Source: an uncultured Eubacteriales bacterium
GTDB taxonomy: Bacteria > Bacillota > Clostridia > Christensenellales > Aristaeellaceae
NCBI GenBank assembly: GCA_902764285.1
Contig: CACWVN010000002.1
Coordinates: 1 to 59,883 of the forward strand
Length of the DNA: 59,883 nucleotides
Direction of reading: 5' to 3'
In this document: in pieces, positions 1 to 59,883 of the stretch
Position numbering within the stretch: position 1 is the first letter of the stretch
Layout: the number at the start of each line of letters is the position of its first letter
The notes under the pieces: model-generated
Database searches by the model: none
What the model was told of the DNA's origin: nothing
What the model saw: only the letters and a program-made list of their open reading frames with translations
Position numbers and translations under genes: made by a program

Positions 1-950
1 GCCATCATCACCACCCAGAACTGCCAGTTCCGGCGCAGCACGAGCATCACGCGGTCGCCCTTTTTGATGCCCAGGGCCTTGAAATAGTTGGCCGCGCGGT
101 TGGACTTGCGGCTGATGTCCTCAAAGGTGAAGCGCTGTTCGCGGTTGTTGCGGTCCACGTACAAAAGGGCCAGTTTGTCCGGCTTGCGCTCGGCCATGCC
201 GTCCACGATGTCGAACGCGAAGTTGAATTTGTCGGAATTGGGAAAATCGATGTGCAGCAGGTGCCCTTCGCCGTCCTCGTCCAGATCGACGAACTGATCG
301 TAGATCATGTGCTGCTTCACCGGGCGCACGGCCATCACGGTCTGGGTGACCTGCTCGGGTTCCGCGGCCTCGCCGGGCAGCACCACGGCGACGAACGTGC
401 AGTCCTTCCCGCCGGTGGCGATCATGCCGTGGGGCGTGGAGGAATTATAATAGATGCTGTCGCCCTCTTTGAGGTGCTCCACGTGGTCGCCCACGCGCAC
501 CAGCAGCTCGCCGGAGAGGATCAGATCGAATTCCTGGCCGGAGTGGGTGGTGGTGTGGATGGGCTGGCTTTGCAGCTCTTCGGAATAGCTATAGGTGACC
601 CAGAAGGGCTCCGCCAGCTTGTTGGAGAACATCGGCGCCAGGTTGGAGATTTCGATGCCCTGCTCGCGCGCGGTGATGCTGGCGTCGCCCTTGCGGGTGA
701 CGGTATAGGAGGTCAGGTTCGCGCTGCGGCCTTCCATCAGGTCGGTGATGTCCACGCCGAAGATCCGCGCGCAGTTATGGATAAACGTAAACGGAAGGTC
801 GGCCTGGCCGGCCTCGTATTGCATGTAGGTTTCCACGTCGATGCCGGTCTGGTCCGCCATGTAGACGACGGAATAACCCGCGATTTCGCGCAGCGCGCGG
901 ATACGGGTGCCAACCTCGTACAGCATGCCGGTCGTATCGGTTGCGTTCAT
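1..950 (-). CDS. XRE-family HTH + cupin + AMP-binding acyl-CoA synthetase (3' end cut by window)
   Basis: The frame is open from ATG 950 to the left edge with no stop (about 316 codons). I translated it by hand. Residues about 8-65 form an XRE-type helix-turn-helix. Residues about 110-195 form a cupin barrel (SGQEFDLILSGELLVRVGDH, then EGDSIYYNSSTPHGM). From about residue 245 the N-terminus of an AMP-dependent acyl-CoA synthetase begins (MAERKPDKLALLYVD, RAANYFKALGIKKGDRV). The adenylation core and C-terminal domain lie outside the window. AGGAGG at 961-966 supports the start. By family the enzyme would ligate a carboxylic acid to CoA using ATP; the HTH and cupin suggest it also binds DNA and a small ligand. 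Substrate is not readable; the T-box upstream and the divergent oxidoreductase point to a branched-chain acid (inference). Confidence 0.85.
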   Translation of the reverse strand, partial: MNATDTTGMLYEVGTRIRALREIAGYSVVYMADQTGIDVETYMQYEAGQADLPFTFIHNCARIFGVDITDLMEGRSANLTSYTVTRKGDASITAREQGIEISNLAPMFSNKLAEPFWVTYSYSEELQSQPIHTTTHSGQEFDLILSGELLVRVGDHVEHLKEGDSIYYNSSTPHGMIATGGKDCTFVAVVLPGEAAEPEQVTQTVMAVRPVKQHMIYDQFVDLDEDGEGHLLHIDFPNSDKFNFAFDIVDGMAERKPDKLALLYVDRNNREQRFTFEDISRKSNRAANYFKALGIKKGDRVMLVLRRNWQFWVVMM

Positions 951-984
951 AATGGAATCTCCTCCTTTTCATCGCTGGCGTGGC

Positions 985-1304
985 AAATAAAAAAACGCCT
1001 CAATCCATGCCGTAAGCATTTCTTGAGACGAGTTTCGATCAACCCGCGGTACCACTCAAATTGCACGTCGCCGTGCCCCTTCAGGCTCGCCCCTTCAGGC
1101 TCCAACAAGCCCTAAGCCTTTACGCAGCTTTCACGGGAGGCGTCTACTTGCGCATCCACCATCGGATGGCTTTCGGGTCTCCGGCTCGGAAGGGATGGGC
1201 TTGCGAGCGATCTGTGTCCGGCCTTTCAGCAGCTGGCCGGCTCTCTGCGCACCGATGCGCTCCGCCGTCTTCGTCATTGCCTTTGGGAATATTCGATTGA
1301 GGTC
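985..1304 (-). promoter_or_regulatory. T-box leader, probable tRNA-Ile sensor
   Basis: The conserved T-box AGTGGTACCGCGG runs 1056-1044 on the minus strand. It is followed by a hairpin (CTCAA...TTGAG with an inner ATGC/GCAT) and a T7 run near 990, the competing terminator. Stem I shows a kink-turn (GGC-AATGAC-GAAG with CTTC-CGA-GCC) and an AGAGAG bulge. In all three T-boxes of this window the specifier is followed by one base and then the lower helix; here that places AUC (Ile) at 1196-1194. The acceptor-pairing bases UGGU imply discriminator A, which fits tRNA-Ile and excludes tRNA-His, the alternative CAU reading. T-boxes turn genes on when the cognate tRNA is uncharged. The assignment to Ile is inference. 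Confidence 0.88.
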
Positions 1305-1333
1305 ATTATAGCGCGGCGCCGGCCAGTTGTCAA
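1305..1333 (-). promoter_or_regulatory. Consensus sigma-A promoter of the T-box transcript
   Basis: On the minus strand TTGACA (1333-1328) is separated by 17 bp from TATAAT (1310-1305). Both hexamers are perfect consensus, so expression of the acyl-CoA synthetase is probably limited by the T-box rather than by initiation. Confidence 0.85.
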
Positions 1334-1427
1334 ACCTTGTCGCTGTAAAATTTGCATTAAACGCCATAATGCGCGCGTTATAGGTAAAATAGGCTGATAT
1401 GGCCGCATTTTTACAAAAATTAATCCC

Positions 1428-1456
1428 TTGACAACGGTACCGCAAACTGATAGATT
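1428..1456 (+). promoter_or_regulatory. Promoter of the 2-oxoacid oxidoreductase operon
   Basis: TTGACA (1428-1433), 17 bp, TAGATT (1451-1456). The leader to the first gene is short (about 35 nt) and holds no T-box of its own, so the divergent operon is not under the same attenuator. Confidence 0.6.
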
Positions 1457-1499
1457 TATCATAATAGCAAGGTGATATGCCGGGCGGGGAGGAATGCGC

Positions 1500-2216
1500 A
1501 TGGCGGAGTTTGCCGGGCTGCGGCAGCCGGACCGGCGCATCATGGTCGTCATCGGCCACTACGGCAGCGGGAAGACCGAATTCTGCGTGAGCCTGGCGAT
1601 GCTGCTGGCGAAGAACGGCTACGGCTCCTACAGCCGGCTGGCGCTGGTGGACCTGGACATCGCCAACCCGTATTTCCGCTCCCGCGAGCGGCGCGACCTG
1701 CTGGAATCCGCGGGCGTGCGCATGTACGGCAGCGCTTACCAGCATGAGATCACCGCCGAACTCCCGGCCCTGGGCGCAGACATCCGCGCGCCGCTGGAGG
1801 ACGCGGACTGCCGCGCGATCGTGGACGTGGGCGGCAACGATTCCGGCGCCATCGTGCTCAATCAGTTCGGCAAATATTTTTCGCCGGAGGACGCGCTGTT
1901 TCTGATCGTCGTGAACGCCAACCGCCCGGAGACGCGCGACCTGGCCGGGGCGATGGAACACCTCGAAGCCATCGAACGCAAGACCGGCCGGCGCATCGAC
2001 GGCATCATCAACAACTGCCATCTGCTGCTGGAGACGGACGCGGCGTGCGTGGCGAAGGGGCACCGGCTGTGCGAGCAGCTGGCCGCCGAGACCGGCAAGT
2101 TCATCTGGTGCGACTGTTTTCCAAGCCCCATCGTGCCCTTTGAACAGATCGCCGGGCGATACGAATATCCCATGCCCCTGGGCATGTACATGCGGCCCTC
2201 CTGGATCGACAAGTGA
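1500..2216 (+). CDS. P-loop ATPase, ParA/MinD-like, leading the oxidoreductase operon
   Basis: A 238-residue cytosolic protein with a Walker A motif near the N-terminus (GHYGSGKTE) and a following LALVDLDIANPYF segment typical of SIMIBI-class ATPases; VDVGGNDSG and IIVVNANRPET-like strands follow. ATG 1500 is preferred over ATG 1494 because GGGGAGG ends at 1492, only one base before 1494. The gene is followed 75 bp later by the ferredoxin subunit. Its role is unknown. The position suggests a maturation or cofactor-insertion factor for the oxidoreductase, as MinD-type ATPases often serve metal-enzyme assembly; that is inference. Confidence 0.75.
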   Translation: MAEFAGLRQPDRRIMVVIGHYGSGKTEFCVSLAMLLAKNGYGSYSRLALVDLDIANPYFRSRERRDLLESAGVRMYGSAYQHEITAELPALGADIRAPLEDADCRAIVDVGGNDSGAIVLNQFGKYFSPEDALFLIVVNANRPETRDLAGAMEHLEAIERKTGRRIDGIINNCHLLLETDAACVAKGHRLCEQLAAETGKFIWCDCFPSPIVPFEQIAGRYEYPMPLGMYMRPSWIDK

Positions 2217-2291
2217 TCCGGCGCGGGCGGAACAAAGGTCATAGCGCTTGCGGCGAAAGGGCCGCTGCGCGGGATATAAGGAGGCTACAAC

Positions 2292-2513
2292 ATGGCAAAA
2301 AAGTTTCAGGTGGTCATTGACCGGGAGCGCTGCAAGGGCTGCGAGCTGTGCCGCAGCTTCTGTCCGAAGCAGCTGATCGAGATGGACACCCAGGTCAACG
2401 CCAAGGGCTACTGCCCGGCGAAGATGACCCGCAGCGACGAGTGCGTCGGCTGCACCAGCTGCGCGCTGGTCTGTCCCGACTGTGCGATCGAAATCTTTGC
2501 GGAGGAGGAATGA
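2292..2513 (+). CDS. 4Fe-4S ferredoxin subunit (delta) of 2-oxoacid:ferredoxin oxidoreductase
   Basis: A 73-residue protein with two CxxCxxCxxxCP clusters (CKGCELCRSFCP and CVGCTSCALVCP), the bacterial 2x[4Fe-4S] ferredoxin fold. In this enzyme family the small subunit carries electrons from the thiamine site to soluble ferredoxin. It has a clear GGAG ribosome-binding site and lies 3 bp before the alpha subunit, so it is the first structural subunit of the operon. Confidence 0.93.
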   Translation: MAKKFQVVIDRERCKGCELCRSFCPKQLIEMDTQVNAKGYCPAKMTRSDECVGCTSCALVCPDCAIEIFAEEE

Positions 2514-2516
2514 TCG

Positions 2517-3593
2517 ATGGGCGAGAAGGTATTGATGAAGGGCAACGAGGCCTTTGCCGAGGCCGTCATTCGCGGCGGCTGCCGGTTCTATTTCGGCTAT
2601 CCGATCACGCCCCAGAGCGAAATCCCCGAATTCATGAGCCGTGAGCTTCCCAAGCGCGGCGGCAAATTCCTGCAGGCCGAGAGCGAGCTGGGCGCCGTCA
2701 ACATGGCTTACGGCTGCGGCGCGGCCGGCGGCCGGGGCTTTATCTCCTCGTCGTCTCCGGGCATCGCGCTGATGCAGGAAGGCATGAGCTTCCTCTGCGG
2801 CGCCGAGGTGCCGGTGACGATCCTGAACGTCTCCCGCGGCGGCCCGGGCATCGGTTCCATCCAGCCCGGCCAGGCCGATTACAACCAGGTCACCCGCGGC
2901 GGCGGCAACGGCGATTACAAGATCCCCGTGTTCGCGCCCGCCAGCATCCAGGAGGCCGTGGACATCCTCTATGAGGCGCCCGAGATCGCCGACAAATTCC
3001 GCAATCCGGTGATGGTGCTGGCCGACGGCCTGATGGGCCAGATGATGGAGCCGGTGCTGCTGCCGGAGCCGAAGCCCGAGATCACGTCCGCCGACATCCC
3101 GAAGGTGAAGCCCTGGGCCATCTCCGGCAGCGAAAAGGGCGAGCGCAGCGTGGTGAAATCCCTGCGCCTGCAGCCCGAGGTGCTGGAGGCCCACGTGAGC
3201 CACCTGTTTGAAAAGTACGCCGTGATGGAAAAGGAACTGGAGCGCGTGGAGTGCGAGGGCCTGGAGGACGCCGAAGTGGTGTTCGTGGCCTTCGGCACGA
3301 TGGCGCGCCTGGCCCGCGAGGCGATGGAGCTGCTGGAGGCCGACGGCATCAAGGCCGGCCTGATCCGTCCCATCAGCCTGTGGCCCTATCCCTACAGCGC
3401 GTTTGAAAAGCTCTCCGGCAAGACGAAGGTCGTCGTCTCCGTGGAGTTGAGCATGGGCCAGATGATGCAGGACATCAAGCTGGGCGTGCTGGGCCGCTGC
3501 CCGGTGAAGCTGATCTGCCGCACCGGCGGCATGCTGCCCACGTCGCTGGAGGTCGTGGAAAAGACGAAGAAGATATTGGAGGAAGTGCGATGA
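2517..3593 (+). CDS. vorB: 2-oxoacid:ferredoxin oxidoreductase, alpha subunit (VorB/KorA type)
   Basis: A 358-residue protein with the pyrimidine-binding transketolase-like domain (YFGYPITPQSEIPEFM, then the ISSSSPGIALMQEG stretch) and a C-terminal transketolase-C-like domain. With the beta subunit it catalyses the reversible reaction between a 2-oxoacid plus CoA and an acyl-CoA plus CO2, using ferredoxin. Family members annotated 2-oxoisovalerate oxidoreductase in Clostridia look like this, but the 2-oxoglutarate enzyme (KorA) cannot be excluded from sequence alone. Its last 4 bases overlap the beta gene (ATGA), implying translational coupling. Confidence 0.88.
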   Translation: MGEKVLMKGNEAFAEAVIRGGCRFYFGYPITPQSEIPEFMSRELPKRGGKFLQAESELGAVNMAYGCGAAGGRGFISSSSPGIALMQEGMSFLCGAEVPVTILNVSRGGPGIGSIQPGQADYNQVTRGGGNGDYKIPVFAPASIQEAVDILYEAPEIADKFRNPVMVLADGLMGQMMEPVLLPEPKPEITSADIPKVKPWAISGSEKGERSVVKSLRLQPEVLEAHVSHLFEKYAVMEKELERVECEGLEDAEVVFVAFGTMARLAREAMELLEADGIKAGLIRPISLWPYPYSAFEKLSGKTKVVVSVELSMGQMMQDIKLGVLGRCPVKLICRTGGMLPTSLEVVEKTKKILEEVR

Positions 3594-4333
3594 AGCCCGT
3601 ATTTACCGTTACAAAGGGCATGCTGCCCGTCAGCACCAGCTATTGTCCCGGGTGCACGCACGGCGTCGCGCACCGCCTGATCATGGAAACGCTGGATGAA
3701 ATGGGCCTGCTGGGCAAGGCGCTGGGCGTCGCGCCCATCGGCTGCAGCGTCGTGGCGCACCAGTTCATGAACGTCGATATGTGCGAAGCGGCCCACGGCC
3801 GCGCGCCGGCGGTGGCCTCCGGCATCCGCCGCGTTCATCCCGATAAGGTCGTGTTCACCTACCAGGGCGACGGCGACCTGGCCTCCATCGGCATGGGCGA
3901 GATCGTCCACGCGGCCGCCCGCGGCGAGAAGTTTTCCACCTTCTTCATCAACAACGGCATCTACGGCATGACCGGCGGCCAGATGGCCCCGACCACGCTG
4001 ATCGGCCAGCGCTCCACCACGTCGGTGGACGGCCGCACCCGCGAGCAGGCCGGCATGCCGCTGAAGATCAGCGAGCTGCTGGCCACGCTGGACGGCCCGG
4101 CTTACATCGAGCGCGTGGCGCTGGATTCCCCGGCCCACATCCGCGCGGCGAAGAAGGCCATCCGCAAGGCGTTTGAGGTGCAGCTGGCGGGCCTGGGCTT
4201 CTCCTTCGTGGAGATCCTGTCCACCTGCCCGACCAACTGGGGCCTGACGCCGCCCAAGGCCATGGAATGGCTGCGGGAGAACATGATTGCGTACTACCCG
4301 CTGGGCGTGTACAAAGACGCGGAGGTGAAATGA
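3590..4333 (+). CDS. 2-oxoacid:ferredoxin oxidoreductase, beta subunit (thiamine diphosphate binding)
   Basis: A 247-residue subunit carrying the thiamine diphosphate-Mg binding motif (GDGDLASIGMGE, then FFINNGIYGMTGGQ). It has the cysteine-containing start (YCPGCTHGVAHR) and IGCSV region usual for KorB/VorA. It pairs with the alpha subunit to decarboxylate, or in reverse carboxylate, the substrate. It overlaps the alpha stop by 4 bp and ends 1 bp before the gamma gene, so stoichiometric translation is likely. Confidence 0.92.
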   Translation: MKPVFTVTKGMLPVSTSYCPGCTHGVAHRLIMETLDEMGLLGKALGVAPIGCSVVAHQFMNVDMCEAAHGRAPAVASGIRRVHPDKVVFTYQGDGDLASIGMGEIVHAAARGEKFSTFFINNGIYGMTGGQMAPTTLIGQRSTTSVDGRTREQAGMPLKISELLATLDGPAYIERVALDSPAHIRAAKKAIRKAFEVQLAGLGFSFVEILSTCPTNWGLTPPKAMEWLRENMIAYYPLGVYKDAEVK

Positions 4334-4334
4334 C

Positions 4335-4871
4335 ATGGCGACCAATAAGCTGTTTTTCGCCGGCTCCGGCGGCCAGGGCGTTCTGACGATGGGCCAGATG
4401 ATCACCTACGCAGCCATGTACGCCGATATGAACGCCACCTGGCTGCCCTCCTACGGCCCCGAGATGCGCGGCGGCACCGCCAACTGCACCGTGGTCATCA
4501 GCCCGGACAAGCCCGTCAGCTGCCCGCTGATCTACGAGGCCGACAACGTGGTGGTCATGAACCTGCCGTCGCTGACCAAGTTCGAATCGCTGGTGAAGCC
4601 CGGCGGCAACCTGTTCGTGAACAGCTCGCTGATCGAGCAGAAGGCGAGCCGCGACGACATCAACGTCTATTACGTTCCGGCCAACGACATCGCCATCGAG
4701 CTGGGCAACCCGCGCACGGCCAACACCGTGATGCTGGGCGCGCTTTTGACCGTGGCGCCGGTGGTGCCGGAGGAAAAGATCTACAAGATCATGGAAAAGA
4801 CCTTCTCGGGCCGCAAGGCGCACCTGCTGGACATCAACAAGACGGCGCTGCACGCCTGGAAGCCAGAATAA
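4335..4871 (+). CDS. 2-oxoacid:ferredoxin oxidoreductase, gamma subunit
   Basis: A 178-residue pyruvate/ketoisovalerate oxidoreductase gamma-domain protein. It shows GSGGQGVLTMGQ near the start and the conserved SYGPEMRGGTANCTV segment, which contribute to CoA binding and the subunit interface in this family. It is the last gene of the five-gene operon and is followed by a strong bidirectional terminator. Confidence 0.92.
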   Translation: MATNKLFFAGSGGQGVLTMGQMITYAAMYADMNATWLPSYGPEMRGGTANCTVVISPDKPVSCPLIYEADNVVVMNLPSLTKFESLVKPGGNLFVNSSLIEQKASRDDINVYYVPANDIAIELGNPRTANTVMLGALLTVAPVVPEEKIYKIMEKTFSGRKAHLLDINKTALHAWKPE

Positions 4872-4901
4872 CCGACCGGAGTCTGATACGACCGACCAAA
4901 T

Positions 4902-4936
4902 AAAAAAGCAGGAGCGCATCGCGTTCCCGCTTTTTT
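4902..4936. terminator. Bidirectional intrinsic terminator
   Basis: A6-GC-hairpin-GC-T6 between convergent genes: GCAGGAGCGC and GCGTTCCCGC pair with small mismatches and carry A/T runs on both sides. It serves the oxidoreductase operon (+) and the NUDIX gene (-). Confidence 0.85.
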
Positions 4937-4952
4937 CATACACAGCGGCATC

Positions 4953-5576
4953 TCAGTCAAAAACGACCTGCCAGTTCGGGTCCGCCGCGGCGCGGAAGCA
5001 CATTTCGATCTGCGCGGCGTTGGTCTTGTTCCCGGCCAGCGGGGAAGGGATTTCGTCCGGCGCGAAAAAGCCGCAGCCCACGGTTTCAAGGTTCGGGATA
5101 AACTGTCCCGACACGTATTCGCACAGCACGAACGCCGAGCAGATGTTGTGGATGCTGGGCGGGGTGTTGTGCCGGTTGTGCTCGATCAGCGCGATCACGC
5201 GCAGCGGGCGCACCGTCATGCCGGCTTCCTCGAGCACTTCCTTGGCGACGTTGGTGCGGATCGTCAGATCGTAGTCCACCCAGCCGCCCGGCAGCGCCCA
5301 GCGGCCGTCCTTCTCGTGTACCAGAAGGATCCTGCCGTCGCGGATCACCGCCGCGCGGGTATCCAGTTTGGGCGTCTGATAGCCCTCTTCGCTGGCGAAG
5401 AGGCCCTTCACTTTGTCGATCGGCGTATCCGTCAGCTGGCTGACCATTTCGGCGGAGATCTCACGGATGCGCCTGAAGCGCTCGATATCGTAAGCGTCCT
5501 TGCAGTAAGCCAGCGCGCTCTGGGATAAAAATTGCAGCTCCCGGGCCCATTCCACCCATTTCATTTCGTCGGCCAT
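4953..5576 (-). CDS. NUDIX hydrolase with N-terminal helical domain
   Basis: A 207-residue protein. Residues about 1-65 match the helical domain that precedes NUDIX in YjhB-like ADP-ribose/nucleotide pyrophosphatases; the NUDIX fold follows. The NUDIX box reads GGWVDYDLTIRTNVAKEVLEEAG: the final EVLEEAG metal site is intact, while the first Glu and the Arg of the textbook pattern are replaced, as is common in this subfamily. Substrate unknown. It is a single gene. Confidence 0.85.
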   Translation of the reverse strand: MADEMKWVEWARELQFLSQSALAYCKDAYDIERFRRIREISAEMVSQLTDTPIDKVKGLFASEEGYQTPKLDTRAAVIRDGRILLVHEKDGRWALPGGWVDYDLTIRTNVAKEVLEEAGMTVRPLRVIALIEHNRHNTPPSIHNICSAFVLCEYVSGQFIPNLETVGCGFFAPDEIPSPLAGNKTNAAQIEMCFRAAADPNWQVVFD

Positions 5577-5648
5577 ATCCTCATCTCCCGTAATCGCATA
5601 ACCCCAGTATAAACCGGCGCGCGCGGCTTGTCAAACCCGCCCGCGGCG

Positions 5649-5677
5649 TTGACACCCGTTTGCGCCTGTGATAATAT
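5649..5677 (+). promoter_or_regulatory. Promoter of the cobalamin operon
   Basis: TTGACA (5649-5654), 17 bp, TAATAT (5672-5677). The remaining leader (about 50 nt) is too short for a cobalamin riboswitch and I see no B12-box sequence, so the operon seems not to be riboswitch-controlled. Confidence 0.6.
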
Positions 5678-5735
5678 GAACAGGGTCGTATTCGCGCCTT
5701 GCGGCGCGGTTTTCCCGGGAAAGGAAGGGCCGTCT

Positions 5736-6491
5736 ATGGTTCATTTTGTGGGCGCGGGCAGCGGCGCGGCGGACCTGATCACCGTGCGCGGCGCAAAGCT
5801 GCTTTCCGAGGCGGATGTGATCATCTGGGCCGGATCGCTGGTGAATCCGGCGCTGTTGACATACGCGAGGCCCGGGTGCGAGCTCCACGACAGCGCGCGC
5901 ATGACGCTGGAAGGCGTCGTCGCCGTCATCCGGGAAGCGGAGGCGGCGGGGAAGACCACCGTGCGGCTGCACACCGGCGATCCCTGCCTGTTCGGCGCGG
6001 TGCGCGAGCAGTTTGACGCCCTGGACGCGCTGGGCATCGAATACGACGTCTGTCCCGGCGTCAGCGCCTTCTGCGGCGCGGCGGCGGCGCTGAAATGCGA
6101 ATACACGCTGCCGGAGATCGCCCAGTCGGTGGTCGTCGCCCGGGCCGCGGGCCGCACGCCGGTGCCGGACGGACAGGCGATCCGCGATTTCGCCGGCAGC
6201 GGTTCAACGCTGGTGCTGTTTCTCAGCGCGGCGCTGGCGCAGGACGTGCAGGCGCAGCTGATCGAAGGCGGCTGTTCGCCCGATACGCCGGCCGCGGTCG
6301 TATGCAGGGCCACCTGGCCGGACGAGAAGGTGCTGCGCTGTACCGTCGGAACGCTGGCGCAGACCGTTCTCGATAACGATATTTCAAAGACGGCGCTGAT
6401 CGTTGTCGGCAAAGCCCTGGGCGGCTATAGGGCCCGGTCCAGGCTCTACGACCCAGGCTTTTCCACCGGATACCGGGAGGCGAATCCATGA
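5736..6491 (+). CDS. cbiF: Cobalt-precorrin-4 C11-methyltransferase
   Basis: A 251-residue SAM-dependent tetrapyrrole methylase. VHFVGAGSGAADLITVRG opens the N-terminal half, HTGDPCLFGAVREQ and CPGVSAFCGAAAAL follow, and the end has the CbiF-typical CRATWPDEKV and YDPGFSTGYRE. It methylates C11 of cobalt-precorrin-4 in the anaerobic pathway. I place the start at ATG 5736 (AGGAAGG at 5722-5728) rather than at the further upstream in-frame codon at 5628, which lies before the promoter. Its last 4 bases overlap cbiG. Confidence 0.95.
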   Translation: MVHFVGAGSGAADLITVRGAKLLSEADVIIWAGSLVNPALLTYARPGCELHDSARMTLEGVVAVIREAEAAGKTTVRLHTGDPCLFGAVREQFDALDALGIEYDVCPGVSAFCGAAAALKCEYTLPEIAQSVVVARAAGRTPVPDGQAIRDFAGSGSTLVLFLSAALAQDVQAQLIEGGCSPDTPAAVVCRATWPDEKVLRCTVGTLAQTVLDNDISKTALIVVGKALGGYRARSRLYDPGFSTGYREANP

Positions 6492-7510
6492 ACGCCGCGG
6501 TATTCGCCTTCACCGAGCGGGGCAAGGCGCTGGCCCTGCGGATCAAAGGCATAATGGCTGCCGCTTTCGAGGAGATCCGTATTTACGTGCCCGAAAGGAT
6601 GGCGGACGGTGATTGCGCCGCCTGTGCCGGCGGGCTTTCCGAACAGGTCGGCGCGCTGTTTGACCGGGACGCGCTGGTTTTTATCGGCGCCTGCGGCATC
6701 GCCGTACGGGCCGTCGCGCCCCACGCGGCGAACAAGCGCACGGATCCCGCAGTGCTGTGCGTCGACGAGCGCGGGCAGTACGTCATTCCGCTGCTGTCCG
6801 GGCACATCGGCGGCGCGAATCGGCTGGCGAAGCGGCTTGCCGGGGAACTGGGCGCCGTACCGGTCATCACCACCGCCACCGACGTAAACGGCCGTTTTTC
6901 CATTGACGCCTGGGCGGCAGAGCGCGGCATGTACATTTCGGATATGGCGCTGGCGAAGCGGGTCTCGGCGGAGATCCTGACGCGGGACATCCCGTTTTTC
7001 AGCGATCACGGCTCGCCGGATATGCCTCTGCCGGGCGGGCTTTTTTGGGCGGAATCCGGCGAACTTGGCGTCTGCGTCTCCGCGCGGGACATCCGGCTCT
7101 ATGACCGCACGCTGCTGGTGGTCCCCAGGGCGCTTCGCGTCGGCATCGGCTGCCGCCGGGGAATCGCCGCCGCGGCCATCGAAGAACTGATCGGGCGCGT
7201 CTTTCTGGAGAATAACCTCCGACTCGAGGCCGTGGCCGAAGCTGCGACCATCGACGTCAAGCGGGACGAGCGCGGGCTGAACGATTTCTGCCGCGATCAC
7301 CGCTGGCGCGTCGCGTATCTTTCCGCGGAACAACTGGCTGACGTACCGGGCGATTTCGCGCGATCCGAATTTGTGGAGAACGCCGTGGGCGTGGACAACG
7401 TCTGCGAACGCGCGGCGGCGTCGGGCGGACGGATTATCGTTCCCAAGACCGCTTCAAACGGCGTCACGGTGGCCGTGGCGGAACTGGATTGGGGGATTGA
7501 CTTTGACTAA
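6488..7510 (+). CDS. cbiG: Cobalt-precorrin-5A hydrolase
   Basis: A 340-residue CbiG. It opens the delta-lactone ring of cobalt-precorrin-5A and releases the two-carbon fragment as acetaldehyde. The N-terminal domain carries LVFIGACGIAVRAVAPH, the middle DERGQYVIPLLSGHIGGAN, and the C-terminal CobE-like domain GIGCRRGIAAAAIEELI and PKTASNGVTVAVAELDW. It overlaps cbiF by 4 bp and cbiH by 8 bp. Confidence 0.95.
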   Translation: MNAAVFAFTERGKALALRIKGIMAAAFEEIRIYVPERMADGDCAACAGGLSEQVGALFDRDALVFIGACGIAVRAVAPHAANKRTDPAVLCVDERGQYVIPLLSGHIGGANRLAKRLAGELGAVPVITTATDVNGRFSIDAWAAERGMYISDMALAKRVSAEILTRDIPFFSDHGSPDMPLPGGLFWAESGELGVCVSARDIRLYDRTLLVVPRALRVGIGCRRGIAAAAIEELIGRVFLENNLRLEAVAEAATIDVKRDERGLNDFCRDHRWRVAYLSAEQLADVPGDFARSEFVENAVGVDNVCERAAASGGRIIVPKTASNGVTVAVAELDWGIDFD

Positions 7511-8234
7511 GATCAGCGTGGTGGGCATCGGGCCCGGCGATTACCGCGACATGACGCTGCGGGCAGTGGACGCGCTGAACGCCGCGGATGTCATCATCGG
7601 CTACACGGTCTACGTGGATCTGATCAGGGAGCATTTCCCGGGAAAGGAATTCCTGTCCACGCCCATGCGCCGGGAAGAGGAGCGCTGTCGAACCGCCGTC
7701 GAACTGGCCCGGCAGGGCCGCGGCGTCGCGCTCGTCTGCTCCGGCGATGCCGGCGTCTACGGCATGGCAGGGCTGCTGCTGGAGGTTTGCGAAGGCGAAG
7801 GCGCGCCGGAGATCGAGATCATCGGCGGGCTGACGGCGGCGACCTCCGGGGCAGCGCTGTTGGGCGCGCCGCTGGGCCATGATTTCGCGGTCATCAGCCT
7901 TTCCGACCTGCTGACGCCCTGGGAAACCATCGAGCGGCGGCTGGATTGCGCCGCCAGGGGCAATTTCGCCGTCGCGCTGTACAATCCCGCCAGCGCGAAG
8001 CGCCGGGATCACCTGCGCCGCGCGTGCGAGATCATGCTGCGCCACGCTTCGCCGGACACGGTCTGCGGCGTGGCGAAGAACGTCGGCCGCCCGGGGGAAT
8101 CCACGGCGATCATGACGCTGGCCGGATTGAAGGATTATGAGGCCGATATGTTCACCACCGTGTTCATCGGAAATTCCCATACGCGGGTGATCGACGGGCG
8201 CATGGTGACGCCCAGGGGGTATCGGAATGAATGA
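7503..8234 (+). CDS. cbiH: Cobalt-precorrin-3B C17-methyltransferase (ring contraction)
   Basis: A 243-residue methylase in the CbiH/CobJ group (KISVVGIGPGDYRDMTLRAV, VCSGDAGVYGMAGLLLE, LSDLLTPWETIERRL, YNPASAKRRDHL). It methylates C17 and drives ring contraction. The most plausible start is TTG 7503, preceded by a GGGGG run at about 7491-7495; the frame is open further upstream but that part is a shadow of cbiG. The TTG overlaps the cbiG stop. Confidence 0.9.
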   Translation: MTKISVVGIGPGDYRDMTLRAVDALNAADVIIGYTVYVDLIREHFPGKEFLSTPMRREEERCRTAVELARQGRGVALVCSGDAGVYGMAGLLLEVCEGEGAPEIEIIGGLTAATSGAALLGAPLGHDFAVISLSDLLTPWETIERRLDCAARGNFAVALYNPASAKRRDHLRRACEIMLRHASPDTVCGVAKNVGRPGESTAIMTLAGLKDYEADMFTTVFIGNSHTRVIDGRMVTPRGYRNE

Positions 8235-10221
8235 GATCTGCCTGTTCGCCGGCACCACGGAAGGGCGCCGGCTGGCCGAGTTTCTGGCGGGACAGCCGGT
8301 ACGGGTCCACGTCTGCGTGGCCACCGATTACGGCGAATCGCTGCTGCCGAAGGCAGACAATCTGGAAATCTCCGCCGGGCGGCTGGACGAGGGGAAGATG
8401 GAAGCGCTGTTCGAACAGCGGCGCTTTGACTTGGTGATCGACGCCACCCATCCCTATGCCGCGGAGGCCTCCGAACACATCGCCGGCGCCTGCCGGGCCG
8501 CTGGGCTTACGTATCTCAGGCTGAACCGCGGGGATCAGCAGCCCGATCCGGATGCCGTCTATGTGGATTCCATCGCCGCCGCCGCGGCGTTCCTGGCCGA
8601 CCATCCCGGCGCGGCGCTGCTGGCCACCGGCAGCAAGGAGCTGGCGCCCTACACGTCCGTGCCGGATTACCGGGACCGGTTCTACGTGCGCGTGCTGCCG
8701 ACGGCGGAATCGCTGAGCGCCTGCGCGGCAGTGGGTTTCGCGCCGGCGCATGTCATCGCCATGCAGGGCCCGTTTTCCGTGGAAATGAATGCCGCGACGC
8801 TGAAATCGATTCGCGCACACTGGCTGGTCACCAAGGATTCCGGAGAGCCCGGCGGCTTTTTTGAAAAGATTGCGGCGGCCAGACAGGCCGACGCGCGCTG
8901 CATCGTCGTGGGCCGACCGGCGCAGCGCGAGGGCATGGACTACGCGGGCGTCGTGAAGCGTCTGATGGAGCGGTACAACCTGCGGGATATCCGCGATATC
9001 GCCGTCGTCGGGATCGGCATGGGCGGCCCGGATTCGATGACCTTGGAAGCGGAAAAGGCGGTCCGCGAATGCGACTGCTCGATCGGCGCGAAGCGGATGC
9101 TGGAATCTATTGCGCGCTTCGACAAGCCGTGCTTTGCCGAAATCGCGCCGGAGGCCATCGCGGCGCGCATCGCCGAACACCCGGAATACCGGCGCGTCGC
9201 CGTGCTGATGAGCGGCGATACCGGCTTTTTCAGCGGGGCGAAGCGGCTGATGCCGCTGCTGGACGGCCAGAGCGTGCGCGCGATCCCGGGCATCAGTTCG
9301 CTGCAAGCGCTGTGCGCGCGGCTGGGGACCGGCTGGGAAGATATCAGACCCGTTTCGCTGCACGGCCGGGAGGGCTCCATTGTGCCCGAACTGCGCCGCT
9401 GCGGCAGGGTGTTCGCGCTGCTGGACGGCGCGGACGCCGTGAAGCGCCTGTGCGCTGATCTCATCGGCGCGGGCATGGGCGCAGCCCGGCTCAGCGTGGG
9501 GCAGCGGCTGTCCTACCCGGATGAATCGATCCTGCGGGGCACGGCCGCGGAACTGGCGGACGCCGCATGCGATCCGCTCAGCGCGGCGCTGATCGAATAT
9601 GACGCCTCCGATCCGCTTCCCGTCGGCCTGCCTGACGGCGCGTTTGAGCGCGTCGCGGGCGAAGGCGCGCGCCCCGTGCCGATGACCAAGAGCGAGGTTC
9701 GCGCCGTGATCATCTCCAAGCTGCGGCTGACGGAAGATGCCGTGGTATGGGACGTCGGAGCTGGCACGGGCTCGGTTTCGGCGGAGGCGGCGCTGCTGTG
9801 CCCGGCGGGGCGCGTATTTGCCGTGGAATGCCGCGAGGACGCCGCGGCGCTGATCGAGCGCAACGCCCGGAAGCTGGGCATTCGGAATATGACGATCGTT
9901 TGCGGAACGGCCCCGGAGGCCTTGGCAGGGCTGCCGGCGCCGACGCACGCGTTCATCGGCGGCAGCGGCGGACATCTGCGGGAAATCGTCCGGGCCGTAT
10001 TGGAAAGGAATCCAAACGCGCGGATTGTCGTCAGCGCCGTTTCGCCGGAGTCGGCGGGGGAGATCGCGCGAATCATCCGGGAGGAAGGCTTTGCCGACGC
10101 CGAACTGATCCAGGTGACCGTGGCCCGGAGCCGCGCAGCGGGGCAATACCACTTAATGGAAGGCATGAACCCGGTTTGGATCGCGGCCATGCAGAGGGGC
10201 GGTGAACCCGGTGAAGGCTGA
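8227..10221 (+). CDS. CbiJ-CbiE-CbiT fusion: precorrin-6A reductase and precorrin-6B methylase/decarboxylase
   Basis: A 664-residue three-domain protein. Residues 1-255 are CbiJ/CobK, the NAD(P)H-dependent cobalt-precorrin-6A reductase (CLFAGTTEGRRLAEFL, DATHPYAAEASEH, LATGSKEL). Residues about 258-455 are CbiE, the C5-methyltransferase (AVVGIGMGGPDSMTLEAEKA, LMSGDTGFFSGAKRL, IPGISSLQAL). Residues about 478-655 are CbiT, the C15-methyltransferase/decarboxylase with the class I SAM motif WDVGAGTGSVSAEAA. CbiE-CbiT fusions are widespread (CobL, CbiET); all three in one chain is less common. It overlaps cbiH by 8 bp and the annotated cbiC start by 20 bp. Three consecutive steps thus sit on one polypeptide. 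Confidence 0.93.
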   Translation: MNEICLFAGTTEGRRLAEFLAGQPVRVHVCVATDYGESLLPKADNLEISAGRLDEGKMEALFEQRRFDLVIDATHPYAAEASEHIAGACRAAGLTYLRLNRGDQQPDPDAVYVDSIAAAAAFLADHPGAALLATGSKELAPYTSVPDYRDRFYVRVLPTAESLSACAAVGFAPAHVIAMQGPFSVEMNAATLKSIRAHWLVTKDSGEPGGFFEKIAAARQADARCIVVGRPAQREGMDYAGVVKRLMERYNLRDIRDIAVVGIGMGGPDSMTLEAEKAVRECDCSIGAKRMLESIARFDKPCFAEIAPEAIAARIAEHPEYRRVAVLMSGDTGFFSGAKRLMPLLDGQSVRAIPGISSLQALCARLGTGWEDIRPVSLHGREGSIVPELRRCGRVFALLDGADAVKRLCADLIGAGMGAARLSVGQRLSYPDESILRGTAAELADAACDPLSAALIEYDASDPLPVGLPDGAFERVAGEGARPVPMTKSEVRAVIISKLRLTEDAVVWDVGAGTGSVSAEAALLCPAGRVFAVECREDAAALIERNARKLGIRNMTIVCGTAPEALAGLPAPTHAFIGGSGGHLREIVRAVLERNPNARIVVSAVSPESAGEIARIIREEGFADAELIQVTVARSRAAGQYHLMEGMNPVWIAAMQRGGEPGEG

Positions 10222-10840
10222 ACTGGAGCGCGTATCGCCGGTGGAGATCGAAAAGCGCAGCTTTGAGATCATCGGGCGCGAGCTGCCGCATCCCGTCGAC
10301 GAAAGCATAGCGCCCGTCGTTAAGCGCGTGATTCATGCCACCGCCGACTTCGACTACGTCGATTCGCTGTACTTCTCCGAAGGCGCGATCGACGCGGCAC
10401 TGGCGGCGCTGCGCGGCGGCGCGACGATCGTGACCGACACCGCCATGGCGCTGGCCGGCATCAACAAGGCGGCGCTGCAGCGGCACGGCTGCGCCGCGCG
10501 CTGCTTTATCGCCGATGAAGACGTAGCGAGCGCCGCCGCAGCGCGGGGCATCACCCGGTCCGCCGCCGCCGTGGAGAAGGCCGCGGCGCTGGAAGGCCCG
10601 CTGGTGTTCGCCGTCGGCAACGCGCCCACGGCGCTGGTGCGGCTGTGCGAAATGATGGGCGAGGGCAAAGTGCGGCCGAGGCTGGTGATCGGCGTGCCCG
10701 TGGGGTTCGTCAACGTGATCCAGTCGAAGGAAATGCTGATGGATTCGGATGTGCCCTGCATCGTGGCCCGGGGAAGAAAGGGCGGCAGCACCGTGGCCGC
10801 GGCGATCTGCAACGCGCTGCTGTACATGCTGGGGAGGTAG
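10202..10840 (+). CDS. cbiC: Cobalt-precorrin-8 methylmutase
   Basis: A 212-residue CbiC/CobH. It moves the methyl group from C11 to C12 to give cobyrinic acid. The family histidine is in VIHATADFDYVDSL, and TIVTDTAMALAGI, FAVGNAPTALVRL and GVPVGFVNVIQSKE are conserved. GTG 10202 is the outermost start; GTG 10211 is equally possible, since the AGAGGGG at 10193-10199 is 2 or 11 bases away. The reading frame overlaps the end of the CbiJET fusion. Confidence 0.94.
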   Translation: MNPVKAELERVSPVEIEKRSFEIIGRELPHPVDESIAPVVKRVIHATADFDYVDSLYFSEGAIDAALAALRGGATIVTDTAMALAGINKAALQRHGCAARCFIADEDVASAAAARGITRSAAAVEKAAALEGPLVFAVGNAPTALVRLCEMMGEGKVRPRLVIGVPVGFVNVIQSKEMLMDSDVPCIVARGRKGGSTVAAAICNALLYMLGR

Positions 10841-10842
10841 AC

Positions 10843-11979
10843 ATGCTTCGCAGCTACATCATGAAAAACGGTAAACCGCTGCGCTGCGGCTATACCACGG
10901 GCGCCTGCGCGGCGGCGGCCGCGGGTGCCGCGACGCAGATGCTGCTGACGGGAACGATCCCGGCGACATGGGCGCTGGACACGCCGAAGGGCGTCCGGCT
11001 TGCGCTGGATATTCTTGAAGCCCGGGCCGGCGAGGGGTTCGCGCGATGTGCCGTGCAGAAGGACAGCGGCGACGATCCGGACGTGACGAACGGCGTGCTC
11101 GTCTACGCGACGGCAAAAAAGACCGACGTCGGTATTGTTATCGACGGCGGCGAGGGCGTGGGGCACGTCACAAAGCCTGGACTGGACCAGCCAGTGGGCG
11201 CCGCGGCCATCAATTCCATGCCCCGGCGGATGATCCGCGAACAGGTGGAAGCGGCCTGCGCGGCCTGCAGATACTCGGGCGGTGTGGAGATTGCGATCTC
11301 CATTCCCGGCGGTGAAGAACTGGCCAGGCGCACATTCAATCCGAGGCTCGGCATCGAGGGCGGGCTTTCCGTCATCGGCACCACTGGCATCGTGGAGCCC
11401 ATGAGCACCGAAGCCGTGGTCGAGACGATCCGCCTGGAGCTGGGCGTATTGGCGGCCTCCGGCACGAAAGGCGTCGTGCTGTGCCCGGGCGCCTACGGCG
11501 AATCCTTCGCCCGGGAAGCGCTGGGCCTCGCGGCGGCGAAACCGGTGTGCGTGTCAAATTTCATCGGCGAGGGCATCGATCTGGCGGCCTCTGCGGGCTT
11601 CGGGCGCATCCTGCTGGTGGGCCACATCGGCAAGCTTGTGAAACTGGGCATTGGCATGATGAACACCCACTCCGCCTGCGGCGACGGCCGCATGGAGACG
11701 CTGGCGGCCTGCGCGCTGGAAGCCGGCGGGGAAGCGCCGCTGCTGCGGCAGATCCTGGCCTGCGCGACCACCGACGCCGCGCTGGACCTATTGGACGGCG
11801 CCGGGCTGCTGGACGCCGCGATGGCCGCGCTGCGCGCGCGGGTGCAGTCGGCGCTGAAGCGCCGCGCTCCGGCGTGCGTCAGGATCGGTTTCGTCTGCTT
11901 TACCAACGCCGGGCCGCGGCCGGGCATACTGTTCCGGAGTGACAACGCGCAGGAATTGATGGACAGTTTTGCAAAATAA
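10843..11979 (+). CDS. cbiD: Cobalt-precorrin-5B C1-methyltransferase
   Basis: A 378-residue CbiD, the anaerobic-pathway enzyme that methylates C1 and is unrelated to the canonical methylases. Hallmarks: RCGYTTGACAAAAAGAAT, DSGDDPDVTNG, IDGGEGVGHVTKPGLDQPVG, INSMPRRMI and GIGMMNTHSACGDGRME. ATG 10843 has GGGGAGG at 10831-10837; the frame is open farther upstream only as a shadow of cbiC. It is the last gene of the cluster. The initial chelatase and CbiL, and the later amidases and nucleotide-loop genes, are not in this window. Confidence 0.94.
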   Translation: MLRSYIMKNGKPLRCGYTTGACAAAAAGAATQMLLTGTIPATWALDTPKGVRLALDILEARAGEGFARCAVQKDSGDDPDVTNGVLVYATAKKTDVGIVIDGGEGVGHVTKPGLDQPVGAAAINSMPRRMIREQVEAACAACRYSGGVEIAISIPGGEELARRTFNPRLGIEGGLSVIGTTGIVEPMSTEAVVETIRLELGVLAASGTKGVVLCPGAYGESFAREALGLAAAKPVCVSNFIGEGIDLAASAGFGRILLVGHIGKLVKLGIGMMNTHSACGDGRMETLAACALEAGGEAPLLRQILACATTDAALDLLDGAGLLDAAMAALRARVQSALKRRAPACVRIGFVCFTNAGPRPGILFRSDNAQELMDSFAK

Positions 11980-12009
11980 AGAAGGACCCCGGGCGGCTGC
12001 CCGGGGTCC
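11972..12009 (-). terminator. Intrinsic terminator of cysS (may also serve cbiD)
   Basis: A near-perfect 11-bp GC stem (GGACCCCGGGC / GCCCGGGGTCC) at 11984-12009. On the minus strand it is followed by TTCTTTATTTTG. In the plus direction the T run is missing, so it terminates mainly cysS. Confidence 0.75.
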
Positions 12010-12019
12010 CGTCTGTCCG

Positions 12020-13438
12020 TCAGGCCTTCTTGACCATCGGCCCTTTCGGGGTGTCCTCGATGATGTAACCCTTCTCCAGCACCTCGGCGCGGATGCGGTC
12101 GGCCTCGGCGAAGTCCTTCGCCTTCTTGGCGTCGGCGCGGGCCTGTACCAGCGCCTTGATCTCCTCGGGCACGGTGTCGGCTTCCTTCATCAGCAGGCCC
12201 AGCACGTCGTGGGCCATGGTATTCAGGGCGGCGAGGCCGGCTTCGATGGCGGCGGCGCTGGGCGCGTTGGCGTCGGAAAGCGCGGTGTTCATGTCGCGCA
12301 CGTACTCAAACAGCACGCCCATGGCCTCGCTGGTGTTCAGGTCGTCGCACATGGCGTCGTCGAAGCGGTCCATGAACTGCTTCGAGCGCTCCACGAACGC
12401 CGTTTCCGCCTCGTTCAGCGGCCGCTGCGGCGCGTGCTCCAGCGCGAAGGCGGCATTGTCGCGGGCGGTGTACAGCCGCTCCAGCCCGGCCTTGGCCTGG
12501 TCCATCAGGTCGCGGGAGAAGTTGATCGGGCTGCGGTACTGGGCCGACAGCATGAACATGCGCACGACCTCCGGGTCGAATTCCTTGGAAATGTCGCGCA
12601 CGGTGAAGAAGTTGCCCGCGGACTTGGACATCTTCTTGTTGTCCACGTTGATGTGGCCGTTGTGCATCCAGTATTTTGCAAAGGGCTTGCCCGTCGCGCC
12701 CTCGGACTGGGCGATCTCGTTTTCGTGGTGGGGGAAGATCAGGTCCACGCCGCCGCAGTGGATGTCGAAGGTCTCGCCCAGGTATTTCATGCTCATGGCG
12801 GAGCACTCGATGTGCCAGCCGGGCCGGCCCTCGCCCCAGGGGCTCTTCCAGAAGGGCTCGCCGGGCTTTTTGGCCTTCCACAGCGCAAAGTCCATCGGGT
12901 GGTGCTTCAGGTCGCCCACCTCCACGCGCGCGCCGGACTCCAGGTCGTCCAGGTTCTGGCCGATCAGCCGTCCGTAGTTGCTGCGCCAGGCCTGGGTGTC
13001 GAAGTAGACATCGCCGTTCTCGACGCGATAGGCCAGGCCCTTGGCCTCCAGCTTCTTGATGAGGGCGATGATCTCCCCGATGTGCTTCGTGGCCCGGGGA
13101 TGCACGTCTGCCCGCTGCACGCCGATGGCCTCGGCGTCCTTGAAGTATTCCGCGATGTACTTCTCGGCGATGGCTTCCACGGTGGTGCCTTCCTCGTTGG
13201 CGCGCTTGATCATCTTGTCGTCGATGTCGGTGAAGTTCTGCACGAACGTCACGTCGTAGCCCAGGTGTTTCATGAACCGGCGCAGCGTATCGAAGATGAT
13301 GAACGGGCGCGCGTTGCCGATGTGGAAATAGTTATAGACCGTCGGCCCGCAGGCGTAGATGCCGCACTTGCCCTCGTGGACGGGCACAAACGGTTCCTTT
13401 TTGCGCGACATGGTGTTGTAGATCATCATCTGCTTCAT
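12020..13438 (-). CDS. cysS: Cysteinyl-tRNA synthetase
   Basis: A 472-residue class I synthetase. YACGPTVYNYFHIGNAR carries the HIGN signature and the first zinc ligand. GWHIECSAM, DIHCGGVDLIFPHHENE and KMSKSAGNFFT (KMSKS loop) follow in order. ATG 13438 has GAGGAGGG 8 bases upstream (minus strand), so I prefer it to the codon 11 residues earlier, which lies inside the leader. The cysteine T-box upstream supports the call. Confidence 0.97.
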   Translation of the reverse strand: MKQMMIYNTMSRKKEPFVPVHEGKCGIYACGPTVYNYFHIGNARPFIIFDTLRRFMKHLGYDVTFVQNFTDIDDKMIKRANEEGTTVEAIAEKYIAEYFKDAEAIGVQRADVHPRATKHIGEIIALIKKLEAKGLAYRVENGDVYFDTQAWRSNYGRLIGQNLDDLESGARVEVGDLKHHPMDFALWKAKKPGEPFWKSPWGEGRPGWHIECSAMSMKYLGETFDIHCGGVDLIFPHHENEIAQSEGATGKPFAKYWMHNGHINVDNKKMSKSAGNFFTVRDISKEFDPEVVRMFMLSAQYRSPINFSRDLMDQAKAGLERLYTARDNAAFALEHAPQRPLNEAETAFVERSKQFMDRFDDAMCDDLNTSEAMGVLFEYVRDMNTALSDANAPSAAAIEAGLAALNTMAHDVLGLLMKEADTVPEEIKALVQARADAKKAKDFAEADRIRAEVLEKGYIIEDTPKGPMVKKA

Positions 13439-13459
13439 GGCTTTTCCCTCCTCGAATAA

Positions 13460-13680
13460 TAAAACGGCCAAGCCCCATGACAGAGGCGTGGCCGCGGTTC
13501 CACTCTGTGTTATACTCTTCCGGCCTGTAACGGGGCCGTCCGTCCGCGCCTAATCCATTTCGGCGCGAAGGCTCCCGGGCGCACGCTTGGGCGAACTCCC
13601 GCCGGCGGCTTCCAGCCGTGGCCGCCTTCTCTCGTGGCGCGGATGATCGCTTACTCCTCCCGGTCATTGCCGTTGCGGCT
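13460..13680 (-). promoter_or_regulatory. T-box leader of cysS (tRNA-Cys)
   Basis: T-box GAGTGGAACCGCGG spans about 13504-13491 (minus). Specifier UGC (Cys) is at 13583-13581, flanked by the kink-turn helix CCGGG/CCCGG. GAGGAGTAA holds the AGUA S-turn. The acceptor-pairing UGGA predicts discriminator U, as in tRNA-Cys. The terminator CGGCCaCGCC...GGCtTGGCCG-TTTT lies at about 13461-13494. Confidence 0.93.
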
Positions 13681-13709
13681 ATTATAACGGCACGCGCGGC
13701 GTTCGTCAA
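13681..13709 (-). promoter_or_regulatory. Promoter of cysS
   Basis: TTGACG (13709-13704), 17 bp, TATAAT (13686-13681) on the minus strand, immediately before the T-box leader. Confidence 0.8.
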
Positions 13710-13751
13710 GTGCCGCAGGGTAAAATCTGCGGTTACGTCAACAGGACGCTT

Positions 13752-14519
13752 TCATCCGCGCAGCAGCCGTTCCAGATCACCGTGCACCAGCCCGTTCGAG
13801 GCGATCAGGTTGCCCGTGGCGATGGCGTCTTCGCCATCCTCCCAGCCGGTCATCCGGCCGCCTGCCTCGGTCAGGATCACGTATCCTGCGGCGTAATCGT
13901 ATAGACTAAGGCCCCGTTCGACAAAGGCTTCGCACCGCCCGGACGCCACGCAGCACAGGTCATAGGCGGCGCTGCCGCTGCGGCGTACGTCGCTGACGGC
14001 GGAGATCAGCGCCGGAAAAACCGCCAGCGTGCGGCGCAGCAACGCCGGGTTCCGGTGCCCGAAGCCCATGTGCACCAGCGCGTCGCGTGAATTGTTGGTT
14101 CCGGACACGTGGATCGGCTGCCCGTTGCAGGTCGCGCCTTCGCCGCGGACGGCCAGGAAAACCTCGTCGAAAACGGGGCAGAAGACGCAGCCGATGACCA
14201 GTTCTCCGTCGTGTTCATAGGCGATCGAGATCGAATACTCCGTTTCGCCGCGCATGAAGTTGGCCGTCCCGTCGATGGGATCGACGATCCAGCGCCCGCA
14301 AGCCTTTGCCGCGCCGCCGGTTTCCTCGCCGAAGAACTGATCTTCCGGGCACGCGCCCAGCAGGATATCCCTGATGAGTGATTCGCTCTTGAAATCCATC
14401 TCCGTGACGAAATCGTTTTCGCTCTTGCGCTTCACTTTGAAGCTGCCGCAGTGCCGCAGCATATCACCCGCGGCGCGGGCGGCCTTTTCAGCCAGCGCGG
14501 CCTTTTCCCGAATGGTCAA
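13752..14519 (-). CDS. Inositol monophosphatase family protein (SuhB-like)
   Basis: A 255-residue Mg-dependent phosphatase. Metal-site motifs are FGEETGG, RWIVDPIDGTANFMRG and the C-terminal LYDYAAGYVILTEAGG, where the usual Trp of WDxAAG is Tyr. It would hydrolyse inositol-1-phosphate or a related sugar phosphate; PAP phosphatase is an alternative. It is a single gene sharing the upstream region with the divergent exonuclease III gene. Confidence 0.88.
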   Translation of the reverse strand: MTIREKAALAEKAARAAGDMLRHCGSFKVKRKSENDFVTEMDFKSESLIRDILLGACPEDQFFGEETGGAAKACGRWIVDPIDGTANFMRGETEYSISIAYEHDGELVIGCVFCPVFDEVFLAVRGEGATCNGQPIHVSGTNNSRDALVHMGFGHRNPALLRRTLAVFPALISAVSDVRRSGSAAYDLCCVASGRCEAFVERGLSLYDYAAGYVILTEAGGRMTGWEDGEDAIATGNLIASNGLVHGDLERLLRG

Positions 14520-14546
14520 TTCTTGTCATCTCCCGATAAAATAGGT

Positions 14547-14574
14547 TTGCATTTTGAAGAATATGTGATATAAT
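14547..14574 (+). promoter_or_regulatory. Promoter of the exonuclease III gene
   Basis: TTGCAT (14547-14552), 16 bp, TATAAT (14569-14574). Confidence 0.6.
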
Positions 14575-14644
14575 AGCTACGATAGGATTATAGGAGTTAC
14601 CATTGGCATTATAGCATGGTTTCCGGCAGGACGGTGTTATTTTC

Positions 14645-15415
14645 GTGAAAATGATCTCGTGGAACGTCAACGGCATGCGCGCGGTGCTTCAGAAGGGTTT
14701 CTATGAAAGCATGGCGGCGCTGGACGCCGACGTGATCTGCCTGCAGGAAATCAAGATGCAGAAGGGCCAGTGCGACGTCGAACTGCCCGGCTACGAGCAG
14801 GTGATGCACTGCGCCGACCGCAAGGGCTATTCCGGCACGGCGGTGTTCTCCCGCGTGCCGATGCTCTCCGTCACCACCGGCATCGGCATCGATATCCACG
14901 ACCACGAGGGCCGGGTGATCACCTGCGAATTCCGGGATTTCTACCTGGTCTGCTGCTATACGCCCAATTCCCAGAACGAGCTGCGGCGGCTGGATTACCG
15001 CATGCAGTGGGAGGATGATTTCAGGAACTACCTGGTGGCGCTGGACGCGGTGAAGCCCGTGATCCTCACCGGCGACCTGAACGTCGCGCACCAGGAAATC
15101 GACCTGAAAAACCCCAAGACCAACCGCCATAACGCCGGCTTTACCGACGAAGAGCGCGGCAAGATGACCGAGCTGCTCGCTTCCGGATTCATCGACAGCT
15201 TCCGCTATTTCTATCCGGATGTGACCGGCGCTTACAGCTGGTGGAGCTATATCGGCGGCGCGCGTTCCAGGAACGCGGGCTGGCGCATCGATTATTTCAT
15301 CGTGTCCGAAAAGCTGAAGGATCGCATGGTGGACGCGAAGATCCACCCGGAAATCATGGGCAGCGACCACTGCCCGGTGGAACTGGACATTACGGCGCCT
15401 GAAACCGACGGCTGA
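14645..15415 (+). CDS. Exodeoxyribonuclease III / AP endonuclease
   Basis: A 256-residue EEP-fold nuclease of the ExoA/Xth family acting in base-excision repair. It shows ISWNVNGMRA, ADVICLQEIKMQKGQ (catalytic Glu), LTGDLNVAHQEIDLKNPK, TDEERGKMTELL, YSWWSYIGGARSRNAGWRID and GSDHCPVEL (catalytic Asp-His). GTG 14645 gives the family N-terminus; ATG 14651 would start two residues later. It is followed by an unrelated operon. Confidence 0.96.
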   Translation: MKMISWNVNGMRAVLQKGFYESMAALDADVICLQEIKMQKGQCDVELPGYEQVMHCADRKGYSGTAVFSRVPMLSVTTGIGIDIHDHEGRVITCEFRDFYLVCCYTPNSQNELRRLDYRMQWEDDFRNYLVALDAVKPVILTGDLNVAHQEIDLKNPKTNRHNAGFTDEERGKMTELLASGFIDSFRYFYPDVTGAYSWWSYIGGARSRNAGWRIDYFIVSEKLKDRMVDAKIHPEIMGSDHCPVELDITAPETDG

Positions 15416-15500
15416 TCCCTGAGGGCGCATAATTGAGTCTCCGTCGCTTGCCGGGCGCGGCCCGGCGGCGTAGAATATCTGTGAAAGCGGAGGGTTATCC

Positions 15501-16304
15501 ATGAAAAAGGTGCACATCAAATCGGCGATCCCGATCTACATCGCCGCGGCGGTCTGGCTGGTGATGGGGCTTCTGTTCCCGAAGCTGCTGATGAAGATCC
15601 CCGGTTTTCTGATCACGGCGGCGCTTTCGGCGGCGGCGGGCTTCGCGTCGGTGAAGCTGTTCCCGGGCCGCGATATCGAGGTGAAGGACGCGATCAAGAC
15701 CGGCGACGCCGCGCTGGACGAGGAGATCGCCAAGGGCCGCGAGCGGCTGGAGAATCTCAAGAAAGCCAACGAGGCCATCCCGCATCCGGAGATCACGAAG
15801 AACCTGGACCGCATGTATACCGCGGGCGAACAGATCTTCAAGGAGCTCGGACGCGATCCGAAGAAGCTCGCGCTGGTGCGCCGCTTCATGAATTATTATC
15901 TGCCCACCTCTGAAAAGCTGATGGAGCAGTACCAGATCCTGCAGGCCGCTTCCACCAAGGGCGAGAATATCACCACGGCGATGGGCAGGATAGAGAGCAG
16001 CACCGGCCTGGTGGCCGACGCGTTCGAGAAGTGCGTGGACAAGCTGTACGCCGACGACGAGATGGACATCGACGCCGAGATCCAGGTGATGAAGACCATG
16101 CTGGCCGGCGACAACCTGGTGAAGAACGCCACGGGCGTGGATATCCGGGAGGTCGCGCCGAAGAATACCGTCGGGTCGCAGCCGGTGGAACCCGCCGCGC
16201 AGCCCGCCGTGCAGGAAGAACCCGCCGCGCCGGAGACGACCGTTCAGGAGTCGGAGCTTCCGCCCACCAAGGACGGCATCAAGCTGACGCTGGGCGGGCA
16301 TTGA
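15501..16304 (+). CDS. XpaC-like membrane protein (5-bromo-4-chloroindolyl phosphate hydrolysis family)
   Basis: A 267-residue protein. Two hydrophobic segments lie near the N-terminus (about residues 9-27 and 31-52), followed by a long helical cytoplasmic domain and an acidic, Pro/Ala-rich tail that ends in IKLTLGGH. It resembles B. subtilis XpaC, whose biochemical role is not settled. As in many Firmicutes it precedes telA, here 62 bp away. The tail's TKDGIKLTL and the TelA start's DEIKLTLNP are alike, perhaps a shared docking peptide (inference). Confidence 0.82.
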   Translation: MKKVHIKSAIPIYIAAAVWLVMGLLFPKLLMKIPGFLITAALSAAAGFASVKLFPGRDIEVKDAIKTGDAALDEEIAKGRERLENLKKANEAIPHPEITKNLDRMYTAGEQIFKELGRDPKKLALVRRFMNYYLPTSEKLMEQYQILQAASTKGENITTAMGRIESSTGLVADAFEKCVDKLYADDEMDIDAEIQVMKTMLAGDNLVKNATGVDIREVAPKNTVGSQPVEPAAQPAVQEEPAAPETTVQESELPPTKDGIKLTLGGH

Positions 16305-16366
16305 CAAAGGTCCCTGAAACCGAAGGTTTTTTCAATACATCAGGCACAATTTAGGAGGTTATCATC

Positions 16367-17548
16367 ATGGCAGACGAAATCAAGCTCACTCTGAATCCCT
16401 TTGAGGACGAGAACAAGCCTGAACTGGACAGCGCGGTGCAGGCTGCCGTGCAGGCGACCGAGGCGCTGGCCGCCGCGGAGCAGGAAGCGGAGCAGAAGGT
16501 CCAGCAGGACACGCTGGACATGCAGAACTTCTCCGAGGAAGAACAGAAGATGATCGAGGACTTCGCGGGCCGGATCGACGTACGCGACAGCAACCTCGTT
16601 TTCTCCTATGGCGCCGCCGCCCAGCAGAACATCTCCAACTTCTCCGACGCCGCCCTGAAGAACGTGCAGACCAAGGATCTGGACGAGGTCGGCAGCATGA
16701 TCGCCAACCTGGTGGTCGAACTGAAGAACTTCGACACCGACGAGAAGGAAAAGGGCGGTCTGCTGGGGCTGTTCAAGAAGCAGGTGACCAGCCTGGAGGC
16801 TCTGAAGGCCAAGTACAGCCACACCGAAGTGAACGTCAACAAGATCGTCGAGGGTCTGGAGCAGCATCAGATCCAGCTGCTGAAGGACATCGCCATGCTG
16901 GATAAACTGTATGACCAGAACCTGGTGTACTTCAAGGAGCTGTCCATGTACATCGTGGCCGGCAAGAAGCGCCTGGAGGACTTCCGCGCGAACGAGCTGG
17001 AAGAGGCCCGCAAAAAGGCCGAGGCTTCCGGGCTGCCTGAGGACGCACAGTTCGCCAAGGACCTGATGGACAAGGCCGATCGCTTCGAAAAGAAGCTGTA
17101 TGACCTGGAGCTGACCCGCAACATCTCCATCCAGATGGCGCCGCAGATCCGCCTGATCCAGTCCAGCAACCAGATCATGGCCGAGAAGATCCAGACCTCG
17201 CTGGTCAACACGATCCCGCTGTGGAAGAGCCAGATGGTGCTGGCGCTGGGCATCGCCCACACCGAGAACGCCATGAAGGCTCAGCGCGCCGTGACGGATC
17301 TGACCAACGATCTGCTGCGTAAGAACGCCGACAAGCTGCACATGGCCACCGTTGAGACCGCCAAGGAAGCCGAGCGCGGCATCGTGGACATCGAGACGCT
17401 GCAGCACACCAACAAGATGCTGATCGACACCATGGACGAGGTCCTGGAGATCCAGCATCAGGGCAAGGAGCGCCGCCGCGCCGCCGAGGCCGAGCTGGCG
17501 ACCATCGAAAACGAACTGCGCCAGAAGATTCTCGAGATCCGCAGCTGA
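16367..17548 (+). CDS. TelA-family toxic anion resistance protein
   Basis: A 393-residue, highly charged, predominantly coiled-coil cytoplasmic protein of the TelA/KlaA/YceH family (PF05816 type). Conserved patches include LVVELKNFDTDEKEKGGLLG, QIQLLKDIAMLDKLYDQN and NISIQMAPQIRLIQ. The family is named for tellurite resistance but its molecular role is unknown; XpaC-TelA pairs appear in envelope-stress regulons. AGGAGG lies 8 bases before ATG 16367. Confidence 0.9.
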   Translation: MADEIKLTLNPFEDENKPELDSAVQAAVQATEALAAAEQEAEQKVQQDTLDMQNFSEEEQKMIEDFAGRIDVRDSNLVFSYGAAAQQNISNFSDAALKNVQTKDLDEVGSMIANLVVELKNFDTDEKEKGGLLGLFKKQVTSLEALKAKYSHTEVNVNKIVEGLEQHQIQLLKDIAMLDKLYDQNLVYFKELSMYIVAGKKRLEDFRANELEEARKKAEASGLPEDAQFAKDLMDKADRFEKKLYDLELTRNISIQMAPQIRLIQSSNQIMAEKIQTSLVNTIPLWKSQMVLALGIAHTENAMKAQRAVTDLTNDLLRKNADKLHMATVETAKEAERGIVDIETLQHTNKMLIDTMDEVLEIQHQGKERRRAAEAELATIENELRQKILEIRS

Positions 17549-17619
17549 TCCACCGAACGGTGATGATACGCCGGCGGGCCGTCCGCCCGCCGGCCGGCGC
17601 ATAGAAAGGAGACATCGAC

Positions 17620-18171
17620 ATGCGTTTTTCCGAAAACAGAAAGGTGGCGTTCGTCGCGCTGGCGCTGTGCGTGGTGATCAGCCTGTTCGGCTTCGGCGGG
17701 ATGGGCCTGGCGCGGGAGCGCGGCAAGGTGCTGAAGGTCTATGACCGCGGCACTGAGCCCGATCTGGACATACGCCACAGCATGGACGCGTATCTGGATG
17801 CCGCTGCTGAGAAGGCGCAGGAAATGGTCTCCGAAGCGGAACTGTACATCGGCAAGACCCAGACGACCCAGAAGGTCGCCGATCTGGCCGCGCTGGTGGC
17901 GGATTCGGACCTGGATACCCGCTACCAGGCCTGGACCGACCTCAAAGGCGCGGTGGACGGGCTGTACAACGCCGTGCAGAGGGCGACCGACAGCGATCAG
18001 TTCGCCCAGTTCAAGATCGCCTATCGCGATTTCAACGGCGCGAAGGACAAGATCGAAAAGGACGAGTATCACCGCCTTGCCGCGGACTACAACGGCCTCA
18101 TCGGCTCTTTCCCGGGCGGCCTGGTGGCCACCGTGACGGGGCAGGGCACCCTGAACACCTTTGGAGGTTAA
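17620..18171 (+). CDS. LemA-like membrane protein
   Basis: A 183-residue protein with an N-terminal hydrophobic segment (about residues 8-28) and an extracytoplasmic helical domain of the LemA type (FAQFKIAYRDFNGAKDKIEK, AADYNGLIGSFPGGL). LemA domains are usually encoded next to TPM-domain proteins, as here. Function unknown. AAAGGAG precedes the start, and its stop overlaps the ribosome-binding site of the next gene. Confidence 0.85.
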   Translation: MRFSENRKVAFVALALCVVISLFGFGGMGLARERGKVLKVYDRGTEPDLDIRHSMDAYLDAAAEKAQEMVSEAELYIGKTQTTQKVADLAALVADSDLDTRYQAWTDLKGAVDGLYNAVQRATDSDQFAQFKIAYRDFNGAKDKIEKDEYHRLAADYNGLIGSFPGGLVATVTGQGTLNTFGG

Positions 18172-18172
18172 T

Positions 18173-19225
18173 ATGAATAACCGCAAAGCGCTTCGGCTGG
18201 CCATCTGTTTCGCGGCGGCGCTGGCGCTGATGTGCGCGCCGGCACTGGCGAAGGTGGTCAGCGCGGGCACGGATTTCTTCTACCTGGACAACGCCAATGT
18301 GATGAGCGAGGCGCTGGAGGGTGAGATCTATTTCTGCAACCAGCTGCTGGATAAGGCCTGCGGCGCCCAGATCGTGGTGGTGACCATCGACACCACCGGC
18401 ACGGAAGCGATCGACGATTATGCCTACGATCTTTTCAACAAGTGGCGCATCGGTGATCAGAAGCAGCAGAACGGCCTGCTCATCCTGCTGGCCATCGGCG
18501 ATGACAACTACTACGTGCTGCCCGGCACCGGCCTGGAGAGCCGGTTCTCCGCCGGCTACATCGGCGAATACGTCGATGAATACCTGGAGCCGAACTTCGC
18601 TTCCGGTGATTACGAGGCGGCCGTCAAAAAGTTCTTCGAAGCGGTGTTCGCCCGCGTGGCGGATACCTACGACGCGAACGTTACCGTTTCCCAGGGCGTG
18701 GACGCCTACAAGAAGTTCGTCGCCGCCAACTCGGAGAGCGACAGCTTCGGCGGCTACGAATGGACCGGCGGCCACGCGCGCGGCGATGAATCGGAGGAAT
18801 CGGGCGGCTCCGCGATGCTCGGGTTTGTGATCGTGCTGATCATCATACTGGTTGTCGTGATGGCCAAACGCAACAGCCGCAGGCGCGCGGTGCGCCGTCC
18901 CATCGTTTCGGATGATACCGCCACGATGATCATGGCGGATCAGCTGCTGCGCAACGCAAGCCGGACGGCTCGCCCGCCGCACATCATTCCCACGCGCACT
19001 GCGCCGGGCTACCGGCCGTTCAGCTTCGGCGCTCCGTCCACTCCCAGATCCAGCCGGCCCACGGTCTCTAGGCCCAGCAGCGGCTTCTCCGGCGGCGGCC
19101 TGTTCGGCGGCGGTTCTTCCTCTTCCTCCCGTTCCTCCGGCGGTTCGCACTTCGGCGGCTTCGGCGGTGGACACGGCGGCGGGGGAGGCACCCGCGGCGG
19201 CGGCGTCGGACGCGGCAGACATTGA
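18173..19225 (+). CDS. TPM-domain (YgcG/Psb32-like) membrane protein with Gly/Ser-rich tail
   Basis: A 350-residue protein. Signal peptide (residues about 1-24, ending ALA), TPM domain (VSAGTDFFYLDNANVMSEAL, LLILLAIGDDNYYVLPGTGL, FSAGYIGEYVDEYLEPNFAS), one TM segment (MLGFVIVLIIILVVVMAK), then a cytosolic region ending in repeats such as GGGGGTRGGGVGRGRH. The TM-plus-Gly-tail layout is typical of YgcG-type proteins. ATG 18173 has GGAGG at 18163-18167; the TTG 12 bases upstream is the RBS itself. Last gene of the xpaC-telA-lemA set. Confidence 0.87.
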   Translation: MNNRKALRLAICFAAALALMCAPALAKVVSAGTDFFYLDNANVMSEALEGEIYFCNQLLDKACGAQIVVVTIDTTGTEAIDDYAYDLFNKWRIGDQKQQNGLLILLAIGDDNYYVLPGTGLESRFSAGYIGEYVDEYLEPNFASGDYEAAVKKFFEAVFARVADTYDANVTVSQGVDAYKKFVAANSESDSFGGYEWTGGHARGDESEESGGSAMLGFVIVLIIILVVVMAKRNSRRRAVRRPIVSDDTATMIMADQLLRNASRTARPPHIIPTRTAPGYRPFSFGAPSTPRSSRPTVSRPSSGFSGGGLFGGGSSSSSRSSGGSHFGGFGGGHGGGGGTRGGGVGRGRH

Positions 19226-19236
19226 TTGATGAATAA

Positions 19237-19279
19237 AAGAACGGGCGTCTCCGCCACGAAGGCAGAGGCGCCCGTTCTT
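19237..19279 (+). terminator. Terminator of the XpaC-TelA-LemA-TPM operon
   Basis: AAGAACGGGCG...CGCCCGTTCTT long stem (about 19 bp with two mismatches) right after the TPM gene. Confidence 0.8.
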
Positions 19280-19391
19280 ATCGCCTTGGATCGACCGGGC
19301 CTGAGCGAAGCGAAGGACTGTACAAATTGAATTCGTACAGATCCTGATAATTCCACAACTAATGTTCAGTTTTCCTGATCATATACAATCT

Positions 19392-19428
19392 AAAAACAGT
19401 CCGGCGCGTTCAGAAACGCGCCGGACTG
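19392..19428 (-). terminator. Terminator of the DUF3048 gene
   Basis: Perfect 14-bp stem (CAGTCCGGCGCGTT / AACGCGCCGGACTG) with TTTTTAGA after it on the minus strand, 18 bp past the DUF3048 stop. Confidence 0.85.
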
Positions 19429-19445
19429 GATCGATATGCGGCGGC

Positions 19446-20411
19446 TTAGCCGAGGATATCGACGCTCTTTTCGGAGGTGAGGATCTGGATGAAGGTTACG
19501 CCCGGATTGAAGTAGACTTCGTTGCCGGCCTCGTCCAGATACACGGTGTTCTGGTCGATGCTGTCGCGCCGCCAGGAACCGGAGAAGTGCTTGCCGCCGA
19601 TGAAGTACTCGCAGCGGCCGGTGCCGACGGTGGTCACTCTCGGGGCGTCGCCCTTCTTGTTGTACCAGCCGTATTCCACGGACTGCACGATGACGTTGTC
19701 GCAGGTCACCTGCTCGCCGGTCAGGCCGTCCACATAGGGATTGCCGTTATAAAAGCGGTTGTACTTGAAAGTGGCGGGATCCCAGATGTAGGAAGGGCTG
19801 TACTTGCCATCGCGATAATTGATCGCGAAATTGACGACGTCTTCGCCTTCGGGCACTTCAGCCGCGGCCTTGAACTTCAGCGGAGAGCGGCAGGTGATGG
19901 AAGCCCAATCGGTCTTGTCGTACAGCTCGCGCAGCTTGCAAACCACGTTGTTCGGTGCGGAACGGCTGGAATCGCGATAGAATTCGCGCATTCCGGTGAT
20001 GCCGTCATAGCGGGCGCCGATGCTCAGCGTGTTGAAATACTCGTAAACGTTGCTGCCTTCATATTTCTGGCCGCCGAAGTGCACGAACGCGCCGTTATAA
20101 TCGGCGTAAATGTCGGCGTTGACGATGCGCGCGGAGCGGATGGCTTCGATCTGATCGGGGATGTTATCGTTGAAAACGGCGGTGTAGCGGGTGTAACCAC
20201 CCTTGTACAGCTCGATTTCATAGACGACGTCCGCAGAGGCGATGCCCTTCTGGGGGCGGGCCTTCGGCTCGTTATCCATCTGAACGACCATCGTGGTCGC
20301 GCCTTTTTCGGTGGGACGGCCCGTAGTGATGGAGACATTCGCACCCTCAGCCAGGGCAAAGCTCGCGAAGGCAAGCATCATGGCCAGGACGATACATACG
20401 ATCTTTTTCAT
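19446..20411 (-). CDS. DUF3048 (YerB-like) exported protein
   Basis: A 321-residue protein with an N-terminal signal peptide (MKKIVCIVLAMMLAFASFALA, cleavage near residue 21). There is no lipobox cysteine, unlike YerB. The conserved DUF3048 core is visible: MVVQMDNEPKARPQKGIASA, DVVYEIELYKGGYTRYTAVF and the FVHFGGQKYEG region; the C-terminal lobe has ITCDNVIVQSVEY. Function unknown; related proteins are secreted or surface anchored in spore-formers. It is a single gene with AAAGGAG before the start. Confidence 0.85.
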   Translation of the reverse strand: MKKIVCIVLAMMLAFASFALAEGANVSITTGRPTEKGATTMVVQMDNEPKARPQKGIASADVVYEIELYKGGYTRYTAVFNDNIPDQIEAIRSARIVNADIYADYNGAFVHFGGQKYEGSNVYEYFNTLSIGARYDGITGMREFYRDSSRSAPNNVVCKLRELYDKTDWASITCRSPLKFKAAAEVPEGEDVVNFAINYRDGKYSPSYIWDPATFKYNRFYNGNPYVDGLTGEQVTCDNVIVQSVEYGWYNKKGDAPRVTTVGTGRCEYFIGGKHFSGSWRRDSIDQNTVYLDEAGNEVYFNPGVTFIQILTSEKSVDILG

Positions 20412-20627
20412 AACGTGTTCTCCTTTCGTTGCATCGGGATATAAACCCCATACATATTAATAATATCAAACGAATGGACGCGTGTCCATCATTATCAGGT
20501 TATTTCATATATTTGCCGCATTGGCGGCGTAAGTGCGCCGCATTATGCTTCTTCTGCAAAGAATTTCGGCCCGGTCCGCGGCGTTATGGGCCGGGATCGA
20601 ACCGATTCCTGCTGCGTCGATCAGCGA

Positions 20628-20710
20628 TGGTGCCGGTGGCCGGACTCGAACCGGCATGGTTTCCCGCCGCATTTTGAGTGCGGTGCGTCTGCCAATTCCG
20701 CCACACCGGC
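20628..20710 (-). tRNA. tRNA-Leu (anticodon CAA)
   Basis: An 83-nt cloverleaf including the encoded CCA (20628-20630). The acceptor GCCGGTG pairs with CACCGGC, the anticodon stem CCGCA/TGCGG encloses CTCAAAA (CAA reads UUG), and the T arm contains GGTTCGAGTCC. A variable arm (CGGGAAACC) of class II size is present. Confidence 0.95.
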
Positions 20711-20794
20711 GCATAATTGGTCGTCGCGGATCAAACATTATTCAGTATAATGCATTTTGACAGAAAAATCAAGCCCCGAATTGCAATTGTCGCT

Positions 20795-20822
20795 TTGCAA
20801 AACCTTTTCCATGTTGTATAAT
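20795..20822 (+). promoter_or_regulatory. Promoter of the ECF sigma operon
   Basis: TTGCAA (20795-20800), 16 bp, TATAAT (20817-20822). It looks like a housekeeping promoter; I do not see an obvious ECF-type (AAC / CGT) autoregulatory promoter. Confidence 0.6.
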
Positions 20823-20858
20823 GAAATCAGTACCGCAGAAACGGAGGTGATGCCATTC

Positions 20859-21431
20859 ATGGAGGAGAGCAGGCTGATTCGCCGGGCTTCCCAGGGCGAC
20901 GCCGATGCGTTCAACGCCCTGATGGGAATGCATGAGCGGCGTATGTACGCCGTCGCCCTTCGCATGTGCGGCAACCCGGAGGATGCCCAGGACTGCCTTC
21001 AGGAGGCGATGCTGCGCGTCTTTCGTTCCATATCCGGCTTTAAGGCGCAGGCTTCCTTTTCCACCTGGGTCTACCGCATAACGATGAATACATGTCTGGA
21101 CGAACTGCGGCGCAGGAAAAACCGGCCGAGCGCGTCCCTGGACGGCATGCTGGAAAACGGATGGTCGCCCTCGGACGAGGATGACACGCCCGAGCGGCAC
21201 GCGGTTCGCGGCGAGCTTCGCGTGCATCTCCAGCGCTTTATCCGCGAACTGCCCGAAGACATGCGCGCGGCGCTGGTGCTCAGGGATATACAGGGTTATT
21301 CTTACGATGAAATCGCCGATATACTGGATACGAACGTGGGCACCATCAAATCGCGCATCAGCCGCGGACGCGAAAAACTGCGCGAAAAAATTGCCGCCAA
21401 CGCGGAACTTTTTGACAGGCGGCCCGTCTAA
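20859..21431 (+). CDS. ECF-type RNA polymerase sigma factor
   Basis: A 190-residue group 4 sigma factor. Region 2 has DADAFNALMGMHERRMYAVA and DAQDCLQEAMLRVFRSI, and region 4 has LRDIQGYSYDEIADILDTN and IKSRISRGREKLRE. It resembles the SigW/RpoE-like clade. GGAGGTGA at 20843-20850 sets the start at ATG 20859; ATG 20850 overlaps the RBS. The next gene is a membrane anti-sigma factor, so it is probably held at the membrane until an envelope signal appears. Confidence 0.93.
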   Translation: MEESRLIRRASQGDADAFNALMGMHERRMYAVALRMCGNPEDAQDCLQEAMLRVFRSISGFKAQASFSTWVYRITMNTCLDELRRRKNRPSASLDGMLENGWSPSDEDDTPERHAVRGELRVHLQRFIRELPEDMRAALVLRDIQGYSYDEIADILDTNVGTIKSRISRGREKLREKIAANAELFDRRPV

Positions 21432-21485
21432 AGATCAGCAGTGGAGGTTATTCGATGCATATTGTTCAGAAGGGAGGGCTTTCAA

Positions 21486-22481
21486 GTGCGTTGTGATGAA
21501 ATCGGCATCCTGCTGGATCAGCTGCTCGACGGCGAACTGACCGACACCCAGCTGGAAGAACTGCGCGCCCACGGGCGGACCTGCCCATCCTGCGCCGCTG
21601 AAATCGACGCTGCGATGCAGATGAAAGCCCTGTTCAGCGAAATGTCGCCCGAGGTGGACGTCCCCCTGCCGGCGCAGGCCGCATGGCGCAGCGCCGTGAA
21701 GGAAGAATCCAAACGGAGGCGCAGCCGGAAATTCTATTCCTGGGGCGGCATGGCCGCAGCGGCGGTGGTGCTGGTGCTGGGCATCGGGCTTGCCATGAAG
21801 CTGCCCGCCGTGCCCAGGCTGCACAGCGATACCGCTTCCATGCCGGCGGTCGAAAGCGCGGGCGCTCCCGAAATCGAAGAGACGCAGGAACCCTCCCGAC
21901 TTGCCGTAAAGGCCGAATCCGCCAAGGCGGCGGAACCGGAAGGGGAAGCCTCGACGAATCAGTCGGCCGTTGCGCGCGGCGCAGAAATGGCTTATGACGC
22001 CGGCGAATCTATCGCCTGTGAAGAGGAAGCCGCCTACGGGATGGCCGATTCGGCGTATCTGGAATCCGACGGCCTGGGCGCTGTCGACGCGGCCATGCCG
22101 GAACCGGAGACCACATCGATGCCCGCTATGGAATACGCGATGGAGCAGCCCGCCGAAGCGGCGGAGGAAGCCGAGGCCTTTGATGCGGACGAGGCGTATG
22201 AAAGCGCCGTCGCCGCCGCGCCCGTGCACGAAATACCGCTGCGCGTCGAATCCGTCGATTCCGCCTGCAAGACCATACTGGACCTGGTCAGCGAATACGA
22301 AGGAACCACGGATGTGCAGCGCTTCGACGGCGGCGTGAATATCTATATCGATATGCCCGCCGGAAACGTGGCGGATTTCATCCGCGCCGTCGAGCACCTG
22401 GATCTTTCCGGCGCACAGCTGACGCCGCCTGCGATCGAAGGCGAGACGGTAAGCGCGCTGCTTCTGACGCTGACGGAATAA
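21486..22481 (+). CDS. Zinc-finger anti-sigma factor, single-pass membrane protein
   Basis: A 331-residue protein. The N-terminal ZAS motif (HGRTCPSC, with CDEIGILLDQ ahead) should bind the ECF sigma factor. The only TM segment (about residues 81-103, GGMAAAAVVLVLGIGLAM) separates it from a long Ala/Glu-rich external linker and a C-terminal DUF4349-like fold (HEIPLRVESVDSACKTILDL, GGVNIYIDMPAGNV). GTG 21486 has GGGAGGG at 21473-21479; the ATG 15 codons upstream lacks one. Regulated proteolysis of the linker is a plausible release mechanism (inference). Confidence 0.87.
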   Translation: MRCDEIGILLDQLLDGELTDTQLEELRAHGRTCPSCAAEIDAAMQMKALFSEMSPEVDVPLPAQAAWRSAVKEESKRRRSRKFYSWGGMAAAAVVLVLGIGLAMKLPAVPRLHSDTASMPAVESAGAPEIEETQEPSRLAVKAESAKAAEPEGEASTNQSAVARGAEMAYDAGESIACEEEAAYGMADSAYLESDGLGAVDAAMPEPETTSMPAMEYAMEQPAEAAEEAEAFDADEAYESAVAAAPVHEIPLRVESVDSACKTILDLVSEYEGTTDVQRFDGGVNIYIDMPAGNVADFIRAVEHLDLSGAQLTPPAIEGETVSALLLTLTE

Positions 22482-22509
22482 ACACGGCATTGAAACGGAG
22501 GGATACAAC

Positions 22510-23205
22510 ATGAAGAAGATCGCATGGGTTCTTGCGGCGGTGCTCGCCATCGCACTCCTTTGTTCGGCGGCCTTCGCGGAAGGCGCGTCGCTGACGGTAC
22601 AGGGCGCGGGCGTGGTGTTTGTGGACGCCGATCGCGCGACGATTTCCCTGGGCGTCCGGGAGACGGGCACCCAGCTGGCCGACGTGCAGTCCTTGGTCAA
22701 CGAAAAGATGGATTCCGTCATCGCCGCGCTGAAGGACAAGGGCGTCAGCATGGAGGATATCAGCACCAACACCATCGGCATTTACCCAAATTACGATTAC
22801 TCAACCGACGTGGAACTGATCGTCGGGTATACCGCCTATAATTCGCTGTATGTCACGATATCGGACGTCGAGAACGCGGGCGCTTATATCGACGCGGCCT
22901 TTGCCGCCGGCGCAAACAATCTGGATAACGTGACCTTCTTTGCCTCCGACACCACGGAAGCCGGCCGGCAGGCGCTGACCCTGGCCGTCGAGAACGCGAG
23001 GGAGAAGGCGGAAGTGCTGGCCGCGGCCGCGGGTATGCGCCTGGGCAACATTCTTGAGATCCGGGAAGGCACGGCGGACGAATACAGCATGCCCGTCATG
23101 TACGCCCGGGCCGAGGACGCCGGTGCCGGCACCCAGGTCATCGCTTCCCAGCAGCGGGTGAACGCGGCGGTGAACGTCACGTTCGAACTGGTTGCGGCGG
23201 AATAA
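22510..23205 (+). CDS. SIMPL (DUF541) domain exported protein
   Basis: A 231-residue protein with a signal peptide (IAWVLAAVLAIALLCSAAFA, cleavage near residue 23) and one SIMPL domain: LTVQGAGVVFVDADRATISL, IGIYPNYDY, GYTAYNSLYVTI, and ALTLAVENAREKAEVLAAAAG. SIMPL proteins are periplasmic/extracellular, oligomeric and often oxidative- or envelope-stress linked. Its position 28 bp after the anti-sigma gene suggests an ECF target. GGAGG is 8 bases before the start. Confidence 0.9.
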   Translation: MKKIAWVLAAVLAIALLCSAAFAEGASLTVQGAGVVFVDADRATISLGVRETGTQLADVQSLVNEKMDSVIAALKDKGVSMEDISTNTIGIYPNYDYSTDVELIVGYTAYNSLYVTISDVENAGAYIDAAFAAGANNLDNVTFFASDTTEAGRQALTLAVENAREKAEVLAAAAGMRLGNILEIREGTADEYSMPVMYARAEDAGAGTQVIASQQRVNAAVNVTFELVAAE

Positions 23206-23261
23206 CCACGCGCGGCCGCGGATCGGCACGGCGAACCTCCGCGAAAAAACGTGAATGACTC

Positions 23262-23290
23262 TTGCACTTTCGGGGCATATCCATTATAAT
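23262..23290 (+). promoter_or_regulatory. Promoter of the DUF1292 gene
   Basis: TTGCAC (23262-23267), 17 bp, TATAAT (23285-23290). Confidence 0.7.
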
Positions 23291-23340
23291 GATTATGCAG
23301 AGCGCCGCTTTGCCACATTGCAGGAATGGAGGCTGTACGC

Positions 23341-23643
23341 ATGGAGGACGAGAGGGATATTGTCGTATTCGAGGACGATGACGGCAATGAACTGACCATG
23401 GAGGTTCTGGACTACCTGGCCTATGAGGGCAAGGAGTACGCGCTTCTGACCGAACTGGTGGAGGACGAGGACGAAATCGACGAAGATGAGCCCGAAGAGG
23501 TGTACATCATGGAGGTCGTGCCCGTCGGCGACGACCAGGAGGAATTCGTTCCCGTGGATGAGGACCTTGCAGAGACGCTATTGGCCATATTTGAGGCCGA
23601 TGATTTCGACGAGGTGTATGAGGACGACGAGGAAGGGGAATAA
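23341..23643 (+). CDS. DUF1292 acidic protein
   Basis: A 100-residue, strongly acidic protein of the DUF1292 family (VVFEDDDGNELTMEVLDYLA, then KEYALLTELVEDEDEIDE). Family function is unknown; such genes are common near RNA-metabolism genes in Firmicutes. ATG 23341 has TGGAGG at 23327-23332; the upstream in-frame ATG 23326 is part of that site. It has its own promoter and terminator. Confidence 0.85.
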   Translation: MEDERDIVVFEDDDGNELTMEVLDYLAYEGKEYALLTELVEDEDEIDEDEPEEVYIMEVVPVGDDQEEFVPVDEDLAETLLAIFEADDFDEVYEDDEEGE

Positions 23644-23671
23644 TCCCTGCATCTCACTGATCTGACCTGCC

Positions 23672-23703
23672 AGCCGCTTTCGCTTGCGAAGGCGGCTTTT
23701 TTT
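23672..23703 (+). terminator. Terminator after the DUF1292 gene
   Basis: AGCCGCtTTCGC / GCGAAgGCGGCT hairpin followed by T7. Confidence 0.88.
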
Positions 23704-23868
23704 ATCGGCAAAGCGATAAAACGGCCTCGCGCAGCGCGATATGGGTGAAATCACCAGCCGTGAACCTTTGATTCTTAACACTGTTCCTGTATACTATGCC
23801 ATAAAGACAGCTATATGCCGGTCGCATCGCATGCCGGCCGTTTTACCAAACGCCTGGAGGACGCCGTT

Positions 23869-26229
<2,361 letters not shown>

Positions 26230-26236
26230 GGGACGC

Positions 26237-26833
26237 ATGGAGATCAAAAAATCAAAATTCGTGCAGTCGCTCAGCGCCTTTCAGAGCTTTCCCGGCCAGG
26301 GATTGCCGGAAATCGCCATGGCGGGGAAGTCCAACGTGGGCAAATCGTCGCTGATCAACAGCCTTACGCGAAATTCCAAGCTGGCGCGCACGTCTGCGGA
26401 GCCCGGAAAGACGCGGCTGGTGAACCTGTATCTGATCGATGAAGCCTTCTTTCTGGTGGATCTGCCGGGCTATGGCTTTGCCAAGGCGCCCAAGCAGGAA
26501 AAGCAGAAATGGGCCGATATGATCGAAGGATACCTGCGCGCGTCCGACAACCTGAAGCGCGTGTTCCAGCTGGTGGATATCCGGCATGAACCGACCGCGG
26601 ACGACCAGATGATGGTGGAATACCTTCGGCACTACGGGATCCCGTTCACCGTCGTCGCCACCAAGGCGGATAAGCTGTCCGGGGCCCAGCGCTCGCGCAG
26701 CATCCCGGCCATCTGCCGCAAGCTGGCCGTTCAGCCCTGGGAGGTCATGGTGTACTCCTCCAAGGACGGCACGGGCCGCGATCGCCTGCTGGAATTGATC
26801 GAATCGGAAATATCGCCCAACGCGGCGGAGTAA
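26237..26833 (+). CDS. engB: Ribosome-biogenesis GTPase EngB (YsxC)
   Basis: A 198-residue TRAFAC GTPase. G1 is AGKSNVGKSS, G3 is DLPGYGFAKAPK, G4 is TKADKL. It binds the late 50S subunit precursor and promotes its maturation. It lies 7 bp after lon, so the two are co-transcribed. The length fits the family. Confidence 0.96.
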   Translation: MEIKKSKFVQSLSAFQSFPGQGLPEIAMAGKSNVGKSSLINSLTRNSKLARTSAEPGKTRLVNLYLIDEAFFLVDLPGYGFAKAPKQEKQKWADMIEGYLRASDNLKRVFQLVDIRHEPTADDQMMVEYLRHYGIPFTVVATKADKLSGAQRSRSIPAICRKLAVQPWEVMVYSSKDGTGRDRLLELIESEISPNAAE

Positions 26834-26896
26834 AGCATACGGAGTCGTCGCAGGACGGCGCAGATCCCGGCGGGGCCGGGTAAAGGAGGAATTGCA

Positions 26897-28219
26897 TTGG
26901 GTATCAAGGTGGCAAAATTCGGCGGCTCTTCGCTGTGCGACGCGGAACACTTTCGCAAGGTCAAGCGGATCATAGAATCCGATCCCGACTATTGCTATGT
27001 GGTGCCCAGCGCGCCAGGAAAGCGCTTCGACGGCGATGACAAAATCACCGATTTGCTGTACCAGTGCCACCGGCTGGTGGAACGCAACCACAGCCACGAG
27101 GAACTGTTCCAGCGCATCAAGGACCGCTATTCTTCCATCGCGCGGGAACTGGAGCTGGATTTTGACGTCGAAGGGCTGCTGCTGGAGACCGGCGACGACA
27201 TCCGCAGGCTGAAGAATCCGGATTTCGCGGCCAGCCGCGGCGAATACCTGAACGGCATACTCCTGTCCAAGTACCTGGGATGGGATTTCATCGACGCCAA
27301 GGAGGTCGTGAAATTCGATCGCCAGGGCAATTTTGCCGCCGAATGGACGAACGAAGTGATGAAAGAAGCGCTGTCGAACCATCGCCGCGCGGTGATTCCC
27401 GGCTTCTACGGCGCCTATCCCAACGGCGAAGTGCACACCTTCTCCCGCGGCGGCAGCGATATCTCGGGCGCGATCGTGGCCCGCGCGGCGCAGGCCGAAG
27501 TCTATGTGAACTGGACGGACGTCTCCGGCTTCATGATGGCGGATCCGCGGATCGTCGATCATCCGCGCGTCATCCGCGAGCTCTCCTACCGCGAGCTCCG
27601 AGAGCTCTCCTACATGGGCGCGACCGTGCTGCATGAGGACGCCATCTTCCCGGTCCACAAGGCGGGCATACCCACCAACATCCGAAACACCAACGATCCG
27701 GATGATCCGGGTACGATGATTGTGATGCAGCCCTCAGAGGATCGCTTCAAAGATCAGGTCATCACCGGCGTGGCTGGCCACAAGAACTTCACGTTGCTGA
27801 GCATTGAAAAGGCCATGATGAATTCCGAATACGGGTTCGGCCGCCGGGTGCTGCAGGCGCTGGAGGACTTCGGCGTCTCCTTTGAACACCTGCCCACCGG
27901 CATCGACACCATGTCCGTGGTCGTGGCCGACAAGGAACTGGTGACCCGCAAGGACCAGATCATCCAGCGCATCCAGCAGACCTGCCAGCCCGATTCCATT
28001 GAAATCAGCACGGGCATCGCGCTGATCGCTACGGTGGGCCACGGCATGTCCAGCACGCCCGGCACCGCGGCCAAGCTGTTCACCGCGCTCTCGGACGCCG
28101 GCGTGAACATCCGCATGATCGACCAGGGCTCCAGCGAAATGAACATCATCGTGGGCATCAACGTGGACGATTTCGAAACGGCGATGCGCGCGATCTACAG
28201 CGCCTTTGTCAAGGATTGA
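26897..28219 (+). CDS. Aspartate kinase
   Basis: A 440-residue aspartokinase, first step of the Asp-derived amino acid family. It has KVAKFGGSSLCDAEHF at the N-terminus, FSRGGSDISGAIVARAA and YVNWTDVSGFMMADPR in the kinase domain, and two C-terminal ACT domains (ITGVAGHKNFTLLSIEKAM, ALIATVGHGMSSTPGTAAKL) for feedback inhibition. TTG 26897 is preceded by AAAGGAGGA. No lysine riboswitch is seen in the 60-bp gap after engB. It may be monofunctional for Lys or Thr; isozyme type not decidable. Confidence 0.95.
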   Translation: MGIKVAKFGGSSLCDAEHFRKVKRIIESDPDYCYVVPSAPGKRFDGDDKITDLLYQCHRLVERNHSHEELFQRIKDRYSSIARELELDFDVEGLLLETGDDIRRLKNPDFAASRGEYLNGILLSKYLGWDFIDAKEVVKFDRQGNFAAEWTNEVMKEALSNHRRAVIPGFYGAYPNGEVHTFSRGGSDISGAIVARAAQAEVYVNWTDVSGFMMADPRIVDHPRVIRELSYRELRELSYMGATVLHEDAIFPVHKAGIPTNIRNTNDPDDPGTMIVMQPSEDRFKDQVITGVAGHKNFTLLSIEKAMMNSEYGFGRRVLQALEDFGVSFEHLPTGIDTMSVVVADKELVTRKDQIIQRIQQTCQPDSIEISTGIALIATVGHGMSSTPGTAAKLFTALSDAGVNIRMIDQGSSEMNIIVGINVDDFETAMRAIYSAFVKD

Positions 28220-28232
28220 CCGGTATACAAAC

Positions 28233-28267
28233 GAAAAAGGGGGCGCCCAAATGGACGCCCCCTTTTT
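28233..28267. terminator. Bidirectional terminator
   Basis: AAAAAGGGGGCG-cccaaatgga-CGCCCCCTTTTT between the convergent aspartokinase and AAA+ genes. Confidence 0.9.
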
Positions 28268-28280
28268 GTTATTGGGTGGG

Positions 28281-29480
28281 TTATTCCTCCGTATTGTCTT
28301 CCGGCGCTTCCAGCTTGTCCGATACGCCCTTTGAAATGGCGGTCAGCTCGGCGATGGTCTGTTCCGCGGACTGGATCAATTCCTCCTGCGCCTTTTCGGC
28401 GGCGGCCATCTTTTCATCGGAATTGCGCGCGGCCAGCACGTCCTCGGCGGTGATGGTCATCAGATCGTCCTTGGTGATATCCGCGTCCTCGGACAACCGG
28501 TTCGCCTGGGCCACCAGCAGGTGCTCAAAGATATTGCGCACGCCTCGGGCGTTGCCGAAGGCGATGGAACTGGTGTTGGCGGCGGTGATGTAATCCCTTA
28601 CCGCGGCGCGGGCGTCCTTCGTCAGCTGGTACTGGCCCTTTTTCAACTGCAGGTCCAGTATATCCAGCATTTCATCGATGGAATAATCGTCGAAGTGCAG
28701 GTAGCGGTTGAAGCGCGATTCCAGACCGGGGTTGGAATGGATGAATTGATCCATCAGGCCGTCATAGCCCGCCACGATCACCACCAGGTCGTCGCGGTGA
28801 TCCTCCATGGCCTTCAGCAGCGTGTCGATGGCTTCCTGGCCGAAATCATTCTCCGACTTGTTGTTCAGCGCGTAGGCCTCGTCGATAAACAATACGCCGC
28901 CCAGCGCCTTTTCGATCACGGCGCTGGTCTTCGTCGCCGTCTGGCCGACGTACCCGGCCACCAGTCCCGAACGGTCCACCTCCACCAGATGGCCCTTTTT
29001 CAGCATGCCCAGGCTCTTGTAAATACGGCTCATCAGGCGGGCGATCATCGTCTTGCCGGTGCCCGGATTGCCGGAGAACACCATGTGCAGCGACATGTCC
29101 ACGGTCTTCAGATTGTTCTGGCGGCGCAGGTTATAGATGGTGACGATGTTGATCAGGTTGTTGACCTCTCTTTTCACGCCGGCCAGTCCGATCAATTCGT
29201 TCAGCTCCGCCTTCAGATCCTCGATCTTTTCGGGCGGCTCGTCCTCCGGCGCGGGCTCCGCCTCCTGGGGCTTCGCGGGCTCCTGGGCAGCGGATGGGGA
29301 AGCGGGCTTTTTCTGCGAATTCTTCTTCGGCGCGGGCGAACCGTCCGCCGGCGTCGCGTCACCGGAATCGTAAGGCTTCTGCGGCCCCCAGATATCGTCG
29401 GAGAGGCTGCGCAGGTTATTGCTGATCAGCGTGCCGATCACGTCCATTTGGGTTCGAATGATTTCATCGCGGTTATCCAT
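28281..29480 (-). CDS. CbbX/SpoVK-type AAA+ ATPase with disordered N-terminal linker
   Basis: A 399-residue protein. Residues about 45-85 are a Pro/Ala/Glu/Lys-rich linker. The AAA+ core follows: FSGNPGTGKTMIARL (Walker A), GGVLFIDEAYAL (Walker B), and a sensor-2 region ARGVRNIFEHLLVAQANR. The tail is a helical Glu-rich extension. CbbX-type relatives remodel enzymes such as Rubisco; SpoVK acts in spore maturation. It ends the glycogen operon, 89 bp beyond glgA, so remodelling of a glycogen enzyme is a reasonable guess only. Confidence 0.87.
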   Translation of the reverse strand: MDNRDEIIRTQMDVIGTLISNNLRSLSDDIWGPQKPYDSGDATPADGSPAPKKNSQKKPASPSAAQEPAKPQEAEPAPEDEPPEKIEDLKAELNELIGLAGVKREVNNLINIVTIYNLRRQNNLKTVDMSLHMVFSGNPGTGKTMIARLMSRIYKSLGMLKKGHLVEVDRSGLVAGYVGQTATKTSAVIEKALGGVLFIDEAYALNNKSENDFGQEAIDTLLKAMEDHRDDLVVIVAGYDGLMDQFIHSNPGLESRFNRYLHFDDYSIDEMLDILDLQLKKGQYQLTKDARAAVRDYITAANTSSIAFGNARGVRNIFEHLLVAQANRLSEDADITKDDLMTITAEDVLAARNSDEKMAAAEKAQEELIQSAEQTIAELTAISKGVSDKLEAPEDNTEE

Positions 29481-29505
29481 GCGGGTTTCGCTCCTTGCTC
29501 ATCAA

Positions 29506-29537
29506 AGGAATAACCGATGTTTCGCATCGGTTATTCC
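29506..29537 (-). repeat. Perfect 13-bp inverted repeat between glgA and the AAA+ gene
   Basis: GGAATAACCGATG and CATCGGTTATTCC pair perfectly around a TTTCG core. It sits 33 nt past the glgA stop, and the minus strand after it has only TTTGATG. It may be a weak terminator, an RNA processing site or a 3'-end stabiliser that lowers AAA+ expression. Confidence 0.6.
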
Positions 29538-29569
29538 GGGAAATACGCGGTTACACAGTATGCGCGGCT

Positions 29570-31336
29570 TTATTCGTCCGCTTTCTTGACAGCGGGCTCG
29601 GCGGCTTCCGCCTTAGCCGGCGCTTCGGCCTTCTTGGCGGCGGGCTTCCTGGCGGGAGCCTTCTTCGCCGCCTTGGGCGCTGCGGCCTTCTTTTCCGCAG
29701 GCTCGGCCTTCACGGCCTTTTTGGCCGCGGGCTTCTTGGCGGGCGCAGCCTTGGGCGTTTCAGCCTTTTCCTCGGCCGGCGCCTGCTTGGCGGCCTCTTT
29801 CTTCACCGGCTTTTTCTCGGCGGGCTTCGCCTTGGGCGCGGCCTTCTTGCGCGGCGCAGGTTTCTTTTCGGGCGAGGGCGCTTCCACCGGAGGCTCCTCA
29901 ATGCCCAGCAGTTTCCGATACAGCGCGAGATACTGCTTCGCGGACTGATCCCATCCGTACTGGCCCTTCATGGCGCGGATCGCGAGACCGTTGAACACGT
30001 CGCGCTGCTCATGGAACATGCGAACGGCGTTCTCAATGACGTGCAGCATGTCGTGGGCGTTGTAGTACAGGAACGTAAAGCCGTTGCCCTCGCCGGTATA
30101 CTCGTTATAGGCCAGCACGGTATCGCGCAGGCCGCCGGTTTCGCGGGTGATGGGCAGCGTGCCGTAGCGCAGCGAGATCAGCTGGCTGAGGCCGCACGGC
30201 TCAAACAGCGAGGGCATCAGGAACATGTCCGCCGCTGCGTACAGCTTGTGCGCCAGCACGTGGTTCATCTGGAAGTTCGCGGAGACCTGCTGCGGATACT
30301 TCCACTGGGCCCAGCTGAACAGATCGACATAGCGGCTTTCGCCCATGCCCAGCACCACCAGCTGCGCGCCGGTGTTCATGATCTCCGGCAGCACGCACTC
30401 CACCAGATCCAGGCCCTTCTGGCCGGACAGCCGGCTGATGATGGCGATCATCGGGATATCCACATCCGCCGTCAGGCCCAGTTCGCGCTGCAGCGCCAGC
30501 TTGTTCTCCACCTTCTGGCTGAACGTCTCGGCGGTGTAGTTGCGGGCGATGGCCGAATCGTGCTCGGGATCGTATTCCACGGTGTCGATGCCGTTGAGGA
30601 TGCCCGTCAGGTGATCCACGCGGCTGCGGAGCAGACCGTCCAGGCGCTCGCCGTAGTAGGCGGTCTGGATCTCCTGGGAATAGGTGGGGCTGACGGTGGT
30701 GATTTCATCCGCGAATACCAGGCCGCCCTTCATGCACGAGCACATGCCGAAGAATTCCAGCGCGTCGCTGGTATAGGCCAGGTTGCCCAGGTACAGCAGA
30801 TCCTCGATGGTGTCGATGGGAAACAGGCCCTGGTATTGCAGGTTGTGGATGGTGTACACCGTGCGGATGTTTTCAAACAGCTCCAGCTGCTTGTACTGCA
30901 GCTTGTACAGCACGGGGATCAGGCCCGTCTGCCAGTCGTGGCAGTGCAGGATATCCGGGATGAAGTCGATCTTCGGCAGCGTTTCCAGCACGGCGCGGCA
31001 GAAGAACGCGAAGCGCTCGCCTTCGTCGCCGCCCATGCCGTAGATGTAGTCGCGGCCGAAATACTGTTCGTTGTCCACAAAATAGAAGGTGATGCCGGCG
31101 TATTCCAGCTTTTCAATGCCCACGTACTGGCGGCGCCAGCCGAGGTTCACGTAGAAATAAACCACGTGCTCCATCTGGTCGCGCCATTCCTGGTCGATGG
31201 CCTTGTACAGCGGCAGTATCACGCGGACGTCCTCGCCCGCCTTCAGGATTTCCTTGGGCAGCGCGCCGGTCACGTCGGCCAGACCGCCGGTCTTGACAAA
31301 TGGCACGCATTCGGAAGTGACAAACAAGATTTTCAT
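29570..31336 (-). CDS. glgA: Glycogen synthase with ~100-residue Lys/Ala/Pro-rich C-terminal tail
   Basis: A 588-residue ADP-glucose-type GT5 starch/glycogen synthase. ILFVTSECVPFVKTGGLADV is the ADP-glucose motif, HDWQTGLIPVLYK, ILNGIDTVEYDPEHD and PSLFEPCGLSQLISLRYGTLPI are typical. The enzyme ends near residue 485. The rest (e.g. PAPRKKAAPKAKPAEKKPVK, APARKPAAKKAEAPAKAE) is a low-complexity, very basic tail like histone H1 or the tail of some HU proteins; standard GlgA is about 477 residues. The tail could bind nucleic acid or a polyanion (inference). Confidence 0.95.
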   Translation of the reverse strand: MKILFVTSECVPFVKTGGLADVTGALPKEILKAGEDVRVILPLYKAIDQEWRDQMEHVVYFYVNLGWRRQYVGIEKLEYAGITFYFVDNEQYFGRDYIYGMGGDEGERFAFFCRAVLETLPKIDFIPDILHCHDWQTGLIPVLYKLQYKQLELFENIRTVYTIHNLQYQGLFPIDTIEDLLYLGNLAYTSDALEFFGMCSCMKGGLVFADEITTVSPTYSQEIQTAYYGERLDGLLRSRVDHLTGILNGIDTVEYDPEHDSAIARNYTAETFSQKVENKLALQRELGLTADVDIPMIAIISRLSGQKGLDLVECVLPEIMNTGAQLVVLGMGESRYVDLFSWAQWKYPQQVSANFQMNHVLAHKLYAAADMFLMPSLFEPCGLSQLISLRYGTLPITRETGGLRDTVLAYNEYTGEGNGFTFLYYNAHDMLHVIENAVRMFHEQRDVFNGLAIRAMKGQYGWDQSAKQYLALYRKLLGIEEPPVEAPSPEKKPAPRKKAAPKAKPAEKKPVKKEAAKQAPAEEKAETPKAAPAKKPAAKKAVKAEPAEKKAAAPKAAKKAPARKPAAKKAEAPAKAEAAEPAVKKADE

Positions 31337-31396
31337 GATATATACCTCCTGAACGGGAATAACGCGTTCGCGCGATTGGGTTGGCGCCGGCCGCCG

Positions 31397-32533
31397 TTAC
31401 AGCGTGATGTTCTTGCCGATGACGATCGGATACTGCTTCTGGCCGATGAGGCGGCTGTGGCTGCGGATCGTAACGGCCTTGTCGAAGATGGTGTTCTCCA
31501 GCTCCACGTCGTCCTCGATGTAACCGTCCTGCATGATGACGCAGTTCTTCAGCTTCGCGCCTTTGGCCACGCGCACGCCGCGGAACAGCACGCAGTTTTC
31601 CACTTCGCCGTCGATGACGCAGCCGTCGGCGATCAGCGAATTTTTCACCTTCGCGTTGCCGCGGTAGATGGTGGGGATGTAATCGCGGGTCTTCGTGTAC
31701 ACAGGATTGCTGCCGAACACCTCGTCGCGCACGCCGGGCTTCAGCAGATCCATGTTGAAGTTGAAGTAGCCGCGGATGGTCTCGATGCGGCGGTAGTAGC
31801 CCTTTTCCTCGTACGCCATGATCTTCAGCGCGCCGGAAGCGATGAACGGGCGCAGGACGTCGGCGTACAGGTCGTGCGAGCCGTGGGAGATGACCTGGTC
31901 GACGATGTAGATCAGCATCGTGCGCTTGATCATCATCACGTTCAGGTACAGGTTGTCGTAGGACGCCGCGTTGGGGTTGATTTCGATATCGGTCACCACG
32001 TTGTCCTCGCCTACGTTGATGTAACAGTGGTTGTTCTTCGAGGAAGAGGAGAACTCCGTGATCTCGGGCGTCGCCTTCTTGTACATCAGCGTGATGTCCG
32101 CGCCGGTCTTGATGTGCTGCTCGATCATCGGCTCAAACGAGGTGTTCATGATGTAATCGCTGTTGGTCAGGATCACGAACTCCTGCCGGGAGCGGCGCAG
32201 ATAATCGAAATTGGCCCGCAGCGCGTCCAGCACGCCGCTGTATTCGCCGCCGTTTTCACGGGTCAGGAAGGGCGGCAGGATGAACAGGCCGTTGTTGCGA
32301 GTGTGCAGATCCCAATCCTTGCCGGAGCCCAGGTGGTCCATCAGCGAATGATAGTTCTTCTGGGCGATGATGCCGACGTTATGGATATTGGAATTGACGA
32401 GGCTGGACAGGGTGAAATCGATGATGCGGTAGCGGCCCGCCACCGGGATCGCGGCCACCGCGCGCTGGCTGGTCAATTCGCGCAGCGTGAGGTCATCCTT
32501 GGAAGTATAGATAATGCCCATTACGTCGTTCAT
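31397..32533 (-). CDS. glgD: Glucose-1-phosphate adenylyltransferase subunit GlgD
   Basis: A 378-residue GlgD, the second subunit found in Firmicutes ADP-glucose pyrophosphorylase. [20 protein letters not shown] and [20 protein letters not shown] replace the GlgC-type active-site signatures, and a left-handed beta-helix domain follows. GlgD modulates GlgC rather than carrying full activity on its own (family knowledge). Its ATG overlaps the glgC stop (ATGA), so translation is coupled. Confidence 0.94.
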
Positions 32534-33732
32534 TTTCCAGCGGCCTCCCTTCGGGTGATTTCGTCAGTGTCTACCTGTTCGCCGGCCTTTACCACGTAAC
32601 CCTCCGGCAGGGTGGTCGATTGTCCGATCAGGGCGATATCGCCTTCGTCTTCGCCGACCTGGCAGTTGGCGGTGATCACGCAGTCGCCGGATACGATGGC
32701 GCGGCGCACCACGGCGCCGGCTTCGATGCGGGAGCCCGGCAGGATGACGCTGCTTTCCACGACCGCACCTTCGGCGATGCTGACGCCGGCGAACAGCACG
32801 CTGTTCCTGACAGTGCCGTGCACTTCACAGCCTTCGGTGATCATCGAGGTCTCCACGACGGCGTTTTCACCCACGAAGTGGGGCGGCATCACCGGCGTGC
32901 GGGAATAGATCTTCCAGCGCGGATCGGTCAGGTCAAATTCGGGTTCGTCCTTCAGAAGGTCCATATTGGCCTCCCAAAGGCTGGCGATGGTGCCCACGTC
33001 CTTCCAGTAATCGGTGAACGCATAGGCCAGCAGCGCTTTTTTATCATTCAGCAGGTTGGGGATAATGTTCTTGCCGAAGTCGTTCTTGGAATTCGGATCG
33101 GCGTTGTCGTTGATCAGGTATTCCTTCAGCACCTTCCAGGTGAAGATATAGACGCCCATAGAGGCCAGGTTGCTCTTCGGGTTCTTGGGCTTCTCTTCGA
33201 ACTCGATGATGTGGTTGTCCTCGTCCACGTTCATGATGCCGAAGGACGGGGCCACCTCCCACGGCACGGGGCGCACGGCGATGGTCACATCGGCGTTGTT
33301 CTGGATGTGGAAATTCAGCATCCGGTTGTAATCCATCTTGTAGATATGGTCGCCGGAGAGGATCAGCACGTATTCCGGGTCAAACTGCTGGATGAAGCTG
33401 ATGTTCTGGAAAATGGCGTTCGCGGTGCCGCTGTACCATTCACCGCTCTTGGCGGTCATGTAGGGCGGCAGCACGTAGACGCCGCCGTAGCTCAGGTCCA
33501 GATCCCAGGCCTGGCCGGAGCCGATATAGCTGTTCAACTCGAGGGGCTGATACTGCGTCAGCACGCCCACGGTATCGATGTTGGAATTGGTGCAATTGGA
33601 GAGGGGAAAGTCAATGATGCGATACTTCCCGCCAAAGGGCACGGCGGGCTTGGCCATGACCTTGGTCAGAAGGCCGAGACGGCTTCCCTGACCGCCAGCC
33701 AGAAGCATGGCGATACACTTCTTCTTCTTCAC
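32530..33732 (-). CDS. glgC: Glucose-1-phosphate adenylyltransferase GlgC
   Basis: A 400-residue ADP-glucose pyrophosphorylase catalytic subunit. [20 protein letters not shown] and [19 protein letters not shown] form the nucleotide/sugar site, [20 protein letters not shown] follows. GTG 33732 is preferred: AGGGA lies 4 bases ahead and [11 protein letters not shown] is the family start. The open frame extends 25 codons upstream without a ribosome-binding site. First gene of the glgC-glgD-glgA-AAA+ set. Confidence 0.94.
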
Positions 33733-33952
33733 ATTATCCCTGCTTTCATTGATGTTATGCGCGAATAAGACGCCGCGCGTTGGTCGATCGCTGATGCTCG
33801 TTACCAAATCATAATATATTATACAACATAATTCCTTAAAAATCTATAGTTTACTGCAGTTTTTTGAGAATTATTTAGATATTACCTCGGCAATCCGGTC
33901 AACCGCATAGACCGCAGCGCGCCGGCGCATATTATCGGCGAGGTGAAATGGG
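33733..33952. promoter_or_regulatory. Divergent intergenic region of glgC and the SpoIID-like gene
   Basis: A 220-bp AT-rich gap. On the minus strand a TATAAT at 33823-33818 is a likely -10 for glgC, but no good -35 stands 17 bp upstream. I see no convincing plus-strand promoter; the SpoIID-like gene may use a sporulation sigma factor. Confidence 0.4.
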
Positions 33953-34930
33953 ATGAAAGCAATCAAAAAGACGGTTTCAGCGCTGCTCGCGCTGGCGATT
34001 GCCGCGCTGCTGGCGGGCTGTATGCGCGGCGAAGAGGAATCCGTTTCGTGGCATTTGCGCGGAGAGAGCCCGAAACTGCCCGAGCGCCTGGAGACCGCCG
34101 ACGGCGTGCCGGTGCTGAACGTCTACGACGTATCCGCCGGGCGGATCAAGCAGATGGGCATCGAAGATTACGTGGCCGGCGTGGTGGCCGGCGAGATGAA
34201 GAACGACTGGCCGGAGGAGGCGCTGAAGGCCCAGGCGATCCTGGCGCGGACCTTCGTTTTGAAGTTCTGCCAGGACAAGCGCTCGAAGTATGAGGGCGCC
34301 GATATCTCCACAGACGTGGCCGAAGCCCAGGCCTACGATGCTTCGAGCGTCAACGAACGCGTGGAGCGCGCGGTGGAGGCGACCCGCGGCCAGGTGATGT
34401 CGGTGGACGGGGAATACCCTTACGCGTGGTTTCACGCGCATGCCGGCGGCATGACCGAGCTGCCCACCGTCGCGCTGGATTTCAAGGGCGAGGATCCGGG
34501 TTACCTGCGCCCGACGGCTTCCGATGAATCCGACAAGGCTCCGGAGGACGTGAAGCACTGGGAGGCGACGTTTACGAAGGACCAGGTCGCTCGGGCGTGT
34601 GCCGGCGCAGGCTTGAAAGTCGACGCGATCCAGTCCGTCGAACTGGGCGAACGGGGCGAATCGGGCCGCGCAAAGACGCTGGTGATCAACGGCAGGTCCG
34701 TGTCCGCGCCGACCTTCCGCATCAAGATCGGCGCAAACCGGCTGAAGAGCACGCTGATCGACGACGTTGAGATCGAAGGCGACGCCGTGCGCTTCTCGGG
34801 GCGCGGGTTCGGCCATGGCGTGGGCATGTCCCAGTGGGGCGCCTACGGCATGGCGGAGGACGGCGCCGACGCCCGGCAGATCGTGGAGCATTACTTTCCG
34901 GGCGTGGAAATCGTCGGCATGTGGGAATAA
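33953..34930 (+). CDS. SpoIID/LytB-domain lipoprotein
   Basis: A 325-residue protein with a lipobox (LAIAALLAGC, Cys near residue 23) and a SpoIID domain: YVAGVVAGEMKNDWPEEALKAQAI, ARTFVLKF, GRGFGHGVGMSQWGAYGMA. SpoIID is a lytic transglycosylase-like peptidoglycan enzyme needed for engulfment; lipoprotein paralogs also act outside sporulation. SpoIID proper is longer and has a TM anchor, so this could be a non-sporulation relative. GAGGTG is 7 bases before the ATG. Confidence 0.88.
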   Translation: MKAIKKTVSALLALAIAALLAGCMRGEEESVSWHLRGESPKLPERLETADGVPVLNVYDVSAGRIKQMGIEDYVAGVVAGEMKNDWPEEALKAQAILARTFVLKFCQDKRSKYEGADISTDVAEAQAYDASSVNERVERAVEATRGQVMSVDGEYPYAWFHAHAGGMTELPTVALDFKGEDPGYLRPTASDESDKAPEDVKHWEATFTKDQVARACAGAGLKVDAIQSVELGERGESGRAKTLVINGRSVSAPTFRIKIGANRLKSTLIDDVEIEGDAVRFSGRGFGHGVGMSQWGAYGMAEDGADARQIVEHYFPGVEIVGMWE

Positions 34931-34965
34931 AAAACAGGGCTGCCTCCGCGCGGGGCAGTCCTGTC
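34930..34965 (-). terminator. Terminator of the MATE gene
   Basis: ACAGGgCTGCC / GGGCAGtCCTGT stem; on the minus strand it is followed by TTTTTTATT. It lies 13 bp past the MATE stop. Confidence 0.82.
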
Positions 34966-34977
34966 CGTTGGGCCTGA

Positions 34978-36348
34978 TCATTCCGCTTCCCGCGTCAGCC
35001 GGCGCACCCACCGGTATCCGTTCACGCGGATGTATGCCGGCACGCACTTGAAGATCTGATCGGAATTGAGGATAAACGTCACCGCGACGGGCGACAGCTG
35101 CCAGGCGAACGCTCCCAGCGCCGCCAGGGGCAGCACGATGCCGAATATGGAAATCACGTCCAGGATCATGATGAAGCCGGTATCGCCGCCGCCGCGGATG
35201 ATCCCCGCGTTGACCGGCATCTGATAGGACATGGTGAACATCGTCAGCGTCTGGATCAGCATGAACGCCCCGGCCATCCGGCGCGTCTCGTCGGAGACGC
35301 GGTAGACGCCCAGCATCGGAAATCCGATGCCTGCGAACAGCGCGGCCAGCGCCAGGCCGATGCCCACGAAGCACAGCTGCAGCGTTCGCGTGTATTCGCG
35401 CACTTTGCCCATGTCGCCGGTGCCGACGGTCTTGCCGATGAGTATCGAGGCCGCCGAAGCCGAGCCGACGGAGGTGACCTTCAGCAGCTGGTAGAGCGTG
35501 TTGCTGATGGACTGCGCGGCGATGGCGCCGCGGTCCATGTGGCCGAGGATCACCGTCTGCGCGGCGTTGTTCACGCCCCACATCGCCGATGCCAGGATCA
35601 CGGGCGTGCTCACGCGGACGAAATCCCGCAGCAGCGCGCGGTCGAGGCGCAGGTAATCCCGCGGCTTCAGCCTGAGCTTCCCATCCCGGCGGAACAGGTA
35701 AAGGGCCACGACGGCGCATTCAACGATTCTCGCGGTCAGCGTGCCGATGGCCGCGCCGCGCGCGCCCAGTTCCGGGAATCCCAAGCGCCCGGGGATCAGC
35801 AGGAAATTGATCGTCACATTGATGACCAGCGAAAGCACGGAAACCCGCAGCGCGATCTTCACGATCTCGACGATCCTCAGCGTACCCAGCATGATCGTCG
35901 TCAGCCCGAAAAACACATAGGAAAAGCGCATGATGCGCAGGTAAGCCACGCCTTCGCCGATGATCGGCGCTTCTTCGGTGAACAACCGTACGGCCGCCTC
36001 CGGGAACAGCGATACCGCGGCGAACAGCAGAACCGTCAGCGCGAGCGCGAATCGCGCGCCGATCGCGGACAGCTTGCGGATCTCGGCGATGCGGTGCTGG
36101 CCCCAGTACTGGCTGCCCAGCACGATCATGCCGTTGCTGATGCCGTAGATCAGCTGCTGCAGCACGAACTGGATCTGGTTGACGGCGGCCACGCCGGACA
36201 GCGCGCTTTCGCTGTAGGCTCCGAGCATCACGTTGTCGATCAGGTTGACGCTGAGCACCACGGCCTGCTCGGCCATCAGCGCCAGCGCCAGCCGGATAAA
36301 CGATCTGTAAAAGTCCCTGTCCCGGGTAAGAAACGCATGCATGGGCAT
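34978..36348 (-). CDS. MATE-family multidrug efflux transporter
   Basis: A 456-residue polytopic membrane protein with about 12 hydrophobic segments, matching MATE transporters. Opening LALALMAEQAVVLSVNLIDNVMLGAYSESAL and AAVNQIQFVLQQLIYG are typical, as is VNNAAQTVILGHMDRGAIAAQ in the second half. It exports cations or drugs by Na+ or H+ antiport; substrate not predictable. It stands alone between terminators. Confidence 0.92.
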   Translation of the reverse strand: MPMHAFLTRDRDFYRSFIRLALALMAEQAVVLSVNLIDNVMLGAYSESALSGVAAVNQIQFVLQQLIYGISNGMIVLGSQYWGQHRIAEIRKLSAIGARFALALTVLLFAAVSLFPEAAVRLFTEEAPIIGEGVAYLRIMRFSYVFFGLTTIMLGTLRIVEIVKIALRVSVLSLVINVTINFLLIPGRLGFPELGARGAAIGTLTARIVECAVVALYLFRRDGKLRLKPRDYLRLDRALLRDFVRVSTPVILASAMWGVNNAAQTVILGHMDRGAIAAQSISNTLYQLLKVTSVGSASAASILIGKTVGTGDMGKVREYTRTLQLCFVGIGLALAALFAGIGFPMLGVYRVSDETRRMAGAFMLIQTLTMFTMSYQMPVNAGIIRGGGDTGFIMILDVISIFGIVLPLAALGAFAWQLSPVAVTFILNSDQIFKCVPAYIRVNGYRWVRRLTREAE

Positions 36349-36392
36349 ATACCGAGCGGCGGCTGAAGCGTGTCAGCCGCCGCGAAAGTCGG

Positions 36393-38177
36393 TCAGGATT
36401 CCGAAGGGATATCGATCTTGATCTTCAGCGTCTCCAGCTGATCGGGACGCACGTCCGCGGGCGTATCCATCATCAGGCAGTTCGCGCTGTTGGCCTTGGG
36501 GAAGGCGATGATGTCGCGCAGGCTGTCGCTGCCGGTCAGCAGCATCACCAGCCGGTCGATGCCGAAGGCCAGGCCGCCGTGCGGCGGCGCGCCGTACTTG
36601 AAGGCGTCCAGCAGGAACCCGAAGCGGTGGTGGGCTTCCTCGTCGGACAGGCCGATCATTTCGAACATCTGGGCCTGCATGTCGCTGCGGTGAATGCGGA
36701 TGGAGCCGCTGGCCAGCTCGATGCCGTTCATCACCAGGTCGTAGGCGCGGGAGCGCACCTTTTCCTTGTCGGTGTCCAGATAGACGTTGTCCTCGGCGTA
36801 CCAGCTGGTGAACGGATGGTGCGCGGCCACCCAGCGCTCTTCCTCCTCGCTGTACTCGAACAGCGGGAACTCCGTCACCCAGAACAGGTTGTACTTGCTC
36901 TGGTCGATCAGATCGTGGCGGCGGGCGATCTCACAGCGCAGCGCGCCCAGCGCCTGCCACACCACGGCCTTTTTGTCCGCACCGAAGAAAACGATGTCGC
37001 CGGGCTCGGCGTTCACGGCCGCGCGCACGGTCTCGATCAGCTCCGGCGTCAGGAACTTGTTGAAGCTGCTCTTCACGGTGCCGTCGGGGTTAAAGGTCAT
37101 GTAGGGCAGCCCCTTGGCGCGGTAGGTCTTTACATACTCGGCCAGACTGTCGATCTGCTTGCGCGTCATGGACGCCAGGCCCTTGGCGTTCACGGCCTCT
37201 ACGCGGCCGCCGGCCTCGATGGCACTGTCGAACACCACAAAGCCCGTCTGGCCCAGCACGCCGGTCAGGTCGATCAGCTCCATGCCGAAGCGGGTGTCAG
37301 GCTTGTCGCTGCCGAAGCGCTCCATGGCCTCGATCCACGGCATGCGGGGCAGGGGCAGGGGCAGGTCGACGCCCTTGATCTCCTTGAAGATGCGGGCGAA
37401 CACCTTTTCCACGATGGCGTAGATGTCCTCCTCGTCGATGAAGGACATTTCGATGTCGCACTGGGTGAACTCCGGCTGCCGGTCGGCGCGGTTGTCCTCG
37501 TCGCGGAAGCAGCGGGCGATCTGGTAGTACTTGTCAAAGCCTGCCAGCATCAAAAGCTGCTTGTAGATCTGCGGGCTCTGGGGCAGCGCGTAGAACGTGC
37601 CGGGGTGCAGGCGGCTGGGCACCAGGAAATCGCGCGCGCCCTCGGGCGTGGACTTAGACAGGATCGGCGTCTCCACCTCGGTGAACCCGTCGTCGTCCAG
37701 CTCGCGCCGGATGCAGTTGACTACCTTGCTGCGCAGGCGCAGTTTCTGCTGCATCGACGGGCGGCGCAGGTCCAGATAGCGATACTTCAGGCGCACCAGC
37801 TCGTTCTCGTCGGCCTTGTCGTCGATGTAGATCGGCGGGGTTTCCGATTTGTTCAGCAGAACCGCTTCCTTCACGAACACCTCGATGGTACCGGTGGCCA
37901 GGTCGCGGTTGATCGCGCCCTCGTCGCGCCTGCGCACTTCGCCCACCGCCGTCAGCACGTATTCCGCGCGCAGCCCGCGGCCCAGTTCAAACACTTCGGC
38001 GCCGCAGACGTCCGCGTCGAACACCAGCTGCACCAGGCCCTCCCGGTCGCGCAGCCACACGAACACCACGCCGCCCAGGTCGCGCGTGCGCTGCACCCAG
38101 CCGGAAAGGTGGACGATTTCGCCGACGTTGGATTCGTTCAGCGATCCGCAATAATGGTCTCTCTTGTGGGAAAGCAT
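36393..38177 (-). CDS. aspS: Aspartyl-tRNA synthetase
   Basis: A 594-residue bacterial-type class II AspRS with anticodon-binding OB domain, catalytic core and GAD insertion. RDEDNRADRQPEFTQCDIEM (motif 2) and GGLAFGIDRLVML (motif 3) are intact. In the OB domain the site reads RDLGG, with Leu where non-discriminating enzymes usually have His (RDHGG), so it probably charges only tRNA-Asp. It follows hisS by 16 bp and is transcribed with it. Confidence 0.97.
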   Translation of the reverse strand: MLSHKRDHYCGSLNESNVGEIVHLSGWVQRTRDLGGVVFVWLRDREGLVQLVFDADVCGAEVFELGRGLRAEYVLTAVGEVRRRDEGAINRDLATGTIEVFVKEAVLLNKSETPPIYIDDKADENELVRLKYRYLDLRRPSMQQKLRLRSKVVNCIRRELDDDGFTEVETPILSKSTPEGARDFLVPSRLHPGTFYALPQSPQIYKQLLMLAGFDKYYQIARCFRDEDNRADRQPEFTQCDIEMSFIDEEDIYAIVEKVFARIFKEIKGVDLPLPLPRMPWIEAMERFGSDKPDTRFGMELIDLTGVLGQTGFVVFDSAIEAGGRVEAVNAKGLASMTRKQIDSLAEYVKTYRAKGLPYMTFNPDGTVKSSFNKFLTPELIETVRAAVNAEPGDIVFFGADKKAVVWQALGALRCEIARRHDLIDQSKYNLFWVTEFPLFEYSEEEERWVAAHHPFTSWYAEDNVYLDTDKEKVRSRAYDLVMNGIELASGSIRIHRSDMQAQMFEMIGLSDEEAHHRFGFLLDAFKYGAPPHGGLAFGIDRLVMLLTGSDSLRDIIAFPKANSANCLMMDTPADVRPDQLETLKIKIDIPSES

Positions 38178-38193
38178 AGGTCATTTCCTCCTG

Positions 38194-39447
38194 TCATTTG
38201 GTGAGAGTATCGATGATTTCGCCCATCGGGACTTCCGTTTCCGCGCTGTTTTCCATGTCGCGCAGCTTCACGACGCCCTTGGCCAGCTCGTCGCCCGCGA
38301 TGACGACGACCTTCTTCACGCCCGTCTTGTCGGCGTACTTGAACTGCGCCTTCATGCTGCGGGCCGCGTGGTCCAGATCGGCCTTCACGCCGCGCTCCCG
38401 CAGCGCGGAGACCAGTCTGAAGCCTTCGCGTCGGGCGTCGTCGCCCAGCGTCACCACGAACACGTCCAATGCCGCCGGCGCCTCGGGCGCGATGCCGCGC
38501 ATGTCCTGCACCATGATCATCCGCTCCACGCCCATGCCGAAGCCGATGCCCGGCGTGGCGGGGCCGCCCAGTTCCTCGACGAGGCCGTCGTAGCGGCCGC
38601 CGCCGCATACCGTCAGCTCGCCGCCGTCCGGCGTGTCGGTGATGATCTCGAACACGGTCTTGGTGTAGTAATCCAGCCCGCGCACGATCCGGGGATCGAT
38701 GCTGTATTCGATGCCCAGCGCCTTGAGATACTGCTGCAGCTTTTCGAAGTGGTCGGCGCACTCCTGGCACAGGTTATCCAGCATTGCCGGCGCGCCGGTC
38801 AGCTTCGCCGCGTCCTCCTTGCAGTCCAGGATGCGCATCGGGTTGCGCTCGAAGCGCTCCTGGCAGGTCTTGCACAGGCCGGGCAGCATCGGCCGCAGCC
38901 ATTCGCGCAGCTTCTCCAGGTAGGCCTTGCGGCAGGCGGGGCAGCCGATGGAGTTGATGTTCAGCTTCAGCCCGTCGATGCCATTGGCGCGCAGCAGCTT
39001 CATGGCGATTTCGATGATCTCCGCGTCCACGCTGGCGTCCTTCGCGCCGAACACCTCGATGCCGTTCTGGTGGAACTGGCGCAGGCGGCCGGACTGGGGC
39101 TTTTCATACCGGAAGCAGGGCGTGGACACGTAGAACAGCTTGCAGGGCAGCGCCTCGGCGTACAGGTGCGCCTCAATGAACGCGCGCACCGCGCCCGCCG
39201 TGCCCTCGGGCTTCAGCGTGATGGAACGGTTGCCCTTGTCCTCAAAGGTGTACATTTCCTTCTGCACCACGTCGGTGGTGTCGCCCACGCCGCGCTGGAA
39301 CAGCTCGGTGTGCTCGAATACCGGCGTACGGATCTCCCGGTAGCCGGCCAGCGCGCAGATCTCGCGCATGGACTGCTCGATGCGCTGCCACCTGTGGGAT
39401 TGCTGGGGCAGCATGTCCTGCGTGCCCTTGGGGGCCTGTGTCAGCAT
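38194..39447 (-). CDS. hisS: Histidyl-tRNA synthetase
   Basis: A 417-residue HisRS. KGTQDMLPQQSHRWQRIE opens motif 1; LKPEGTAGAVRAFIE, FYVSTPCFRYEKPQSGRLRQFHQ (motif 2), RGLDYYTKTVFEI and GIGFGMGVERMI (motif 3) follow; the C-terminal anticodon-binding domain ends the protein. First gene of hisS-aspS; the T-box is about 90 bp upstream. Confidence 0.97.
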   Translation of the reverse strand: MLTQAPKGTQDMLPQQSHRWQRIEQSMREICALAGYREIRTPVFEHTELFQRGVGDTTDVVQKEMYTFEDKGNRSITLKPEGTAGAVRAFIEAHLYAEALPCKLFYVSTPCFRYEKPQSGRLRQFHQNGIEVFGAKDASVDAEIIEIAMKLLRANGIDGLKLNINSIGCPACRKAYLEKLREWLRPMLPGLCKTCQERFERNPMRILDCKEDAAKLTGAPAMLDNLCQECADHFEKLQQYLKALGIEYSIDPRIVRGLDYYTKTVFEIITDTPDGGELTVCGGGRYDGLVEELGGPATPGIGFGMGVERMIMVQDMRGIAPEAPAALDVFVVTLGDDARREGFRLVSALRERGVKADLDHAARSMKAQFKYADKTGVKKVVVIAGDELAKGVVKLRDMENSAETEVPMGEIIDTLTK

Positions 39448-39540
39448 GGCTTAGTTCTCCTTTCGCCTGTATAGTCGGAATCGCCGGAGGAGAAAAGGGG
39501 TATTTTGTACTCCTCGCTCCTCACTCTCTCATTCAACACT

Positions 39541-39851
39541 GATAAAAAACGCCTCCGTCCCATCCGTAGGGGCGAAGGTTTCGCGGTGCCACCCTGCTTT
39601 GAAGTGCGTGCTTCATCTCAATTCCCGATATCGCCGGGCCGCGCCGCTCATCGGCGATCCGGCAGAATCGGTGATCCCGCCAAATCGGTCCGGCCAGGGC
39701 CGGACTGCACTTCTTCTAAGCGCACCGTCGGATGCTCCGGGGTGTCGTTCGCCGTTGTCCGCACGGGATGCTCCCAGCCGCGGCATCCCTCTCTGTGGCG
39801 CTTTCAACGGTTACTCTTCCCATCTGCGCATGGTTGTATTTCGTTGAATGC
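39541..39851 (-). promoter_or_regulatory. T-box leader of hisS-aspS (tRNA-Asp, with an overlapping His triplet)
   Basis: T-box GGGTGGCACCGCG spans about 39594-39581 (minus). UGGC (39591-39588) predicts discriminator G, as in tRNA-Asp and not tRNA-His. The specifier loop reads GACAC: GAC (Asp, 39746-39744) with A and then the CCC helix, and CAC (His, 39744-39742) shares its last base. AGUA S-turn (GAAGAGTAACC) and AG bulge (CACAGAGAGGG) are present. The terminator with T6 ends near 39545. Confidence 0.93.
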
Positions 39852-39880
39852 ATTATAGCCGCCGGGCCGGGAAAAGTCAA
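39852..39880 (-). promoter_or_regulatory. Promoter of hisS-aspS
   Basis: TTGACT (39880-39875), 17 bp, TATAAT (39857-39852), minus strand. Confidence 0.82.
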
Positions 39881-39973
39881 TAAGCATGCGCGAATCTTAA
39901 AATATGAAGGGTTTTAATATTCCGGCACTTGCGCGATGCACGCCTGTTGCGCTATCATGGATCCCGGAGCGTG

Positions 39974-41185
39974 ATGAACATGACCGAACGGCTTTACTAC
40001 GACGACGCTTATATGACTTCCTTCGACGCGACGGTGACCGGCTGCGCCGAAGCGGACGGGCGGTACCTGGTGCGGCTCGACCGCAGCGCGTTCTATCCCA
40101 CGTCCGGCGGCCAGCCCTACGATACCGGCACCATCGGCGATGCGCAGGTACTGGACGTGTTTGTGGACGGGGACGGCGACGTGGTCCACGCGGTGGACCG
40201 GCCGCTGGAAACGGGGGAAGCCGTGCGCGGAAGCATCGACTGGCCGCGGCGGTTCGACCACATGCAGCAGCACGCGGCGGACCACATGATCGCCAGCGCG
40301 CTGTGGCGGCTGCTGGGCGGTGTGACGATCGGCCTGCATATCAGCCATGACATCTCTACCATCGACGTGGCCATGCCCGAAGGCGCCACGCGGATCGCCC
40401 CGGAGGATATCCGGCGCGTGGAGGACGACGTGAACGCGCGCGTGCAGCGGGACGTTCCCGTCCGCTGCTGGTTCCCGGACCCGGAGGAACTGAAGGCGCT
40501 GCCGCTGCGCAAGCCGCCGACGGTGGACGAACACGTGCGCGTGGTCGCCATCGGCGAAGACGAAATGGTGGCCTGCGGCGGCACGCACCCGTCCACGGCG
40601 GGGCAATTGGGACTGGTGAAGATCCTGGGCGTTGCGCCGGCGCGGGGCAAGATGCGCGTCAGCTTCGTCGCGGGCATGCGCGCGCTGAACGACTACCGGC
40701 AGAAATACGACTGTGCCCAGGAAACCTCCAACCTGCTCTCTACGAGCGTGGACAAGATGGCCGCGCAGGTGGCCGCCATGCAGGAGGCGCTGAAAACGCA
40801 GTCGGCCGAGCTGCGCCATTTCCGGCTGGAATCGGCGCTGGCGACGCTGAACGCGGCGCTCGGGGACGCGCCGAGGCTTGAAAACGGGGCGGCGCTGGTC
40901 GCTGAAATGATCGACGGCGACGCGGAACTGCTGCGCGAGGCGGCCTCCCGGCTGATCCGCAGGCCGGGGATCGCGGCGCTGCTGGGCGTTCGATCGGGCG
41001 ACGGCGCGGTCTTCGCGTTCGCGCGATCCGCCGACGTGGATATCCACATGGGCAGGCTGCTTTCGGCAGCGGCGAAGGCGCTGGGCGGCAAGGGCGGCGG
41101 CAGGCCGGATTTTGCCCAGGGCGGCGGCGATCCCGCGATCATCGACGCGGCCCAAAAGATACTGTTATCCGGCGAAACCTTCTAA
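39974..41185 (+). CDS. AlaX-type trans-editing protein (alanyl-tRNA editing) with DHHA1 domain
   Basis: A 403-residue AlaX-L relative that hydrolyses mischarged Ser- or Gly-tRNA(Ala). The N-terminal half has FYPTSGGQPYDTGTIG, the zinc ligands in DHMQQHAADHMIA (HxxxH) and ACGGTHPSTAG (CxxxH), and the C-terminal half a coiled coil plus DHHA1-like Gly-rich GGKGGGRPDFAQGGG. The AlaRS catalytic domain is missing. I prefer ATG 39974 (GGAG at 39966-39969); ATG 39980 is possible. The gene is divergent from hisS. Confidence 0.92.
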   Translation: MNMTERLYYDDAYMTSFDATVTGCAEADGRYLVRLDRSAFYPTSGGQPYDTGTIGDAQVLDVFVDGDGDVVHAVDRPLETGEAVRGSIDWPRRFDHMQQHAADHMIASALWRLLGGVTIGLHISHDISTIDVAMPEGATRIAPEDIRRVEDDVNARVQRDVPVRCWFPDPEELKALPLRKPPTVDEHVRVVAIGEDEMVACGGTHPSTAGQLGLVKILGVAPARGKMRVSFVAGMRALNDYRQKYDCAQETSNLLSTSVDKMAAQVAAMQEALKTQSAELRHFRLESALATLNAALGDAPRLENGAALVAEMIDGDAELLREAASRLIRRPGIAALLGVRSGDGAVFAFARSADVDIHMGRLLSAAAKALGGKGGGRPDFAQGGGDPAIIDAAQKILLSGETF

Positions 41186-41238
41186 AACAAACCAAAGTCT
41201 GAAAAAAACAAACCGGATTCATGGATTGGAGATACCTT

Positions 41239-41886
41239 ATGAAGTTTGATTTTGAAGCCGCCATATTCGATATGGACGGCACGCTGCTGGACAGCCAGCG
41301 CTACTGGCGCTATACGTCGCTGGAATACCTGCTGGCGCACGGGATTCCCGCCAGGCCCGAATACCTGCTGCGGATGAACGGCACATCGTCGCGCAAGCTG
41401 TTGATGGAGATCGCCGAAGCAGAGGGCATCGCGATCGAACGCGATGCGATGGTCCACGAAATCGAGGCGTATATGGATCGGCACTATATCCACGACGCAC
41501 CGCTGAAAACGCCCGCGGTGCCGGCTTTTTTGGAACGTCTGCGGCGTGAGGGCATCCGCATGTGCATCGCCACGGTCTCGCCCTGCGATTCCCTGCGGGA
41601 AGCGTTGAGGCGCGTGGGCATACTGGATTATTTCGAATTCATCTTCAACGAGAAGAGCGGCAGGAACGCCAAGGACGATCCCGGATACTTTTCCCGCGTG
41701 CTGGACCGTCTCGGCGTTCCGGCGGAGCGATGCTGGGTGTTCGAGGACGCGCTCAACGCCGTGCGGTCGGCCAAGTCGCTGGGGTTGCGGGTCTGCGCCA
41801 TTGAAGAGGAGACGCAGATCGCCAATCGGGATCAGATCAAAGCGCTCGCCGATCTGTATATCCGCGATTACGCGGAGCTTTTATAA
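41239..41886 (+). CDS. HAD-family hydrolase (beta-phosphoglucomutase-like)
   Basis: A 215-residue HAD phosphatase. FDMDGTLLDSQRYW is motif I with the nucleophile and acid/base Asp, IATVSPCDSL motif II, and KDDPGYFSRVL...CWVFEDALNAV motifs III-IV. A helical cap lies between I and II, as in phosphoglycolate phosphatase and beta-phosphoglucomutase. Substrate unknown. ATG 41239 has GGAGA at 41228-41232; the in-frame ATG six codons earlier lacks a site. Confidence 0.88.
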   Translation: MKFDFEAAIFDMDGTLLDSQRYWRYTSLEYLLAHGIPARPEYLLRMNGTSSRKLLMEIAEAEGIAIERDAMVHEIEAYMDRHYIHDAPLKTPAVPAFLERLRREGIRMCIATVSPCDSLREALRRVGILDYFEFIFNEKSGRNAKDDPGYFSRVLDRLGVPAERCWVFEDALNAVRSAKSLGLRVCAIEEETQIANRDQIKALADLYIRDYAELL

Positions 41887-41891
41887 CGCGA

Positions 41892-41915
41892 AAAGGGAGA
41901 GCCCGACGGCTCTCC
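41892..41915. terminator. Hairpin terminator between HAD and NUDIX genes
   Basis: GGGAGAGCC-cgac-GGCTCTCCC, with CTTTTCG on the minus side and a short TT on the plus side. It may serve both genes but neither T run is long. Confidence 0.6.
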
Positions 41916-41963
41916 CCTTGATCGACGCGAAAGCGGCGCGCTTCGACGGCCCTTCGACGGCCG

Positions 41964-42413
41964 TCACCGGTTCTTTTCAGATCCGATGAAAATGGTCTCA
42001 CCGTGGCCGATCAGGCCGGAAATATTATCGCGGATGGCGCGCGGGAAAAGGTTTTTACGCTGGATTTCCCGAATGTCGATCCATTCATAGCCCACCTGGA
42101 AGCGATCGGTTTCCGTGGGTTTTTTTCGTTCCTCGCCGTCCAGGCGGCACAGGAAGATGAAATAGATCTTGTGGCTGTTGCCGTCGCGCCGGCCCTCGCT
42201 GATGCGCTCATAGATACCGGACAGCCGCAGCGGCACCACGGAATAGCCTGTCTCCTCCAGAAGCTCCCGCCGCACGGTCTCGCCGAGCATTTCGCCGGTG
42301 TGCTGGCCGCCGCCGGGTAGAGCGTAGTATTCCCCAAACCTTGAAACGCAGCGGTTTACAAGGATTTTGCCCTCGTGAACCACGATGGCCTTGGCGGAAT
42401 TGCGAACAGACAC
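41964..42413 (-). CDS. NUDIX hydrolase
   Basis: A 149-residue protein with the NUDIX box GGGQHTGEMLGETVRRELLEETGY, in which all canonical Glu/Arg residues are present. It would cleave a nucleoside diphosphate linked to some moiety. Substrate unknown. It is preceded by an AT-rich stretch at 42440-42470 that may be its promoter, and faces the HAD gene across a hairpin. Confidence 0.86.
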   Translation of the reverse strand: MSVRNSAKAIVVHEGKILVNRCVSRFGEYYALPGGGQHTGEMLGETVRRELLEETGYSVVPLRLSGIYERISEGRRDGNSHKIYFIFLCRLDGEERKKPTETDRFQVGYEWIDIREIQRKNLFPRAIRDNISGLIGHGETIFIGSEKNR

Positions 42414-42569
42414 GCGGCTTCATTCCTTCCGGAATCATTTTCCCATATAAGATATTATACTTTCTTATATCGAAAAGATCAATACCGGCGCGCGTTTTTG
42501 TCGATATTTCCACTGTCGGCCGCGTGCGGCAGGGTCTTGCTGAGCCGGCCGGGTGCAGACAGCGCCGCT

Positions 42570-43343
42570 CTATATATATTTCTTCATGGCCTTCAGCGCG
42601 GCTTTTTCCAGCCTGGAAACCTGGGCCTGGGATATGCCGATCTCATCCGCCACCTCCATCTGCGTGCGCCCCTGGAAATAGCGCTGGCGGATGATCTTCT
42701 GTTCCCGGTCCTGCAGCCGATCCAGCGCCTGGCTGATGGACAGGCTGCGCACCCAGTCCTCCTCGCTGACGCGCTTGTCCTGCACCTGGTCCATCACGTA
42801 GATGGTATCGCCGCCGTTCTGGTAAACCGGGTCGAACAGCGATACGGGATCCTGGATGGCCTCAAGCGCCAGAACCACGTCCGTCTCCGGCGCGTCCATG
42901 GATTTGGCGATCTCGGCGACGCTCGGCTCGCGGCCGAAGCGGGTCGACAGCGCGTCCCGGGCCTTCAGCGCCTTGTAGGCGGTATCGCGCATGGACCGGG
43001 AGACCCGGATGGAATTGTTGTCGCGCAGATAGCGTCGGATCTCCCCGATGATCATCGGCACGCAGTAGGTGCTCAGGCGCACGTTCATGTTCAGATCAAA
43101 ATTGTCCAATCCCTTCATCAGGCCGATGCATCCGACCTGAAAAAGGTCGTCCATGCTCTCGCTGCGGTTGCTGAAGCGTTGTATCACGCTCAATACGAGC
43201 CGCAGATTCCCCTGGATCAGCTCCCGCCTCGCGTCCATATCGCCGTCGTGTGCCTGGCGCAGCAGCTGCTGCATACGTTCGTGGGTCAGCGTCGGCAGCG
43301 CAGACGTGTCCACGCCGCAGATTTCCACCTTGTTGCCTGCCAT
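42570..43343 (-). CDS. sigG: Sporulation sigma factor SigG
   Basis: A 257-residue sigma-70 family factor that activates late forespore genes. KVEICGVDTS at the start is a SigG signature; LVLSVIQRF, DDLFQVGCIGLMKGLDNFD and MIIGEIRRYLRDNN (region 2) and GRTQMEVADEIGISQAQVSR (region 4 HTH) are near identical to Bacillus SigG. The start is ATG 43343 with GGAGGT at 43357-43352. That site lies in the 3' arm of a stable hairpin (next entry). In Bacillus sigG follows sigE; here it follows a DUF1846 gene. Confidence 0.95.
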   Translation of the reverse strand: MAGNKVEICGVDTSALPTLTHERMQQLLRQAHDGDMDARRELIQGNLRLVLSVIQRFSNRSESMDDLFQVGCIGLMKGLDNFDLNMNVRLSTYCVPMIIGEIRRYLRDNNSIRVSRSMRDTAYKALKARDALSTRFGREPSVAEIAKSMDAPETDVVLALEAIQDPVSLFDPVYQNGGDTIYVMDQVQDKRVSEEDWVRSLSISQALDRLQDREQKIIRQRYFQGRTQMEVADEIGISQAQVSRLEKAALKAMKKYI

Positions 43344-43385
43344 AAAAAACGACCTCCACAAGGGCAAGTATTGCCTTTGTGGAGG
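43344..43385 (-). promoter_or_regulatory. Hairpin with U-tract overlapping the sigG ribosome-binding site
   Basis: On the minus strand CCTCCACAAAGGCAA, loop TAC, TTGCCCTTGTGGAGG (43385-43353): 15-bp stem with one A-C mismatch. It is followed by TCG and T6, and then the sigG ATG. GGAGG of the 3' arm is the sigG Shine-Dalgarno. It can act as terminator for the upstream gene and hides the sigG start on read-through RNA. Confidence 0.85.
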
Positions 43386-43421
43386 CGGGATATACCGATC
43401 GACGGCGATGGCCGCGCGGGA

Positions 43422-44906
43422 TCACCGGTGATAGAGCTTGTTCGTCTCGTAGGCCGGCTCGCAGGTCAGATTGAATCCCAGCTTGCTGAACACGCCTTCG
43501 TCCACCTGCGACAGGATGACCGTGGAATGGGCCTCGCATCCCTTCAGGTTGGAGAGCTGTTCCATGGCCTTTTCCGCGTTGTCGTCAGTCATGGCGCACA
43601 TCGACAGCGCGATCAGGATCTCGTCGGTGTGCAGCCGGGGATTGCGGTTGCCCATGTGTTCCACCTTCAGATGCTGAATCGGCTGGATGACCTTGCGGGA
43701 GATCAGCTTGATCTCGTCGGGGATGCCCGCCAGCTCCTTCAGCGCGTTCAGCAGCGCCGCGGCGGCCGCGCCCAGCAGGTCGGAGGTCTTGCCGGTCACG
43801 ATCCGGCCGTCGTTCAATTCGATGGCCACGGCGGGTTCGCCGGTACGCTTCGCCACTTCCAGCGCGGGCGCGACGGTGCTCCGCCGGGAGAAATCCAGAT
43901 TCAGCGAGCGCATCAGCAGTTCCAGCTTCTGGGTTTCCTGTTCGCGCGCGCGGCCCTGCTTGACGGCGCAAACCGTCTTATAGTAGCGGCGGATGATCTC
44001 CTGGCAGGAGGCTTCGCGGCACACCTCGTCGTCGATGATCGATTTGCCCGCCATGTTCACGCCCATGTCCGTGGGGCTCTTGTAGGGGCATTCGCCGTAA
44101 ATCTGTTCGAATATGGCGCGCAGCACCGGGAAGATCTCGATGTCGCGGTTGTAATTCACGGTGGTTTCGCCGTAGGCCTCCAGATGGAACGGGTCGATCA
44201 TGTTCACGTCGTTCAGATCGGCCGTAGCGGCTTCGTAGGCCAGGTTGACCGGATGCTTCAGCGGCAGGTTCCAGATGGGGAAGGTTTCAAACTTGGCGTA
44301 GCCGGCCTTTACGCCGCGCTGATGCTCATGGTACAGCTGGGAAAGGCACGTCGCCATCTTGCCGCTGCCCGGGCCGGGCGCGGTGACCACCACCAGCGAG
44401 CGCGTGGTCTTGATGTAATCGTTGCGGCCGTAGCCGTCGTCGCTGACGATCCCGGCCACGTTGTGGGGATAATCCGGGATGCGATACAGCCGGTAGACGC
44501 TGAGCCCCATGGCCTTCAGGCGCTGCGCGAAAAGATCTGCGGCGGGCTGGCCGGTGTACTGGGTGATTGCGATGCTGCCCACGTACAGGCCGAATTCACT
44601 GAAGACGTCCACGAGGCGGATGACATCGGAATCGTAGGTGATGCCCAGATCGCCGCGAACCTTACTCTTTTCAATGTCGTTGGCGTTGATCGCTATCACG
44701 ATTTCGGCCTGGTCCTTCAGCTCCATCAGCATGCGGATTTTGTTGTCAGGCGCGAAGCCTGGCAGCACCCGGGAGGCGTGATAGTCGTCAAACAGCTTGC
44801 CGCCGAACTCCAGATAGAGCTTGCCGCCAAAGAAATCGATGCGCTCCCGGATGCGGGCGGATTGCAGCTGAATATACTTCTGACTGTCAAAACCGATCTT
44901 GTTCAT
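43422..44906 (-). CDS. DUF1846 domain protein
   Basis: A 494-residue protein of the DUF1846 family. GFDSQKYIQLQSARIRERI opens it; YLEFGGKLFDDYHASRVLPG and VVVTAPGPGSGKMATCLSQL (a P-loop-like strand) and IWNLPLKHPVNLAYEAATAD are family hallmarks. Its biochemical function is unknown; the family is confined mainly to Firmicutes and related anaerobes. It is followed on the minus strand by the sigG hairpin. GGAGGT is 7 bases before the ATG. Confidence 0.92.
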   Translation of the reverse strand: MNKIGFDSQKYIQLQSARIRERIDFFGGKLYLEFGGKLFDDYHASRVLPGFAPDNKIRMLMELKDQAEIVIAINANDIEKSKVRGDLGITYDSDVIRLVDVFSEFGLYVGSIAITQYTGQPAADLFAQRLKAMGLSVYRLYRIPDYPHNVAGIVSDDGYGRNDYIKTTRSLVVVTAPGPGSGKMATCLSQLYHEHQRGVKAGYAKFETFPIWNLPLKHPVNLAYEAATADLNDVNMIDPFHLEAYGETTVNYNRDIEIFPVLRAIFEQIYGECPYKSPTDMGVNMAGKSIIDDEVCREASCQEIIRRYYKTVCAVKQGRAREQETQKLELLMRSLNLDFSRRSTVAPALEVAKRTGEPAVAIELNDGRIVTGKTSDLLGAAAAALLNALKELAGIPDEIKLISRKVIQPIQHLKVEHMGNRNPRLHTDEILIALSMCAMTDDNAEKAMEQLSNLKGCEAHSTVILSQVDEGVFSKLGFNLTCEPAYETNKLYHR

Positions 44907-45286
44907 GCCACAACCTCCGACATTTGGCCTGCCTGTACGTGCGCGAACGGCGGCGCCGTTCGCAAAACAACAAAGACATTATATCAAATATTCCCGCCGG
45001 AAATTATTATATAACCTTTAAAAAATGACAACTGACGCATTATGATAGTCGAAGCCGACCTGCGGATTATGCCGACCTAACTTATAGAAATTCCAAAAAG
45101 ACGGCGCGGACACGCCTTGCTCAAGGGCTGTCCGCGCCAGGGGGGGAAGAAGAAGGTGTATCCTTTTTCTATCGGCTCGTCCGCCGACAGGGTTATTATA
45201 AAACGAATCGACAAAAAATATGTTATAGAAACGTAAATCAAGATAGGCAGGGAAGTAAATCATATTACATGACAATGGATTTATTA
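44907..45286 (-). other. Intergenic region of DUF1846 and gpr
   Basis: About 380 bp without a supported gene. It contains a likely TATAAT -10 at 44983-44978 and a leader hairpin GCGAACGGC/GCCGTTCGC at 44963-44943 before the DUF1846 gene. The only longer frames are shadows. Confidence 0.6.
45094..45139 (-). terminator. Terminator of gpr
   Basis: GGCGCGGACA / TGTCCGCGCC outer stem with an inner GCCCTTG/CAAGGCG helix, then TCTTTTTGG on the minus strand. Confidence 0.82.
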
Positions 45287-46210
45287 TCAATCCATCATGG
45301 CAGATATTTCCGCGTCGCTCAGCCCGGGCTGGAGCGCGCGGTTGATGCCCGCGGCGATGATGCCGGCGGCGTCCTGCACGATGGCGTCGATTTCCCGGGG
45401 CGTGACGATCATCTCGCCGATGTCTGAGCTCAACAGCGTCTTTTCCATGTCGTTCAGCGCGTCTTCGTGCGGCTCCGGATCGCCGTCCTGCGCGGACAGC
45501 CAGCCGAACGCGTCCCGGGCCAGCGTGGCGGCGTAGACGACGGTAGGCATGCCCACGGAGATCACCGGCGCGCCGACGGTTTCGCGCGTCAGCGGCCGGC
45601 GATGGTTGCCCACGCCCGCGCCGGGCTGTATGCCGGTATCCGTCAGCTGGATGGTCGTTCCGATGCGCCGGGAATCCCGCGCGGCCAGGCTGTCCACGCA
45701 CAGGATGACCCGCGGGCGCACGGCTTTTGCCAGCGATTCCACCACTTCCATGCTCTCGATGCCCGTCACGCCCAGCACGCCCGGCGCCACGGCGCACACG
45801 CTGCGAAGGTTCGACGACCGGTATTCGTTCATCAGATGGCGCGTGGCCAGCGTGCGGTCCACGACGCCGGGCCCCAGGGAATCCGGGGTAATGAAGCGGT
45901 TTCCCAGACCCACCACCATCGCCGGGGCGCGCCCGTCGTCCTCCGGAAGCAGGCGGGCGATCTCCTCAGCCAGCAGGCCGGATACGGCCAGCCGCGCGTC
46001 GGGATCGCGTTGGCGCAGCCGCGGGGTTTCCAGCGTCAGATAGCTGCCACGGGGCTTGTCCAGCAGCCGCGCGGCCTCGTTTTCATCGATAAAAACCTCC
46101 GTAATGTCCACGCCGCCGTTCTCCCAGCGGCTGACGCGCACGCCGGGCACCGCGCCGCTGTCCGCGTTTTCGAAGCTCTCCATGGCCAGGTCGGTTCGTA
46201 TGGCTGCCAT
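45287..46210 (-). CDS. gpr: Germination protease (spore endopeptidase)
   Basis: A 307-residue GPR. It degrades small acid-soluble proteins during germination. IRTDLAMESFE near the start is the autoprocessing region, here with only a very short propeptide; VVGLGNRFITPDSLGPGVVD and GVLGVTGIESMEVVE and QPGAGVGNHRRPLTRETVG are family blocks. ATG 46210 has AAGGAGGAAA ahead, so I reject the longer frame. Bacillus GPR is longer (about 370), with a longer pro-region. Divergent from rpsT. Confidence 0.95.
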   Translation of the reverse strand: MAAIRTDLAMESFENADSGAVPGVRVSRWENGGVDITEVFIDENEAARLLDKPRGSYLTLETPRLRQRDPDARLAVSGLLAEEIARLLPEDDGRAPAMVVGLGNRFITPDSLGPGVVDRTLATRHLMNEYRSSNLRSVCAVAPGVLGVTGIESMEVVESLAKAVRPRVILCVDSLAARDSRRIGTTIQLTDTGIQPGAGVGNHRRPLTRETVGAPVISVGMPTVVYAATLARDAFGWLSAQDGDPEPHEDALNDMEKTLLSSDIGEMIVTPREIDAIVQDAAGIIAAGINRALQPGLSDAEISAMMD

Positions 46211-46306
46211 CGCGTTTCCTCCTTGTTGGGCGGCGAAAAGACCGCTCTTGCAACTGATTTCGCCATGTAGTTTACCCAAGTTTAGCATAAAAATGTGTCG
46301 GATGGC

Positions 46307-46335
46307 TTGCATTTGGGGCCGCGCCGTGGTATAAT
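46307..46335 (+). promoter_or_regulatory. Promoter of rpsT
   Basis: TTGCAT (46307-46312), 17 bp, TATAAT (46330-46335). Confidence 0.8.
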
Positions 46336-46369
46336 AGCAGTTGCGAATTTGCGTAGGGAGGTGAAGAAT

Positions 46370-46630
46370 TTGCCGAATATCAAGTCTGCCATCAAGCGCG
46401 TGAAGGTGACCGAAAAGAAGAACCTGCGCAACCGGATGATCAAGTCTGCTATGAAGACCCAGATCAAGAAGTTCGAAACCGCCGTTTCTGCGAACGAGGC
46501 CGATGTCAAGCTGCTCAGCGCGACTCAGGGCGCGGTTGACAAGGCTGCCGCGAAGGGCGTTATTCATAAGAACGCTGCGAACCGCAAAAAGGCTCGCCTG
46601 GCCAAGCGCCTGGCCAAAACCGCCGGCTAA
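46370..46630 (+). CDS. rpsT: 30S ribosomal protein S20
   Basis: An 86-residue S20: [20 protein letters not shown], then [20 protein letters not shown] and [23 protein letters not shown] 46370 has AGGGAGGTGA at 46355-46364; the upstream extension overlaps the promoter region. S20 genes in many bacteria use a non-ATG start, linked to autoregulation. Monocistronic, opposite gpr, as in Bacillus. Confidence 0.97.
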
Positions 46631-46650
46631 GGTCACATTTATGCGAAGCG

Positions 46651-46684
46651 AAAAGGGAACGTTGTTAACAGCGTTCCCTTTTTG
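46651..46684 (+). terminator. Terminator of rpsT
   Basis: AAAAGGGAACG-ttgttaacag-CGTTCCCTTTTT. Confidence 0.9.
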
Positions 46685-46805
46685 TGGTCCGTACGGTCCG
46701 GCTTCCGACCGCGCGGGCGGATTGTCGCCGGTTTCGTCCCAATTTTGCCCGCTGATGATAACAGAATATGCTTGAAGCGCACGCTTCTTTTTATAATAAT
46801 GGTAT

Positions 46806-46827
46806 TATCCGGCCGGAGGGCCGGATA
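46806..46827 (+). repeat. Perfect hairpin in the VanW leader
   Basis: TATCCGGCC, loop GGAG, GGCCGGATA: 9-bp perfect stem 37 bp before the VanW start. There is no T run. Possible RNA element or protein site. Confidence 0.5.
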
Positions 46828-46864
46828 GAATAAAGATACCGAACGATATGGAGCGATAATATAG

Positions 46865-48676
46865 ATGCCTGAGACGATCAAAAAGCCGCGTTCGTCCCGC
46901 GGAAGCGCCGCTGGCAGGGCGAAACCCGGCAAGGCGTCGCCCGCCAAGGGGAACGCCGGAAAAACAGCAACGGCCCGGAAACCGGCCGCCGGCGGCCGCA
47001 GAAAGCCCGCCGCGTCCGCAAGCGCGAAGAAAAAGAGCGCCAGCCGAAGCGTCCGGCTGCAGCCCGGCATCGTGCCCATTTCGGGCGCGTCCGCGCGCCG
47101 GGCCGCCCACAAACCCGCCGCCCGGACCGGGCGCGGGGCATCCGCCGCGAACCGGAAACGCAGCGCGGTTTCGGAGAACCCGGTGGCGCGCGCTTCCGCG
47201 AGACGGTCCCGCGACCTGTTCCTTGAACGCCGCGCCTCATCCGGCGCTTCTTCGGGCAGGCGCGGCGGCAGCGGCGGTGGCGGCGATTCCAGAACCGCGC
47301 TGTTCGGCGCGATCAACGCCGTTCTGCTGGTGGGCATCGGGATCATGGTGGTGCTGATGATGCGCCAGAACGCGCTGCACGCGGATTTCCTGATGATGCG
47401 CGGCGTGGTGGATCAGCAGACGTTTTATGACGGCACCACCGTCGACGGCGTGGACGTCTCCGGCATGACGCTTTCCGAGGCGAAGGAATATTGGCGCGAC
47501 ACGATCGAGCCCGCCTATTCCGGGCGCACCGTCACCTTTGACAACGGCGCTTCGGTGACGGCTCGCGATCTGGGCTATACCAGCGATTACGAAGCCGTGC
47601 TGACCAGCGCCTGGAGCGCCGGCCGCAGGGGCTCGCTGGAGGAGCGTTATATACGCGCGGCCAGCCGGCAGCAGACGCCCCTGGCGTATTCGGTCACGCG
47701 CTCCGATTACAGCGAGAATATCGTTGCGCAATACGTGCAGCTCGCCGCCAAGCAGGTGGACCGGCCCGTGCAGAATGCCGGCATCGAATCGTTCGATCCC
47801 GACACCTGCGAATTTACGTTCATCGAAGCCCGGCCCGGCACGCTGCTGGATCAGGAATCGCTGCGCGAATCGATCAAAACCGCCATATCCGAAGGCGGCG
47901 GCGCTGTGACCATTCCGGTGATCGCGATTCCGCCCGACGCCACCACGGAGGAGGTAGCGGCCCGCTGCGGCATGATTTCCTCCGCCGTCACCAACGCTTC
48001 CAGCTCCAGCAGCGCGCGCCTGAACAACATCCGGCTGGCTCTGTCCTTCATCAACGGCACCTGCCTGCGCCCGGGCGAGGTCTTTTCATTCAACAACACC
48101 GTGGGCAAGCGCACCGCCGAGCGCGGCTTCAAGAAGGCCGGCGCCTATTCCAGCGGCGAGGTGACGGAGCAGGTGGGCGGCGGGATCTGTCAGGTTTCCA
48201 CCACGCTGTTCAACGCCGTCGCCAAAGCGGATCTTGAGATCGTCGAGCGCCACAACCATTCGCTGACGGTCGGTTACGTGGACAAGGGCAAGGATGCCAC
48301 CGTGAACTGGGGCAGCCAGGATTTCCGGTTCAAGAATACCACGGGCGACAACATCTACATCTGCTGCTATCTGACCGACGACAAGCGCGTCCGCTTCGGC
48401 ATTTTCGGCCAGATGCTGGAGAACGGCGAAACGATCACCATAGAGGCCGTGACCACCCGCACGCTGGATTACGACACCAGGTATCAGGCCAGCGCGCTGC
48501 TGGCGCCCGGCCAGACCAGCGTGATCCAGGAGGGCCGCGTGGGATACGAGGCCGAGGCCTACAAGCTGCGCTGGGACGCCAACGGCAATCAGATCGGCAA
48601 GGAACTGCTGTGCAAGAGCCGCTATCCCGCCCGCAGCAGGATCATCCAGTACGGCGCGGAAACGCCGGTGGAGTGA
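46865..48676 (+). CDS. VanW-family exported protein with basic cytoplasmic N-terminal region
   Basis: A 603-residue protein. Residues 1-140 are low-complexity and very basic (KPGKASPAKGNAGKTATARK). One TM segment follows (LFGAINAVLLVGIGIMVVLMM, about 145-167), then a peptidoglycan-binding-4-like domain (VDGVDVSGMTLSEAKEYW) and the VanW domain (CLRPGEVFSFNNTVGKRTAE, GGGICQVSTTLFNAVAKADL, ERHNHSLTVGYVDKGKDATV). VanW proteins sit at the cell surface, function unknown. I place the start at ATG 46865; no strong ribosome-binding site is visible. Confidence 0.9.
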   Translation: MPETIKKPRSSRGSAAGRAKPGKASPAKGNAGKTATARKPAAGGRRKPAASASAKKKSASRSVRLQPGIVPISGASARRAAHKPAARTGRGASAANRKRSAVSENPVARASARRSRDLFLERRASSGASSGRRGGSGGGGDSRTALFGAINAVLLVGIGIMVVLMMRQNALHADFLMMRGVVDQQTFYDGTTVDGVDVSGMTLSEAKEYWRDTIEPAYSGRTVTFDNGASVTARDLGYTSDYEAVLTSAWSAGRRGSLEERYIRAASRQQTPLAYSVTRSDYSENIVAQYVQLAAKQVDRPVQNAGIESFDPDTCEFTFIEARPGTLLDQESLRESIKTAISEGGGAVTIPVIAIPPDATTEEVAARCGMISSAVTNASSSSSARLNNIRLALSFINGTCLRPGEVFSFNNTVGKRTAERGFKKAGAYSSGEVTEQVGGGICQVSTTLFNAVAKADLEIVERHNHSLTVGYVDKGKDATVNWGSQDFRFKNTTGDNIYICCYLTDDKRVRFGIFGQMLENGETITIEAVTTRTLDYDTRYQASALLAPGQTSVIQEGRVGYEAEAYKLRWDANGNQIGKELLCKSRYPARSRIIQYGAETPVE

Positions 48677-48677
48677 T

Positions 48678-48706
48678 TTGCATTTGCGCACGAAGCGTGA
48701 TATAAT
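48678..48706 (+). promoter_or_regulatory. Promoter of the small membrane protein gene
   Basis: TTGCAT (48678-48683), 17 bp, TATAAT (48701-48706). Confidence 0.75.
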
Positions 48707-48775
48707 GGATGCGCGGGCCCGGAAGACGGGCGATGGCGCGAAGAACGGCGGGCGAAACCCGCGGGAGGACGGCTC

Positions 48776-48997
48776 ATGGCAAAGATTTATACCCGGCAGG
48801 AAGTCAAGCGCCGAAAGGTGAATTATCAGATCTTTGCGGGGATCTACGATTTTGTCGGCGTCGTCGCCGGAATCGTCGTCATCATCGCGTGCGCCTTTTT
48901 GCTGGCCGCGCTGGTTTCCTGGGTGAAAAGGGACGGGAGCGAATCGTTCAGGTCGCTCATCAATATCCTCCAGAGCGCGCTGATCATACCTGAATGA
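48776..48997 (+). CDS. Small single-pass membrane protein
   Basis: A 73-residue protein: basic N-terminus (AKIYTRQEVKRRKVN), one hydrophobic segment (FVGVVAGIVVIIACAFLLAAL, about 28-48), charged loop and amphipathic end. No family recognised. It is real because it has its own promoter, GGGAGGA 9 bases before ATG and a terminator after it. Confidence 0.75.
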   Translation: MAKIYTRQEVKRRKVNYQIFAGIYDFVGVVAGIVVIIACAFLLAALVSWVKRDGSESFRSLINILQSALIIPE

Positions 48998-49008
48998 CGG
49001 ATGTGAAC

Positions 49009-49047
49009 GCCTCGCGGGCCGACGCGGCCTGTGCGGGGCGTTTTTTA
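49009..49047 (+). terminator. Terminator after the small membrane protein
   Basis: ACGCC...GGGCC-gac-GCGGCC...GGGCGT imperfect stem then TTTTTT. Confidence 0.75.
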
Positions 49048-49082
49048 GATGTAATGTTGACAACAGAAGGGATGTATGCCTG

Positions 49083-49661
49083 ATGCGCGTATCCTGGCCG
49101 GAACTGCTCGAGGCGATCGGCAGCTGTGAAAAATGCGGGCTGTGTGAAAGGCGAACCCACGTCGTACCCGGAGAAGGCGATCCCCACGCGCGGCTGATGT
49201 TCATCGGCGAGGGCCCCGGTCAGGAGGAAGACCGGCAGGGCCGGCCCTTCGTGGGTCCGTCCGGCGAGCTGCTGACGCGGATGATCCACGCCATCGGCAT
49301 GGAACGCTCGGAGGTCTATATCTGCAACATCGTCAAATGCCGTCCGCCGATGAACCGCAACCCCATGCCGGAAGAAGCCGCCGCCTGTCTGGGCTATCTG
49401 CGCGCGCAGTTTGCGCTGGTGCGGCCGCAGGTGGTGGTGCTGCTGGGCAAGGTCGCTTGCCAGTACACCGTAAAGGACCAGGTTTTCATCACGCGGGACC
49501 ACGGCCGCTGGTACCAGCAGAAGGGCGTGTGGTTCATGCCGACGTACCATCCGTCCGCGCTGCTGCGCGATCCGGCTAAAAAGCGGGAAGCCTGGGAAGA
49601 CTTCCAGAAGATCAAGCAGAAACTGAACGAACTGGCCGGCGCCGGGGAAGGTGAGCGTTGA
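49083..49661 (+). CDS. Uracil-DNA glycosylase, family 4 (iron-sulfur type)
   Basis: A 192-residue UDGa-type enzyme that excises uracil from DNA. CEKCGLCERRT supplies cysteines 1-2 of the cluster and NIVKCRPPMNRNPMPEEAAAC supplies 3-4. GEGPGQEEDRQGRPFVGPSG is the active-site motif and MPTYHPSALLRDPAK the DNA-intercalation motif. Its stop overlaps the next gene's start. Confidence 0.93.
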   Translation: MRVSWPELLEAIGSCEKCGLCERRTHVVPGEGDPHARLMFIGEGPGQEEDRQGRPFVGPSGELLTRMIHAIGMERSEVYICNIVKCRPPMNRNPMPEEAAACLGYLRAQFALVRPQVVVLLGKVACQYTVKDQVFITRDHGRWYQQKGVWFMPTYHPSALLRDPAKKREAWEDFQKIKQKLNELAGAGEGER

Positions 49662-50230
49662 TGGAACGGTTCCGGAAAGAGGTATCCGCGTTCATCCGGG
49701 AGATCTACGAAGAAGAAAAAAAGGTGCTGGTCTTCGGCGAAGGAAGGATCGGCGCGCCGGTGATGATGATCGGCGAAGCGCCCGGCGAGCAGGAATCGCT
49801 GCAGGGCCGCCCGTTCGTGGGCAAGGCCGGAAAGAACCTGGACGAGTTTTTGAAGGAAGCGGGCATGGACCGGGGCGAGCTGTACGTGACCAACACCGTC
49901 AAGTTCCGGCCCACGAAGGTTTCCGCGGCGGGCAGGACCGTCAACCGTCCGCCCACGCAGGAGGAGATTAAGCTGTTCCTGCCGTTCCTGATGAAGGAAA
50001 TCGCCATCGTCGCGCCGCGCTGCGTGATTACGCTGGGCAACGTTCCGCTGAAGGCGCTGATGGGCCGCGAAGCGGTCATCGGCGATCTGCACGGGCAGTG
50101 GCTGGATTGGAACGGCAGAACGCTGTTTCCCATGTATCACCCGGCTTCGGTGATCTATAACCCATCGCTGAAAGAGGTCTATCGCGCCGATATCGCGCGC
50201 TTTGCGGCCCGGTTTCGCGCGTCACGGTAA
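49661..50230 (+). CDS. UDG-superfamily protein lacking the iron-sulfur cysteines
   Basis: A 189-residue paralog of the preceding gene: GEAPGEQESLQGRPFVGKAG active site, TNTVKFRPTK where the relative has VKCRPP, and FPMYHPASVIYNPS. None of the four cluster cysteines remains and the N-terminus is reworked (RKEVSAFIREIYEEEKKVL). It is not UdgX, since the KRRIH loop is absent. Activity may be altered or on another base. The ATG overlaps the upstream TGA. Confidence 0.87.
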   Translation: MERFRKEVSAFIREIYEEEKKVLVFGEGRIGAPVMMIGEAPGEQESLQGRPFVGKAGKNLDEFLKEAGMDRGELYVTNTVKFRPTKVSAAGRTVNRPPTQEEIKLFLPFLMKEIAIVAPRCVITLGNVPLKALMGREAVIGDLHGQWLDWNGRTLFPMYHPASVIYNPSLKEVYRADIARFAARFRASR

Positions 50231-50329
50231 AGCGCGCAGAAACGTCCGGCAATTCAGCCAATATAGGGCTTGTGCTTTCTTGCAATTTGTGTATAATATC
50301 CTCAGCGGACGGAGATGTCACCCGGGGTA

Positions 50330-50358
50330 TTGACAACCGGACCGCTATTGCATACAAT
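50330..50358 (+). promoter_or_regulatory. Promoter of the zinc-ribbon operon
   Basis: TTGACA (50330-50335), 17 bp, TACAAT (50353-50358). A second candidate, TTGTGC-16-TATAAT, is at 50270-50297. Confidence 0.7.
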
Positions 50359-50391
50359 GGTATGGCTTTGATGGATGGGGGAGGAATAAAG

Positions 50392-50823
50392 ATGGCGCTT
50401 GTAAAATGCCCGCGCTGCGAACTGAATTACATGAACGATACCGACACGATGTGCTCTGTGTGTCGGCGCGAGGTTCGTGGCGAAAGCGAACAGTTTGAAA
50501 TGATCGAGCTCTGCTCCGAGTGCGGCGAAAACCCCGTGGTGCCCGGCCAGGAGCTGTGCGCCTACTGCCTGAAGGAGCAGGCCCGCAGGGACGCCATGGA
50601 ATCGGACGACGTGATCGAAAACGCGCCCGCCAACATCGAAATCGATTCCGTATCGACCATGGACGAAATTGAGCTGGATATCGGCGGCGGCCTGGGCGAC
50701 GAGGATTTTGAAGACGATGCCGATTTCAGCGAGGACGACGACGAGGAAGACGAGGACGTGGACGACGAGGCCGAGGACGACGACGGGTTTGATGACGCGG
50801 ATTCTGACGACGAGGAGTATTAA
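50392..50823 (+). CDS. Zinc-ribbon protein with extreme acidic C-terminal tail
   Basis: A 143-residue protein. Two zinc ribbons come first: CPRCELNYMNDTDTMCSVC and CSECGENPVVPGQELCAYC (residues about 5-65). The remainder is almost entirely Asp/Glu (EDDADFSEDDDEEDEDVDDE). Function unknown; a nucleic-acid or RNA polymerase interaction is suggested by the ribbon plus acidic tail (inference). ATG 50392 has GGAGGAA 9 bases earlier; the 40-residue upstream frame lies within promoter sequence. Confidence 0.85.
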   Translation: MALVKCPRCELNYMNDTDTMCSVCRREVRGESEQFEMIELCSECGENPVVPGQELCAYCLKEQARRDAMESDDVIENAPANIEIDSVSTMDEIELDIGGGLGDEDFEDDADFSEDDDEEDEDVDDEAEDDDGFDDADSDDEEY

Positions 50824-50826
50824 GCC

Positions 50827-51510
50827 TTGGCCGTCTATGCGATATCGGACCTTCACCTGCCGGCGCGGCAGAAGCCCATGGATGTCTTCGGGCCCCAATG
50901 GAAAGACCATTTTGATCGGATCTGCCTGGACTGGCGGGAACGCGTGACGGCGGAGGACCTCGTGCTGCTGCCCGGCGATCTTTCGTGGGCGATGCACCTG
51001 GAGGACGCGCTGGAGGATCTGGCCGCCGTGGGGGAACTGCCCGGCTCAAAGATCCTGCTGCGCGGCAATCACGATTATTGGTGGAGCTCCATCGGCCGCG
51101 TGCGCCGGGCGCTGGGCGAAGGCATGTACGCCTTGCAGAACGACAGCCTGCTGATCGGCGAACGCCTCTATGCCGGCACCCGCGGGTGGACGCTGCCCGG
51201 GCCGGAGACGACGGCCGAGGACGCGCGGATCTACGAGAGGGAACGCCTGCGCCTGGAGATGTCGCTGAAGCACGCCCGCGCCAAAAGCCAGGACGCGCCT
51301 CTGACGGCATTGATGCATTATCCGCCGCGCACCGACGAACAGTCCGGCTTTTCGGATATCCTGGAGGCCTACGGCGTTCAGGACTGCGTATACGGCCATC
51401 TGCACGGAGCGGCCATCTACGGCGCGGTCCGCGGGCTGTGCGGGAATGTCCGGTATCACCAGGTCTCCTGTGACGGACTCGATTTCAAATTGTATCTTCT
51501 TTACCAGTGA
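50827..51510 (+). CDS. Metallophosphoesterase (YkoQ-like)
   Basis: A 227-residue calcineurin-fold phosphoesterase. AISDLHL, PGDLSWAMHLEDAL, RGNHDYWW, LMHYPPRTDEQ and YGHLHGAA give all five metal-binding blocks. TTG 50827 is the only plausible start, 3 bp after the zinc-ribbon stop, and it lies in the acidic end of that gene's RBS region (GAGGAG at 50812-50817). Substrate unknown. Confidence 0.88.
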   Translation: MAVYAISDLHLPARQKPMDVFGPQWKDHFDRICLDWRERVTAEDLVLLPGDLSWAMHLEDALEDLAAVGELPGSKILLRGNHDYWWSSIGRVRRALGEGMYALQNDSLLIGERLYAGTRGWTLPGPETTAEDARIYERERLRLEMSLKHARAKSQDAPLTALMHYPPRTDEQSGFSDILEAYGVQDCVYGHLHGAAIYGAVRGLCGNVRYHQVSCDGLDFKLYLLYQ

Positions 51511-51536
51511 GCGGCGCTTGGCTGCGAGGAAACGCT

Positions 51537-52472
51537 ATGAAGGAATTGCTGCTGATACTGAATCCCATGGCCGGGCTGCGGCGGGCCAATCGTTACCTGC
51601 CGGATATGCTCCGGCTTTTTATTGAGCACGGCTATCGCTGCGAGACTTACATCACCGGCAAATCGGGCGACGCGACCGAGTATCTCTCCGGCTGCGGCAG
51701 GGAATACGATCTCGTGGTTTGCGCCGGCGGCGACGGCACGCTGAACGAAACCATCGCGGGCATGCTCGCGGGAAACATCCACTGCCCGCTGGGGTACATC
51801 CCCTGCGGCACCACCAACGATTACGCCTCCAGCATCGGCCTGTCGTCCGACGTCATGCGCGCCGCGCGGGATATCGTCGAAGGCTGCGCCCGGAGCATCG
51901 ACATCGGCTCCTTCAACGGCCGGCGATTCGTGTATACGGCCACCTGCGGCGCGTTTGCCCGCGCGTCCTATTCCACGCCCCAGGCCATCAAGAACGTGCT
52001 GGGTCATACCGCCTATATCCTCGAAGGGCTGCGCGATTTGACGTCCATCAAGCCCATCCACATGCGCGTGGAAGCCGACGGCCGCGTGCTGGATGAGGAA
52101 TTCATACTCTGTTCCATCACTAATTCCACTTCCATCGGCGGCATATTGAAGCTCGACGCCCAGATGGTGGCGCTGAACGACGGCCGGTTCGAAGTAACGC
52201 TGGTGCGCAATCCCCAGACGCCCGCCCAGTTCAGCCGCATCCTCTACGGCCTGACGGCCCAGGAATTGCCCAACGAGATGATCCATTTCTTCTCCGCGGC
52301 CAACGTGCGGGTGACGTGCGACGCGCCCGTCGAGTGGACGCTGGACGGCGAGAGGGAACCGGCGACCGCCGTGGCAGAGCTGGAAAACCTGCACGCCGCC
52401 GTGCGGATCATGATCCCGGAGGGAAGCGACGGCGCGCCGTTTGATTCCGAACCGGAGGAAGAAGACGGATGA
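51537..52472 (+). CDS. Diacylglycerol/lipid kinase family protein (YegS-like)
   Basis: A 311-residue DAGK-catalytic-domain protein. LLLILNPMAGLRRANRYLPD is the entry strand, LVVCAGGDGTLNETIAGM the nucleotide site, and IPCGTTNDYASSIGL the conserved GTTND. It probably phosphorylates a lipid such as diacylglycerol. ATG 51537 has GCGAGGAAA ahead. The stop overlaps queH. Confidence 0.92.
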   Translation: MKELLLILNPMAGLRRANRYLPDMLRLFIEHGYRCETYITGKSGDATEYLSGCGREYDLVVCAGGDGTLNETIAGMLAGNIHCPLGYIPCGTTNDYASSIGLSSDVMRAARDIVEGCARSIDIGSFNGRRFVYTATCGAFARASYSTPQAIKNVLGHTAYILEGLRDLTSIKPIHMRVEADGRVLDEEFILCSITNSTSIGGILKLDAQMVALNDGRFEVTLVRNPQTPAQFSRILYGLTAQELPNEMIHFFSAANVRVTCDAPVEWTLDGEREPATAVAELENLHAAVRIMIPEGSDGAPFDSEPEEEDG

Positions 52473-53089
52473 AGACCAATTACCAGATCGAACTGGAGCG
52501 CGAGTTGGCGCGGATCGAAGCCTCCGGGCGCAGACCGCGCCTTCTGCTGCACTGCTGCTGCGCGCCCTGTTCCAGCTACGTGCTGGAATACCTGAACCGC
52601 TGGCTGGACATCGACCTGTATTACTATAACCCGAACATCGCGCCGCGGGAGGAATTCGACCATCGCGCGGCCGAGTTGATCCGTCTGGCGGAGACCCTGC
52701 CGCACGCGGGCGAGTTTCGCGTGATCGTGGGGGATTACGACGCCGACGCCTTCGCGGCGATGTGCAGGGGACACGAGGATGATCCGGAAGGCGGCGCGCG
52801 CTGCGAACGCTGCTTTCGCATGCGGCTCGGCGCCGCGGCGAAGCTGGCGCGGCAGCGCGGCAGCGATTATTTCACCACGACGCTGTCCATCAGCCCGCTG
52901 AAGGACGCGCAGCTGCTGAACGCCATCGGGCTGGAACTGGCCGCCGCCGCGGGCGTGCCCTGGCTGCCCTCGGATTTCAAAAAGAAGAACGGCTATAAGC
53001 GCTCCTGTGAGCTCTCCGCCGAGTACGGCCTCTACCGCCAGGATTACTGCGGCTGCGTGTTTTCCAGGCGCGACCGGGAAAAACGATAA
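52469..53089 (+). CDS. queH: Epoxyqueuosine reductase QueH
   Basis: A 206-residue QueH, the cobalamin-independent alternative to QueG that completes queuosine in tRNA. HCCCAPCSSYVLEYLN, GARCERCFRMRL, LSISPLKDAQ, DFKKKNGYKRSCELSAEYGL and YRQDYCGCVFS contain the Fe-S/metal cysteines. It overlaps the lipid kinase gene by 4 bp. The reductase is oxygen sensitive, fitting an anaerobe. Confidence 0.96.
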   Translation: MKTNYQIELERELARIEASGRRPRLLLHCCCAPCSSYVLEYLNRWLDIDLYYYNPNIAPREEFDHRAAELIRLAETLPHAGEFRVIVGDYDADAFAAMCRGHEDDPEGGARCERCFRMRLGAAAKLARQRGSDYFTTTLSISPLKDAQLLNAIGLELAAAAGVPWLPSDFKKKNGYKRSCELSAEYGLYRQDYCGCVFSRRDREKR

Positions 53090-53098
53090 ATGTCACCC

Positions 53099-53120
53099 TG
53101 TTAACAATGTATTGTTGACA
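53099..53120. promoter_or_regulatory. Palindromic operator overlapping the birA -35 region
   Basis: TGTTAACAAT-GT-ATTGTTGACA (9 of 10 positions symmetric) with the final TTGACA (53115-53120) a possible -35; a weak TAAGGT -10 stands 18 bp on. The half sites resemble BirA GTTAAC boxes, but the 14-bp centre spacing is shorter than the usual Bacillus spacing. Confidence 0.55.
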
Positions 53121-53170
53121 ATACAAACCTCCGCGTGCTAAGGTTATGCCAACTCATGCGGAGGTTTATC

Positions 53171-54139
53171 ATGTCTACGCGAGAAGAAGTGTTGCGGGCG
53201 TTGATGGCGCAGGGGGAATCCATTTCCGGCGAACGGCTGGCCCGGAAGCTGGGCATCAGCCGCAATTCCGTATGGAAGGCCATCCAGCATCTCCGCGCCG
53301 AGGATTATCAGATCGAAGCCGTTACCAACCGGGGTTACCGGCTGGTTTCCACGCCCAACCGGATTTCAAAGCCTCAGATCCAGCGCTGGCTGAAGGCCGA
53401 GACCATCGGCGCGCGCATGGAGATCCACGACCGGCTGGATTCTACCAACACCCGCGCCAAGGCGCTCGCGGCGAAGGGCGCGCCCCACGGATATCTGGTG
53501 ATCGCCGAATCCCAGTCCGGCGGGCGGGGCAGGTTTGGCCGGCCGTTCTTTTCGCCCGAGCATTCCGGCGTGTACATCACCTATATCCTGCGGCCGGAGC
53601 TGGCCGCGGAGCGCGCGGTGATGATCACTTCCATGGCCGCGGTGGCCGTCGCGCGGGCCATCGAAGCCGTGGCGGACGTGGACGTGCAGATCAAGTGGGT
53701 AAACGACCTGTATATCAACGGACGGAAGGTCTGCGGCATCCTCTGCGAGGCCAGCATGGACTTTGAAAGCGGCCAGCTGGAATACGCGGTGCTGGGCATC
53801 GGCGTGAACGTCGTATCCATGCGCTTTCCCGATGAACTGGCAGATATCGCCACCTCCGTCGAAAACGAGTGCGGCGCGCCGGTTTCCCGCAGCCGGCTGA
53901 TTGCCGAGATCTCGAATCAGCTGGAAGCGCTCTACGGCCAGCTGGAAACCGGGGAATTCATGGCGGAAAACCGCAGCCGATCCAACGTGATCGGGCGGGA
54001 TGTGACCGTCATCCGCGGCGGCGCGCTGATCCAGGCGCACGCGATGGACATCGACGAACACGGCAGGCTGGTCATCCGCACCGAACGCGGAATCGAACGC
54101 CTCGGATCCGGGGAAGTCAGCCTGAAAATCAAGGCATAA
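53171..54139 (+). CDS. birA: Biotin-protein ligase and biotin repressor BirA
   Basis: A 322-residue bifunctional BirA. The N-terminal winged HTH (ISGERLARKLGISRNSVWKAI, residues about 15-60) shows the repressor form. The ligase core has SQSGGRGRFGRPFFS for biotinyl-AMP, IKWVNDLYINGRKVCGILCEA and GIGVNV. It loads biotin on carboxylases and represses biotin genes. ATG 53171 has GGAGG at 53159-53163; the 12-codon extension is within the promoter region. It is followed by bioY. Confidence 0.95.
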   Translation: MSTREEVLRALMAQGESISGERLARKLGISRNSVWKAIQHLRAEDYQIEAVTNRGYRLVSTPNRISKPQIQRWLKAETIGARMEIHDRLDSTNTRAKALAAKGAPHGYLVIAESQSGGRGRFGRPFFSPEHSGVYITYILRPELAAERAVMITSMAAVAVARAIEAVADVDVQIKWVNDLYINGRKVCGILCEASMDFESGQLEYAVLGIGVNVVSMRFPDELADIATSVENECGAPVSRSRLIAEISNQLEALYGQLETGEFMAENRSRSNVIGRDVTVIRGGALIQAHAMDIDEHGRLVIRTERGIERLGSGEVSLKIKA

Positions 54140-54149
54140 CAAGGTGCAT

Positions 54150-54683
54150 ATGAAGACAAGAGACATGGTTACCACGGCGCTGATGACGGCGCTGCTGTGC
54201 GTGTTGGCGCCGAACGTCATCCCCATGGCGCCGATACCGCTGTCGTTGGCGACGTTCGCGGTTTATCTCGCCGGCGCCGTACTGGGCGCGAAGCGGGGAA
54301 CCGCCGTCGTAGCGCTGTATCTGCTGATCGGCCTGATCGGCGTTCCCGTCTTTTCCGGGTACACCGGCGGCTTCCAGAAGCTGTTCGGCCCGACCGGCGG
54401 ATACCTGATCGGCTATCTGCTCTGCGCGTGGATCACGGGGCTGGGCGTGAAACCGGGGGAAACCGCTTCCGTGCGGAAATGGCCGCTGCCTGTAATGATG
54501 GCGCTGGGCACGATCGCGCTTTACGCTCTGGGCACGGTTTGGTTTATGATCCAGAGCGGGAACGCGCTGTGGCCTTCGCTGACGATGTGCGTGCTGCCGT
54601 TCCTTCCCGGCGACGCGGCCAAGATCGCCGCGGCTTCGCTGCTGGCCTGGCCGCTGCGAAAGGCATTGTACAGCAGCAGATGA
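54150..54683 (+). CDS. bioY: Biotin transporter substrate-binding protein BioY
   Basis: A 177-residue S-component of an ECF biotin transporter with six hydrophobic segments. IPLSLATFAVYLAGAVLGAKRG and VFSGYTGGFQKLFGPTGGYLIGY are BioY hallmarks, the latter lining the biotin site. AAGGTG precedes ATG 54150. It is coupled to birA, so uptake and use of biotin are co-regulated. EcfAAT is not present here. Confidence 0.95.
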   Translation: MKTRDMVTTALMTALLCVLAPNVIPMAPIPLSLATFAVYLAGAVLGAKRGTAVVALYLLIGLIGVPVFSGYTGGFQKLFGPTGGYLIGYLLCAWITGLGVKPGETASVRKWPLPVMMALGTIALYALGTVWFMIQSGNALWPSLTMCVLPFLPGDAAKIAAASLLAWPLRKALYSSR

Positions 54684-54741
54684 CTGTCGGCACGCTCCTG
54701 CGAAAGCCGACGCCCTCTGGCGGTTTTCCATGAAGAAACGA

Positions 54742-54783
54742 CAAAAGAGAACGCTCCGCGGCGTCGCGGAGCGTTCTCTTTAC
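54742..54783. terminator. Bidirectional terminator
   Basis: AAGAGAACGCTCCGCG-gcgt-CGCGGAGCGTTCTCTT: perfect 16-bp stem between the convergent bioY and hemolysin-III genes; AAAA and TTTAC at the two sides. It overlaps the last codon of the minus-strand gene. Confidence 0.85.
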
Positions 54784-55454
54784 AGTACAAACAGTATTAT
54801 ACACAGAAAGTGAAGAAGCGTGCCCAGCACGGTCATCCCGTGAAACGCGGAATGGGCGTACCGGCGGCTTCGGCCCAGCAGGTACAGCACCGCGCCCGCG
54901 GTATAGGCCAGCCCGCCGGCAAGCAGCAGCCAGAACCCGCCCGGGCCGATCAGCCGGTACACCAGATCGATGCGAACGACGATGGCCCAGCCCATCAACA
55001 GATAACAGATCATGGAAAACTTATCGTATTTCTTCAAATCCACCGCGTTCAGCGAGATTCCCAACGCCGCAAGCGCCCAGATCGCGCCGAACAGCGCCCA
55101 GCCCAGCAGGGGATTATACGCCCGGATGGGGCACAGGGCGATGGGCATATAGGTGCCCGCGATCAGCAGAAAGATGCTGCAATGATCCAGCACCTGCATG
55201 ACGCGCTTGCCGAACACCGCCGCGTGCAGCCCGTGATAGACGCTGGAGATGGTGTATACCAGCAGTACGCAGAATCCGAAGACGCAGCCGCTGATCACCG
55301 CGTAGGCGCTGTGATGCTGCGCGCCGACGATGGGGCACAGCACCAGCGCCAGCAGGCCCAGCGCGCCGCCCACGATATGCGTCACCATGTTGCAGATTTC
55401 CTCGCCGCGGGTATAATCCGGCATAGTTCGCTCGGCCAGGGGCGTTCGCTTCAT
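54780..55454 (-). CDS. Hemolysin III family membrane protein
   Basis: A 224-residue seven-TM protein of the HlyIII/YqfA/PAQR superfamily. EEICNMVTHIVGGALGLLAL, SVYHGL and DHCSIFLLIAGTYMPI and the C-terminal SAFHGMTVLGTLLHF carry the Ser/His/Asp zinc-binding residues. Role in bacteria is unclear; most are not haemolysins. Confidence 0.92.
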   Translation of the reverse strand: MKRTPLAERTMPDYTRGEEICNMVTHIVGGALGLLALVLCPIVGAQHHSAYAVISGCVFGFCVLLVYTISSVYHGLHAAVFGKRVMQVLDHCSIFLLIAGTYMPIALCPIRAYNPLLGWALFGAIWALAALGISLNAVDLKKYDKFSMICYLLMGWAIVVRIDLVYRLIGPGGFWLLLAGGLAYTAGAVLYLLGRSRRYAHSAFHGMTVLGTLLHFLCIILFVL

Positions 55455-55514
55455 GAAATCACCTCGTCGAATACAAATTAATAATAAATACTCTGTAATC
55501 TGGTTTTCAATACT

Positions 55515-55543
55515 ATATTATATCCGAACAGGCGTATTGTCAA
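55515..55543 (-). promoter_or_regulatory. Promoter of the hemolysin-III family gene
   Basis: TTGACA (55543-55538), 17 bp, TAATAT (55520-55515), minus strand; TATAAT sits at 15-bp spacing. The rest of 55455-55640 holds nothing else I can support. Confidence 0.6.
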
Positions 55544-55637
55544 CAGCCGTTAATGAGATTTTACGCTTTAGCCAAATGATTGTCGGCGCGTTACTGCGGA
55601 ACCGCCGACCCGGAAAACATTCCGTATTCCGGATCAT

Positions 55638-55678
55638 GTACAACACAATAAAAAACCGCCCGGGGATATCGGGCGGGA
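55638..55678 (-). terminator. Terminator of the secreted protein gene
   Basis: CCGCCCgatatccccGGGCGG with TTTTTTATTG on the minus strand, about 20 bp past the stop of the 55697 gene. Confidence 0.85.
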
Positions 55679-55696
55679 AGAACGCGATTCTGATCA

Positions 55697-56368
55697 TTAT
55701 ACCCTGCGCAGATCCGAGGGCGCTTCGGTCGGCAGCGGTTCGGAATGGCGCTCCGTAGAATCACCGGCCATGGTAAATTTGAATGTGGCGTTTTCGATCT
55801 CCATCGTACCCAGGACGGAGCCGGAGGACAGATCCAGCGCGACCAGCTGCGCGGAGAGCGTGCCGCCAAAGTCCGATCCATTCGCGAAATCAAAGCTCAT
55901 GGAGAAACCGGATCCTTCCGGATAGAGGCGCCGGTTCATCACGCCGGAGACGTAATAGCGCTCCGAGGTGGAATCGGATACGATCAGCACGACGGAGCAT
56001 TCCTTGTCGTTCTGTATGGAATAATCGGCGTCGACACGGCTGTCAGGCTGAACATCCTCCGGGAAGATCAGATACAGCTCGTAAAGCGCGCCTTTTTCAC
56101 CTTCGTATTCAAAGAAGGACGCCTGGACCATGCCGTCCTTGATGGACGAATACTCGGGGGAAGGGTCAAAAGCCAGCGTATGCGGCGTTCCGTCGATGAC
56201 GACTTCAATATTCTGCGAAAACTCCGTGTTCGGCGCTTCCAGATCGCCGTCGTTCCGGTCCTCAAAGGGATCGTCTGCAAAGGGAAAATCGGTATAGTCG
56301 TCCGCCGACGCGCAGAGTGGCAGGGCAAATATCAGCGCGCAAAACGCGAATAAAAGCATTCTCTTCAT
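55697..56368 (-). CDS. Secreted protein of unknown function
   Basis: A 223-residue protein with a signal peptide (RMLLFAFCALIFALPLCASA, cleavage near residue 22). The mature part is acidic and appears to be a beta-rich lipocalin-like or jelly-roll domain; it has no cysteines, and motifs such as EYEGEKGALYELYLIF and GSGFSMSFDFANGSDFGGTL are not recognised. ATG 56368 has GAGGAG at a good distance; the 19-codon extension has none. Monocistronic. Confidence 0.75.
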   Translation of the reverse strand: MKRMLLFAFCALIFALPLCASADDYTDFPFADDPFEDRNDGDLEAPNTEFSQNIEVVIDGTPHTLAFDPSPEYSSIKDGMVQASFFEYEGEKGALYELYLIFPEDVQPDSRVDADYSIQNDKECSVVLIVSDSTSERYYVSGVMNRRLYPEGSGFSMSFDFANGSDFGGTLSAQLVALDLSSGSVLGTMEIENATFKFTMAGDSTERHSEPLPTEAPSDLRRV

Positions 56369-56425
56369 GAAGCAAACTCCTCGAACGGCGCGCGGCCGTG
56401 TCCGTATATATGATTGCATATTCAA

Positions 56426-56673
56426 TCTATGTTATTTTATATCCTGCGCGTCCGGATGTCAAGCGGAAGCCGTCAAAAGCTTGATTTTGAGCGACCCGCG
56501 TGGTAAAATTACTTTCACCGGATTGCAAAAGGCAGAACGGTTGTCGCCGGGTCCCCGCGGAACCAGGCGCGGCGCTTCAATCCGCAGGATTGGACCGTCC
56601 GCGGCTCGCTTCGCTGGCAGAAAAGCCCACTTGTTTTTCGCTTCATCGATCCGAAAACAATCCGTTTTGCCGA
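56426..56673. other. Intergenic region without recognisable feature
   Basis: About 250 bp between the secreted protein leader and the tRNA terminator. Open frames here are short and have no ribosome-binding site. AT-rich at 56405-56450, likely the promoter area of the secreted protein gene. Confidence 0.5.
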
Positions 56674-56706
56674 TCAAAAAAGAGCGCCTTCTGACGCTCA
56701 AAAAAA
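56674..56706 (-). terminator. Terminator of the tRNA cluster
   Basis: GAGCG-tcagaagg-CGCTC stem with A7 and T6 runs on both sides, immediately 3' of tRNA-Lys. Confidence 0.85.
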
Positions 56707-56782
56707 TGGTGACCCATCGGGGATTCGAACCCCGGACACCCTGATTAAAAGTCAGGTGCTCTACCGACTGAGCTAATGGGTC
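56707..56782 (-). tRNA. tRNA-Lys (anticodon TTT)
   Basis: 76 nt with encoded CCA. Acceptor GACCCAT/ATGGGTC; anticodon loop CTTTTAA in stem CCTGA/TCAGG; T loop TTCGAAT. Confidence 0.96.
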
Positions 56783-56786
56783 GCGC

Positions 56787-56861
56787 TGGCTGGGGCGGCA
56801 GGGGTCGAACCTGCGAATGCGGGAGTCAAAGTCCCGTGCCTTACCGCTTGGCTACGCCCCA
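56787..56861 (-). tRNA. tRNA-Gln (anticodon TTG)
   Basis: 75 nt with encoded CCA. It starts with U1 paired to A72 and G73 (TGGGGCG ... CCCCAG-CCA), the classic glutamine pattern; anticodon loop CTTTGAC. Confidence 0.95.
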
Positions 56862-56888
56862 TTACAGAGCCGCACCAATCCGAAAAAA

Positions 56889-56966
56889 TGGGGTGGGTAG
56901 TGGGGCTCGAACCCACGACCTCCAGGGCCACAACCTGGCACTCTGACCAACTGAGCTATACCCACC
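56889..56966 (-). tRNA. tRNA-His (anticodon GTG)
   Basis: 78 nt with encoded CCA and the extra G(-1) opposite C73 characteristic of tRNA-His; anticodon loop TTGTGGC in stem CCAGG/CCTGG. Confidence 0.96.
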
Positions 56967-56972
56967 ATAAAA

Positions 56973-57049
<77 letters not shown>

Positions 57050-57094
57050 AACCTCAGACGCAAGCAGGAGAACCATTCCCGCCGACATTTAAGT

Positions 57095-57123
57095 ATTATA
57101 TCATCTCCGGCTGCTTTTGTCTA
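57095..57123 (-). promoter_or_regulatory. Promoter of the tRNA cluster
   Basis: TAGACA (57123-57118), 17 bp, TATAAT (57100-57095), minus strand. Confidence 0.75.
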
Positions 57124-57164
57124 TACCCGGCGGCGGGAATAAACCAATTTTTTACCTGCTGAAT

Positions 57165-57220
57165 CAGAAAAAACGCGGCAAATGCGCGGTGTTCATAAAA
57201 CAGTATGAGCACCGCGCATT
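57165..57220 (-). terminator. Terminator of the metallophosphatase gene
   Basis: AATGCGCGGTG.TCATA ... TATGA.CACCGCGCATT: 16-bp stem with one mismatch; TGCCGCGTTTTTTC follows on the minus strand. Confidence 0.8.
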
Positions 57221-57294
57221 AGGCATCTGTCAGGCAGGATTGGTTATCATTAATCTCAAATGGAGAGTATTGCTTTGGTCGCTAGGTAAAGTGA

Positions 57295-57996
57295 CTACAC
57301 ATAGAAAGGTTGCAGATCGTCAAGGCGTAACAGCATCGGCGGATAGCCGCTACCGGCGCCGGTATCGATGTCGATCCAGGAGGGCGTTTGGAACATGCGG
57401 GTCGGCGTGCCATAGAAGGCCGTTGGGGTGTGGCCGAGGATGGTCATGACGTCATAGAAGTATTGCTCATCGGGCGCCGGTCTGTGCCAGATCAGATCGT
57501 GCGCCTCGTAATCGGACAGCGGCTTGTCCTTTTTGAAATGGCCAAGGCCCGAATGGACGAGCAGGAAATCACGGCCGCCGGCGGTCGCCGTGTCGTAGAG
57601 CGGCGCATCTTTCAAATAGTCCAGCAGATCGAAGAGTGCCTCCGGATCGCGCTTGCGCAGGGCGTGGAGTGCGTTCAGCGTGGGCTCCGCGCCATTTTGC
57701 ATCCAGTTCATCATCAGGCTGATCTGATCTAGGTCCAGCCCGCTCACCAGATCATCGGTGATCTCCTGAAACAGGAAATCACAGGACAGCAGCATGGCCT
57801 CGTGGTTGCCGAGGAGCAGCTGCACGTTGGGCTGGAGCATCATCCATTCAAGCATGGCGATGCCGCCGTCGCCGTTCCGGTCGACGACATCGCCCAGCAC
57901 GAACAGGAAATCCGCGTCGCTGAAATGGGCCTTGTCCAGCAGGTGCAGGAAATCAGGCAGTGGGTAGCCGTGGAGGTCGGAGGTGGTGTAGATCAT
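57295..57996 (-). CDS. Serine/threonine-phosphatase-like metallophosphoesterase
   Basis: A 233-residue PPP-type phosphatase: TTSDLHGYPLPDF, VLGDVVDRNGDGG, LLLGNHEAMLL, LVHSGLGHFKKD and ILGHTPTAFYGTP. It resembles PrpA/ApaH-like enzymes that act on phosphoproteins or dinucleoside polyphosphates. It lies 22 bp past the nuclease gene and may be its operon partner. Confidence 0.88.
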   Translation of the reverse strand: MIYTTSDLHGYPLPDFLHLLDKAHFSDADFLFVLGDVVDRNGDGGIAMLEWMMLQPNVQLLLGNHEAMLLSCDFLFQEITDDLVSGLDLDQISLMMNWMQNGAEPTLNALHALRKRDPEALFDLLDYLKDAPLYDTATAGGRDFLLVHSGLGHFKKDKPLSDYEAHDLIWHRPAPDEQYFYDVMTILGHTPTAFYGTPTRMFQTPSWIDIDTGAGSGYPPMLLRLDDLQPFYV

Positions 57997-58018
57997 AGGT
58001 TGGCCCCGCAGCAGGTAT

Positions 58019-59179
58019 TCATGAAATCCCCTCTTTTTCCAGATATTGGCAGAACGCTGTATAGTGGTCGCAGTATCTGAGGATTTCGTCCGTCAGCGAA
58101 CGATGATCCATTTCCGGCATGTCCTTGTCGAACAGCGAATGCACTCCGACAGTCATATAGGTCGCGGCTCGCAGCCGTGACGGTTTGATAAAATGATAGC
58201 AGTTTGGGGTGTATTTTCCCTCTTTGCGTTTCAAAACCCTGTCAAGCAGTTTCTCTGCGATGCTGTTCCGTTCATCGCTTGAAAGTTTCTTTGTTTCTTC
58301 AACAGGTTGAACGCAGAGCTTGACGCAAAACCTGCCCTTTCCCGCGATCCCTTTGTCATCGTTTCTCGCCGTGAATTCCAGTTGCAAATAGACCGAACAC
58401 GCGGCATTGGTGTTTTCCTCTTTGATTCCCCTGCCGGAACTGTAGAGCGCGAGAAAAGTTCCGGAGGGATTGTTGACGTAGTCCCATGCCATGCGCTCTC
58501 CGCAGCGCTCTGCGAGATCTGACCTTATCGACTCAAAGTATTTCTCGATCTGTGGTTCGCGCCAAGTTGCAGGAGATGATTCTGTATATTGTTCTGCCGC
58601 CTTCTTATCACTGTAAAGCTTTTCAAAGTACGACATGAAGATTTCACTCTTTTTCTCGGCATTCGACATTCTGTTTTTGTAGGACTCGAGGACAGACAGA
58701 ATATCCGGGCGAAGCATGAGCGCGTAGTTTGACTGCTTTACTCCGATCAAATCGCCCTGGAGACTGGATTTGTAATATACGCCCAGCACATGTGCCGCAT
58801 CCGGCTCTGAGCCCGGGAAATCCTTCCGAAGGAATTCCGGAAGCGCTTTCATATATCGAATCAGCTGGTCGTCATGTTCGTTTGTCCAGGTCTTATCCTC
58901 TATGATCAGATGGTATGCTTCGCCTTTATTTGATACAAAACAAACCACGACATCCATATGATGGTATTGCTTGAGGATTCTCGTGACGATGGTGGGAATG
59001 ACCCGCTGTTCATCGTCGCGGCGGCACATGCGCTCCAGCATAGCTAAGGCACAGTCATGAAGGATCGGATCGGAATCGCATCCATCCTCCATCGCATACG
59101 ACAACAGCCAGCAAAGAAACGCATCCTGTGAAAGCTCAGAAGTAGCATACTTAAACAAATTGTGATCCATGTTGACCAT
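58019..59179 (-). CDS. PD-(D/E)XK nuclease superfamily protein
   Basis: A 386-residue protein. An N-terminal Asp/Leu-rich patch (SELSQDAFLCWLLSYA) and HHMDVVVCFVSNKGEAYHLI-IEDKTW provide the D...ExK metal site, then DDQLIRYMKAL; this matches the PDDEXK_4 group. The C-terminal two thirds is unassigned. GGAGG at 59192-59188 is 8 bases before ATG 59179; GTG 59185 would overlap the WYL stop. Wobble positions are AT-richer than in its neighbours, so horizontal transfer is possible. Could be a restriction or defence nuclease; not shown. Confidence 0.78.
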   Translation of the reverse strand: MVNMDHNLFKYATSELSQDAFLCWLLSYAMEDGCDSDPILHDCALAMLERMCRRDDEQRVIPTIVTRILKQYHHMDVVVCFVSNKGEAYHLIIEDKTWTNEHDDQLIRYMKALPEFLRKDFPGSEPDAAHVLGVYYKSSLQGDLIGVKQSNYALMLRPDILSVLESYKNRMSNAEKKSEIFMSYFEKLYSDKKAAEQYTESSPATWREPQIEKYFESIRSDLAERCGERMAWDYVNNPSGTFLALYSSGRGIKEENTNAACSVYLQLEFTARNDDKGIAGKGRFCVKLCVQPVEETKKLSSDERNSIAEKLLDRVLKRKEGKYTPNCYHFIKPSRLRAATYMTVGVHSLFDKDMPEMDHRSLTDEILRYCDHYTAFCQYLEKEGIS

Positions 59180-59181
59180 CT

Positions 59182-59883
59182 TCACACCCTCCCCGCATAT
59201 TCCCCAAACATCTTCAGCCAGTACTTCATTGACAATTCGTCGGTCCTGATGATCGCTTCCACGGTGTCGTCGGTCACGTTTTCAAATCGGGTGTCCATGC
59301 CAAACCAGTCCAGGATGTCCGGCACCACGGCGCGGTCGGCGCGCAGGCGCACGAGTTGGGTCTCGCCTGTGAACATGTGGGCGTGTCCGGTGAGGTATTC
59401 CGGCAGGTTCAGGCCGTTTTCAAGGCCGCGCACCCGGCCGGGGTCCTTCGCGGGGAATTCCGTCAGTTTGATCTCCACGATGCGGTCCAGACGGAAGTGG
59501 GTGACCATGTCATACTTGTCCACATTGCAGATCAGGTAATAGCGCCCGCCCGAGAGCACGACGCGGTAGGGGTTGACGTCGTACACCTTCGGCGCGTCGC
59601 CGTCCATGCGCACGTGGATCTGCTTGTCCACGTCGTACAGGCCGTACTGGAAGGTCACGCGACGTCCCCTGTCGATGGCCTCGTGCAGCGTGTCCAGCGT
59701 GTACAAAAACTGCGGGTTGGCCGGGCGGTTCGCGCCGGCGGCGTGCGTGGGCCGGTAGTGCTCGCCGCCGAGGCTCCTGATCTTTTCGATCAGCTCCCGG
59801 CACTGCCGGTAGGGAATGCTGGGATTGTACAGAAGGCTGTCCACCAACAGGTCGAGCTCGGCCTCGCAGAATTCGTGGTCGTA
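59182..59883 (-). CDS. WYL-domain transcriptional regulator (5' end cut by window)
   Basis: The frame is open from the right edge to 59182 (233 codons). The WYL domain is seen as TFQYGLYDVDK, KVYDVNPYRVVLSGGRYYLI and THFRLDRIVEIKL, then a WCX-like C-terminal extension (LVRLRADRAVVPDILDWFGM). The N-terminal HTH lies outside. WYL proteins bind nucleotide-like ligands and often control defence genes. It overlaps or nearly touches the nuclease start, so the two are coupled. Confidence 0.88.
   Translation of the reverse strand, partial: YDHEFCEAELDLLVDSLLYNPSIPYRQCRELIEKIRSLGGEHYRPTHAAGANRPANPQFLYTLDTLHEAIDRGRRVTFQYGLYDVDKQIHVRMDGDAPKVYDVNPYRVVLSGGRYYLICNVDKYDMVTHFRLDRIVEIKLTEFPAKDPGRVRGLENGLNLPEYLTGHAHMFTGETQLVRLRADRAVVPDILDWFGMDTRFENVTDDTVEAIIRTDELSMKYWLKMFGEYAGRV

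Follow-up and report, generated by a model that had tools for sequence, protein, structure and literature searches.

One end of a 59,883-nt stretch of DNA (the window) from an uncultured Eubacteriales bacterium raises the question of how this gut organism might still obtain isoleucine when two genes of the usual synthetic route appear to be lost. Here, a riboswitch-like leader precedes a gene for an acyl-CoA ligase fusion, and an oxidoreductase operon is encoded divergently from it (Table 1). We consider it highly probable that the locus is a tRNA-gated module making isoleucine from environmental 2-methylbutyrate.

Table 1. Features of the ligase and oxidoreductase locus in window coordinates
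Feature	Position	Strand	Basis
HTH-cupin-AMP-forming acyl-CoA ligase fusion, N-terminal 316 residues	3..950	minus	remainder on contig C96
Intrinsic terminator hairpin CGUCUCAA...UUGAGGCG, seven U, overlaps antiterminator	989..1030	minus	by eye
T-box leader, stem I to antiterminator	1021..1286	minus	RF00230, 57.9 bits, E 4.9e-12, 601-base search
T-box sequence AGTGGTACCGCG = AGUGGUACCGCG, contains UGGU	1045..1056	minus	antiterminator bulge UGGN
Specifier AUC (isoleucine)	1194..1196	minus	Infernal slot A1196-U1195-C1194
Promoter-like TTGACA-17-TATAAT of ligase leader	1305..1333, start 1333	minus	12/12 matches
Promoter-like TTGACA-17-TAGATT of divergent operon	1428..1456	plus	10/12 matches
SIMIBI-like P-loop NTPase	1494..2216	plus	CbiA match under its cut-off
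KorD, ferredoxin-type delta subunit	2292..2513	plus	–
KorA, alpha subunit, VorB subfamily	2517..3593	plus	NF005507 475 bits, cut-off 399
KorB, beta subunit, TPP-binding	3590..4333	plus	PF02775 66 bits; PorB_KorB 107, below cut-off 262
KorC, gamma subunit	4335..4871	plus	PF01558 145 bits; PorC_KorC 85 bits, cut-off 81

The initial annotation had placed a T-box upstream of the acyl-CoA synthetase gene, and a search with the Rfam model bore this out. The score lies below the Rfam gathering score of 93, and the leader is hence absent from the gathering scan; of the 18 T-boxes found in the same genome, however, only 5 reach that score and the other 13 fall below it. In addition to the covariance match, the leader contains a stem I specifier loop with conserved flanking helices and a UGGN bulge with a competing terminator, the latter visible by eye and not listed by a simple scanner. 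An alignment of 27 of the available family leaders (L083 was dropped for its misplaced start) yielded 46 consensus pairs, 30 of which vary on both sides. The two helices on either side of the specifier were 99.5% paired and showed 15 both-side changes, against a mean of 3.6 after shuffling and 0 to 3 when slid. A T-box was found in 31 of the 32 relatives that retain the gene start. Locus L051 has none. An inverted repeat at both leader ends was not counted as evidence because its patterns had been picked post hoc.

The AUC specifier proposed earlier was also recovered in the Infernal slot. The same codon occurs in all 21 aligned Ile-type leaders and precedes 49 of 49 Ile-labelled ligases. In the candidate leader a single base separates it from the lower helix (AUC-c-CUUC), a geometry that had been described as common to the Cys and Asp T-boxes of the window; these lie at 13676-13479 and 39835-39565, both on the minus strand. 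The calibration leaders of this genome likewise have one base between specifier and lower helix (cysS UGC-g, hisS(-aspS) GAC-a, valS GUC-g, ileS AUC-c, asnB AAC-c, pheS UUC-a, metS AUG-g, leuS CUC-g and thrS ACC-g). Family models identified valS and ileS, and the remaining calibration genes were named from their first 80 residues; the codons of ileS and thrS were taken from the helix position, the Infernal slot being off. The alaS leader fits the one-base rule poorly, and among the remaining leaders, with Tyr, Leu, Trp and Ser readings, only the one that precedes an aminotransferase and a tyrS-like gene has an independent check. As separate observations, a Tyr T-box of the window genome precedes an acyl-CoA ligase and a PaaK-like ligase, and a Leu T-box precedes a LeuA-like protein and a ligase fusion.

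Other readings of the specifier were discarded. A His or Tyr codon (CAU/UAU) was ruled out, since the base preceding the AUC triplet is variable (C or U), while a Ser codon (UCN) fits the codon table but neither the one-base geometry nor the UGGU rule, and is further contradicted by Val leaders that change the first and third bases of the same triplet. The UGGU sequence would pair with a tRNA that ends in ACCA; it is present in the candidate leader, as annotated, and in the ileS leader of the same genome. A single pattern search for the tRNA-Ile gene of this genome returned none. The leader has the same elements and geometry as the Ile-class T-box riboswitch (RF00230) on ileS and differs from it in the class of gene controlled, an acyl-CoA ligase.

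This ligase gene is cut by the contig end, and residues 285-756 are encoded on contig C96 of the window genome (G000:C96:2-1417). The AMP-binding and C-terminal domains were found in the full-length relative P0001, which is 91% identical over the window part; the window genome's own C-terminal part is that on C96. In agreement with the annotated ligase class, the closest solved homologue was 3ETC, the Macs enzyme of Methanosarcina acetivorans (628 bits; next 360), whose preferred substrate is reported to be 2-methylbutyrate (PMC10455477). The ligase retains Trp259, Gly255 and most CoA-site residues of that enzyme (MacsMa), unlike which it is fused to HTH and cupin domains, is under T-box control and has Arg in place of Lys461. 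The best curated family was MbcS (NF047394), whose Staphylococcus aureus member is an AMP-forming ligase described as taking 2-methylbutyrate and isobutyrate (PMC10026030), as predicted here. However, the score of 427 bits is about half the cut-off of 850, the range over the three relatives scored being 427 to 460 bits, and the MbcS model spans the ligase part only and not the HTH-cupin part.

The window's own gene has YHTRD as motif III instead of YHTGD and thus departs from the YxxGD pattern, which is usual for AMP-forming ligases though not strictly defining. The Gly found in MacsMa is replaced by Arg in most close relatives: YHTRD occurs in 19 of 22, against none of 46 other rows, all of which keep YxxGD. 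In an acetyl-CoA synthetase, changing this Gly to Ala is reported to lower turnover >200-fold (PMC3438747), and the chemistry of the Arg-bearing ligase could be shifted. Together with the N-terminal HTH and cupin domains, this substitution would suit a ligase part that has turned regulator in the window's genus, with the HTH-cupin part sensing a ligand and the enzyme slow or forming the acyl-adenylate only. We regard such a conversion as unlikely: all 22 close relatives keep the pocket Trp, at least 21 of them keep each of the CoA-site Tyr and Arg residues, and purifying selection acts no less strongly on the ligase part than on the HTH-cupin part (median dN/dS 0.18 versus 0.23). Because the value of 0.18 was obtained over 45 pairs among ten relatives that all carry the motif-III Arg, the ligase gene is not decaying.

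The divergent operon encodes a complete 2-oxoacid:ferredoxin oxidoreductase (alpha, beta, gamma and ferredoxin subunits), and the match of its alpha subunit to the VorB model upholds the annotation as a branched-chain enzyme, its substrate being a prediction from sequence. The P-loop NTPase is present in 13 of 13 oxidoreductase operon loci compared; its predicted fold is nearest to SRP GTPases, a likeness so weak (TM about 0.5) that we assign it no function. A search of related genomes for the same neighbourhood found the oxidoreductase adjoining the ligase in 24 of 25 close relatives and, by coordinates, in 15 of 28 order-level genomes; it lies away from the ligase in 16 of 20 order-level stretches, several of which are cut by contig ends.

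These layouts bear on the earlier statement that only the activation step is gated. It fits the window, where the operon lacks a T-box and is preceded by a separate promoter-like sequence, and also L109, L130 and L131, where T-box gating of the oxidoreductase was rejected, since each has a 12/12 promoter between ligase and NTPase. It probably fails for L043-L045 (Ile T-box) and for L114, L115 and L125-L127 (Val T-box): in these loci the oxidoreductase is probably gated as well, because it lies downstream of the T-box-led ligase in the same orientation, the next gene beginning 14-39 bases after the ligase. A promoter scan found no such 12/12 site on the coding strand of L043 and L125. In rabbit-gut relatives, one Ile T-box heads ligase, NTPase, oxidoreductase and branched-chain aminotransferase on a single strand. 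Of 12 operons from outside the window's group, 11 include the postulated transaminase together with the oxidoreductase genes (five of the 11 assigned by family model), whereas the window locus has none; the genome's own branched-chain aminotransferase is on a separate 5.4-kb contig, which could be foreign to it.

VorB-type enzymes can oxidise 2-oxoacids, and the oxidoreductase might instead run oxidatively in amino-acid fermentation, its proximity to the ligase being incidental and the ligase alone answering isoleucine shortage. This would agree with the separate promoters in the window and in L109, L130 and L131. It would also agree with the survey of order-level genomes, in which VorB was found in 27 of the 28 with ligases of the two clades described below and in 92 of 172 others, so that the oxidoreductase is no distinguishing mark of the module. 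We nevertheless hold an oxidative role to be very improbable, as the association is conserved in both divergent and same-strand layouts, the T-box-led same-strand runs include an aminotransferase, and an AMP-forming ligase uses ATP and would oppose an oxidative pathway.

The initial annotation spoke of a rescue system, which is probably too weak a term. The window genome (G000) lacks ilvC and ilvD and retains ilvBN; neither missing gene lies at its ilvBN locus, and both are present at that of a second genome (G002). Among 28 genomes of the genus, ilvC scored above the cut-off in 5, all of which have the ligase, and ilvD in 8, while acetolactate synthase was kept in 25. At the order level, ilvC was found in 0 of 28 genomes with ligases of the two clades versus 63 of 172 others (Fisher p 1.3e-5, a value inflated by relatedness of the genomes); six families contain genomes of both kinds, and most genomes surveyed are MAGs. 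Four genomes of family f13 hold both ilvC and a more distant fused ligase, and the statement that any fused ligase excludes ilvC therefore fails; we did not count them among the 28, as their ligases (two of the four are in the tree) group with neither clade, a line drawn with the ilvC result known. With neither ilvC nor ilvD in the window genome and no ilvC in any of the 28 order-level genomes, the module looks like a main isoleucine route more than a rescue.

The absence of ilvC also bears on another use of the ligase. MbcS feeds lipids, its product going to branched-chain fatty acids (PMC10026030), and the ligase, acting on the same acids, might likewise supply branched acyl-CoA primers for the membrane, with the T-box only signalling shortage of isoleucine as the primer source. 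We find this improbable. It does not predict the loss of ilvC, and the Tyr T-box before the acyl-CoA and PaaK-like ligases in the same genome hardly suits a lipid-primer route. Furthermore, L043 and L045 have the oxidoreductase and the branched-chain aminotransferase behind the same T-box, and in the oxidative direction these enzymes would consume the very amino acid that is short.

A sister ligase found in other families carries a valine T-box (GUA, GUC or GUG), sometimes heading the oxidoreductase operon. Trees built from ligases of at least 700 residues, identical rows omitted, separated an Ile clade of 47 ligases (45 with an Ile T-box, 2 without T-box) from a sister Val clade of 16 (11 with a Val T-box, 5 without), with supports of 98 and 99. 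All 11 Val-T-box ligases fell into one clade and 45 of 49 Ile rows into the other; the Ile clade holds no Val row, and the Val clade no Ile row. In the residue comparison, 45 of 45 Ile-clade and 9 of 9 Val-clade rows retain the pocket Trp259 (numbering of PMC10455477). Residue 255, four positions before it, is Gly in the Ile clade and Ala in the Val clade without exception, a comparison that left out four Ile-labelled rows outside both clades, which also carry Gly. As judged from codons and ligase phylogeny, the system has a valine arm besides the isoleucine arm.

We infer the following scheme for the isoleucine module, in which the tRNA response, the substrates, the reductive direction and whatever the HTH-cupin part senses are predicted. 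Uncharged tRNA-Ile would bind the leader through the AUC specifier and UGGU and stabilise the antiterminator, and the HTH-cupin-ligase fusion would be made. The ligase would spend ATP to yield 2-methylbutyryl-CoA, which the divergently encoded ferredoxin-dependent oxidoreductase would reductively carboxylate to 3-methyl-2-oxovalerate, and the branched-chain aminotransferase, encoded beside the oxidoreductase in related lineages and on another contig here, would convert this to isoleucine. In the sister arm of other families, isobutyrate would be activated for valine under a valine T-box and pass through the same oxidoreductase. The pathway first proposed from this locus thus gains comparative support from the 24 of 25 neighbourhoods, the Macs homology, the clades, the operons and the ilvC loss.

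A wider reading, to which we give even chances, is that in entire lineages of gut Clostridia a T-box-gated acid-upgrading regulon has taken the place of de novo branched-chain amino acid synthesis, with the codon foretelling ligase specificity. Separate HTH-cupin ligases would serve 2-methylbutyrate (Ile T-box, Gly) and isobutyrate (Val T-box, Ala) and share one oxidoreductase and one aminotransferase; the logic would extend to tyrosine and leucine, and the choice of fatty acid to be captured would depend on tRNA charging.

Rumen anaerobes and methanogens have been described as making isoleucine from 2-methylbutyrate through reductive carboxylation (Robinson and Allison 1969; M. ruminantium M1), with the same acid and the same proposed carboxylation as here. 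The passages on that route name neither a ligase-oxidoreductase-aminotransferase operon nor RNA control, whereas the present module has its genes in a cluster with a T-box. The main text of a T-box survey (PMC2494555) makes no mention of acyl-CoA, AMP-binding or oxidoreductase. The chemistry was reported in 1969; we found no earlier report of T-box control of a branched-acid ligase among open-licence (CC0/CC BY/CC BY-SA) PMC papers. The module gives concrete bacterial genes and regulation for the proposed conversion of 2-methylbutyrate to isoleucine and offers a testable specificity rule, in which the T-box codon predicts Gly or Ala at the position four residues ahead of the pocket Trp. Rumen microbes are described as using branched short-chain fatty acids, and a requirement for branched acids could now be read from genome sequences, a point of relevance to rumen cross-feeding, to isoacid feeding and to the culturing of uncultured gut Clostridia.

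The initial annotation had read an isoleucine specifier, AUC, in the T-box leader of the window's acyl-CoA ligase gene. In Infernal's own alignment, the specifier slot is indeed occupied by A1196-U1195-C1194. The leader scores under the Rfam gathering score, like most T-boxes detected in the window genome (13 of 18). Calibration against other leaders of this genome (valS GUC, cysS UGC, asnB AAC, pheS UUC, metS AUG, leuS CUC, hisS(-aspS) GAC, thrS ACC, and ileS AUC; valS and ileS named by family models, the others by reading first residues) showed that each presents the specifier, then one base, then the lower helix; the alaS leader gave no clean fit. This arrangement is also that of the ligase leader, which shares UGGU with the ileS leader; the claimed specifier is borne out.

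Features of the window, its genome (G000), and compared loci (C, contig; L, locus)
Feature	Location	Strand	Remark
Promoter, consensus hexamers, 17-base spacer	window 1333-1305	minus	reads into T-box leader
T-box leader	window 1286-1021	minus	covariance match 57.9 bits, E 4.9e-12
Missing part of window ligase	G000:C96:2-1417		
SIMIBI-like P-loop NTPase	window 1494-2216; L043 10290-10964		
Nudix hydrolase gene	window 4953-5576	minus	adjoins KorC
Unfused HTH-cupin gene and ligase	L064 911-3184 (G000 C140)		
Aminotran_4 gene	L070 1297-2355 (G000 C127)		
Tyr-T-box ligase pair	L054 6087-9277 (G000 C23)		T-box L003 1752-1501 (minus)
Leu-T-box genes	L058 9089-12968 (G000 C10)		T-box L006 1501-1772 (plus)
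Trp-T-box gene	L012 1752-2735 (G000 C67)		T-box L012 1501-1751 (plus)

The leader is conserved. A single scan covering 84,980 species genomes yielded 33 loci, and a T-box was present in 31 of the 32 that include the gene start; none was found in the remaining one (L051). Among 27 aligned leaders, all 21 Ile-type rows carry AUC, as do the leaders of all 49 Ile-labelled ligases in the ligase tree. The consensus fold of the 27 comprises 46 pairs, 30 with both-side changes, and pairing in the helices beside the specifier reaches 99.5%, with 15 such changes against 0 to 3 in a slid control. In close relatives, 16 of 26 leaders carry a AATCGAATAT-like motif near the transcript start and its reverse complement immediately ahead of the ribosome-binding site, as counted with patterns chosen after looking; in one relative (L019) the copies lie about 372 and 46 bases ahead of the start codon, and the window leader has the first copy only. 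The repeat could possibly serve long-range RNA pairing or be a site for the HTH domain.

The regulated gene encodes an HTH-cupin-AMP-forming ligase fusion, interrupted by the contig end, whose window part is 91% identical to a full-length relative (P0001). Among solved structures, P0001 matched 3ETC best (628 bits, the next one 360), a Methanosarcina enzyme that prefers 2-methylbutyrate as its acyl substrate (PMC10455477). MbcS was the best curated family, but the score reached half of the cut-off and the ligase is therefore not filed under it. The MbcS enzyme likewise takes 2-methylbutyrate, as well as isobutyrate (PMC10026030). A doubt about the window ligase arises from motif III, where Gly is replaced by Arg in this protein and in 19 of 22 close relatives; in an acetyl-CoA synthetase, PMC3438747 reports a turnover loss of over 200-fold for Ala at the same Gly. 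Purifying selection was seen in ten relatives, all carrying the Arg. Elsewhere in the window genome, an unfused HTH-cupin gene adjoins a ligase that shares 45-50% identity with the fused one; this locus was absent from the T-box matches of the genome scan, and at least 22 of 28 genus genomes have ligases related to its own.

Divergent from the ligase gene, the window carries an operon of a P-loop NTPase gene and four subunits of a predicted VorB-type 2-oxoacid:ferredoxin oxidoreductase (KorD, KorA, KorB, and KorC). The alpha subunit scores above the VorB cut-off (475 versus 399) and is the sole match to that model at 1e-90 among the POR_N proteins of the genome; three others occupy frames of 1194 (PFOR-like), 597 (IOR-like), and 515 residues, the likenesses being named by length alone. 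The neighbourhood is kept in related genomes: the operon is divergent from the ligase in 24 of 25 close relatives (L019-L042 and L047, 80-91% identity), and in L036 none of its genes lies within the 2.5 kb ahead of the contig end. Relatives of the Nudix hydrolase gene adjoining KorC occur in 9 of these 25 loci.

In three other loci (L043-L045), T-box, ligase, NTPase, KorD, KorA, KorB, and KorC follow one another on a single strand, L044 stopping inside KorA. The ligase-NTPase gap spans 30-39 bases, with no terminator-like site in any of the three and no promoter-like site in L043. A branched-chain aminotransferase gene comes after the Kor genes in L043 (496 bits against a family cut-off of 307) and L045. 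Across the 12 operons with KorA, KorB, and KorC outside the close relatives (L043, L045, L109, L110, L114, L115, and L125-L130; the L044 and L131 loci are cut), such a gene stands beside or among the Kor genes in 11, five called by family model and the others by similarity; it is absent from L128, and in L115 a nitrilase-like 263-residue frame separates it from them. The NTPase gene precedes the Kor genes in all 13 operon loci and in 24 close relatives. In L109, L130, and L131, an Ile T-box is followed by two ligases and then the oxidoreductase, and a perfect promoter follows the second ligase and precedes the NTPase; like that of the window, their oxidoreductase can therefore be expressed independently of the T-box. 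The proposal that only the activation step is gated fits these loci and the window; in L043-L045, where the oxidoreductase follows the T-box ligase on one strand, it is probably gated too. The ligase occurs without an oxidoreductase within the stretch examined in L048, L050, and L051. The same holds for 16 of 20 order-level stretches, of which several are short.

Within the order, 200 genomes were searched and gave 30 loci, and many genomes hold a tandem pair of fused ligases; a T-box precedes the first copy in 25 by pattern and in one (L100) by eye. With a genome seen at two loci counted once, eleven ligases follow a Val T-box, whose specifier is GUA in nine cases, GUC in L097, and GUG in L128. 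In L114, L115, and L125-L128, the NTPase and oxidoreductase genes lie downstream of the Val-T-box ligase in the same orientation, the distance to the next gene being 14-30 bases (54 in L128). A tree of 74 ligases groups the eleven with five lacking their own T-box (support 99), and the sister clade holds 45 Ile-T-box rows and two without T-box (support 98). No row of either label falls in the other's clade; four further Ile rows, plus a row whose T-box is unread, lie outside both. Four columns before pocket Trp259, all Ile-type rows have Gly, as does MacsMa of Methanosarcina, whereas Val-clade rows have Ala (16 of 16), and so does the unfused paralogue that the window's genus carries (L064, L069). 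Judging by its spacing from Trp259 and by what is generally known of adenylation domains, we infer that this column (Macs position 255) lies within the acyl pocket. Five more columns split the groups at the chosen threshold, column 541 alone without overlap.

Among 28 genus genomes, ilvC exceeded its cut-off in 5 and ilvD in 8; the window genome lacks both. The fused ligase is present in 26, including all five with ilvC, and was not found in G011 and G024. The window genome retains ilvB and ilvN (contig C17, L063), with an NYN-domain-like gene directly after ilvN; in a relative (G002, contig C10, L066), ilvC, ilvD, and one more gene lie between ilvB and the NYN-domain-like gene. Across the 200 order genomes, ilvC (E up to 1e-60; 62 of 63 calls above cut-off) occurred in none of the 28 with a ligase of the two clades (26 by tree, the window's own, and G127 added by identity) versus 63 of the 172 others (Fisher p 1.3e-5, kinship ignored). 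Since six families (f1, f10, f12, f14, f17, and f31) each hold both kinds of genome, the pattern is not that of one lineage. Four genomes of family f13 combine a distant fused ligase with ilvC. VorB (E up to 1e-90) was found in 27 of the 28 versus 92 of the 172, and its coordinates place it a few kilobases or less from the ligase in 15 of the 28. The sole Aminotran_4 match of the window genome is 80% identical to the aminotransferase of the rabbit-gut operon L045, while the KorA proteins share 53%; a recent transfer or a foreign contig would explain this.

Under isoleucine shortage, the T-box would be switched on and the ligase would consume ATP. An oxidoreductase and an aminotransferase behind the same T-box (L043, L045) appear sensible only as amino-acid producers, and their sharing it with the ligase argues for the synthetic direction. 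Supply of lipid primers, as for MbcS, would account for the ligase but leaves the T-box-led operons, the aminotransferase, and the missing ilvC unexplained; we favor isoleucine formation from 2-methylbutyrate through ligase, reductive oxidoreductase, and aminotransferase.

Other T-boxes of the genome also precede ligase genes. A Tyr T-box (UAC) lies ahead of an acyl-CoA ligase and a PaaK-like phenylacetate-CoA ligase (541 bits, under the cut-off of 646), which perhaps yield tyrosine from 4-hydroxyphenylacetate; a second precedes a PLP aminotransferase and what we take, from its first residues, to be a TyrS-like gene (L055). A Leu T-box (CUC) fronts a LeuA-like protein and a fusion, interrupted by the contig end, of a xylose-isomerase-like TIM barrel and an AMP-forming ligase. 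The Tyr and Leu cases suggest a broader acid-salvage regulon. A Trp T-box (UGG) fronts an unusual target, a gene resembling those of lactate/malate dehydrogenases (277 bits against a cut-off of 304).

Our literature search of open-licence papers found none tying T-boxes to such a ligase-oxidoreductase module; the conversion of 2-methylbutyrate to isoleucine was, according to citing papers, reported decades ago for rumen anaerobes. The T-box-gated module makes this old physiological question testable and is of high interest on that account.
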